From the NCBI GenBank assembly GCA_002726205.1, contig PBSL01000038.1, forward strand, positions 1-38,324: a DNA stretch of 38,324 nt, given 5' to 3'. A model generated the notes under the pieces. The model had not been told where the DNA came from, did not search any database, and saw only the letters and a list, made by a program, of their open reading frames with translations. Source of the stretch: Planctomycetaceae bacterium. GTDB lineage: Bacteria; Planctomycetota; Planctomycetia; Planctomycetales; Planctomycetaceae. Position numbers and translations under genes: made by a program. Positions within the stretch are counted from its first letter, which is position 1, and each line of letters begins with the position of its first letter. This document shows, piece after piece, positions 1 to 38,324 of the stretch.

Positions 1-1123
1 CACGGCGTTCGCCATCGAAGTCGCGGTAAAATGAGGGCAACCGGATCACGCCGATGCGGTCCTTGGTACCCTTGATCCGCTTTGCGGTCTCGATGATCTC
101 GGTGCCGACGGCCGACTCCTTCAGCTCAATCACCTGCCGGGTCAACTCGTAGACGCTCGTCTCACCGGTCTTGGCCACCTTGACCTTCAACCGGACTTTT
201 GTCCCTTTCTCTCCACGAATCAGGCGGACGACTTTGCTGAGTTTCATCTCGACAATGTCTTCGATGTCCTCCCCCTTGGCCTTGCCGACCCCGATGATCT
301 TGTCGCCGAGCTTCAGGCGACCGTCCTTGTGCGCTGCTCCACCGGGAACGATTTGACGCACGATCGTCATTCCGTCTTCGCTGCCCAGTGCCGCTCCGAT
401 CCCCTGCAACCGCAACCGCATGGCGATATTGAAGTCCTCGCGGGTCTGGGGAGACATGTAGCTGGAATGAGGATCAAAGCAGTGAGTCATCGACGAGAGG
501 TACTTCTGCAGGATGTCCGACCTCTCGGTCTGTCGCTCGTTGCGGCTGAAGTTCGTGTACCGCTTGACGAGTTGCGTGCGGGCCTCGGCGAGTTTCACGT
601 CGTCGAGTTTCTTGGCAAGCAGTTCCGCCTTGATTCGCTTTCGCCAACGCTCGTCAAGTTCCTTGATGGTCTTCGACCATGTCAGGTCATCGGGATTGGC
701 GATGCGACTTTCGTCGAGCGTGAAATCGTGCTCGGCCTGGATGAAACGGGCAATGGTCACCAGTCGGTGCTGCAGTCGATTCAGGTAGACGCCGTGAACC
801 TTGTAGGCAAACGCGACGTTTCCCTCCTTCAACTGGTTGTCGAGATCATTTTCGGATTCGCGGAAAATGTCGATGTCGGCCTCGGTGAAGTACAGCTTCA
901 ACGGGTCAACCGATTCGATGAATCGTTTCAGCGTCTTCCGGGAGATCTCGTCATCGATCTTCTTCTGGCTGATGTGATTGGCCTCGATCATCTGGCAAAG
1001 CGATCTGGCAGCCTCCTTGTCGTCGGGAGTCTGCTCGAACTGCTGGGCGCAGATGGTGCCACCGGCCAGAAGCAGGAGCCCCAATGCAAACGTGGTGACC
1101 ACTCGCCAGGGTGTCTTGAACAT
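1..1123 (-). CDS. prc: Carboxy-terminal processing protease Prc/Tsp (S41 family), 3' part missing
   Basis: The reading frame starts at an ATG (1123-1121) and is open to the window edge, giving 374 residues of the N-terminal part. Residues 1-26 are a signal peptide (charged start, then a Leu/Ala-rich core ending near ICA), so the protein is exported. The helical N-terminal region contains MTHCFDPHSSYMSPQTRED, close to the equivalent part of E. coli Prc, and a PDZ domain follows with LQGIGAALGSEDG and LGDKIIGVG (roughly residues 235-320). The Ser/Lys catalytic dyad of S41 proteases lies further on and is outside the window. Family members degrade or trim periplasmic proteins from the C-terminus. 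It is the last visible gene of a minus-strand run; 153 bases separate it from the unknown secreted protein upstream. An AGGA lies about 10 bases before the ATG. The family is secure; activity cannot be judged. Confidence 0.88.
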   Translation of the reverse strand, partial: MFKTPWRVVTTFALGLLLLAGGTICAQQFEQTPDDKEAARSLCQMIEANHISQKKIDDEISRKTLKRFIESVDPLKLYFTEADIDIFRESENDLDNQLKEGNVAFAYKVHGVYLNRLQHRLVTIARFIQAEHDFTLDESRIANPDDLTWSKTIKELDERWRKRIKAELLAKKLDDVKLAEARTQLVKRYTNFSRNERQTERSDILQKYLSSMTHCFDPHSSYMSPQTREDFNIAMRLRLQGIGAALGSEDGMTIVRQIVPGGAAHKDGRLKLGDKIIGVGKAKGEDIEDIVEMKLSKVVRLIRGEKGTKVRLKVKVAKTGETSVYELTRQVIELKESAVGTEIIETAKRIKGTKDRIGVIRLPSFYRDFDGERR

Positions 1124-1276
1124 TCAGATGGTCCTGTCGAAATCTGTGTCCGATGAAAAACAAGCCGTGTACGCCGCAGGCCGACAAGATCTTTCAGTCG
1201 AACCTTCACACGAAGAAATTCCCCCCCGGGGATACTATCTCATCCTTGCAGGTCCGACAAGATGATCGATCGCTGG

Positions 1277-2671
1277 TCACTTCTCGGCTGTTCGAGTCGG
1301 CCGTGACGAGAAGGACAGACTTGTGACAAGATCACGGTCGCGACGTCCCCAGGCTTTCAGTCGAGCGGTCTCGACGGCAAACACCAGCGATGCCTGCCGC
1401 CCCGAGGAATGCGTGCACAGGTAATAGAACCAGTGCATCGGCAGTCCGTGATCGATTCCGCTGGCGTTGACACGCCAGCCACGCAGGTCGGTTCTTCTTT
1501 CACCCGGTTGCAGCGATTCGATCGACACGATGTTCCGCAACCGCGGGCCCAGCGCCTTCCGGACATCCCGGACGAAATCCTCACGGCCGGTGATAGTTCC
1601 GGCGGCCACCGCGGGGACCGTCGAGAGGTTGCACTGGGCCTGGAACTGACCGCTCTCGAGACGCCTCAGGATGGCCACGTCGGCCGTCTGGTGAAACTTG
1701 TACCAGTTACGGTCATGAAACAGCCGGACCCCTCCGGGGGCTTCCAGCGACAGTCGCAGTTGCCCGGCCGTCGGCTGTTTCGGGCATGAGGTGACCACGG
1801 CGGGTTTCAGTCGGATCGCCTGTCCGGCGAGTTCACGTTGGATCGAGATTCTTGCGACGATTTCCAGTCCGGGACTGACCGGGCCGGCCTGGCGATGTTC
1901 TTCGAGAACGATCCTGGCACTTTTCAGGAAACCACGTCGATGATCGAATACGACTGTTCCGTTGATCGTGACCCGTGAATCGGCGCCGCCGACGGCTCCC
2001 TCGACGGTCCCTTCCAGGGAGATCTCGGCTGTGGTTTCGGTCACCGCGGTGATTTTTCCCTTCAAGATGCCACGGCTGACCGCCTCCAGTCCACTGACCA
2101 GCGGCAGTGTCCAGGTGCCGGCGGTCCAGGCGTGGTCGAGCGGTACCCGGCCGACGGGCAGGGCACCGATCAATCCCAGTGGATCCGTCGGGACCGCCAA
2201 CAAATCGACCTCGTCGGCCGTCAGTGTCCCTTCGAGAGAAAAATGTCGCAGCCCGGTCGGAATCCCCTCCGAGACGATCGTTTGGCGCGTGCTCCGCAAC
2301 GACATCTTCGTGGTCCGTCGATCGACCTGGACGCTGGAGCGGGCATCGGCGAAGAGCCGGACAGCACGAAGTGACCCGTGAAACTCGCCCCGTGGCGGCA
2401 ACCGCCGTGTCTGCCACGTCAGCACGGCGGTGCTTCGCAGCGGCAGCGGCACGACGCGGTCGGCTCCGACCGGTGCCAGGATCCGGCCACGGACACTCAG
2501 CCGGGTGCTGACATCCAGGACCCTCTCGGGCCGAGGATCCTCGACCAGTCGGATTTTCTTTTTGGTCTCGGCCGCCGAAACCGTGGTGACCAGCACGATG
2601 ATGAGGCCAATCGAGCCAAGGCTCCCGCGGTATTTCGCGGTGGTCTCGTGACGAGTTTCAGGTCGTGTCAT
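1277..2671 (-). CDS. Secreted protein of unknown function
   Basis: A 464-residue frame starting at ATG 2671. It has a likely signal peptide (about residues 1-34, hydrophobic segment IGLIIVLVTTVSAA) and should be exported. The mature part is rich in Thr, Val and Arg, with alternating hydrophobic residues that suggest beta strands (for example AEISLEGTVEGAVGG and RVTINGTVVFDH). I recognise no catalytic motif or named domain. The C-terminal portion (MHWFYYLCTHSSGRQASLVFAVE) looks like an ordered domain. The gene begins 42 bases after the dxs stop on the same strand, so it may be co-transcribed with ispA-dxs, but nothing links it functionally to isoprenoid synthesis. It is probably a lineage-specific planctomycete protein. 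That it is a real gene is well supported by length, signal peptide and strand continuity; its role is unknown. Confidence 0.72.
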   Translation of the reverse strand: MTRPETRHETTAKYRGSLGSIGLIIVLVTTVSAAETKKKIRLVEDPRPERVLDVSTRLSVRGRILAPVGADRVVPLPLRSTAVLTWQTRRLPPRGEFHGSLRAVRLFADARSSVQVDRRTTKMSLRSTRQTIVSEGIPTGLRHFSLEGTLTADEVDLLAVPTDPLGLIGALPVGRVPLDHAWTAGTWTLPLVSGLEAVSRGILKGKITAVTETTAEISLEGTVEGAVGGADSRVTINGTVVFDHRRGFLKSARIVLEEHRQAGPVSPGLEIVARISIQRELAGQAIRLKPAVVTSCPKQPTAGQLRLSLEAPGGVRLFHDRNWYKFHQTADVAILRRLESGQFQAQCNLSTVPAVAAGTITGREDFVRDVRKALGPRLRNIVSIESLQPGERRTDLRGWRVNASGIDHGLPMHWFYYLCTHSSGRQASLVFAVETARLKAWGRRDRDLVTSLSFSSRPTRTAEK

Positions 2672-2713
2672 CTTCGATCCCTCCCTGGATCGATGATCCG
2701 GCTCGATTGCGTG

Positions 2714-4630
2714 TCAGTCCTTGACGAGCGAGGTTTCCTGTTCGGAGCGAGAGCATTGCCGTGCCGTCTGGACCAGGCCGTCGACATCCAGTCGGTGCAA
2801 CGCCAGTAATTCGTCGCGATCTCCGTGTTCGATGAAATCGTCAGGGAGTCCACAACGGTGTAGCGAACGCGTGTCGAGTCCCGCATCGACGGCGGATTCG
2901 ATCGCAGCGGACCCGAACCCGCCGATGAGAATATTTTCCTCGACGGTGATCACAAATCCGGTTTCGTCGAGTGCCTGCGCGAGCCTGTCGATGTCAAAAG
3001 GCTTGACGAACCGGGCGTTGATCACGCCGACGTCCAGTCCAAATTCGTCTCGAAGCCGATCGGAGGCCGCGACACAGTTGCCCAGGAGTGTTCCGCAGAC
3101 CAGGAACATCCCGTCACGGCCCCAGCGAAACACTTCGCTGCGGCCCAGCTCGATCGCTTTGGCGTCTCGCGGGATGTTCTCGGCAGTCGCTTTCGGGTAT
3201 CGGAGAGCGACCGGACCGTCGTGATCCAGGGCAAATGCCAGCATTGCCTTGGCATCGCCCGCATCGCCGGGGGCCATCACGGTCAGGCCGGGGAACGGTC
3301 GGAGGTAAGAGTGGTCAAAGACTCCGTGATGAGTGGGGCCGTCGGGGCCGCACAGGCCTGACCGGTCCAGACAGAAGGTGACAGGCAGCCCCTGCAGGGC
3401 GACCTCCTGGAAGATCTGGTCAAAGCTGCGTTGCAGGAAAGTACTGTAGATGGCCGTTACCGGCTTCAACCCGGCCTTGGCCATCCCGGCAGCAAATGCC
3501 ACCGCGTGGCTCTCGCAGATTCCCGTGTCAAAGAAGCGATCCGGAAAGTCATCGCGGATTCGGTCGAGCTTGTTTCCGGCACACATCGCTGCGGTCAATA
3601 CGACAACTTTCGGGTCCGCCGCCATCGCCGCGTGGATCGTTTCGCTGACGACGTTGGTGTAGGTCGGTGATGAACCGGAGTTGACCGAGACGACCTGGTT
3701 GTCTTCGTTCCTCTGGAAGGGAGCGGGCGTGTGGAATCGGACCGGATCCTCGCTGGCGGGCTTGAACCCGTGGCCCTTTTCGGTGAAGACGTGCAACAGC
3801 ACCGGCCCACGAACGTTCTTGACCATCTCCAGGTAGCGACGCAGTGCAAACAGGTCGTGTCCATCGACGGGCCCGATGTAGCGGAAACCGAGTTCTTCGA
3901 AGAACATTCCCCCGTGCAGGAATCCCTTGACCGCGTCCTTGAAGCCGCTGAGGATGCTCTCGACCGGTTGGCCAACCAGTGGGACCTTGTTGAGGAAGGA
4001 CTGGATGTCCCGTTTGAGGCCGTCGTAGAACGGGGCCGTGCGGGCCTTGTCGAGAGTGGCGGCCAATCCACCGACTCGTGGGCAGATGCCCATCTTGTTG
4101 TCGTTGAGAATGAGCAGGACATCCTTTTTCAGGCCGGCCGCGTTGTTCATGGCCTCGAAGACAATTCCCGAAGGCAGGGCGCCGTCGCCGATGACGGCTA
4201 CGGCGCGACGGTCCTGTTCACCCTGGTGGTCGTCGCCGATCTTCAGGCCCAGCACGGTCGAGAGGCTCGCGCCGGCGTGGCCGGTCATGAACAAGTCGTA
4301 ATCGCTTTCCTCCGGGTTGGGGTAGCCCATCAACCCGCCACGCTGTCTCATCGTCTGGAATTCCGCAAACCGGCCGGTCAGCAGCTTGTGAGGATAGATC
4401 TGGTGCCCGGTGTCCCAGATCAACCGGTCGCGACGAAAGTCATAGACCAGGTGCAGGGCGATGGCGAGTTCCACGACGCCGAGGTTGCTGGCGAAATGGG
4501 CGGTGCGGTCCGACACGACCGAGCACAACACCTCGCGGATTTCGTCGGCGAGCGTCAGCAACTGGTCGTCACTGAACTCGCCAAGCTGCGTGGGCGATTC
4601 CAGGCGGGGCAGTAACTCGAGTTCCATCAT
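2714..4630 (-). CDS. dxs: 1-deoxy-D-xylulose-5-phosphate synthase
   Basis: Condenses pyruvate and glyceraldehyde 3-phosphate to DXP, the first step of the MEP isoprenoid pathway, using thiamine diphosphate; cytosolic. From ATG 4630 the protein has 638 residues, the usual Dxs length. Visible motifs are LIWDTGHQIYPHKLLTGR near the N-terminus, the ThDP/Mg motif GDGALPSGIVFEAMNNAAG ending in LNDNKMG, IGPVDGHD, and the pyrimidine-binding part DTGICESHAVAFAAGMA with LDRSGLCGPDGPTHHG. The frame is open upstream to 4780, but that part lies inside ispA and is not Dxs-like, so I chose the ATG that overlaps the ispA stop (TGATG, one shared base), which implies translational coupling. A second ATG directly follows the first. 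With ispA upstream this forms a two-gene isoprenoid unit. Confidence 0.96.
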   Translation of the reverse strand: MMELELLPRLESPTQLGEFSDDQLLTLADEIREVLCSVVSDRTAHFASNLGVVELAIALHLVYDFRRDRLIWDTGHQIYPHKLLTGRFAEFQTMRQRGGLMGYPNPEESDYDLFMTGHAGASLSTVLGLKIGDDHQGEQDRRAVAVIGDGALPSGIVFEAMNNAAGLKKDVLLILNDNKMGICPRVGGLAATLDKARTAPFYDGLKRDIQSFLNKVPLVGQPVESILSGFKDAVKGFLHGGMFFEELGFRYIGPVDGHDLFALRRYLEMVKNVRGPVLLHVFTEKGHGFKPASEDPVRFHTPAPFQRNEDNQVVSVNSGSSPTYTNVVSETIHAAMAADPKVVVLTAAMCAGNKLDRIRDDFPDRFFDTGICESHAVAFAAGMAKAGLKPVTAIYSTFLQRSFDQIFQEVALQGLPVTFCLDRSGLCGPDGPTHHGVFDHSYLRPFPGLTVMAPGDAGDAKAMLAFALDHDGPVALRYPKATAENIPRDAKAIELGRSEVFRWGRDGMFLVCGTLLGNCVAASDRLRDEFGLDVGVINARFVKPFDIDRLAQALDETGFVITVEENILIGGFGSAAIESAVDAGLDTRSLHRCGLPDDFIEHGDRDELLALHRLDVDGLVQTARQCSRSEQETSLVKD

Positions 4631-5538
4631 CAATGATCTCTCTCGATGATGAAGCCGGCCAATGTCACCAGGGGGGTCGCGGTGTCGCCCAACGGCGCCA
4701 GGGCCTCGCAGGCTCCGGCGATATACCGCGCAGCCATGTCCCGACTCTCCTCCACGCCCACCAGTGCCGGGTACGTCCACTTGCCCAGTTCCGCGTCACG
4801 TCCGCCGGCCTTTCCGGTCCGGCTGGCATCACCGACAACATCGAGCAGATCATCGGCCACCTGGAACGCCAGTCCGATCTGCTGCCCGAAGTGCCCCAGT
4901 TGCCTGCGAATGTCGTCGTCGGCTCCGGCGACAATCGCTCCCAGTTCCAGGCTGCAGGCCAGCAACCTCCCGGTCTTTCTCAGGTGAATTGCGTCCAGGA
5001 GGCGGATTGGCTCTTCGAGGTCATCGGGGGCGGCGTCACTGGCTTGCAGATCGGCCACCTGCCCGCCGACCATGCCCTCGCTGCCGGCCGCTGCGGCCAG
5101 GACACGGCAGCATTCGGCCGCTGCCGTCTTCTCGGAAACCTCGCTCGCCAGGATCTCGAAGGCACGAGTCAACAGGGCATCGCCGGCCAGGATCGCCATG
5201 GCGTCACCAAAGACCACGTGGCTGGTCGGTTGTCCTCGACGCAATTCGTCATCGTCCATCGCTGGCAGGTCGTCATGGATCAGGGAATACGTGTGAACCA
5301 TCTCGATCGCACATGCGGCGGGTAAAGCCGCGGAGGGATGTTCACCACAGGCCTCGGTGGCCAGCAGCACCAGGATCGGTCGCAGTCGCTTGCCACCAGC
5401 CATCAGGCTGTACTGCATGGCCTCACGCAACCTCGACGGTGTCTCGCTGCCTGACGGGAGCGACTCGGCCAATGCCGCCTCGACCATCGGGCGGTACTGG
5501 TCGAGCAACTGTTTGGCGGACATCGTTTGAGTTGGCAT
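4630..5538 (-). CDS. ispA: Polyprenyl (farnesyl/geranylgeranyl) diphosphate synthase
   Basis: Trans-prenyltransferase that extends DMAPP with isopentenyl diphosphate units, probably to farnesyl or geranylgeranyl diphosphate. The protein of about 302 residues has the family signatures GGKRLRP, the first Asp-rich motif DDLPAMDDDELRRGQ and the second Asp-rich motif DDLLDVVGD. The two-residue insert in DDLPAMDD is the bacterial type II FPP synthase form. Start: ATG 5538 is chosen; GTG 5559 would add seven residues and ATG 5523 would remove five. None has a clear ribosome-binding site. The stop overlaps the dxs start. Upstream lie a candidate -10 (TAGAAT) and an 8-bp inverted repeat (5569-5604). 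Exact chain length of the product cannot be read from the sequence; the symbol is by family. Confidence 0.92.
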   Translation of the reverse strand: MPTQTMSAKQLLDQYRPMVEAALAESLPSGSETPSRLREAMQYSLMAGGKRLRPILVLLATEACGEHPSAALPAACAIEMVHTYSLIHDDLPAMDDDELRRGQPTSHVVFGDAMAILAGDALLTRAFEILASEVSEKTAAAECCRVLAAAAGSEGMVGGQVADLQASDAAPDDLEEPIRLLDAIHLRKTGRLLACSLELGAIVAGADDDIRRQLGHFGQQIGLAFQVADDLLDVVGDASRTGKAGGRDAELGKWTYPALVGVEESRDMAARYIAGACEALAPLGDTATPLVTLAGFIIERDH

Positions 5539-5568
5539 CGAGAACAGGCCGGAAGACACGGGGGACGG

Positions 5569-5604
5569 GCTATTCTAGTCGCAGCCGTCGGGGTGGAGAA
5601 TAGC
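5569..5604 (-). promoter_or_regulatory. Inverted repeat with candidate -10 upstream of ispA-dxs
   Basis: GCTATTCT at 5569-5576 is repeated inverted as AGAATAGC at 5597-5604, a perfect 8-bp match with a 20-base loop. Read on the minus strand, the distal arm lies in GACTAGAATAGC, where TAGAAT resembles a -10 box. The best -35 at 17-base spacing (TTCTCC) is weak. It sits between the M20 peptidase stop and the ispA start, so it could be an operator or promoter for ispA-dxs or a weak terminator for the peptidase gene. Confidence 0.35.
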
Positions 5605-5612
5605 AACAGGCT

Positions 5613-6806
5613 TCAGGTGGTGCCGGTGGCCAACTGCAACCCGATCCGGCATGCCTGCAGGTAACTCTCGACATGCAGTGATTCGTTGACGGTGTGGATA
5701 TCCTGCTGGCCGCAGCCCAGTGTCACCGTGGGGATGCCGTGGTCGAACATCCAGTTGGCGTCAAGTCCTCCATTGGAGATTCGAATACCGGACTCCCGGC
5801 CGATCGATTCAACGGCAGCCAACGCCGTCTGCACACAGGGTTCGTTTTCCGACATCACGAAGGATTCGTACTTCAGGGTTGCCTCGAATGTAATCCGGGC
5901 CGTCTTCCCGGCCGTGTTGCGGAGTTGTCCGGCCGCTTGCCGAAAGGCTCGTTCGAAGGCGTTCACGATCTTGCGTCGAAATTTCGGATCGTGGCTCCTC
6001 GCTTCGGCTTTCAATCTCAGGTGTGGGGTGACCACGTTGGTGGCATCGCCGCCGTTGACAATTCCCACGTTGCTGGTGCCCCGCTGCCGACCTTTTTCGA
6101 TCAGGCCATGCCAGCCGTTGCGGGTCAGGTCGGCGATCGCCAGGCTGGCCACCGCGATCGCGTTGACGCCTTCCTCGGGGTGGCCCCCGGCGTGGCTGGC
6201 AATGCCGTCGATGGTCACGTCGATGCTGTAATCGCCTGTCGCCCCCAGCACGGCCAGGCCCGGGTCTCCTCCATCCCAGTTGAAACCCATCGCCGGTCGG
6301 CCGAGCTTCGAGATGCTGACGAAGCGAGCACCGTAGAGACCGATCTCCTCCTGGACGGGGAAGAAGAGAGTCAGGGGAGGGTGGGGGAGTTCCTGTCTGA
6401 AGATCTCCAGGACAGCCGTGAGGACGACACAGGCTCCGGCGCGGTCGTCACCGCCGAGACCTGTCGTCTTGTCGCGGGACTGAATGAACGCTCCGCGGCG
6501 AACGGGACGGCAGCCGACACAGAGAGGGACCGTGTCGACGTGTGCCATCAGCAGTCGGCGGGGCGCCCGCTGACTGCCCGGCAACTTGACGATCAGGTTG
6601 CCCACTTGACCGCCGGCTGGACTGCGGCGGTTGGCACCGTCGTGGCTGATCGCCGCGGCCGGAATACCGGCCTTCCTGAGTTTTCCTGTTATCGCCGCGG
6701 CCACCTGGGCCTCCTCTCCACTCTTGCCGGGGATCGCCATCAACTCGGTGACCAGGTCGACGGCGGCGGAGGAATCGATCGAATGCGGGACAGAAGGTGT
6801 TGGCAT
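5613..6806 (-). CDS. M20-family metallopeptidase (tripeptidase T-like)
   Basis: A 397-residue two-zinc aminopeptidase of the M20 family. Metal-binding residues are in place: AHVDTVP (His and Asp), GGDDRAG (bridging Asp), PVQEEIG (catalytic Glu pair), WDGGDPG, and a C-terminal CGQQDIHTVNE supplying the last His. The lid/dimerisation domain lies between, with ASHAGGHPEEGVNA, typical of the PepT/PepV branch, and GGLDANW later on. The likely function is release of amino acids from small peptides in the cytosol; no signal peptide is visible. The gene starts at ATG 6806, divergent from the GNAT gene 135 bases away, and lies upstream of ispA on the same strand. The symbol pepT is possible but exact substrate preference is not certain, so it is left blank. 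Confidence 0.88.
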   Translation of the reverse strand: MPTPSVPHSIDSSAAVDLVTELMAIPGKSGEEAQVAAAITGKLRKAGIPAAAISHDGANRRSPAGGQVGNLIVKLPGSQRAPRRLLMAHVDTVPLCVGCRPVRRGAFIQSRDKTTGLGGDDRAGACVVLTAVLEIFRQELPHPPLTLFFPVQEEIGLYGARFVSISKLGRPAMGFNWDGGDPGLAVLGATGDYSIDVTIDGIASHAGGHPEEGVNAIAVASLAIADLTRNGWHGLIEKGRQRGTSNVGIVNGGDATNVVTPHLRLKAEARSHDPKFRRKIVNAFERAFRQAAGQLRNTAGKTARITFEATLKYESFVMSENEPCVQTALAAVESIGRESGIRISNGGLDANWMFDHGIPTVTLGCGQQDIHTVNESLHVESYLQACRIGLQLATGTT

Positions 6807-6941
6807 CGGAGCATCTCGGCTGGATGGTCGGGAACCACGGTTGTGCCGCGGGCTTGCCAGTTTCGGCGACGGCGTTCACGATGACGGTCCCGATGGCAAT
6901 GCCGCCTACCTTACCGCCTTCTGCCTGAATCACAATCGACG

Positions 6942-7877
6942 ATGACCCCACGACCTGCCGATGGCCCGTTGGATTGTCACCCGGCCGATGCCGCCGAGCG
7001 GGAGGCCGCGTTTGGGAATGTCCACGAGGTGTGGGGCGGGGGGCTACCGATCGAAGAATACCTGGCGTGGCGATTGAATTCGGCAACCCACGCACGAGCC
7101 TGCTGGTATGTCGGTTGCCGGGAAGGTCGGGTCGTGACGTCACTGGGAGCCTATCCGATTGCGGTGCAGGCCAACGGGGCCAGGTTCGAAGGGTACTCCA
7201 TCGGAGCGGTTCACACCGTTCCCGATTCGCGGCGGCGCGGATATGCGGCCCAGTTGATGGCCTGGGTCGAGAAGCACCAGGCGCGGCAGGGAGCAAAGAT
7301 CGGGTTGCTCTACTCCGACATCGAACCGTCGTACTACGCCCGGATGGGGTATCGGTTGTGCGAGTCCTACGAGGGATGGATCACACCGGAGGCCGTCTCG
7401 TCAGCGGGCGGCCCGCTGGTGAGGTTCTCGCCCGGCGAGCAACTCGAGCAACTCGCCGAGCTTTACCGCCGCGGCCAGTTGCAACGCCGGATCTGGATTG
7501 AACGCGATCGAGCCTACTGGGACTGGATCTGTCACCGGTACCCGAAGCACGAGTGGTACTGGTGGATGAAAGACGGCCAGGCGGGAGGCTACGTGCAGGT
7601 GGCGGCGTCAGACCCGGAAATCCGGCTCGTCGATTGGGGGTTGGAAAGTGATGCCGATGAAGCCGCCTTCTGGGATTCGATCATCAACTGGGCCAACGGG
7701 CGGGGCGTGGCCCGTGTCGGTGGTTGGTTGTCACAGACCGAGGTGACCCAGGCGCGGTTCGAGATCCAACCGCGCATCCGGGAACTGACGATGATCAAAC
7801 CACTTACCGACGAAAACGTCTGGGACGAGGAATTCGTCGGCGACGCGGCCTGGTTTCTGGAATGTGACCACGTCTGA
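6942..7877 (+). CDS. GNAT family N-acetyltransferase
   Basis: A 311-residue protein. The N-terminal half carries the GNAT acetyl-CoA signature: a beta strand GYSIGAVHTVPDSRRRGYAAQLM, with RRRGYA as the pyrophosphate-binding loop, followed by GLLYSDIEPSYYARMGYRL, which is typical of enzymes related to Eis-type acetyltransferases (the YARMGY end of the fold). The second half (about residues 150-311) appears to be a further domain rich in Trp and acidic residues. The acceptor substrate is unknown. The start ATG 6942 is the first in frame and no strong ribosome-binding site is seen. The gene is divergent from the M20 peptidase and convergent with the coiled-coil gene, whose stop is 10 bases away. 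No operon partner is visible. Confidence 0.85.
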   Translation: MTPRPADGPLDCHPADAAEREAAFGNVHEVWGGGLPIEEYLAWRLNSATHARACWYVGCREGRVVTSLGAYPIAVQANGARFEGYSIGAVHTVPDSRRRGYAAQLMAWVEKHQARQGAKIGLLYSDIEPSYYARMGYRLCESYEGWITPEAVSSAGGPLVRFSPGEQLEQLAELYRRGQLQRRIWIERDRAYWDWICHRYPKHEWYWWMKDGQAGGYVQVAASDPEIRLVDWGLESDADEAAFWDSIINWANGRGVARVGGWLSQTEVTQARFEIQPRIRELTMIKPLTDENVWDEEFVGDAAWFLECDHV

Positions 7878-7887
7878 ACTCGACTCT

Positions 7888-8301
7888 CTACTTCTTTAAC
7901 AATCGGAACCGGCCACTCTTCTTATCGCGACCGATGGCCGTCGAGTTATAGACACACTGGTAGACGACGTTCTTAAAGTTCTTGGCCTTGGTCTTGTAGC
8001 CCGATTCAGAGACCTTCGAGACCAGCTCTTCGAGTGTATGGCCAGCCGAGTGTGCCTCGAGAATTTTATTGACGACCACGGCGAGCGACTGGACATTTTT
8101 TGGCCGTTTTCGGCGGATTCTCTGACGACGGGGGCTTGGCGAAGCGGGGCCCTGGAGTGAGGACAGTTCTTGTTCGACAGCATTAAGTTCAGTCTGTAAC
8201 GACGTCTTCTTGTTTGCCAGCTGTGTTACGCGATCTCTCTTGGTCGCCAATAGTTTCTCTAACTCGACGACAGAAAAATCAGCAAGTTTCTGCTTTGCCA
8301 T
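7888..8301 (-). CDS. Small coiled-coil protein with C-terminal winged-helix-like domain
   Basis: A 137-residue protein. Residues 8-50 (LEKLLATKRDRVTQLANKK onward) have a heptad pattern and should form a coiled coil. Residues 55-70 are very basic (SPRRQRIRRKRPKN). Residues 75-135 (TLEELVSKVSESGYKTKAK, then FKNVVYQCVYN and GRFRLLKK) resemble the HARE-HTH/winged-helix pattern, suggesting DNA binding; this is inference from pattern. The frame extends upstream to 8382, but ATG 8301 is preceded by AGAAAGGAAAACC, a good ribosome-binding site, which fixes the start. A well-formed promoter lies about 50 bases upstream. Lys-rich composition and lower GC differ from the neighbours. It is the only minus-strand gene between two plus-strand genes and looks like a separately expressed nucleoid-type or regulatory protein. 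Confidence 0.82.
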   Translation of the reverse strand: MAKQKLADFSVVELEKLLATKRDRVTQLANKKTSLQTELNAVEQELSSLQGPASPSPRRQRIRRKRPKNVQSLAVVVNKILEAHSAGHTLEELVSKVSESGYKTKAKNFKNVVYQCVYNSTAIGRDKKSGRFRLLKK

Positions 8302-8353
8302 GGTTTTCCTTTCTGGAAAGGCATTAAATACCTGACTAAGAATTGAGCCATGA

Positions 8354-8382
8354 ACGATAGTTGGCCATTCTCGTGGCGTCAA
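8354..8382 (-). promoter_or_regulatory. Sigma-70-type promoter for the coiled-coil/winged-helix gene
   Basis: On the minus strand, TTGACG (8382-8377) and TATCGT (8359-8354) are separated by exactly 17 bases, matching 5/6 and 4/6 of the -35 and -10 consensus. Transcription would begin near 8347, giving a leader of about 45 bases with the AGGAAA ribosome-binding site just before ATG 8301. Confidence 0.55.
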
Positions 8383-8411
8383 TCAACTCAATTTAGAGCG
8401 TACTGTACCCG

Positions 8412-8428
8412 CCGTCGAGAACCGACGG
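8412..8428. promoter_or_regulatory. Short perfect inverted repeat upstream of the coiled-coil gene
   Basis: CCGTCG and CGACGG (8412-8417 and 8423-8428) flank a 5-base spacer. It lies about 30 bases upstream of the -35 box of the minus-strand promoter and in the leader side of the plus-strand SGNH gene. It could be an operator; the arms are short and chance is not excluded. Confidence 0.25.
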
Positions 8429-8555
8429 TTGCTACAGGAACAGATACAGGTCGTCGTAGCCGTTGCTGAACAGGTCTTGTGACTCGCGGTGGTTGTGGTT
8501 ACCATCCCGCGTCCCGTCGAGAGTCGATGTCTCTCTGCTTCGACGGCCAACAGGG

Positions 8556-9827
8556 ATGGACCCCGTCGTGAGACTTCTGAGACTGATCCAAACCGTGGTT
8601 TCATCCATTGCTCGGATGACCCGGACGCTTCTGCAGGCGACACTGCTGCTGCTGGTTTTGCTGTGCGTGGTGGAAGTGGGGGTCCGCCTGTTTGAAGGAC
8701 CGGAGGGTGAAGCGAGCACGCTCGACGGAGAGCGCGAGTACCTTGCGCCCTCGTGGACGTCCGGGCAAAGGCTGAAACCGTTGGTGCGGTGGAAGATCCA
8801 GGATGGGCAGGGCCTGGCCGAGGTACGGACAAACAGTCTGGGGCTGCGGGGGACCGAGCCGGTTGTACCGAAGCCGGGTGGTGTCTTTCGTGTTGTTTGC
8901 CTGGGTGATGAACGCGTGCTCGCTGCCGATGTGTCGCGGGAGCAGACTTTCTGTCACCGCTTGCAGGAGCTGCTGCAGCAACAAACCGGTCGCCGTGTCG
9001 AGGTGATCAACGCCGGGGTGCCGGGTCACTGCCCGCTGTTGAGCCTGTTGCAGGTCCGTCATGGCTTGCTGTCATTGGATGTCGATCTGTGGGTCTTGAC
9101 CTTCGACATGAGTGACGTGGCCGATGATTATCGCCTGCGACCCCGGTTGATCGTCGATGGCCGGGGCCGGCCGCTGGCATGCCCGCACCCGTCGTTGCAG
9201 GGCGGACCGGCCAACGCCTGGCAACAGATGTGCCGACGATTCCGGCTGGTCGATTGGAGTAGCCGCCGACTTGGACGGCTGTGGACACAGACGTTCCTGG
9301 AGTCTCCGGGGGGAGATCCGGGCAGCCGGCAGGGGCAATACGCGTGGCTTGCCAAGGATCCTCCCGACTGGACCGTGCATGTTCAACAGGCTCTCGACCC
9401 GATCCGTGATCTGTTCCGGCTGTGCCGGAAGCGATTGGTCGTTGCCGCCTGTCCTGCGCCTTGGCAGATTGGAACTGACGAAACAAGGCAAGCGGAGGTT
9501 CGATTGCGGATGGGGGTGCCCCCCGATGCGGTCTTTTCCAGTGACGCTCCGTTTCGAATCGTCGCTGACTTCACCAAACGACATGGGATTCCCTCCTGTG
9601 ACATGTCGATGGACTTTCACGCTGCATCGAAGGAAAAACCCCTGTTCCAGGAGAAACGTCCCGAACTCAATGCCCAGGGGCATGCCCTGGTCGCCCGATT
9701 ATTGGCGGCCCGATTGACCAATGGTCAGACCGCATTGCTGGAGTCCCCGGCCGAATCGACCGGACAACAACCCGTGCGGCCGGTGTCGATTGAGCGCCGT
9801 GATCGGGCTTCAAGAGGAGGGCGTTGA
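8556..9827 (+). CDS. SGNH-hydrolase-like membrane-anchored protein, nucleophile Ser replaced
   Basis: From ATG 8556 the protein has 423 residues. The frame is open back to 8463, but those residues are not family-like, and GGG directly precedes ATG 8556. A single membrane segment (about residues 21-42, LLQATLLLLVLLCVVEVGVRLF) anchors it, with the rest outside the cytoplasm. The core resembles planctomycete SGNH/GDSL proteins: RTNSLGLRG, then VVCLGDERVLAADVSREQTF, where block I is GDE instead of GDS (Glu119), NAGVPGHCPLLSLLQVRHG (block II-like) and FDMSDVADD, where G-x-N-D is expected. A late AQGHALVARLL matches the block V His. With Ser and Asn both absent at the expected places, ordinary esterase chemistry is unlikely. 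It may bind a ligand or act as a pseudo-enzyme in polysaccharide or envelope work. Confidence 0.78.
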   Translation: MDPVVRLLRLIQTVVSSIARMTRTLLQATLLLLVLLCVVEVGVRLFEGPEGEASTLDGEREYLAPSWTSGQRLKPLVRWKIQDGQGLAEVRTNSLGLRGTEPVVPKPGGVFRVVCLGDERVLAADVSREQTFCHRLQELLQQQTGRRVEVINAGVPGHCPLLSLLQVRHGLLSLDVDLWVLTFDMSDVADDYRLRPRLIVDGRGRPLACPHPSLQGGPANAWQQMCRRFRLVDWSSRRLGRLWTQTFLESPGGDPGSRQGQYAWLAKDPPDWTVHVQQALDPIRDLFRLCRKRLVVAACPAPWQIGTDETRQAEVRLRMGVPPDAVFSSDAPFRIVADFTKRHGIPSCDMSMDFHAASKEKPLFQEKRPELNAQGHALVARLLAARLTNGQTALLESPAESTGQQPVRPVSIERRDRASRGGR

Positions 9828-9946
9828 GCTGGTTGGCGGGTCTTGACGGGTTTCCGAGGGTGCGGGATACTCCACCCCTACGGTGGCGAACGGCCGGGTC
9901 CGAGTCGTCGTAACAGGTGAAACCGGAGCTCCTGCGGTCGGAATCG

Positions 9947-11209
9947 ATGGACGATCTGAAACAGTACGCTCTGACGCTGGCCACCCAGGCCCGCCAGGCC
10001 TCACGCCGGCTCGGCGGGATCGACGGTGGGCAGCGCAATACCTGGCTGGCACGGACTGCGGAGTTGCTGGTCGAGAACGGCTCGGTCTTGACCGAGGCCA
10101 ACGAACGGGATCTCGTGGTGGCCTCCGAGAACGGATTGAGCGGTGCAGCTATCGATCGGCTGCGGCTGACCAGTGATCGATTGGCGGCGATGGTGACGGC
10201 CTTGCAGGAGATCGCGGCGTTGCCTGATCCGGTCGGCGAGGTCATCGAATCCAATGTTCGGCCCAACGGCCTGTTGGTCACGAGGGTACGTGTGCCGCTG
10301 GGCGTGGTCTTTTTCATCTTCGAGTCACGCCCGAACGTGACGATTGATGCGGCTGCCCTGTGCGTGAAAAGCGGCAACGCGGTCATCCTGAGGGGCGGCA
10401 AAGAAGCCATCCACAGCAATCGGGCGTTGTACGAAATTCTGGTCGAGGCCGCCCGAGAGTGTGGTTTGCCGTCCGGGGCGGTGCAGCTGGTCGATACGGT
10501 TGATCGCGCCGCCGTCGGCGAGTTCCTGGCGCTGGGATCACTGATCGATGTCACGATTCCGCGGGGCGGAAAATCGTTGATCGAGCGGGTTGCCGCGGAT
10601 GCGACGATGCCGATCATCAAGCACTTCGACGGGATCTGTCACGTCTTCGTCGATCGTGCGGCAGATCTCGAAATGGCCAGGCGGATTGTCGTCGACAGCA
10701 AGTGCCAGCGACCGGGAGTCTGTAACGCGGCAGAGACCCTGCTGGTGGATCGGGAAGTTGCCGAGACGTTTCTTCCCGAGATCGCCGGTTCGCTCGAGGC
10801 GGAGGGGGTACTCCTGAAGGGATGTCCCGAGACGTGCCGACTGGTTCCCAGCGCCGAAGAGGCCCGGGAAGTTGATTTTCGCACCGAATATCTCGACCTG
10901 GTGATTTCGGTCCGCGTCGTCGACGACGTGGCTGCGGCGATCGACCACATCGACGAATTCGGTTCCGGACACACCGAGGCAATTGTCACCGCGGATCTGG
11001 AGACATCCCGGCGATTTTGCCGGGATGTTGATTCATCGGCTGTGATGGTCAATGCCAGCACGCGATTCAACGACGGTGGTGAATTCGGTCTTGGTGCCGA
11101 AATCGGTATTAGCACCGATAAGTTTCATGCTCGTGGTCCCTGCGGGCTGCGAGAACTGACCTGTTACAAGTACGTGGTCCACGGTGCCGGACAGCTGAAG
11201 TCGGGCTGA
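9947..11209 (+). CDS. proA: Gamma-glutamyl phosphate reductase
   Basis: Reduces gamma-glutamyl phosphate to glutamate semialdehyde with NADPH, the second step of proline synthesis; cytosolic. The protein of 420 residues from ATG 9947 (MDDLKQYAL) has the usual length; the frame could begin at 9917 but those ten residues are not family-like. Visible motifs are [43 protein letters not shown], the catalytic Cys259 in [13 protein letters not shown], and the C-terminal [19 protein letters not shown] with GPCGLRELT, all typical of ProA. proB is not adjacent. The next gene (FliM-like) begins 45 bases after the stop on the same strand but has no obvious link. Confidence 0.96.
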
Positions 11210-11254
11210 GATGGTGAGACGACGAAACGGTCATGAAGACCGGGGAGACGACCG

Positions 11255-12211
11255 ATGGCGTTCGTGTTGAGCCGGACCGAGGTCGAGGCATTGTTGGCTG
11301 GTCGGGTGGACCGGAACTTGGACCGGGTTGACGATCCGCGGAGATCGGCGACGGAGCAAGCGAGTGCAGCGTCTCCGGAATGGCCGTTGACGACTCTGCA
11401 GCGACTCGAATCGCGTCTGAAGGCTGCCGCGAGTGAGCTGACCACCGTGATCGGCGAACGATTGGCCGCTGCGTCGGATGGACCGATCGAGGTGGAATAC
11501 CTGGGAGTGGCACCGGGGGCACGATTGCCGCAGGACTCTGGAGAAGTCGGAACGTGGGTCTTGCAGGGGGTGCGACGACGCGATTCCGGTCGGATTGCGA
11601 TTGACCAGCCCCTGGCCGTGGGATTGATCGATGCGCTGCTCGGCGGGACCGCGGCCGCTTCCGCTACGTCCGCCGACCGGCAACTGACCGGTCTGGAATG
11701 GTCGTTGCTGACCCGCGCGGTGGAATTCGTGGCTGCGGTGTTGATGCCCAGCGGAAACGGAGAAGACCCGGCGGTGCTGGAAACCGCCAGGGAATCGATC
11801 AACGTACACGGTGAGACTGTCCTGGCTACGACGACCGGTCCACCGGTTCGAACCGTGTTGGCCGGATACCAGTGGAAACTTCCGGACTGCCGGGGGCTTG
11901 TCCATTTCGAACTCTCGGCCGGCCTGGTCGAACGACTTACCGAGCCGATGGGTTCGAACGATTCGGTGTTGGACGAGGCGACCCTGTCTCAAACGAGTAC
12001 TCTCGTGGCACGATTACCGACGTGTGGGCTGGCCACCTCCGACCTCGGTGAACTCTGTGTCGGTGACGTGATCGTAACCGGTCAGCCCGTCGCCGACGGT
12101 CCCGGTTCGGAATGGGAGGTGCTCGTTGACGGGAAACCGCGGTTTGCGGGGGAACCGGGGTCGATTGATGGTCGCCGTGCGGTCGTACTAAGCCAGCCGG
12201 ATGGGGTGTGA
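11255..12211 (+). CDS. FliM-like protein (SpoA/flagellar motor switch family)
   Basis: A 318-residue protein close to FliM in length. The N-terminus FVLSRTEVEALLAG (residues 3-16) matches the FliM form LSQDEIDALL, which in FliM binds CheY-phosphate. The middle part (residues 45-230) fits a CheC-like fold, with LIDALLGGT where FliM often has a Gly-Gly turn. The C-terminal region (about 245-315) fits a SpoA domain: LGELCVGDVIVTGQPVADG, then VLVDGKPRFAGEPGSIDGR. No other flagellar or chemotaxis gene lies in the window; proA precedes it and infC follows. In FliM the protein forms the C-ring of the flagellar motor; here an alternative secretion or switch role is possible. The family assignment comes from motifs and length and is fairly good; the function is not settled. 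Confidence 0.72.
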   Translation: MAFVLSRTEVEALLAGRVDRNLDRVDDPRRSATEQASAASPEWPLTTLQRLESRLKAAASELTTVIGERLAAASDGPIEVEYLGVAPGARLPQDSGEVGTWVLQGVRRRDSGRIAIDQPLAVGLIDALLGGTAAASATSADRQLTGLEWSLLTRAVEFVAAVLMPSGNGEDPAVLETARESINVHGETVLATTTGPPVRTVLAGYQWKLPDCRGLVHFELSAGLVERLTEPMGSNDSVLDEATLSQTSTLVARLPTCGLATSDLGELCVGDVIVTGQPVADGPGSEWEVLVDGKPRFAGEPGSIDGRRAVVLSQPDGV

Positions 12212-12303
12212 ATAAGCGATTGGTTCTTGACGATCGGCGCCAGCCTCGATAGAAGGGACTGAAGCGACCAAGCCGTTCGCACGGCCTGTACCAGGGGGAG
12301 AAG

Positions 12304-12843
12304 TTGCGCCGAAGAGGATTACCACCGGTTGCCGCGGAACAGATGCACCGGATCAATGAACAGATCCGGATCACACCTATTCGCGTGGTTGATCAGGAAG
12401 GCAACGTGGTCGGCATTCTTCCACGGGAAGAGGGGCTGCAGATTGCCCTCGAGGCCGGCCTGGACCTGGTCGAGGTCAGTCCGAATGATCGCCCACCGGT
12501 CTGCCGGGTCATGGACTACGGGAAGTTCAAGTACGATTTAAAGAAGCGGAAAACGAAGGGGACCAAGCAGCACGTCGTGCAGGTCAAGGAAATTCGGCTG
12601 AGGCCGAAGACTGGTGAGCACGACATCGATTTCAAGATCAAGCGGGCACGTCGGTTCCTGGAGAACCGGGACAAGGTGAAGATCAACGTGATTTTCCGTG
12701 GTCGCGAGAATGCTCACCGGGACCGTGGCCATGAGATGCTGGAGGAGATTATCGAGATCCTCGAGGACATCGCCAAGGTCGAGAAACCTCCCGGGATGGA
12801 GGGGGGGCGGACCATGTCGACGGTCCTTGCTCCAAAAGGCTGA
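12304..12843 (+). CDS. infC: Translation initiation factor IF-3
   Basis: Binds the 30S subunit and checks start codon and initiator tRNA. The 179-residue protein has the N-domain ([46 protein letters not shown]), the linker and the C-domain ([33 protein letters not shown]). The start is taken as TTG 12304, with AGGGGGAG ending four bases before it; ATG 12343 (MHRINEQ) is the alternative. A rare start codon agrees with the known autoregulation of infC through non-canonical starts, although the usual one in other bacteria is ATT. It opens the conserved infC-rpmI-rplT-pheS cluster on the plus strand. Confidence 0.95.
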
Positions 12844-12851
12844 GCCTCGGG

Positions 12852-12857
12852 TATACT
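12852..12857 (+). promoter_or_regulatory. Possible internal -10 box after infC
   Basis: TATACT (5/6 match to TATAAT) lies just after the infC stop and could drive rpmI-rplT-pheS separately. No good -35 is present at 16-18 bases; TTGCTC is at 19. Support is weak. Confidence 0.2.
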
Positions 12858-12954
12858 GGCCGTGACTGGTCCGGATGGTTTCACGCGGTCCTGCAGACAC
12901 CCGTCGACTTTCCCTTTGAACAATATCATTGGTTGTAACCACACATGTCAGTGA

Positions 12955-12971
12955 CCCCCGATTGGCGGGGG
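12955..12971 (+). promoter_or_regulatory. GC-rich hairpin in the rpmI leader
   Basis: CCCCCG and CGGGGG form a perfect 6-bp stem around ATTGG. The hairpin ends 19 bases before the rpmI start and no T-run follows, so it is not a standard terminator. It may be a regulatory stem of the L35/L20 leader; in other bacteria L20 represses this operon by binding its mRNA. Confidence 0.4.
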
Positions 12972-12990
12972 CGATCAGGATTTCAAGACG

Positions 12991-13191
12991 ATGCCCAAGC
13001 AAAAGACCCACAAGGGGATGAAGAAGCGATTCAAGGTGTCGGCGACCGGGAAGGTCAAGCACCGCAGTGCCTTTCGGGGTCACCTGCTGAGTTCGAAGTC
13101 TTCCAAGCGAAAACGACGACTCCGCAAGGATGGCATCGTGGTGGGAGCTGAGGCGAAGTCGATTCGTGACAGCCTCATTCCGGGTGCCTGA
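12991..13191 (+). CDS. rpmI: 50S ribosomal protein L35
   Basis: A 66-residue basic protein that starts [20 protein letters not shown] and has the usual L35 length and features ([37 protein letters not shown] split over the core). Part of the large ribosomal subunit. AGGA lies 10 bases before the ATG. It follows infC by 147 bases and precedes rplT by 94 bases; the long gaps leave room for mRNA leader structures. Confidence 0.97.
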
Positions 13192-13285
13192 CAGCCGATT
13201 CACCGACCACGTTGCACCGTCACCACGACAGGACACCACCGAGTTGTTCACCACGGCCCGCCAAGGCCGTTGAAGAGGTTCTACG

Positions 13286-13639
13286 ATGCCGAGAGTACTC
13301 AAAGGAGCGGCCCGCCGCAGGGCCAAGAAGCGATTGTTCAGGGAGGCCCGTGGCAATCGTGGAGGCCGCGGCAAGTTGCTGCGGACAGTCAAGGAGACCG
13401 TGGTCCGGTCACGAGCGTACGCCTACCGTGACCGACGGGTCCGCAAACGAGATTTCCGCCGCCTCTGGATCACCCGTCTGACGGCCGCCTGCCGCCAGCG
13501 TGGTCTGCGGTACTCGGTTTTCATCAACCAGTTGTCCAATGCCGACGTCGAACTGAATCGGAAGACGTTGAGCGAGCTGGCGATTTCGTACCCGCAGGTC
13601 TTCGATGAAATCGTGGCCGCGGTCGAGTCGGCGGCCTAG
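13286..13639 (+). CDS. rplT: 50S ribosomal protein L20
   Basis: A 117-residue basic protein, the usual L20 length, with [18 protein letters not shown] at the N-terminus, [20 protein letters not shown] in the middle and [20 protein letters not shown] near the C-terminus, all typical. It assembles early into the 50S subunit and in several bacteria represses the infC-rpmI-rplT mRNA. The start ATG 13286 follows GAAGAGG at a short distance. pheS begins 14 bases downstream. Confidence 0.97.
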
Positions 13640-13653
13640 CGGTTGGTAGGACG

Positions 13654-14658
13654 ATGACGGCCGAACCACAGGCTGCCTTCGAAAGCTATCGCGACGAGGC
13701 ACTCGCGGCGATTGCGTCGGCCGGATCCGAGGCCGAGCTGGAGTCTGTTCGTATCGAGTTTCTCGGCAAGAAACAGGGCCGACTCAAGGATCTGCAGACG
13801 CTGCTCGGCAAGGCCGAACCTGCCGAGAAACCCCTGTTGGGCAAACAGTTCAACGAGGTGCGAACCGACGTTGAGGGAGCGTTGGAGGCTCGTCGAGGTG
13901 AACTGGTTCGTCCGATCGCGGCCGTGGCCGCCGTCGATGTCACGCTGCCGGGAACGCGTCCAGTGATCGGACGCCGTCATCCGCTGAGCAAGACCATGGA
14001 CGAGTTCAAGGACATCGTCGGTCGGTTCGGATTCAGTGTGGCGACTGGCCCGGAGCTCGAGGATGACCATCACAACTTCGTCGCGTTGAACATTCCGCCC
14101 GTCCATCCGGCGCGGGATCCGCTGGACAATTTCTACCTGGCGGTGGCAGGCAAGTCCGGCGAGAAGGTCCTGATGAGGAGCCAGACGTCAACGGTGCAGA
14201 TCCGTGTCATGGAACAGTCACAGCCTCCGGTCCGCATCGTCTCGCTTGGTCGCTGTTATCGTCCCGATACGATCGATTCGACGCACCACTGCATGTTCCA
14301 TCAGATGGAAGGACTGATGATCGACACCGATGTCACGATGGCCGACCTGAAGACCGTTCTGAAACTCTTCGCCACCGCCTTTCTGGGCGATGACGTTTCG
14401 ATCCGGTTTCGACCCAGTTTCTTTCCTTTCACCGAGCCGTCGGTCGAGGTGGATGTGTTGTGGCGTGATCGTTGGCTGGAACTCGGCGGTGCTGGCATGG
14501 TCGATCCCAACGTGCTCCGCCAGGTCGGTTACGATCCTGAGCAGGTCAGTGGGTTCGCGTTTGGCCTGGGGATCGAACGCTTCTGTATGATGCGTTACCA
14601 GATCACCGACATCCGTCGCTTCTTCGAAAACGACGTTCGTTTTCTCTCGCAGTTCTAG
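13654..14658 (+). CDS. pheS: Phenylalanyl-tRNA synthetase alpha subunit
   Basis: Catalytic subunit of the class II (alpha-beta)2 enzyme that charges tRNA-Phe. The 334-residue protein has the N-terminal coiled coil (residues 1-90), the [15 protein letters not shown] region (motif 1 area), motif 2 in [20 protein letters not shown], the Phe-pocket part [17 protein letters not shown], and motif 3 in [16 protein letters not shown]. The length is standard. pheT, which normally follows, is missing here: the convergent zinc-ribbon gene comes next and its stop overlaps this one (shared CTAG), so the beta subunit must be encoded elsewhere. Confidence 0.97.
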
Positions 14659-14990
14659 CCATCGACGGTTCCGGGCACCGCCGGATTCTGCTGGGCCGGT
14701 TTCAACGGCACGAACTGGATTCGGCCACCACACCGCTTGCAGGCGACTCGCGCCTGACGGTAGCGCCAGGCCGCCCGCAACTCTTCCAGGCAATGAGGAC
14801 ACTCGGCAAAAAAACCAACCAGCCGCGTCGAGGAACTCTCCGGGTCGAGGCGAAAACGGCCGCGGCACAGCTTGCACTCGACATGGCATCCCGCGTACTT
14901 GCGGTGAATTCTCAATTCCTGCTGACAGTGGGGGCAGCCGATGTGAAAACCACCCGGCTCCACTCGCTGCAGCTCGTTGATCGGGGCCAC
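14655..14990 (-). CDS. Tandem zinc-ribbon protein
   Basis: A 111-residue protein with two copies of one zinc-ribbon unit: [20 protein letters not shown] followed by CKLC, and [20 protein letters not shown] followed by CKRC. Each copy supplies two CxxC pairs, so the protein should bind two zinc ions. Each unit then ends in a similar GRFRLDP or GRIQFVP strand, which shows internal duplication. The start is GTG 14990, supported by GGGGAG nine bases upstream. The gene lies 32 bases after the PQQ-like propeller gene on the same strand and could be co-transcribed with it. Its stop overlaps the pheS stop. Zinc ribbons of this kind bind nucleic acids or proteins; the actual role is unknown. Confidence 0.75.
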
Positions 14991-15022
14991 TGTGTGTCTC
15001 CCCAGGGGATGGAATCACCCGG

Positions 15023-16246
15023 TCACTCGCTGGAGCGAGCCTCCAGGCAGAGTAGCCGGTGGAATGTTCTGATGTAGAGGCGGCCGGCGGCGACCGATGG
15101 TGTCGAGTGCGACGGGTCACCAAGCGGAACTTTGCCGAGGAGTTTGAAGACGGGACTGGCGGCGACAATCACAACCTCGCCGCGTTCGCTGACACCGTAG
15201 ATTTTTCCGTCGATGCAAACCGGGGAGCCGCTGTAGTTTCCGCCGACCCTCTTCGTCCACACCGTCTTGCCCGTTGCCAGTTCGACGCAGGAGAAAACTC
15301 CCTCGTCGTTCCACTCGTACAGGTGATCGCGGTAGGCGATGGGAGTTGTAACGTAAGGCAACTGACGTTCGCGTGTCCACCGGATCCGTCCTCGCGTGTC
15401 GACAGCCCGCTGCAGCACTCCGAAGCGGCCACCCTGTCCACAACTGGCGATCACCAGGCCTCCGGCGAACACGGGAGAGGCCACCGTGCGAAGTGGAAAT
15501 GCTTCGGTCGCCCAGTTCTGGCGACCGGTGTAAGGATCCAGGCTGCTGATGCCCGATTCTCCACTGACACAGATCAACTGTGGTGGCTGCTGTTTTTCGC
15601 GGATGATCAACGGCGTGGCGTAGGAGGTTCGGCCGCTCTTGAATTTCCTCAGCCGGCTCCAGACGGTCCGCCCGGTTTGGCGGTTTAGTGCCAGGACCGA
15701 ACTGGGGCCGTCCTGGTCGTTGGGGACGATCAGGAGGTCCTCGAAGATGATCGGGGAAGCGCCCAGGCCATGCTGGCTCTCGTAGGGGCCCAGCAGTCGT
15801 CGCCAGGCCAGGTTGCCATCGAAGTCGTAGGCGGACATCGCGTAGCGTTCCTTGTCGGCGAAGCCAACATAGACACGCGTACCGTCGGTACACGGCGTGC
15901 TCGAGGCCCAGCTGTTGCGCAGGTGCTTGCGGCTCTGGTTCATCCCGAGTGGTCGTGACCAGTGAATCTCGCCGCTGTCGGCGTTCAGGCAGAACAGGTA
16001 GCGGATCGCACCCTTGTTGACCGCCGACGTGATGAACAGCTTCTGGCCATGAATTACCGCCGCGCCGTGTCCTTCGCCGGGCAATCGAACGTTGAAGTTG
16101 TAGTCGCCGGGGCTCCAGGTCGTGGGAATCCCCTTCAGCGGGCTGACTCCGGTTCCATTGAAGCCGCGAAAACGGGTCCAGTTTTCGGCCTGCGCGGGGG
16201 CATGGATCAGGGAAATCAGCAGGAGGGCAATCAGGCAGCGAGACAT
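15023..16246 (-). CDS. Secreted PQQ-like beta-propeller protein
   Basis: A 407-residue protein with a clear signal peptide ([20 protein letters not shown], cut before ENW). The mature part begins with [14 protein letters not shown] and contains repeated blades of the PQQ-like type: [45 protein letters not shown] and [15 protein letters not shown], followed by [20 protein letters not shown]. No haem-binding CxxCH or dehydrogenase active site is evident, so it is unlikely to be a quinoprotein dehydrogenase; such propellers in planctomycetes are of unknown function and may be binding scaffolds. It is divergent from the sigma-54 activator and resembles the second propeller at 19291-20568. Confidence 0.88.
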
Positions 16247-16316
16247 GAGAAGAGTCGCTCCGAGTGGAAGGAAACGGGAATCGACCTAGGATGCCGGATG
16301 TCCGTCAACGTTGCAA

Positions 16317-16346
16317 GACCGTCCCTTGCGGCTGCTTTTGACGGTC
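16317..16346. promoter_or_regulatory. Inverted repeat between the PQQ-like gene and the sigma-54 activator
   Basis: GACCGTC (16317-16323) and GACGGTC (16340-16346) form a perfect 7-bp inverted repeat with 16 bases between, in the 162-base divergent region. A second pair GGTCC/GGACC follows just after. It could be an operator serving both genes, or chance in GC-rich sequence. Confidence 0.28.
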
Positions 16347-16408
16347 CGGTATCCTCGAGGGGACCGATCGGAGACAATCGAGGCCGATCGGAAGGGGATG
16401 CGATCGCC

Positions 16409-18418
16409 ATGACAAGTCAAGCAGAAACCGGGACGTCCTATCTCGTCGTCCGAGACGGAAATCAGTGGCGGGACGTGTATCGCTTGATGCCCGGCCAGGT
16501 GACGACTATCGGGCGATCGTCTACCAACCGGGTTGTCCTCCGCGACGAAATCTGCAGCCGAAACCACTGCGAGGTTTTTCAGAGTGGTGATCGATGGGTG
16601 CTTCGTGACTTGAACAGCCGTAACGGCACGCTGGTCAATGGCCTGACACTGGATGAAGACTGGCCTCTCGAGGAGGGACAGATCATTCAGATCGGAGGTT
16701 GTAACCTGGGGTTTACCTCCGACCTCCTGCATGCCTTTCCCGAGTCCTCGCCCGACACGGCTGAGAGCATCTCCGACACCGCCGAAATGGTCGTGTTCGA
16801 TGACCCCGGACCCGAGTCGGAACCGGAAATTGTCCATCGGCAACGTGAGAACCGGTTCCGCGACGGCTCGGTCGAGCCGAGTGATGCACCGGATCGGATG
16901 CGACAGGATCTGACGTCTTTGTATCGACTGACATTGGAGATGGGCGCCGCCCGCGACGCCGATCAACTTGCTGAAGTCGTTCTCGATGGCCTGTTCGGCG
17001 GAACGCGAGCCGACATCGGTGCGGTGTTGCTCTTGCCCAAGGGCCTGCGGAATCGGCCACAATCCGACCAGTTGCGCGTGGCCGCTTATCGCTCGCTCAA
17101 GGATCTGCCCTACCAGAGAGTCTCTGACTATCTCTCCGGGACCGTGCTTGCCGAAGCCGAAGCGGTGCTGGCCCGGGATGTTGGCGACGACAGCAAGTTG
17201 GTTGACCGCGACAGTCTCGGCCAGATCCATGCACAAAGCGTGATCTGTGCGCCGTTGCGTGTCGAGGAGATCATCTACGGAGTGATCCACCTGTATTCCA
17301 CCGACCGGGAGAACCTGCTTGAACCCAACGATCTTGAGTTCGCGCTGGCACTGGCCGACCAGATGGCTGTGGCCCTGGATGGCCTGCAGGACCGTGAATC
17401 CCTGGCCAACGGACTGGCGCGAATGCAGGGTGAGAATGAATCACTCCGAGATCAACTGGCGATCGACAGCGAGTTGATTGGTGACAGCGAGGCGATGAAG
17501 GGACTTCGGCAGATCATCGACCGGATTGCATCGACCGATGCGACGGTTCTGGTTCGCGGTGAGAGTGGTGTTGGCAAGGAGCTTGTTGCCCGCGCGATCC
17601 ATTTTCGCAGCCGCCGTAGCCAGGGACCGTTCGTTTGCATGAACTGTGCAGCGTTGTCGGAGTCATTGCTCGAGAGTGAGTTGTTCGGGCATGAAAAGGG
17701 AGCTTTTACCGGTGCCGCCGATCGCAGACCGGGCAAGTTCGAGCAGGCCGATGGCGGTACGCTGTTCCTCGATGAGGTCGGCGAAATGCCGTCGGCGATT
17801 CAAGCCAAATTCCTCAGAGCCCTGGAAGGGCATCCGTTTGAACGGGTCGGTGGCCGTACGACCGTTGACGTGAATGTCCGTGTTGTCGCCGCGACCAACC
17901 GCAACCTCGAGGAAGCCGTCGCCGAGGGCACGTTCCGCAAGGACCTGTATTTTCGTCTGTTCGTCGTCGAGATCCAGGTGGCTCCACTCCGCGAGCACCC
18001 CGATGATATCCCGCAACTGGCGAACCTCTTCTGCGAACAATTCACCAGGAAGACAGATCGTGACGTTGGCGGGTTCACGCCCGAGGGTCTGTCTGCCCTG
18101 CAGGCATATGATTGGCCTGGAAATGTCCGTGAACTGAAGAACACGGTGGAACGGACAGTGATTCTGTGCACCGGCGAGAAGATCACCGGTGCCGACATTC
18201 AACTCTCGGCGCTGGTCTCTACCGACGACGGGGCCGATGGGCCCGCCGATCATCCGATTGCCGGGCGGCAGGTGTCTCTGGAGGTACTCGAACAACAACA
18301 CATTCTCGCGGTGCTCGAATCAACCGAATGGAACAAGTCACAGGCGTCTCGGATTCTCGGCATCGAGCGATCGACACTCGACCGGAAACTGAAGCGTTAT
18401 CGTGTCAGTCGCCCCTGA
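16409..18418 (+). CDS. Sigma-54-dependent activator with FHA, GAF, AAA+ and Fis-type HTH domains
   Basis: A 669-residue transcription activator. Domains in order: FHA (residues 10-105, with [21 protein letters not shown] and [14 protein letters not shown]), GAF (about 155-325), AAA+ sigma-54 interaction domain with Walker A GESGVGKE (384-391), the loop GAFTGA (431-436) that contacts sigma-54, Walker [13 protein letters not shown], and an HTH at the C-terminus ([21 protein letters not shown]). All ATPase motifs are intact. The FHA domain binds phosphothreonine, so input probably comes from a Ser/Thr kinase rather than a response-regulator receiver, which is absent. The frame is open back to 15962 inside the opposite gene; ATG 16409, with AAGGGG about 11 bases before it, fits the FHA start. 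It is divergent from the PQQ-like gene. Confidence 0.93.
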
Positions 18419-18434
18419 CCGGGAGTTGCCGGTC
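18417..18434 (+). terminator. Weak hairpin after the sigma-54 activator
   Basis: GACCGG and CCGGTC form a 6-bp stem with a 6-base loop overlapping the stop codon, followed by TTA and not a T-run. It could end transcription weakly. Confidence 0.3.
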
Positions 18435-18894
18435 TTAGAGGCTCGGCCGAGGCCGACATCGGGTTGAAGCTGTCTTTTCGATTGATCGGCTGTGCTGTCG
18501 GAAAGCCACGGAAAGTGTTTGACTTCCACAACAAACACCGGGAGAATCGGTCTGTTGGCACTCAATCCTGCCTGTACACGACCCCCCCCCCGATTTCCGC
18601 TTTTCCCGCAAACATCTCTCTCTGTTCACGCGAAATCTCTTCACATCTTTTCGCGTGGCGCGGGTCGGCTTGAGCGGAATCTTGGTCGAGTCAGGACACT
18701 ATTGGGCGAGCGGGCCTCCGACTCGGCGAAAGGGTGGTGCTGGCGGGCTTCTGATCGGCAGGCGGATCGGTGCGTTGAGGGGGATCCCTGCGGGGAATGT
18801 CTCACGCCGACAGCCGGCTTGATTGGAGCTGTGGAGTAGGGCGCAGGGATGCGACGGACGACTGTGAGTTACAACAAAGAGTGGAGCGTGCCGG
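18419..18894. other. 476-base intergenic region without a recognisable gene
   Basis: No frame here has a convincing product. The region holds a run of ten C (18582-18591), a perfect 9-bp inverted repeat (18627-18657), and the ribosome-binding site of the 89-residue protein at its end (GGAG 18884-18887). It is somewhat less GC-rich around 18590-18650. It may be a long leader or carry a small RNA, but no conserved RNA structure was recognised. Confidence 0.5.
18627..18657. repeat. Perfect 9-bp inverted repeat in the intergenic region
   Basis: CACGCGAAA (18627-18635) and TTTCGCGTG (18649-18657) are perfect complements with a 13-base spacer. It could be an RNA stem-loop or an operator. There is no T-run directly after the second arm, so it does not look like a terminator on the plus strand. 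Confidence 0.5.
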
Positions 18895-19164
18895 ATGTCG
18901 ACGCCCTTTAAGGTGCCAAGTGATGTTGAGACCGAATCGGGTCTTTCGTTGGATTCCCTGTTCGGTGACACAAATCAGCCGTTTCAGATCGAGCCTCTGG
19001 AATCGATGGGAAGCAATCCCTTTGATTCCACCGAGGCCAAACCGGGGTCCAGGGACAAGGTCGCGATGCTCGCGGCCCGTTATGCCGCCGGGCTGCCACT
19101 GTGGCACGACGGCGACTGCATTGACCATGGTTCGGGGAGGTCGCTCTTCGACCTTGATGTCTAG
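18895..19164 (+). CDS. Small protein of unknown function (89 residues)
   Basis: Start ATG 18895 has GGAG seven bases upstream. The protein starts MSTPFKVPSDVETESGLSLD and is acidic and low in predicted structure for about 55 residues, then has a short helical part with KVAMLAARYAAGLPLWHDGD. It ends in SGRSLFDLDV. I recognise no family. A perfect 15-bp-stem terminator follows 64 bases after the stop, which together with the ribosome-binding site supports a real, separately transcribed gene. No signal peptide or membrane segment is seen. The short helix near residue 60 could be a protein-binding element; that is a guess. Confidence 0.62.
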   Translation: MSTPFKVPSDVETESGLSLDSLFGDTNQPFQIEPLESMGSNPFDSTEAKPGSRDKVAMLAARYAAGLPLWHDGDCIDHGSGRSLFDLDV

Positions 19165-19228
19165 GAGAGGCCTTTTTGAATCCCGTGACCAGGCAGCCGT
19201 CTCGGTTGCCCGGGCCTGGTGAAATTTC

Positions 19229-19264
19229 AGCCGGTTGCCGAGAAAACCCTCTCGGCAACCGGCT
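19229..19264 (+). terminator. Strong rho-independent-type terminator
   Basis: AGCCGGTTGCCGAGA and TCTCGGCAACCGGCT form a perfect 15-bp stem with the loop AAACCC, followed by GCTTTGTTTG. It ends the small-protein transcript on the plus strand and lies 26 bases after the end of the minus-strand PQQ-like gene, so it may serve both directions. Confidence 0.85.
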
Positions 19265-19290
19265 GCTTTGTTTGCGGGGAGATTCTTGGG

Positions 19291-20568
19291 CTACTTTGCG
19301 GTCCGGTTTTCGATCCGAAACAGGCCGGTTTCGGTCCGGATGAACAGGGCGTTCTCGGCAACCGCATAGGTGGCGAACGTACGGCCTTCGAGCTTGCTTC
19401 GCCCGAGTTCGGCGAACCGCCGCCCCGGTTTGAGCACGATGCCGGTCCCCTCTTCGCTTTGCAGGTAGATCTTGCCATCGGCATAGGTTGGTGAGGCCGA
19501 GTACTTGCCACCGACGCGCTTACGGTAATGCAGTTTGCCGGTTCGTGCGTCGAGACAACTGGCGATTCCGGTGTCGCTGATCAGGAACAGGTCATTGTCG
19601 ATCAGCAGTGTCGAGGGTGTGTGCGGGATGTTCGCCTTGGATGTTTGTTTCCACACCACGTGAGTGCCGGTGACATCACCTCGTCCGGTTGGTCGAATCG
19701 CAAACAACGTTGGTACACCCCAGCCGCTGCAGACATAGACCAGGCCGTGTCCGTAGACGGGGCGGGGAATCACCGAGTAGCCGTCGCCGTATCCGACACG
19801 CCAGATTTCCTTTCCGGTTTTCGGGTCGTAGGCAGCGACCAGCCCGGTTCCCGGACACACGATCTGTTTGTTGCCCTTGACGTTGATGACCAGCGGTGTT
19901 GAGAACGAGAACTTTCGGGGCAGGTCCAGTGTGCGATCAGTCTTCCAGACAATCTTGCCGGTCTTGCAGTCCAGGGCCGCCACGTAGCAGATGTCCTGTC
20001 CGTCGCAGGTCACGACCAGCATTCCATCGACCAGTGCCGGGGATCCCCCGTTGCCGTGACGCGGGATGTATTTCAACGCGTGATTGGTCCAGACGATCTT
20101 GCCGGTGTCGAGTTCCAGGCAAGCGGTTCCTTCGGTCCCGAAGTGCACGTAGAGGAACTGGCCGTCGCTGGCCGGCGTCGGGCTGGCGTGGCTGTTCTTT
20201 CCATGCAACAAGCCCGTGGTGGGGACGTGATTGCGCTCGAATATCTCGCGGTTCCAGAGTGTCTTCCCGGTCTTGATGTCCAGGCACAGCGTTCGCAGTG
20301 ACTGGTCATCCGGGCCGCCTCCCGGCTTGGGAACGGCGGTTGTCAGGTAGAGCTTTCCCTTGAGAATGATCGGGCTGGACCAGCCTTTGCCGGGAACGGG
20401 CACTTTCCAGGTCACGTTGTCGGCCCCGCTCCAGGTGACCGGGAGACCGCTGGCCTGCACGTGGCCCTGTCCGCTGGTGCCACGAAACTGAGGAAAATCG
20501 GCAGCAGAACCTGCCGGAACCGTTACGGTAAACGCGATCATGGAGATGATCAGGCAGCGAATCGACAT
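19291..20568 (-). CDS. Secreted PQQ-like beta-propeller protein (second copy)
   Basis: A 425-residue protein with a signal peptide (MSIRCLIISMIAFTVTVPAG, cut near SAA before DFPQFRG). The mature part opens with FPQFRGTSGQGH and has propeller blades with LDIKTGKTLWNREIF, LELDTGKIVWTNHAL, LDCKTGKIVWKTDRT, YDPKTGKEIWRVGYG and LDARTGKLHYRKRVG, then GGKYSASPTYADGKIYLQSE. This last stretch is nearly the same pattern as in the copy at 15023-16246, so the two are paralogues. No haem or metal-dehydrogenase motif was found. It starts 66 bases downstream of the greA stop on the same strand and could be read through from there. Function unknown; probably an exported binding or scaffold protein. Confidence 0.88.
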   Translation of the reverse strand: MSIRCLIISMIAFTVTVPAGSAADFPQFRGTSGQGHVQASGLPVTWSGADNVTWKVPVPGKGWSSPIILKGKLYLTTAVPKPGGGPDDQSLRTLCLDIKTGKTLWNREIFERNHVPTTGLLHGKNSHASPTPASDGQFLYVHFGTEGTACLELDTGKIVWTNHALKYIPRHGNGGSPALVDGMLVVTCDGQDICYVAALDCKTGKIVWKTDRTLDLPRKFSFSTPLVINVKGNKQIVCPGTGLVAAYDPKTGKEIWRVGYGDGYSVIPRPVYGHGLVYVCSGWGVPTLFAIRPTGRGDVTGTHVVWKQTSKANIPHTPSTLLIDNDLFLISDTGIASCLDARTGKLHYRKRVGGKYSASPTYADGKIYLQSEEGTGIVLKPGRRFAELGRSKLEGRTFATYAVAENALFIRTETGLFRIENRTAK

Positions 20569-20634
20569 CCAGGAGTCTCCAAACAGGGAAACGGTATCTT
20601 ACCGTTGTGGGCAGAGGACTTCGACAGGCACTGT

Positions 20635-21114
20635 TTAGGCGTCGTCGAAAGCAAGAACTTCGTATTTCAACAGTCCGATAGGGGCTTGGATTTCGACCTG
20701 GTCACCGACCTTCTTGCCCATCAGTCCGCTGGCCAATGGACTTGTCGTCAGGATCTTCATGACCTCGCCGGTGTAGTCTTCCTCACCAGGTCCGACGAAC
20801 TCGTACTGTTCCTGGCCATTGTCGCCGAGGTTCTTGACGGTGACGCGGCTGCCAAAGGTGATGATATCCTTGGGCAGCTTGCTCTTGTCGACAATTTCGC
20901 ACTGGGAGAGCTTGGTCTTGAGCTGGTTGAGTTTGGCCTCGAGCATTCCCAGCATTTCTCGTTGTCCGTGGTACTCGGCATTCTCGCGGAGGTCGCCCTC
21001 GGCTCGCGCCTCGGCCACTTTTTCCCTGACCTCGGGAATCCGTTCCTCGTCGAGGACCCGGATTTCTTCCCGCAACTTCTCGTATCCTCCCTGGGAAATC
21101 GGCTGCCGGTCCAT
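20635..21114 (-). CDS. greA: Transcription elongation factor GreA
   Basis: Rescues backtracked RNA polymerase by stimulating transcript cleavage. From ATG 21114 the protein has 159 residues, the GreA size. The N-terminal coiled coil carries the acidic tip and signature EARAEGDLRENAEYHGQREM. The C-terminal FKBP-like domain has TFGSRVTVKNL, YEFVGPGEED and SPLASGLMGKKVGDQVEI. The frame is open upstream to 21582 but that part overlaps the oxidoreductase and is not GreA-like. It lies 43 bases after the oxidoreductase gene and may be co-transcribed with the sugar module. Confidence 0.96.
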   Translation of the reverse strand: MDRQPISQGGYEKLREEIRVLDEERIPEVREKVAEARAEGDLRENAEYHGQREMLGMLEAKLNQLKTKLSQCEIVDKSKLPKDIITFGSRVTVKNLGDNGQEQYEFVGPGEEDYTGEVMKILTTSPLASGLMGKKVGDQVEIQAPIGLLKYEVLAFDDA

Positions 21115-21157
21115 TACGAGGCGTCCTTTGCTGCGGGGTCGTTGACTGTTGAATCTC

Positions 21158-22297
21158 TCAGACGTCGGTCCACTGGCCGCTCGTGGCACTGCTGAGGATG
21201 GCATCACAGACCTTCTGTGTTTCCAGTGCATCGCGGAAGGTCGGCGAGGCGGGCTCATCGTTGGCCAGGCCCTCGAGGAAATCGGCGACGTGATGGACGA
21301 AGGTGTGCTCGTACCCGATCTGCAGTCCGGGCACCCACCACTTGTCCATGTAGGGCATGTCGCCATCGCTGACGTGGATCGATCGCCAGCCGCGGACGAT
21401 CGAATCGTCGCGATGGTCGAAGTAGGCCAGGCGGTGAGCGTCGTGGAGATCCCAGGCGATCGAGGCATGCTCGCCATTGATTTCGAGCGTGTAGAGTGCC
21501 TTGTGCCCACGGGCGTAACGGGTCGATTCGAACGTGGCCAGCGACCCGTTGTCGAAGCGAGCCAGGAAGGCACAGGCGTCATCGATGCCCACCGGCTGCA
21601 CCTCGCCGGTGTCCTGGTGCGTCCGTTCCTTGATGAACGTTTCGGTCATTGCCGTGACCGACTGGATGTCACCGTTGAGCCAGATGGCGGTGTCGATGCA
21701 ATGAGCCAGCAGGTCGCCGGTCACGCCGCTGCCGGCCGCGTCGATGTCAAGCCGCCAGAGCGCCTCGCCGCCCTGCGGGAGGTCCGAGGAGATCGTCCAG
21801 TCCTGCAGGAAGACGGCACGGTAGTGGAAGATCCGTCCCAGCCGTCCCTCGTCGATCAGTTGCTTGGCCAGCGAAACGCTGGGGACGCGACGGTAGTTGT
21901 ACCAGACCATGTTGGCAACGCCGGCGGACTCGACCGCCTGGCACATCTCTTCTCCCTCCGTGGTGTTCATCGCCAGCGGTTTCTCGCAGAGGATCATCTT
22001 GCCGGCCTCGGCGGCGGCAATCGCGATCTCTTTGTGAAGGTTGTTGGGAACGCAGATGTCGACGACGTCGATGTCGTCGCGGGCCAGTAGGGCCCGCCAA
22101 TCGGTCTCGATCGACTCGTAGCCCCAGGTGTCAGCGAACGCCTGGACCTTCTCGGCGTTGCGGGCACAGGCGGCCTTCAGGACCGGTTGGTACTTGAGGT
22201 CGAAGAAGTTGCCCACCTTGCAGTAGGCATTCGTGTGGGCCCGGCCCATGAAGCCGTAGCCGATCATGCCGATGTTCAACGGGGTCTTCTCACTCAT
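21158..22297 (-). CDS. Gfo/Idh/MocA-family oxidoreductase
   Basis: A 379-residue NAD(P)-dependent sugar or cyclitol dehydrogenase. The N-terminal Rossmann fold has [18 protein letters not shown] with the GxGxxG-type loop, [20 protein letters not shown] and the family signature CEKPLAMN containing the catalytic-type Lys. The C-terminal alpha/beta domain has [16 protein letters not shown], which supplies the usual Asp and His of the active site. No signal peptide. Start ATG 22297 gives the usual N-terminus; the open frame to 22462 is not family-like. It stands downstream of the epimerase (56 bases) and cupin genes on the same strand, suggesting a sugar or inositol catabolic unit. The true substrate is not shown. 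Confidence 0.92.
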
Positions 22298-22353
22298 GTC
22301 AGCAGCTTTCGTGGAGGGTGTCTTGGAGAGGTGCCATGTGCGGATGCCTTGTT

Positions 22354-23403
22354 TCAGGCATCCCATCCATGAGCGTTGCGAACGTCGATCATGGCTCCCA
22401 GGATCGCGTTCCAGGTTTCGGGTGCCTCGAGCACCTCGTTGGAGAACATGCAGCCATCCCAACAGATGTGCTTGATCCCTCGTGACGGGGCATCACGCAG
22501 CCAGTATTCGGCCGCGCGGGTGATGTCGAGTTTTCCGTTGGGATCGTCGGCCTGGCAGTGCTTCCCGGTCTTGTCGTGTGACCCGGCTCCGTGGACGGTG
22601 CCGTCGTTTTGGGCGACATGGAAGTCGATGGTCCACGGTCTCAACTGGTCGGTCATCGATTCATAGGCCGAGTAGAACTCTTCGTCGGTATGTTCTGCAT
22701 CGACCAGGGCGTGCTCCGGGGCGTTGTAGCCCATCAAGTAGAGGTAGGTGTGTGCCTGGTCGGCCTGGAATCCCAGGGTGTCGGGACGATCGACGGCCTC
22801 GAGCAGATCGAGCATGTCTCGCCAGGAGTGCATGCCGGCCCAGCAGATCTCCCCTTCGGCCGCCAATCTCTCGCCGTGGTCGGCTGCGATGTCGGCAGCC
22901 ATCCGGAACGTCTCGGCGATCCTGGACGTGTTGCCGGACTTGTTCTCGGCCCATTTTTCGACTCCGAACTCGGCCGAGTCGATCCGGATCACGCCGTACT
23001 GCCGGATGCCGATCTCGTTGAAGACCCCGGCGATGCGGCAGGCCTTGCGGATCGCATCGAGGAACTTGCCGCGGGCCTCGTCGTCGCCCATTGCCGAATC
23101 CCCGACCGTACCGGGCCAGACCGGGGCCACCAGCGAGCCGACGACCAGGTCGTGGCCGGCGATCAGGTCGGCGATGCGTTTCAGTTCGTCATCGTCGGCG
23201 TCCGGGTCGGTGTGCGGGTGAAACAGGAAGTAGTCGACCCCCTCGAATTTCTGACCATCGACCTCGGCTGCGGCGGTCAACTCGAGCATTCTCTCGAGGC
23301 TGATCGGCGGCTCCTGGCCTTCTTCATCTCCCTTGCCGACCAGGCCTGGCCACATGGCGTTGTGCAGCTTCGGCCAGGCGTGGCCCGTGTTGGTTTCTGA
23401 CAT
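22354..23403 (-). CDS. Sugar phosphate isomerase/epimerase (xylose-isomerase-like TIM barrel)
   Basis: A 349-residue TIM-barrel protein of the AP-endonuclease-2/xylose isomerase-like family. Typical metal-site stretches are [12 protein letters not shown] (Glu), [13 protein letters not shown] (Asp and His) and [11 protein letters not shown] (His and Asp), followed by [16 protein letters not shown] near the C-terminus. No signal peptide. Start ATG 23403 begins [19 protein letters not shown]; the open frame to 23487 is not supported. It lies 49 bases after the cupin gene and 56 bases before the oxidoreductase gene on the same strand, the usual pairing of epimerase with Gfo/Idh/MocA dehydrogenase in planctomycete sugar gene sets. 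Substrate unknown. Confidence 0.88.
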
Positions 23404-23452
23404 TGCTGTGTTTCCGTTGTTGCCGTGGAAGTGTTCGTGTGAATCGACCGGG

Positions 23453-24679
23453 TCAGGCCTGTTTGTGGTCACCGACACTCGGTGCATCGGGATTGGCGTC
23501 GGGGCCGAAATACCTCAGCGACACCAGCGGTTCGGTTCCGGTGTTGGTGATCGATACACCCGCGGCCGCGGCCGCGGCGGTGACGAAGACCTCGTCATCG
23601 GTCATTTCGCCGAAGCGGATCATTGCCGGGGTCTGCAAGGTCAACTTGCCGATCGTGCCGCCGCCCTGGACGGTGATCCAACCGTAGGACCCGCTGTCGC
23701 TGATCGTGCAACTGGCTCCAGGATCGACGGTCAGTTCCTTGGCGCTGAACAACTGCCGCCCGGCGACGGTTCCATAGACGACCCATCGATCGACGTAACC
23801 CTCGGCGGCCGTGTCGGCCACCGGAATGGGCTCGAGATAGTGGTGGTCCTTGAAACTGGAATCGATGTTGCCATCCCAGTCGAGGGCATCGACGAGGTGT
23901 CCGAGGTCGTCGTGGTGCTGTTCGGGAAAGTCCTTGGTCAACAACGAGCGGGGCACCGCGCGGCCCTCGACCATTGACTGGTACATGCCGAAGACATCGC
24001 TGCCCCACTGAGGTTCGTAGGTCACCAGGCTGCCCGGCGCATGGAGAACACACGGGGGGACCAGCCAGCCGGTTCCCGGCTTCAGGCGATAGGCTTTCGA
24101 GAGATCCAGTATCCCGTTGTCTCCGTCGTTCCAGCGGGCCAGGCAGTCGACAACGTCCTGCCGGGATGTTCCTGGTTCGAGACCGAAGAACGTGTAGGGA
24201 AAGTTGTTTCCGATCGCGTTCAACTGCGGCGGGAAGTAGTAACTCTCGGGCTTGCCCTCCTGTCCGACCAGTGCCGCCTGTTCGGCATTCTGGTGCATGT
24301 GGTGGGGGATTGGACCCATGTTGTCGAAGAACTTGGAGTAGACCGGCCAGCGGCCGAACTCGTTCCAGATCGGCTCGCCGATCAACTCGGCACCCAGTTC
24401 GGTCACGGCGTCACGTAACGTGAATCGCTCGCCGTTGTGGACGCAGTAGCTCAATCCCTCGTCCGGTGGTGCTCCCTCGTTGGCCGCGGCCGTCGTCGAT
24501 GCGAACCAGCGTTCGTCGATCCCGCCGCGATCAGTCCCCAGGGCGTAGTAGTCAGCCGGATGCAGTTTCAGGCGGCGGCCCGGTTGCAGAAATGAACGGG
24601 GCACCCAGGTCGGTGCCAGCCTCAGGATTCCTTCGCCCGCCGCCAGTGCGTCGGCGGCCAGGCCTGCCACGTCGGCCAT
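23453..24679 (-). CDS. Cupin protein similar to class I mannose-6-phosphate isomerase
   Basis: A 408-residue protein starting at ATG 24679 ([17 protein letters not shown]). It contains [17 protein letters not shown], which has the His and Glu spacing of a cupin metal site, then [20 protein letters not shown] as a second cupin-like stretch, and a C-terminal beta-rich part ([20 protein letters not shown], then [16 protein letters not shown]) like the last barrel of type I phosphomannose isomerases. It probably isomerises a sugar or sugar phosphate. It is the first gene of the minus-strand module that includes the epimerase and oxidoreductase. The extra residues to 24892 are dismissed as non-family-like. 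The general fold is well supported and the exact activity is not. Confidence 0.78.
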
Positions 24680-24716
24680 GTTGTGTCCTCGATCGTTGTC
24701 GGTGCCGATCGCCGGG

Positions 24717-24769
24717 GAGTGAAAAACTCCACGCGCGACCGCGACCATTGTGATCATTTTGACGGTCAA
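24717..24769. promoter_or_regulatory. Short inverted repeats in the cupin-argC divergent region
   Basis: GAGT-GAAAA-ACTC (24717-24729) and TTGAC-G-GTCAA (24759-24769) are small perfect inverted repeats in the 196-base region between the divergent sugar module and argC. They could be operators for the sugar module. The arms are only 4 and 5 bases, so this is a weak call. Confidence 0.25.
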
Positions 24770-24837
24770 TGCAAACCGTGGTGAAAGCCCGGCTGGTGAT
24801 CGCGTTGACCGACCTTTTGCCAGCCTGTCGGGAACTC

Positions 24838-24843
24838 TAGAAT
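24838..24843 (+). promoter_or_regulatory. Candidate -10 box for argC
   Basis: TAGAAT (5/6 match) lies 33 bases before argC ATG 24876. The -35 at 16-17 bases is poor (TTTGCC or TTTTGC). The same TAGAAT box is seen upstream of ispA on the other strand. Confidence 0.3.
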
Positions 24844-24875
24844 GAGTGTCGCCACACGAAGCGAGGACGGTGAAA

Positions 24876-25895
24876 ATGGTTCGCGTAGCCATCCTGGGCG
24901 CGACGGGTTACACGGCGCTGGAGTTGATCAAGATCCTGCTGGACCACCCGCAGGCCGAGATCGCTGCGCTGACAACCCGCCAGCAGGACGCTCCGCACGT
25001 GACCCAGGTGCACCCGAGCCTGCACGGGCGGCTGGATCTGCCCTGTGAACCGCTGACAGTTGGACAGCTGGTCGATCGAGCCGACGTGGCCTTTGCCGCG
25101 TTGCCACACGGTGCCAGCATGGCAATGGTTCCCGAATTGCTCGCTGCCGGTGTCCGCGTGATCGACCTGAGCGCCGACTACCGGCTCTCGGATCCGGATG
25201 TCTACGAGCAATGGTACGGGCTGGCCCATACCGATCCGGATCGTCTCGGCAAGACGGCCTACGGTCTGCCCGAGTTACCCGGCCACGGCGTGGATGCCGG
25301 GTCCGACCTGGTAGCCAATCCGGGTTGCTATACCAGCACGTCGATCCTGGCACTGGCCCCGTTGCTCAGTGGCGGGTTCATCGAGCCGGCCGGGATCTGC
25401 ATCGATGCCAAGAGCGGTGTTTCCGGGGCCGGTCGCTCACCCAAGCCGGGGACGCTTTATCCGGAATGCAACGAGAGTGTTTCCGCCTACGGTGTGGGAA
25501 ACCACCGTCATACCCCGGAGATCGAGCAGGTGCTGTCGGTTTCGAGTGGGCAGGAGGTTCAGGTCGTCTTCACCCCGCACCTGATCCCGATGGACCGCGG
25601 GATCTTCTGCACGATCTACTGCCGGACGATCGGCGAGGCGACCCAGGATGAACTGCTGGCGGCGATGCGCAAATTCTACGAGGGACGGCCATTCGTGAGG
25701 ATCATCGATCACCTGCCGCGGACCAGGGATGTCTCGGGAACAAACTTCTGTGACATCACTGTGCGGCACAGCGGTGGTCACCTGGTCGTCCTGGCCTGCC
25801 TGGACAACCTGATCAAGGGAGCCGCCGGCGTTGCCGTGCAGAACTTCAACCTGATGAACGGTTTTCCTGAGACCCGCGGATTGTTGCCTGGTTGA
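24876..25895 (+). CDS. argC: N-acetyl-gamma-glutamyl-phosphate reductase
   Basis: Reduces N-acetyl-glutamyl phosphate to the semialdehyde in arginine synthesis, using NADPH; cytosolic. From ATG 24876 the protein has 339 residues. The N-terminal Rossmann fold has [20 protein letters not shown]; the catalytic Cys151 stands in [15 protein letters not shown]; and [19 protein letters not shown] and [18 protein letters not shown] are typical of the family. The chosen ATG is preceded by GAGGACGG at good spacing; the frame from 24846 would add ten non-conserved residues. argJ follows after 49 bases, so the two form an arginine unit. Confidence 0.96.
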
Positions 25896-25944
25896 TCGTC
25901 GTCGAGATCTGTTGAATCCGTGTTGCCGTCCCGGGGATTGCTGG

Positions 25945-27159
25945 ATGAATGACCTTTCCCAGGAGCCGACTTCCCTGCAGCTGCCGGCAGGCTTTCAGTC
26001 CGCCGGAATTGCCTGTGGCCTCAAGGACGATCCCCGGACGTTGGATCTGGCGTTGTTTGTCGCCGAGAGTCCGGTGACCGCGGCCGGTGTGTTCACTGGC
26101 AACCAGGTCTGTGGTGCGCCGGTCAAGGTCTCACGGGAGCGGGTGCCCGGATCGGCAGTGCGCGCCGTCGTGATCAATTCGGGCAATGCCAACGCCTGCA
26201 CCGGGAAGCGGGGAATCGAAGATGCGAGAGCGATGACCCTGGCTGTTGCCGATCAACTGGGTTGTCCGTCGGAGGCGGTCCTGGTGTGCTCGACGGGGGT
26301 GATTGGTCGTTTCCTGCCGTTGGAGAAAATCACTGCCGGAATTCCGCACCTCGTGGAATCACTCGACGACAGTTCCACGGCTTTCGAAGCCGCGGCCCGG
26401 GCGATGATGACCACCGACACGGTGACCAAGCAGTCGGTCCGTGAAATCCCGCTCACCGCCGGTTCCTGCCGGGTCAGCGGGGTGGCCAAGGGCGCGGCGA
26501 TGATCGGTCCGAACATGGCCACGATGCTTGCCGTGATCATGACCGATGCCGTATTGGCACCCGCTGAAGCCGATCGGATTCTGAGGACGGCCGTCGACGA
26601 AAGTTTCAACTGCATCAGCGTCGAGGGGCACACCAGTACCAGTGACACGGTGCTGTTGCTCTGTGGCGGGCGGGGATCACTCTCCGGGGGTGATGCTGAT
26701 CTCGAGGCGGTGGCAACGGCTGTCAAGGAGGTATGTACCGACCTGGCCTGTGCCATTGTCGGGGATGCCGAGGGAGCCGATCACCAGGTGCAGATTGATG
26801 TGCTGGGGATGCGGAGCAGGGAGGAGGCCGAGCGGATCGCCCGCACGATTGCCGACGATGCGTTGGTCAAGACCGCGATCACCGGCAATGATCCCAACTG
26901 GGGGCGGATTGTTTCCTGCTGCGGTCGTACGGGGGTGGAGCTGGCCGAAGACGATATCACGCTGGCGATCAACGGGACGGTGATATTCCGATCGGGAACT
27001 CCCGAAAACTACGACGAGGCGGCGTTGTCGGCGGCAATGCGAGACGATGACCAGGTCGAGATTGTTTTGTCGTTTCCTTTTGGCGACTCCTCAATTCGGT
27101 TCTGGACCTGCGACCTGACGACCGAGTATGTTCGACTTAACTCGGAATACACGACCTGA
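25945..27159 (+). CDS. argJ: Bifunctional ornithine acetyltransferase/N-acetylglutamate synthase
   Basis: Transfers the acetyl group from N-acetylornithine to glutamate (recycling arginine pathway). From ATG 25945 the protein has 404 residues. The precursor is self-cleaved into two chains at the Ala-Thr bond in KGAAMIGPNMATML, making Thr193 the nucleophile; this motif is intact. Others are VVINSGNANACTG, SVEGHTSTSDTVLLL and TGNDPNWGRIV, all characteristic. Whether it also makes N-acetylglutamate from acetyl-CoA cannot be told from the sequence. The frame is open to 25912 but the chosen start fits the family N-terminus. It lies 49 bases after argC. Confidence 0.96.
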   Translation: MNDLSQEPTSLQLPAGFQSAGIACGLKDDPRTLDLALFVAESPVTAAGVFTGNQVCGAPVKVSRERVPGSAVRAVVINSGNANACTGKRGIEDARAMTLAVADQLGCPSEAVLVCSTGVIGRFLPLEKITAGIPHLVESLDDSSTAFEAAARAMMTTDTVTKQSVREIPLTAGSCRVSGVAKGAAMIGPNMATMLAVIMTDAVLAPAEADRILRTAVDESFNCISVEGHTSTSDTVLLLCGGRGSLSGGDADLEAVATAVKEVCTDLACAIVGDAEGADHQVQIDVLGMRSREEAERIARTIADDALVKTAITGNDPNWGRIVSCCGRTGVELAEDDITLAINGTVIFRSGTPENYDEAALSAAMRDDDQVEIVLSFPFGDSSIRFWTCDLTTEYVRLNSEYTT

Positions 27160-27245
27160 TCGGGCCGTCACGATTTCCGACCACGATGGATGGTTTGTGT
27201 GGCGGGGGAAAGTCGCCTGGGTCTTGTTGCCATGCGGGATGAATC

Positions 27246-30221
27246 GTGTCGTCAGGTGCTGAACTGGAACGAGCGACCAGGTGCATCGGGGTGCAACTGG
27301 TCAAAGCGGCACAGCCCCGTGTCTGGCAGCCGCGGTGGTGGAACGAGCGACTGATGGCCTGGCTGATGGGCCAACCGTCTTTGCGGCTGCAGGCCTTCCG
27401 GTTCATTGACGCACTACCGAGCCTGTCCACACGAGACGCTGTGGCCGAGCACCTTGGCGAGTACCTCGGCGAGGTGCGGGAGCCGCCCTGGATTGCACGG
27501 TTGATCGAGCGCGTGGTGGTTGGTGGTCCCCGCCCGTTTGCTCGTGGATTGGCCGGCCTGGCCCGTTGGACCGCGGCACGGATGGCACGACGGTTCATCG
27601 CCGGGGCGGATTTCAACGGTGTCCTGGCAACGACAGCCCGCTTGCGACGACGGGGATGGGCCTGCTCGTTGGACTTCCTGGGCGAGGTCGTTGTTGGAGA
27701 CGTCGAGGCGGATCAACACCGGGCGATGTACGAGGCCGCGATCACCAGCCTGGCGCCGTCGATGGCCAGTTGGCCCGAGCAGTCTCGGCTGGATCGAGAC
27801 AGTCGAGGGCCACTGCCACGGCTGAGCCTGGCCATAAAACTTAGTTCACTCTCGGCACGTTTCCGGGCGATCGACCGCGAAGGCGCGACCCGCGACGTGC
27901 TTTCACGCCTGAGACCGTTGCTCCGGCAGGCCCGCCGGGCGGGGGCACAGGTGTACATCGACATGGAGAACCACGCCGTCAAGGACCTTGTACTCCACAT
28001 CGTCAGGACCGTTCTCGAGGAACCCGAGTTTCGGGACTGGGAAGATGTGGGGGTGGCGTTGCAGGCTTACCTTTGCGAGGCGGATCGGGATTTCGAGACG
28101 ATGCTCGAATGGGTGCGACGCCGAGGCACGCCGATCTGGGTCCGCCTGGTCAAGGGGGCCTACTGGGACTTCGAGACGATCACAGCCCGGGCCAATGGCT
28201 GGCCGGTACCGGTGTTCTCGCACAAGTGGGAGTCTGACGCCGCTTTCGAGCGACTTGCCGAGCGGCTGATGGTACACGCCGAGTGGCTACGGCCTGCACT
28301 GGGCAGCCACAACCTCAGGAGCCTTGCTCATGGGATCGCCTGTGCCCGGACCCACGGCGTTGCTGACGGGGACTGGGAAGTGCAGGTGCTTTATGGAATG
28401 GCCGATCCGCTGGCCGCACAACTGGCCGCTGCCGGTCATCGCGTGCGGGTCTATGCTCCCTTCGGAGATTGGTTACCGGGAATGGCCTACCTGGTGCGGA
28501 GACTGCTGGAGAACACATCAAACGAGTCGTTCTTGCGTGCCGGTGCAGCAGGCGGGACGACCGAGGAGGAATTGCTGATGACACCGGGGCCGGGTCGGGA
28601 TGCGTTTGCGGTCGCCACGACGGAGAGCGACGGGGGGACCAAGCCGGTTGACGCGGAGGATTTCCGTAACGAGCCATTGTCGGATTTCAGCCGGGATGAG
28701 CCTCGGGAACAGCTGCAGGAAGCCGTTTCACGATTGGACGGACAACGGGGACAGGAGTGGCCAGTGCTGGTCGGTGGTCAGCCGTTGAGTGGATCTCGGC
28801 TGGTCTCGGAGAATCCCTCCGATGTCTCACAGGTGGTCGGCATTGTCGCGACCGCGACAGTCGCCGACGCCGGTCGGGCCGTGCTGACGGCCTCGGCGGC
28901 TCTGGCCGACTGGAGCCGCCGACCGATGTCGGAGCGAGTCGACTGTCTACGGCGTGCGGCCGGATTGATGCGGTCCCGGCGTTGGGAACTGGCAGCCTGG
29001 GCGATTTTCGAGAGTGGCAAGCCCTGGGCTGAGGCGGACGCGGACGTGGCCGAAGCCATCGATTTCTGCGAGTACTATGCCACGCAAGCCGAGCGGATGG
29101 ACACCGGTCAACGGTTTGATGTTCCCGGCGAGGTGAATTGGTATGGGTACCGACCACGCGGCGTCGTTTCGGTTATCTCGCCCTGGAACTTTCCCCTGGC
29201 GATTCCGGCCGGAATGACGGTGGCGGCCCTGGTGACGGGTAACACCGTGGTGTTCAAGCCGGCCGAGCAGTCGTCGGTGATTGCCGTGCAACTGGTGGGG
29301 ATTCTCCACGATGCCGGAGTGCCGCCGGAGGCACTGCAACTGGTTCCCGGAAACGGGGAAGAGCTGGGGCCGGTGCTGGTCGGCCATCCCGAAGTGGCGA
29401 TGGTGGCATTCACCGGATCCCGCGAGGTTGGCTTGGCGATCAACCGCCAGGCGGCCGAGACCGTTGTCGGTCAGCGAGCTGTTCGCCGTGTGATTGCCGA
29501 GATGGGAGGCAAGAACGCGATCATCGTCGATGGTAATGCCGACCTCGATGTTGCAGTCGACGGCGTTGTTCGAAGTGCTTTCAGTTATGCCGGTCAGAAA
29601 TGTTCGGCATGTTCAAGAGTGATCGTGCTCGAGTCGGTACACGATGTGTTTGTCGAGCGGTTGATTGACGCGGCCGGCAGCCTGGTCGTTGGCCCGGCTC
29701 GCGATCCGGCGACGTCGGTTGGACCGGTGATCGATGCCGGATCACTGGAACGGATTCGGTCTGCCATCCAGCAAGGGCGGCTGTCGGCTCGCGAGATGCT
29801 CGCGGTTGATGCTGGCGAACTGGTGCAGCAGGGCCATTTTGTCGGTCCGCACGTATTCACCGATGTGCTGCCGAGCGATCCTCTGGCGCAGGAGGAGTTT
29901 TTCGGTCCATTGCTGGCCGTGTTGCGGGTGCCGGATCTGGACGAGGCGTTTCGAGTGGCCAACGGGACCGAGTATGCGCTGACCGGGGGAATTTTCAGTC
30001 GCAGCCCGTCGAGTCTTGAGCGGGCCAGAAGTGAGTTGAATGTCGGTAACCTGTATCTCAACCGCGAAATCACCGGTGCCATGGTGGGCCGCCATCCGTT
30101 CGGCGGCTACCGGTTCTCCGGAATCGGTTCAAAGGCCGGGGGACCCGATTACCTGGGCCAGTTTGTCATTCCCGTCCACGTGGCGGAAAACACGCTGCGG
30201 CAGGGGTTTGCCATCGAATAG
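27246..30221 (+). CDS. putA: Bifunctional proline dehydrogenase/L-glutamate gamma-semialdehyde dehydrogenase
   Basis: Oxidises proline to glutamate in two steps, with FAD then NAD. The 991-residue protein starts at GTG 27246; no in-frame ATG lies just upstream. The PRODH barrel spans about residues 90-430 and shows KLSSLSARF, YIDMENHAVKDL, WVRLVKGAYWD and YAPFGDWLPGMAYLVRRLLE with ENTSNESFLR. A linker of about 90 residues rich in acidic residues follows. The aldehyde dehydrogenase domain (about 520-980) has SPWNFPLAIPAGM, EMGGKNAIIVD, catalytic Cys786 in GQKCSAC, QEEFFGPLLAVLRV and GGYRFSGIGSKAGGPDYL. The N-terminal DNA-binding RHH domain of enteric PutA is absent, so it is an enzyme only. 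It follows argJ by 86 bases. Confidence 0.95.
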   Translation: MSSGAELERATRCIGVQLVKAAQPRVWQPRWWNERLMAWLMGQPSLRLQAFRFIDALPSLSTRDAVAEHLGEYLGEVREPPWIARLIERVVVGGPRPFARGLAGLARWTAARMARRFIAGADFNGVLATTARLRRRGWACSLDFLGEVVVGDVEADQHRAMYEAAITSLAPSMASWPEQSRLDRDSRGPLPRLSLAIKLSSLSARFRAIDREGATRDVLSRLRPLLRQARRAGAQVYIDMENHAVKDLVLHIVRTVLEEPEFRDWEDVGVALQAYLCEADRDFETMLEWVRRRGTPIWVRLVKGAYWDFETITARANGWPVPVFSHKWESDAAFERLAERLMVHAEWLRPALGSHNLRSLAHGIACARTHGVADGDWEVQVLYGMADPLAAQLAAAGHRVRVYAPFGDWLPGMAYLVRRLLENTSNESFLRAGAAGGTTEEELLMTPGPGRDAFAVATTESDGGTKPVDAEDFRNEPLSDFSRDEPREQLQEAVSRLDGQRGQEWPVLVGGQPLSGSRLVSENPSDVSQVVGIVATATVADAGRAVLTASAALADWSRRPMSERVDCLRRAAGLMRSRRWELAAWAIFESGKPWAEADADVAEAIDFCEYYATQAERMDTGQRFDVPGEVNWYGYRPRGVVSVISPWNFPLAIPAGMTVAALVTGNTVVFKPAEQSSVIAVQLVGILHDAGVPPEALQLVPGNGEELGPVLVGHPEVAMVAFTGSREVGLAINRQAAETVVGQRAVRRVIAEMGGKNAIIVDGNADLDVAVDGVVRSAFSYAGQKCSACSRVIVLESVHDVFVERLIDAAGSLVVGPARDPATSVGPVIDAGSLERIRSAIQQGRLSAREMLAVDAGELVQQGHFVGPHVFTDVLPSDPLAQEEFFGPLLAVLRVPDLDEAFRVANGTEYALTGGIFSRSPSSLERARSELNVGNLYLNREITGAMVGRHPFGGYRFSGIGSKAGGPDYLGQFVIPVHVAENTLRQGFAIE

Positions 30222-30290
30222 CCGGCAACCCAGGACTGGTTTTGCGGCGGAGCTGCTGACGGCCGGTCTGCTCGACGATCTCCGTGGGAG

Positions 30291-30326
30291 AAAAAAAACG
30301 GGCGAAGGGACTTGTCCCTCCACCCG
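30291..30326 (-). terminator. Rho-independent terminator of the PPC/DUF1549 unit
   Basis: Read on the minus strand: CGGGTGGAGGGA, loop CAAG, TCCCTTCGCCCG, then TTTTTTTT. The 12-bp stem is complete if two G-U pairs are counted, and it is followed by eight T, a textbook terminator. It sits 40 bases past the stop of the DUF1549/DUF1553 gene, between two convergent genes, and can also serve putA weakly. Confidence 0.9.
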
Positions 30327-30366
30327 TGTTCCCGCGTGCATTGGCCCGCACCGGGTTTGTCTGGGA

Positions 30367-32823
30367 TCAATGCTGGAAGAGGAACTCCTTGGAGTTCAGC
30401 ACGGCCCAGCCGACGTCCTCGAGAGCCAGTCGCCGGTCCTTGCTGGCGGCGATGTGCTTCTTGGCCGCGGCAAGTTCAGCGGTGGCCGGCTTGCGTGCCA
30501 GGGCTGACAGGTACAGCGCCGCGATGATCTCTTCATCGCTCTTCTTGCCCTTGATCATCGTTGCGATCCGACCGTTGTCGGCACGCAACTTGTTGTGGAC
30601 CACGGGTCCGTTGATCATCTGCAGGGCCTGGGAGAGGTTGGATTCGTTGGAACGTTCGCACCCGCAGGCCATCTCCCGCTGGGGCTGACCGAAGATCTTC
30701 AGGAAGTAGTGGTCGGTGGGCGGTTCGGGGAGCGACACCGCACGGGTACCGGCCGGCACACCCTTGAAACCCTCGGGGACATCGGTGACCTGGCAGATCG
30801 CATCCAGGAGCTGTTCAGCACTGAGCAGCCGTGTCGTGGCGTGCGAGTTGTAGATTTCGTCATCGGCGTTGAACTTGTTCTTGCGTGAGCTGAGCTGGTA
30901 GGTCCGGCTCGTCATGATCGCCTTGATCGCCCATTTGCGGCTGAAGTTGTTCTTTGCAAACTGGAGTGCCAGTTCGTCGAGCAACTTGTCGTTGGAGGGG
31001 GGATTCGAATCGCGGAAGTCATCAACGGGTTCGACGATTCCCCGTCCGAGCAGGTGACCCCAGATGCGGTTGACAGTCGCACGGGCGAAGAAGGGATTGC
31101 CGGGTTTGGTCAGCCACTCGGCAAAGATCACCCGGCGATCCTGGTTCGCGGGGACATCGACGTCTCCCTTGAGCAACAGGTGAACCTTCATGGTCTTGCC
31201 GGTGCGGGGTTGTTTGATCTCGCCGGAGTTGGTGGCGAAGATCACTTCGTCATCGGCTGCGGCTCCCTTGGTCCGTCCGATGCGTGTGAAGGCCGCGGCG
31301 ATGCCGTAGTAGTTGTCCTGCGTCCATCGCTCGAAGGGATGGTTGTGGCACTTGGCACATTGGATCCGGATTCCGAGGAACAACTGGGCGGTGGTCTCGA
31401 CCGCGTCGTTGGGGTCACGACTGGCACGCCAGTAGTTCGCCGCAGGGTTTTCGTACACGCTGCCGCTGGCCGTCAGCAGTTCGTTGGCAAACGTGTCCAG
31501 CGGCTTGTCGGTTCGCACGCTGTCGTAGATCCAGCGACGGAACTTGTGGACACCCTGGCTCTTGATCTTCTTGCTGTTGGATCGCAGGATGTCGCCCCAA
31601 CGCAGCGCCCAGAATTCGGCGAAGTCGTCACGGGCCAGCAACTGGTCCACCAACCTGGCTCGCTTGTCGGCAGCCTTGTCGCTGAGAAACGCCTGGACTT
31701 CATCAAGGTAAGGCAGGCGACCTGTGGTATCGAGGAACGCCCGGCGGAGGTATTCCTCGTCGGTGCAGACGTCACTGGGGATGATCTGCAACTGTTGCAG
31801 CTTGTCGAAAACGAGCTTGTCGACAAAGTTGTTTTCCTTGGGATTGTTCCAGACAAAGCCCTCGACGTTCTCCAGGAACGTGATGTGGCTGGTCGTCATC
31901 TTGTCGAGAAACCGGGCGAGCACGGCGGTTTCCCCGCGGCCGGTTTTTTCTACCAGCCCACTGGCACTGACGGTTCCGACGGATTCGTTCGAGGACGTGA
32001 AGACCGCCAGGGGGGTCAGGTCACGGATGGTGCCGTCGCTGAAGTGGCCCAGCAGGAACAACTGTTGCTGGTTGCTGGCTGGCTGCAGAACCCGTTTCTT
32101 GGGATGCAGCTCGGTCTTGAGCAGGGTGGGTGCGCCCTCGGGGTCGAGTCGAAGGCCTTCGCCGATCCAGCCAACCATCGTGGTGTAAACCGGGTCATTC
32201 TTGCGGACCCGTTTGCCGCCACCGTGGGCGACTTCCATCAGGGCTTTCTTGATCACGAGGCTGTCGGCGGGGTTCATCGAATTGGTGCGGCGACCGAAAT
32301 ACTCGTGACGCAGCGTCATGATGTCCAGCGGCGGGTCGAATGACCGCAGGGAAAGTCGAAAACCGGCCTTGCCCGACGGCGAACCGTGACAGGCACCCGC
32401 GTTGCAGCCGCCTTTCGACAGTGCGGCAAGCATCTCGTTCTTGAAACTGAAGGGATGGGCCGCGGCCGTTCCCTTGACCGTTACAGCGATGCTCGCCTTC
32501 TGGCCGCCAACTTCGGCGGTCAACTGGGCGGAGCCGTCACCGACGGAGAACGCCAAACCCGCCTCGACTCGAACCACCTTGGCATTCGACGAAGTGATCT
32601 TGGCGACCGTTGTCAGGTCACGTAGCTCACCGGACTTGTACTTGGCGGTGACCAGCAGCTGCTGGCGGGCCCTTTTTCCGACCAGGTTCAACGCGGCCGG
32701 TCCGAGCGTCACGCCGGTGGGAGTGCCCACCGTGACAAGTGACTCTTCGGCATGCACCGTTGTGTTCAATCCGGTGAGTCCCAGGCCGATCAGGCCAACG
32801 ATGATCGCAGTGAGTTGCCGCAT
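30367..32823 (-). CDS. DUF1549/DUF1553 protein with Ig-like domains and haem-type motifs
   Basis: An 818-residue exported protein from ATG 32823 with a signal peptide (LTAIIVGLIGLGLTGLN, cut near VHA). Order of parts: Ig-like BIG2 domain (about 30-115), planctomycete cytochrome-like segment with CNAGACHG (CxxxxCH), a second BIG2-like domain (about 235-320), DUF1549 (about 345-550) ending near the CAKCHNHP (CxxCH) motif, and DUF1553 (about 590-800) with RATVNRIWGHLLGRGIVEP. It ends in GWAVLNSKEFLFQH, the usual family C-terminus. These proteins are typical of planctomycetes and their role is unknown; haem binding is plausible but not shown. A DUF1501 gene, often adjacent, is missing. It follows the PPC-domain gene by 81 bases. 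Confidence 0.9.
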   Translation of the reverse strand: MRQLTAIIVGLIGLGLTGLNTTVHAEESLVTVGTPTGVTLGPAALNLVGKRARQQLLVTAKYKSGELRDLTTVAKITSSNAKVVRVEAGLAFSVGDGSAQLTAEVGGQKASIAVTVKGTAAAHPFSFKNEMLAALSKGGCNAGACHGSPSGKAGFRLSLRSFDPPLDIMTLRHEYFGRRTNSMNPADSLVIKKALMEVAHGGGKRVRKNDPVYTTMVGWIGEGLRLDPEGAPTLLKTELHPKKRVLQPASNQQQLFLLGHFSDGTIRDLTPLAVFTSSNESVGTVSASGLVEKTGRGETAVLARFLDKMTTSHITFLENVEGFVWNNPKENNFVDKLVFDKLQQLQIIPSDVCTDEEYLRRAFLDTTGRLPYLDEVQAFLSDKAADKRARLVDQLLARDDFAEFWALRWGDILRSNSKKIKSQGVHKFRRWIYDSVRTDKPLDTFANELLTASGSVYENPAANYWRASRDPNDAVETTAQLFLGIRIQCAKCHNHPFERWTQDNYYGIAAAFTRIGRTKGAAADDEVIFATNSGEIKQPRTGKTMKVHLLLKGDVDVPANQDRRVIFAEWLTKPGNPFFARATVNRIWGHLLGRGIVEPVDDFRDSNPPSNDKLLDELALQFAKNNFSRKWAIKAIMTSRTYQLSSRKNKFNADDEIYNSHATTRLLSAEQLLDAICQVTDVPEGFKGVPAGTRAVSLPEPPTDHYFLKIFGQPQREMACGCERSNESNLSQALQMINGPVVHNKLRADNGRIATMIKGKKSDEEIIAALYLSALARKPATAELAAAKKHIAASKDRRLALEDVGWAVLNSKEFLFQH

Positions 32824-32904
32824 GGCAGAGAGTCTCCGTCGTGGAAAAGTTTCCAGCGTCCTTGTTTCCTGTAAACCGAGCATCGGGCTCGGGAAGTCAG
32901 TCTG

Positions 32905-35223
32905 TTATTCGACCTTGACGGCCAAGGCCGGAGCGTCGGCGGCATGCTTGACCTTGCCGACAGTTGCGGTTCCCTTCACAGTCAGGTTCTTGACATCGCC
33001 CTGTTTGGCATCTTGAGCCGCTTTCAAGACAATTTCAACCTCAGTCTTGTCCGCAGCAATGGTTGCGGCCGAGGCGGTCACGCCCTTGGGCAGGTTGGCC
33101 ACGGTCAGGACGACCGGGGCTTTCAGTGCCGGATTGCGGCTGACTGTGACCTTCAGTTTCAGCTCTCCGCCCCGGGCCAGTTTCGGAGCACTGGCCTGGG
33201 CTTTCAGCGACATGCCGTTGGCCAGTGAGAGTCCGATGGAGGGCACCGGCTGCGTCACGGTGGTTTTGCCCTTCTTCAGCTGGCCGTTGATGTTGGCCGT
33301 GAACTCTCCCAGGGCCGCCTTGTTGTTGGCCGAGAAGGTGATTTCGATCTCGTTCTTTCCGGCGGGAATCGGTTTCAGCCCCGCCGAGATTCCTCCGGGC
33401 AGACCGTTCTTTGCCGGTTGCAGCACCAGCGCGATTGCCTCGGTGTAACCCTTCTGTCGGGTGACGCTGACCTTGATCTTCGCGGTCAGGTCACGACCGA
33501 AGACTACCTTTTGCGGGGTGGTTTTCAGCGAGAACGGTGCGGCCGGCGCCACGGCCACCGCAACTTCCTCGGAGAGTGTCGACGGGGGCCAGGGCAGTCC
33601 GCCGAAGACACCTTTCAACGCCGCCTGGATGCTGGCGTTGGTTTCGGTGTCCTTGTTGTTGATCTTGGCCGTACCGGCGATGCGGACTGGAAAGACTTTG
33701 CCCTTGGCCGCCTTGTCACTGGCTGTCAGTGTCAGGACGATGTTTGGTCGCCCGGCACCGATCACCGTCGGCGTGCTGGTGAACCCGGCGGGCAGTCCGA
33801 CCGCCGCAACCGCAATCGGTCCATTGTAACCCTGGCGGGCTGCAGTGACGGTGACCGCAGCGGTTCCACCGACGGCAATGTTCAGCCGCGGAGTCGAAGC
33901 GGTCAGGGTGAAACCGACCGGTGTCGGATTCACGGCAATACGATAGGCGAACCCACCACCACCGCGGCGGTCGCGGTCCTGCACGGCCACGAAGTAATCT
34001 CCGTCGGCCGGAAACGTGTAGTTGATCACGCTGTCGGTAAGACCGAAGTCCCGGACCTCGGCCACCTGTCCCCCGTCGGTCTTGAGCAGTCGCAGGTAAA
34101 CGGCCGCGGGGGAACCCTGGCGGCGGGTGATGCCGGTGAAGGTGAACTTCTGGCCTTTCTTGGCTGCGAGGACGAAGTGATCGACGTCACCGACCTTGTC
34201 GAAACGTCCGTTGAGATTGGTGCCCAGCGGCACGCGGGTCGACTTGTCCCGGGCATCGTTGGGCTCCTGCTCGATGACCTCATCGGCATTGCCCACGGCC
34301 AGCGTGACCAGCCCGCTGCTCTTGCCTCCGGCTCGCTTGGCACCGATCGTCAACCATTGCAGGGGGGAATTGGCGGCGACCTGGAGCTTGACCGGCTGGA
34401 TGCCATCGATGTGGGCACCGGCAAACGAAACCGTTGCGGCACTGCCTCGCTTGACACCCAGAGGGTAGGGGACCGACACGTCGGGGAAATCCCCCACGCG
34501 GAGCCGGTAGTGGTGTCCGCCACCGCCGGCCCACTGGATATCCCGCACCTCGACGAAGTATTCCCCCTTGGCCGTGAACGTGTAGTGCAGGCGACTGTCG
34601 GCGTGCAGGCCGGGCACATCGTCGCTGTAGGCCAGTTCGCGACCCTGGCTGTCGAGCAGGCGGAGCAGGGGGTCCAGGACCGAACCGATCCGCTTGGAAA
34701 CGACCTCGCAGGAGACCGTCTGGCCCTTCTCGGCGGTGAACTTGAAGACGCGGGTCTTCAAGGCATCGACTGTGCCGTCGACGGCGGCCGGCAGGGTCAA
34801 CGCCTGTGCCTTGGCTCTTGACGTGTTATCGCCGGCCTGGGCTGTGCTGGCAATGTCATCAATCAGCAGCAACTTCAGGGCCGAGAGACCTCCGGGGCCG
34901 GCCACGCGAACCGCGTGGATGCCCACCGCTGCGTCGGCGGGAACCGTCAGTTTGTAGACGCACTGTGCCTTGTTCTTGGTGTCACCGACGATTTCCTTTT
35001 TCGCCTCAAAACTGGTCCACAGATCACTGACACCGGTGAGGTTACCTCCCTGGATTGTCAGGTTGGTTGTCTGCCCGGGTCGGACTGCCAGGGGACGGGT
35101 GGTCGAAATCGACGGAGGGGCCTGGGCCGCCGCGGTGCTGGTCAGTCCAAACAGCAGGACCAGGGCGAGCGGGAGGCGGAAACGGGCCGTTTGCGGGCCG
35201 TCGTGTTGTGCGGGAGTCGTCAT
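32905..35223 (-). CDS. Secreted PPC-domain protein with Ig-like repeats
   Basis: A 772-residue protein with a signal peptide (FRLPLALVLLFGLTSTAAAQ). The first 120 residues form an IPT/Ig-like domain (TRPLAVRPGQTTNLTIQGGN). Two PPC (pre-peptidase C-terminal) domains follow: one around residues 135-240 with DGTVDALKTRVFKFTAEKGQ and YTFTAKGEYFVEVRD, the other around 315-425 with EQEPNDARDKST, GDVDHFVLAAKKGQKFTF and YTFPADGDYFVAVQD. The C-terminal 350 residues are Lys/Ala-rich beta repeats of the Ig type. No enzyme domain is visible, so it is probably an envelope or matrix binding protein. The DUF1549/DUF1553 gene follows by 81 bases and probably forms one operon with it. Two palindromes lie in its upstream region. 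Confidence 0.85.
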   Translation of the reverse strand: MTTPAQHDGPQTARFRLPLALVLLFGLTSTAAAQAPPSISTTRPLAVRPGQTTNLTIQGGNLTGVSDLWTSFEAKKEIVGDTKNKAQCVYKLTVPADAAVGIHAVRVAGPGGLSALKLLLIDDIASTAQAGDNTSRAKAQALTLPAAVDGTVDALKTRVFKFTAEKGQTVSCEVVSKRIGSVLDPLLRLLDSQGRELAYSDDVPGLHADSRLHYTFTAKGEYFVEVRDIQWAGGGGHHYRLRVGDFPDVSVPYPLGVKRGSAATVSFAGAHIDGIQPVKLQVAANSPLQWLTIGAKRAGGKSSGLVTLAVGNADEVIEQEPNDARDKSTRVPLGTNLNGRFDKVGDVDHFVLAAKKGQKFTFTGITRRQGSPAAVYLRLLKTDGGQVAEVRDFGLTDSVINYTFPADGDYFVAVQDRDRRGGGGFAYRIAVNPTPVGFTLTASTPRLNIAVGGTAAVTVTAARQGYNGPIAVAAVGLPAGFTSTPTVIGAGRPNIVLTLTASDKAAKGKVFPVRIAGTAKINNKDTETNASIQAALKGVFGGLPWPPSTLSEEVAVAVAPAAPFSLKTTPQKVVFGRDLTAKIKVSVTRQKGYTEAIALVLQPAKNGLPGGISAGLKPIPAGKNEIEITFSANNKAALGEFTANINGQLKKGKTTVTQPVPSIGLSLANGMSLKAQASAPKLARGGELKLKVTVSRNPALKAPVVLTVANLPKGVTASAATIAADKTEVEIVLKAAQDAKQGDVKNLTVKGTATVGKVKHAADAPALAVKVE

Positions 35224-35548
35224 CGTCAGCGGATCTCCGTTGGTCAGTCAGTTCGTCGTACCGTCGCGGCCGAACGAAAATCGTGACGGACTGGTGATTC
35301 GGGTGAGGGGGGTCGTCAGGAAACAGGGAGCGTCTGGCCTGGTGCGATTCGGGGCAGGGACCGTGAGGTCATGGGTGGGAGTAACAGTCCGCGTGGGTCG
35401 TGACCGGCGTGATCGATTCAATCGATCCAGATCGACTGATCAGTCCATCATACGGGTCCTGCGAGCCTGTCGTCAAATTCAAAACGGCAATTGGAGGCAA
35501 CCGGAGTCGAATCGGTCGTGGCGAAGATCGGGGACCACCGTCGCCGGG
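35224..35548. other. 325-base intergenic region with tandem palindromes
   Basis: No credible gene is seen. The segment lies after dnaB and before the PPC gene on the minus strand, so it carries the dnaB downstream part and the PPC promoter. The main structure is the pair of palindromes at 35411-35445. No clear terminator with a T-run was found for dnaB. Confidence 0.5.
35411..35445. promoter_or_regulatory. Two adjacent palindromes upstream of the PPC gene
   Basis: GATCGATT-C-AATCGATC (35411-35427) is a perfect 17-base palindrome with one central base, and six bases later GACTGATCAGTC (35434-35445) is a perfect 12-base palindrome. They lie about 190 bases upstream of the PPC start and 104 bases after dnaB. 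They are candidate operators or a dnaB terminator-like structure. Confidence 0.45.
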
Positions 35549-36931
35549 TCAAAACGCATCGTCGGAGAAGTAGCCTCCGTCGGGTTCGTCGAGGCTGCTG
35601 TAGTTGGCGAACCGCATCGACTCCTTGATAAAGGTCAGGACCGTCGTGTCGGTTGGGCCGTTGCGGTTCTTGGCGATGATGATTTCGGCCTGCCCGGGGC
35701 GGTCTTCGGGATCGTAACGATCGGGCCGATGAAGAAATAACACCACGTCGGCATCCTGTTCGATGGCCCCGCTTTCTCTGAGGTCACTGAGCCGAGGTCG
35801 CTTGTCCTCTCGGTGTTCGACGCCGCGGTTCAACTGCGCCAGCGCGATAACCGGGACATGGAGTTCTTTTGCGAGGAACTTCAGCCGTCGGGTGATCAGG
35901 GCGATTTGCTGTTCCCGCGGCGACGATTTGTCTTCCGGTTCGACCAACTGGAGGTAGTCGATGATGATCACGCCGATGTTCTGTCGTCGTCGAAGCCTGC
36001 GGGCGATCGCCGAAATCTGGGCGATCGTTCGGCCAGGGCGGTCGTCGAGATAGAGCGGGGCTTCGGAGAGTTCCGAGGAGGCGCTGACGAGCAGTTTTCG
36101 TTCCGCGTCGTCGAGTGTTCCGGACCGGAGGCGGTGGCCGTCGACGTGTGACCGGATCAACAGGAAACGTTCAGCGAGTTCGAGGTTGGACTGCTCGAGA
36201 CTGAAAACCAGGACGCCGTCACCGCGGCCCATCGCGATTCCTTCGGCAAGGTTACAGACGAAGGCTGTTTTTCCCATGCTGGGGCGGGACGCCAGGACGA
36301 TCAACTCGGAAGGTTGCAGGCCATTGAGCTGCCGGTCGAGGTCGTTGAATCCAGTGGGAATGCCGCTGATGACCTCGTCGTTCTCCATCCGTTCGTTAAT
36401 GCGGTCGAACGCTTCGAGCAGGATGTCCTTGATCAGGATCTTGTGGTTGGCTCCCTGGTCGTCAAGGATTCCGAAGACCTTTTGCTCGGCCGAGGAAAGC
36501 ACTTCATCGGGATCTCGTGACCCGTGGTAGCACTCGGTCAGGATTTCGTTGCAGGCGAAAATCAATTGCCGCTGCACCCACTTGTCTCGAACAATTCCAG
36601 CGTAGTACCGCGCGTGTGCCGCGTGGGGTACGCTTTCGAGCAACTGGTGCAGGTAGTTGGTGCCGCCGACGTCATCGAGTTGGCTGTGGCGGTCGAGTTC
36701 CTCGGCCAGCGTGACCGGGTCGATTCCCTGGATCCCGTTGTCGTAAAGCTGTCGAATCGCGGTGAAGATCTTCTGGTGAGCATCAACGTAGAAGTGGTCG
36801 GCCGAGACGACATCGGCGACCTCGTCGAGCACCTCGTTCATCAGCAGTACGCTGCCAAGAACGCCTCGCTCGGCGTCGAGATTCTGCGGAGGGAGCCGGT
36901 CGAAACCGGTGGCGGCTGCAACGACAGACAT
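35549..36931 (-). CDS. dnaB: Replicative DNA helicase DnaB
   Basis: Hexameric 5'-3' helicase of the replication fork. The 460-residue protein has the N-terminal domain (PPQNLDAERGVLGSVLL, the primase-binding part) and the RecA-like C-terminal domain with Walker A ASRPSMGKTAF, SLEQSNLELAERFL, Walker B VIIIDYLQLV, ALAQLNRGVEHREDKRP and SDLRESGAIEQDADVVLFLHR. No intein is present. The start ATG 36931 has GGAGGG about eight bases upstream, a strong ribosome-binding site. It is the last gene of the rpsF-ssb-rplI-dnaB run on the minus strand, 51 bases after rplI. Confidence 0.97.
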   Translation of the reverse strand: MSVVAAATGFDRLPPQNLDAERGVLGSVLLMNEVLDEVADVVSADHFYVDAHQKIFTAIRQLYDNGIQGIDPVTLAEELDRHSQLDDVGGTNYLHQLLESVPHAAHARYYAGIVRDKWVQRQLIFACNEILTECYHGSRDPDEVLSSAEQKVFGILDDQGANHKILIKDILLEAFDRINERMENDEVISGIPTGFNDLDRQLNGLQPSELIVLASRPSMGKTAFVCNLAEGIAMGRGDGVLVFSLEQSNLELAERFLLIRSHVDGHRLRSGTLDDAERKLLVSASSELSEAPLYLDDRPGRTIAQISAIARRLRRRQNIGVIIIDYLQLVEPEDKSSPREQQIALITRRLKFLAKELHVPVIALAQLNRGVEHREDKRPRLSDLRESGAIEQDADVVLFLHRPDRYDPEDRPGQAEIIIAKNRNGPTDTTVLTFIKESMRFANYSSLDEPDGGYFSDDAF

Positions 36932-36982
36932 CGCTCGTCCCTCCGTGAACGGTTGAGACCGGGATGGTTCTCCGCTGAAACG

Positions 36983-37498
36983 TCAGTCCTCGGGCATCTC
37001 GTCGGCCGACGGGACGACCCAGACCTTGACCTCGGCGGTGACGTTCTCGTGGAATTGTACGGCAATGGTGTACATTCCAATTTCCTTGAGTACGCCGGTC
37101 AGTTTGATCTGGTCGGGTTCAATCGGCAGATTGGCCTCCTTGAGGGCCTTGCTGATTTCGATCTCTGTGACCGATCCGTACAACTGGCCATCGGCGTTCG
37201 CGTTGGCCTCGATCGTGGTGCTGTAGTTCCCGACCTGTTCGGCCAGCTCCTGCAGCTTCTTGATCTCGCTCGCCTGCAACTCCAGCAACCGCGCGCGGTG
37301 TTTCTCCACGGACCGACGATTTTCCTCGGTGGCCATCGTCGCCAGTCCCTGCGGGATCAGGAAGTTGCGGGCGTAGCCGGGCTTGACCTTGACGATGTCG
37401 CCGGGGATCCCCAGCTCCGCTACCGGTTCAGCCAGCAGCAGCTCGACGGAGGTGTTGGTACTGCCGGCAACGTGGGGAGTGGTCCGTTTTCGACTCAT
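36983..37498 (-). CDS. rplI: 50S ribosomal protein L9
   Basis: A 171-residue protein. The N-domain is typical: SVELLLAEPVAELGIPGDIV then KVKPGYARNFLIPQGLA. The long connecting helix (RRSVEKHRARLLELQASEIK) and the C-domain (GQLYGSVTEIEISKALKEAN, then LKEIGMYTIAVQFHENVTA) follow. About 15 extra residues (MSRKRTTPHVAGSTNT) precede the usual start and no internal start codon replaces the ATG, so the extension appears real. It is part of the large subunit near the L1 stalk. Gap to ssb 93 bases, to dnaB 51 bases. Confidence 0.95.
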   Translation of the reverse strand: MSRKRTTPHVAGSTNTSVELLLAEPVAELGIPGDIVKVKPGYARNFLIPQGLATMATEENRRSVEKHRARLLELQASEIKKLQELAEQVGNYSTTIEANANADGQLYGSVTEIEISKALKEANLPIEPDQIKLTGVLKEIGMYTIAVQFHENVTAEVKVWVVPSADEMPED

Positions 37499-37591
37499 GG
37501 CTCGTGTCAGAATCAGGAGAAGGGGGTTGGTGAGAACGTGTTCAGCTTCGGCGGTCTCTCGAAACGCGGCCTGGGAACGGGATCCGGACGG

Positions 37592-38077
37592 CTAGAAGGG
37601 GACCTCGTCATCCGGGGGCGTTGACGCGGGAGCCGGTGAGTCCCCTGTATTCGTCTGGGCGGGAGCCGGCTGAGAAGAGTCATTCCAGCCTCCACCTCCA
37701 CCACCACCACCGCCGCCGCCACCGCCACCGCCACCTTCGGATCGACTGCCGAGAAACTGGAGGTTTTCGCAGGTGACCTTGATTTTCGTCCGTTTCTGAC
37801 CGGTCTCACGATCGTTCCATTCGTCCATCGTCAACCGGCCTTCGATGAACACCGGGCGTCCCCGCGACAGGTATTCACAGGCAATTTCTGCCGTGCGGCC
37901 CCAGCAGGTCACGTCGATGAAGGCGGTTTCTTCTTTCTTTTCGTTGGTGTTGCGGTCGGTCCAATTGCGATTGACCGCTATTCCCAAGTCGGTGACGGCC
38001 ATCCCTGAGGGGGTATTCCGCAGTTCCGGATCCCTTGTCAGGTTGCCGATCAGCATGACCTTGTTGAGGTTGGCCAT
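37592..38077 (-). CDS. ssb: Single-stranded DNA-binding protein
   Basis: A 161-residue SSB. The OB fold covers about residues 1-108 (MANLNKVMLIGNLTRDPELR, AVTDLGIAVNR, AFIDVTCWGRTAEIACEYLS, GRPVFIEGRLTMDEW). The linker contains a run of 16 Gly followed by a Pro/Ala/Thr-rich stretch. The C-terminus is DDEVPF, the conserved acidic tip used to bind partner proteins. It works as a tetramer at replication and repair sites. The gene follows the probable rpsF by 55 bases and precedes rplI by 93 bases. The start ATG 38077 fits the family. Confidence 0.96.
   Translation of the reverse strand: MANLNKVMLIGNLTRDPELRNTPSGMAVTDLGIAVNRNWTDRNTNEKKEETAFIDVTCWGRTAEIACEYLSRGRPVFIEGRLTMDEWNDRETGQKRTKIKVTCENLQFLGSRSEGGGGGGGGGGGGGGGGWNDSSQPAPAQTNTGDSPAPASTPPDDEVPF
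37688..37735 (-). repeat. GGN codon run coding for 16 glycines in SSB
   Basis: Sixteen successive Gly codons (GGT, GGC and GGA mixed) encode the linker of SSB. Codons vary, so the run is not a pure trinucleotide repeat, but it contains short pure stretches (four GGT, three GGC) that could change length by slippage. Confidence 0.85.
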
Positions 38078-38132
38078 CCTTGCATCTCCATTCTGCCGGT
38101 TTCAGCCGGCGTGTCCCCTGCCCGGGGGAAAA

Positions 38133-38324
38133 TCAGGCCGAGGTCGGCTCGCCACCGCCGGTGGTGGCTGCCTCGACCTCAGTGGACTCGTCGGTCGAGT
38201 CCTCGGTTGTCGCGCCGCCATCGGTCTTCTCGGCCTGTTCGGTCGTCTCGGCCTGTTCGGTCGTCTCGGCCTGTTCGGTCGTCTCGGCCTGTTCGGTCGT
38301 CTCGGCCTGTTCGGTCGTCTCGGC
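38133..38324 (-). CDS. rpsF: Probable 30S ribosomal protein S6, C-terminal tail only
   Basis: The frame runs from the window edge to TGA at 38135-38133, giving 63 residues. They consist of AETTEQ repeated five times, then AEKTDGGATTEDSTDESTEV and an Ala/Thr/Gly-rich end with GGGEPTSA. No S6 core is visible, so the name rests on position: rpsF normally stands directly before ssb. An acidic, low-complexity C-terminal tail is known in S6 of several bacteria, including modified glutamate tails. If this is not S6, it is an unknown acidic-tailed protein in the same operon. The tail would be disordered. The stop lies 55 bases before ssb. Confidence 0.6.
   Translation of the reverse strand, partial: AETTEQAETTEQAETTEQAETTEQAETTEQAEKTDGGATTEDSTDESTEVEAATTGGGEPTSA
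38231..38324 (-). repeat. Perfect 18-bp tandem repeats in the acidic tail
   Basis: CGGCCTGTTCGGTCGTCT (plus-strand form) is repeated five times without a single change from 38231 to 38320, then continues with CGGC to the window edge. Each unit codes for AETTEQ in the minus-strand frame. The array is cut by the edge, so the true copy number is higher or equal. The unit length keeps the frame. Confidence 0.95.

Follow-up and report, generated by a model that had tools for sequence, protein, structure and literature searches.

The window analyzed here, a contig of 38,324 nucleotides (C39) from a Planctomycetaceae bacterium, carries between proA and infC an ORF that, based on the ORF list and its translation, starts with ATG, has no internal stop codons and encodes a protein with the N-terminus MAFVLSRTEVEALL (Table 1). 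As a preliminary description of this DNA had noted, the protein has the motif LSRTEVEALL close to its N-terminus, which in FliM is the CheY-binding peptide, and a C-terminal SpoA domain (Pfam FliMN_C/SpoA, 32.4 bits versus a cut-off of 23.8, residues 249-313). The GG at residues 130-131, which lies in the FliG-binding region, is retained, and G130 is invariant in 43/43 rows of alignment A1, which comprises 43 proA-linked FliMs. The preliminary description had named the lack of any FliM or SpoA profile match as evidence against its claim; the SpoA match lies above its cut-off and speaks for the claim, whereas the FliM models stay below theirs (Pfam PF02154, 13.5 bits versus 27; NCBIfam TIGR01397, 34.6 bits and, thus, far below 219.6). 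Conserved FliM blocks are changed in the protein. Neither the SctQ model nor the CheC, CheX and FliY families match it at E-values up to 1. Alignment A1 was also the input to an AF2 model (mean pLDDT 75.2) and to a profile search of the PDB. In Foldseek searches with the AF2 model, FliM chains rank first, with FliM of the Salmonella C-ring as the best match (E 1.8e-11) and TM-scores by target length of up to 0.77 for FliM middle domains, while T. maritima FliY, CheC and CheX rank after FliM with a weaker fold match; the whole-chain rmsd is >20, arguing that separate domains are matched and not their arrangement. The PDB profile search returned only FliM, FliN and FliY, together with one chain named "chemotaxis protein" (1yab), and no SctQ. 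Altogether, the window protein is FliM-like and strongly diverged.

Table 1. Features of the proA-fliM-infC region in the window
Feature	Position	Strand	Basis
fliM ortholog, strongly diverged	11255..12211	+	318-aa ORF, SpoA profile, FliM fold, proA linkage
N-terminal motif LSRTEVEALL, residues 5-14	11267..11296	+	translation; VLSRTEVEALL 11/11 identical in L071
Middle domain, FliM/CheC-like fold, ~residues 45-229	11387..11941	+	AF2 model and Foldseek
SpoA (FliMN_C) domain	11999..12193	+	profile search
proA, conserved upstream neighbor	9917..11209	+	gap to fliM 45 bp; ORF list, comparison of loci
infC, downstream neighbor	12304..12843	+	named from the preliminary finding and homology between loci
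rplT, downstream neighbor	13286..13639	+	name by eye
pheS, downstream neighbor	13654..14658	+	name by eye

It had been suggested that this could be a displaced flagellar gene, with no flagellar gene nearby. The surroundings are as described: among the families searched (SpoA, FliM, Flg_bbr_C, FlhA, FliG_C, flagellin, MotB_plug and CheW), SpoA alone matches C39, and it does so within fliM. Displacement is ruled out by the conserved linkage to proA. In 16 of 17 stretches from relatives (sets of 13 and 4), proA lies directly 5' of the FliM-like gene, the exception being G029, in which there is no proA in the 7.8 kb upstream; infC, rplT and pheS follow the FliM-like gene in several of these stretches. 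In a second sample of 80 ProA loci, 71 of which have at least 1 kb of sequence after proA, a FliM match begins within 600 bp after proA in 52/71 loci, 51 of them on the same strand, with a median gap of 61 bp. In the closest locus, L071 from Planctomycetaceae RS383, the gene order is the same and FliM has 315 aa; this FliM scores 230.6 bits against the window protein but 43.5 bits against the canonical FliM profile. More generally, the best protein matches of the window protein in relatives are their FliMs. Because the proA-fliM linkage is conserved, FliM is at its ancestral place, and we conclude from position and best protein matches that the gene is a vertically inherited fliM ortholog at an ancestral proA-fliM-infC locus. 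In L147, the FliM-like gene (7272-8132, minus strand) lies right behind proA on the opposite strand. A scan for promoters and terminators gave nothing useful. Further downstream in the window, an 818-aa ORF (15962-18418, plus strand) reads by eye as an FHA, GAF and sigma54-activator protein.

The protein is under constraint. It is identical to the FliM of L071 at 146/307 residues, with dN at 0.50 and dS at 1.55; as dS is near saturation, the resulting dN/dS of ~0.32 is rough. Codon changes between the two genes are least frequent at position 2 (0.30) and most frequent at position 3 (0.61), and the N-terminal VLSRTEVEALL is identical at all 11 residues.

The genome to which the window belongs (G000; 76 contigs, 96.04% complete) has two SpoA genes at E-values up to 0.001, fliM on C39 and a gene for a 90-aa FliN on C47, and the window fliM is the only FliM-like gene detected. 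C47 carries, in this order, genes for a FliF-FliG fusion, FliH, FliI, FliJ (a weak match, E 0.056), FliN, FliO, FliP, FliQ, FliR and FlhB, and the ORFs are intact throughout this set. The fusion (L027:10078-11793) is one 571-aa ORF with YscJ/FliF, FliG_M and FliG_C matches, while FliF_C and FliG_N have no match in it. FlhA sits on C2 and matches its Pfam model as two pieces with a gap. All seven proteins that match both types of models score higher with the flagellar than with the injectisome models; nevertheless, none of these seven export and C-ring proteins reaches the curated cut-off of its flagellar equivalog model. Profile searches with Flg_bbr_C (rod/hook), Flagellin_N, MotB_plug and CheW gave no match in G000. 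The genome is unusual in having a flagellar-type export set without detected hook, filament or MotB genes. The search for fliG, fliN and a second FliM that had been proposed as a check recovered the first as part of a fusion, the second as such and the third not at all. The alternative idea, that a C-ring protein of a switch or secretion system has taken on another task here, agrees with the gene content, i.e., C-ring and export genes without flagellin, Flg_bbr_C, MotB or CheW matches. As for the contrary case, in which the gene would be the one ordinary FliM among a full complement of flagellar genes, it is indeed the sole FliM detected; however, this FliM is not normal and the set is not complete.

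The same reduced pattern is found among relatives. In a set of 59 genomes (G000 and 58 relatives), 17 have no flagellin match, and the same 17 also have no Flg_bbr_C and MotB_plug match; most of them are >90% complete. FlhA is kept in 16 of the 17 (all except G053), FliG_C matches are present in 13 and SpoA matches in 11; among the six genomes without any SpoA match, five retain FlhA. In most flagellated relatives, Flg_bbr_C matches five places. In G002 (87% complete), MotB alone is missing among flagellin, Flg_bbr_C and MotB. G009 (79% complete) has four flagellin matches, three of them on one contig, and no Flg_bbr_C or MotB match, a pattern that may reflect either an incomplete assembly or a foreign contig. 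Two adjacent SpoA genes are present in L053, L054, L055 and L057 (G028, G038, G004 and G014) and others, where flagellin is present and PF02154 is weak or absent; such pairs are perhaps a second, different flagellar system. Many flagellated relatives also have a third SpoA gene of ~290 aa, as in L051 and L052 (G017:C1:1189029-1189238 and G001:C1:2489024-2489233).

Six flagellin-less relatives, G003, G006, G029, G033, G036 and G054, share two gene groups near FlhA. In G029, one of them is FlhF (220 bits, cut-off 174), and the other, a group of sigma factors, is FliA/WhiG (258.6 bits, cut-off 189.6). It looks as though placement and sigma28 control persisted in these relatives after the filament had gone. 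C2 ends 402 bases past FlhA, and therefore, this neighborhood is not visible in G000. L059:8904-14813 and like stretches in L047, L061, L063, L065 and L068 have FlhF-like, sigma28-like and, in four, FlhG-like genes beside FlhA. We also considered whether flagellin-less relatives have a novel partner gene close to their flagellar genes. Of the gene groups shared by at least three genomes, those tested turned out to be FlhF, an FlhG-like ATPase and FliA; one family of 400-510 aa and another of 275-1214 aa are among the others.

The N-terminal motif does not track chemotaxis. Among the 22 loci looked at, it is kept in 6/6 flagellated relatives without a CheW match, arguing that its retention is independent of CheW; conversely, 12/17 flagellin-less genomes have CheW matches, so that a lack of CheW characterizes G000 and four further genomes and not the group. 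The pattern search used for the 22 loci misses clear cases such as LSQSEVETLL, and its blanks are not counted as absences. In the hook-less L123, L124, L139, L144 and L147, the motif was not seen.

FlhB and FliG differ between flagellated and flagellin-less genomes. Where FlhB was found, the NPTx motif is absent in 7/7 flagellin-less and present in 8/8 flagellated genomes; these represent 7 of 12 flagellin-less genomes searched (not found in G006, G026, G033, G036 and G055) and 8 of 12 flagellated genomes with stretches examined (not found in G001, G023, G024 and G032). In G000, G029, G052 and G054, FlhB stops before the NPTx/autocleavage domain. A frameshift as the cause of the short FlhB was rejected, as an iterated FlhB search of the C47 stretch recovered no further ORF of 60 aa or longer and FlhB ends at a similar point in the three other genomes. 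The HPQ motif of FliG, which contacts FliM, is kept in G000 (as DHPQ), G006, G029, G033 and G054, each of which has a FliM-like gene. In G036, a genome with no SpoA match, the motif is lost. The only FliG of G050, G052 and G055 is short and lacks the middle domain; these genomes have 1, 1 and 0 SpoA matches, respectively. HPQ is also absent from the FliF-FliG fusion of G035, a genome with flagellin and two SpoA genes in tandem, and from a second FliG in G045. Natural FliF-FliG fusions are present in six of the genomes read, namely G000, G006, G029, G035, G036 and G054 (on stretches L027, L060, L062, L064, L067 and L166), and five of these genomes are without flagellin; G033 has separate genes. 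FliF and FliG are apparently fused in more than one family. For the torque-generating residues of FliG, G000 has V, R, D, A and R at the five positions aligned with E. coli FliG, while the flagellated G001 has R, E, E, K and R. In E. coli, R281, D288 and D289 are described as the primary and K264 and R297 as the secondary torque residues (PMC6079164). Thus, with HPQ kept and three of the five torque positions changed, the contact to FliM appears to be retained in G000 while torque residues are lost.

Across ProA loci, the class of FliM covaries with hook/rod genes. We used 50 of the 80 loci; those excluded mostly have little sequence after proA, and some have a canonical FliM. Among the 50, 34 have FliM beside proA and entered a Fisher test, while 16 have no FliM there, 9 of these with hook/rod genes. 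Canonical and divergent FliMs were separated at 400 bits with the canonical FliM profile, a cut chosen after the scores were seen and lying in a score gap from 327 to 414 bits. Flg_bbr_C genes accompany 19/20 canonical but only 3/14 divergent FliMs (p 1.3e-5); in other words, hook/rod genes are missing with 11/14 divergent and 1/20 canonical FliMs. The exceptions are L113, with a canonical FliM and no Flg_bbr_C, and L094, L097 and L127, with a divergent FliM and Flg_bbr_C. Because other relatives have a separate tandem SpoA pair, we speculate that the latter three may run a second flagellum. A ProA tree of 63 rows, a quick single-gene tree in which 23/60 inner branches have support under 80, groups the window with L071 (support 99); on this tree, the hook/rod state changes 16 times at fewest. 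Among six independent pairs on this tree, 4-5 agree with the association and none oppose it (p 0.06). The association is, therefore, strong as a count and, once relatedness is controlled, underpowered and suggestive. L075, L081, L090 and L074 are apparently G006, G009, G030 and G014, i.e., the genome and locus sets overlap.

Because the only FliM detected in the genome lies at its usual place by proA while hook, filament and motor-driving genes are undetected, it probably serves a stripped-down export machine and not swimming. Specifically, we suggest with moderate confidence that FliM belongs to a secretion apparatus derived from the flagellum, in which it would contribute to a C-ring or sorting platform that is static and has no stator. 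In such an apparatus, FliM, FliN and the FliF-FliG fusion would build a C-ring under the inner membrane, which may no longer rotate, given that a stator is undetected, most torque residues are changed and there is no filament. The static ring would dock FliH-FliI-FliJ and pass substrates to the FlhA/FlhB-FliPQR gate. By analogy, the FliM platform could work like SctQ in injectisomes and yet belong to the flagellar line. The analysis shows orthology by position, the gene content, co-variation among relatives and constraint on the protein, from which we propose that the machine would assemble and would secrete certain substrates. Several observations count against a platform. FliM and FliN are dispensable in the flagellin-less pattern; the FlhA match is in two pieces and all seven proteins compared are under their equivalog cut-offs, which decay would also give; the G000 assembly is in 76 contigs and 96% complete; and both the four exceptional loci and the p-value obtained with phylogeny controlled weaken the association.

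Slow decay is the main and a serious rival, although we consider it unlikely. In this scenario, the cells gave up swimming, and fliM and the export genes, which would have no function at present, drift toward loss. Strong divergence or shortening of FliM, FliG and FlhB fits decay, six of the 17 flagellin-less genomes have no SpoA match and one has no FlhA match, and cheap rotor remnants after filament loss have been proposed (PMC12199754). However, the ORFs are intact across the C47 set, the dN/dS relative to L071 argues for constraint even though dS is near saturation, the N-terminal motif is fully identical in L071, FlhA persists in nearly all flagellin-less genomes, and HPQ is retained where a FliM-like gene is retained. 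We regard as improbable a functional flagellum with axial and stator genes that escaped detection because of assembly gaps or divergence, FliM being an ordinary fast-evolving rotor part. The assembly is indeed in 76 contigs and 96% complete, and the PF02154 search missed even FliM itself, indicating that diverged proteins can escape; however, FlhB switch and torque residues are lost, and the joint absence of flagellin, Flg_bbr_C and MotB_plug recurs in 17/59 genomes, making an assembly gap an unlikely sole cause.

The two remaining explanations move FliM out of a flagellum-derived ring. That FliM has left the ring, with its N-terminal peptide and CheC-like domain signaling apart from any export machine, would fit the intact motif in a genome without a CheW match and the related CheC/CheX fold; nevertheless, it is very improbable, as HPQ is kept in five genomes with a FliM-like gene and lost in the SpoA-less G036, and no CheC, CheX or FliY family match was obtained. 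Even less credible is that the protein is of the SctQ type and belongs to the ring of a true injectisome. SctQ has the same domain logic with a C-terminal SpoA, and the relative G029 has a weak SctQ match (21.4 bits versus a cut-off of 100.8). An injectisome part was rejected, however: the window protein lacks a SctQ match, the A1 profile finds FliM, FliN, FliY and the one "chemotaxis protein" chain in the PDB, the locus is orthologous to that of canonical FliM, and flagellar models win for 7/7 proteins.

The closest known systems share some features with the window protein or its apparatus and differ in others. With FliM of the Salmonella C-ring (PDB 8wiw, 8umd), the window protein shares the fold, the N-terminal motif and the C-terminal SpoA, and its gene is in the orthologous position after proA; in contrast, it scores under the Pfam and NCBIfam FliM cut-offs with changed FliM blocks, and its genome is without detected filament, hook/rod or MotB genes. 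The likeness to SctQ/YscQ/SpaO would lie solely in the proposed role as a static, SpoA-containing cytoplasmic platform that docks an ATPase, whereas by profile these proteins are another family and the apparatus here is flagellar based on the seven proteins compared. In PDB 8z4d, FliF and FliG are likewise one chain; however, that chain has 945 residues and an aligned FliG N-domain, while the 571-aa fusion of G000 has FliF_C and FliG_N unmatched. A precedent for export is described for the non-flagellated Lysobacter enzymogenes OH11, which keeps flagellar export genes and exports a heterologous flagellin (PMC7277350). That species belongs to another phylum and its apparatus is described as linked to twitching. 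Buchnera is reported to have reduced flagellar basal bodies and no motility, with secretion proposed (PMC8109811, PMC3459982), but keeps basal-body structural proteins, while G000 has no Flg_bbr_C match. Abby and Rocha discuss loci that resemble flagellar ones in species that have no flagella, as well as the exaptation of such loci (PMC3459982), and FliO is reported in non-flagellated organisms (PMC12403147). Among the open-license papers searched, none addresses a reduced planctomycete flagellar apparatus in its title or the start of its abstract.

That rotor proteins occur where there is no filament is a recognized puzzle: according to a 2025 survey, 11% of its non-motile species have a rotor protein and no filament protein, and its authors raise an alternative function and ask what use half a motor is (PMC12199754). 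We tentatively speculate, as a possibility rather than an expectation, that planctomycetes repeatedly made the flagellum a filament-less and stator-less secretion machine, in which FliF and FliG tend to fuse, FlhB is without the specificity switch, FliG is without torque charges and FliM, reduced in size and in most cases located at proA, would be a static cargo platform with its "CheY" peptide binding another partner. Because many cases occur in one phylum, with at least 16 changes of the hook/rod state on the ProA tree, the contacts that survive the loss of rotation can be read. The planctomycete cases may thereby separate the part that the C-ring plays in export from the part it plays in the motor, and show how a flagellum could start becoming a secretion system.
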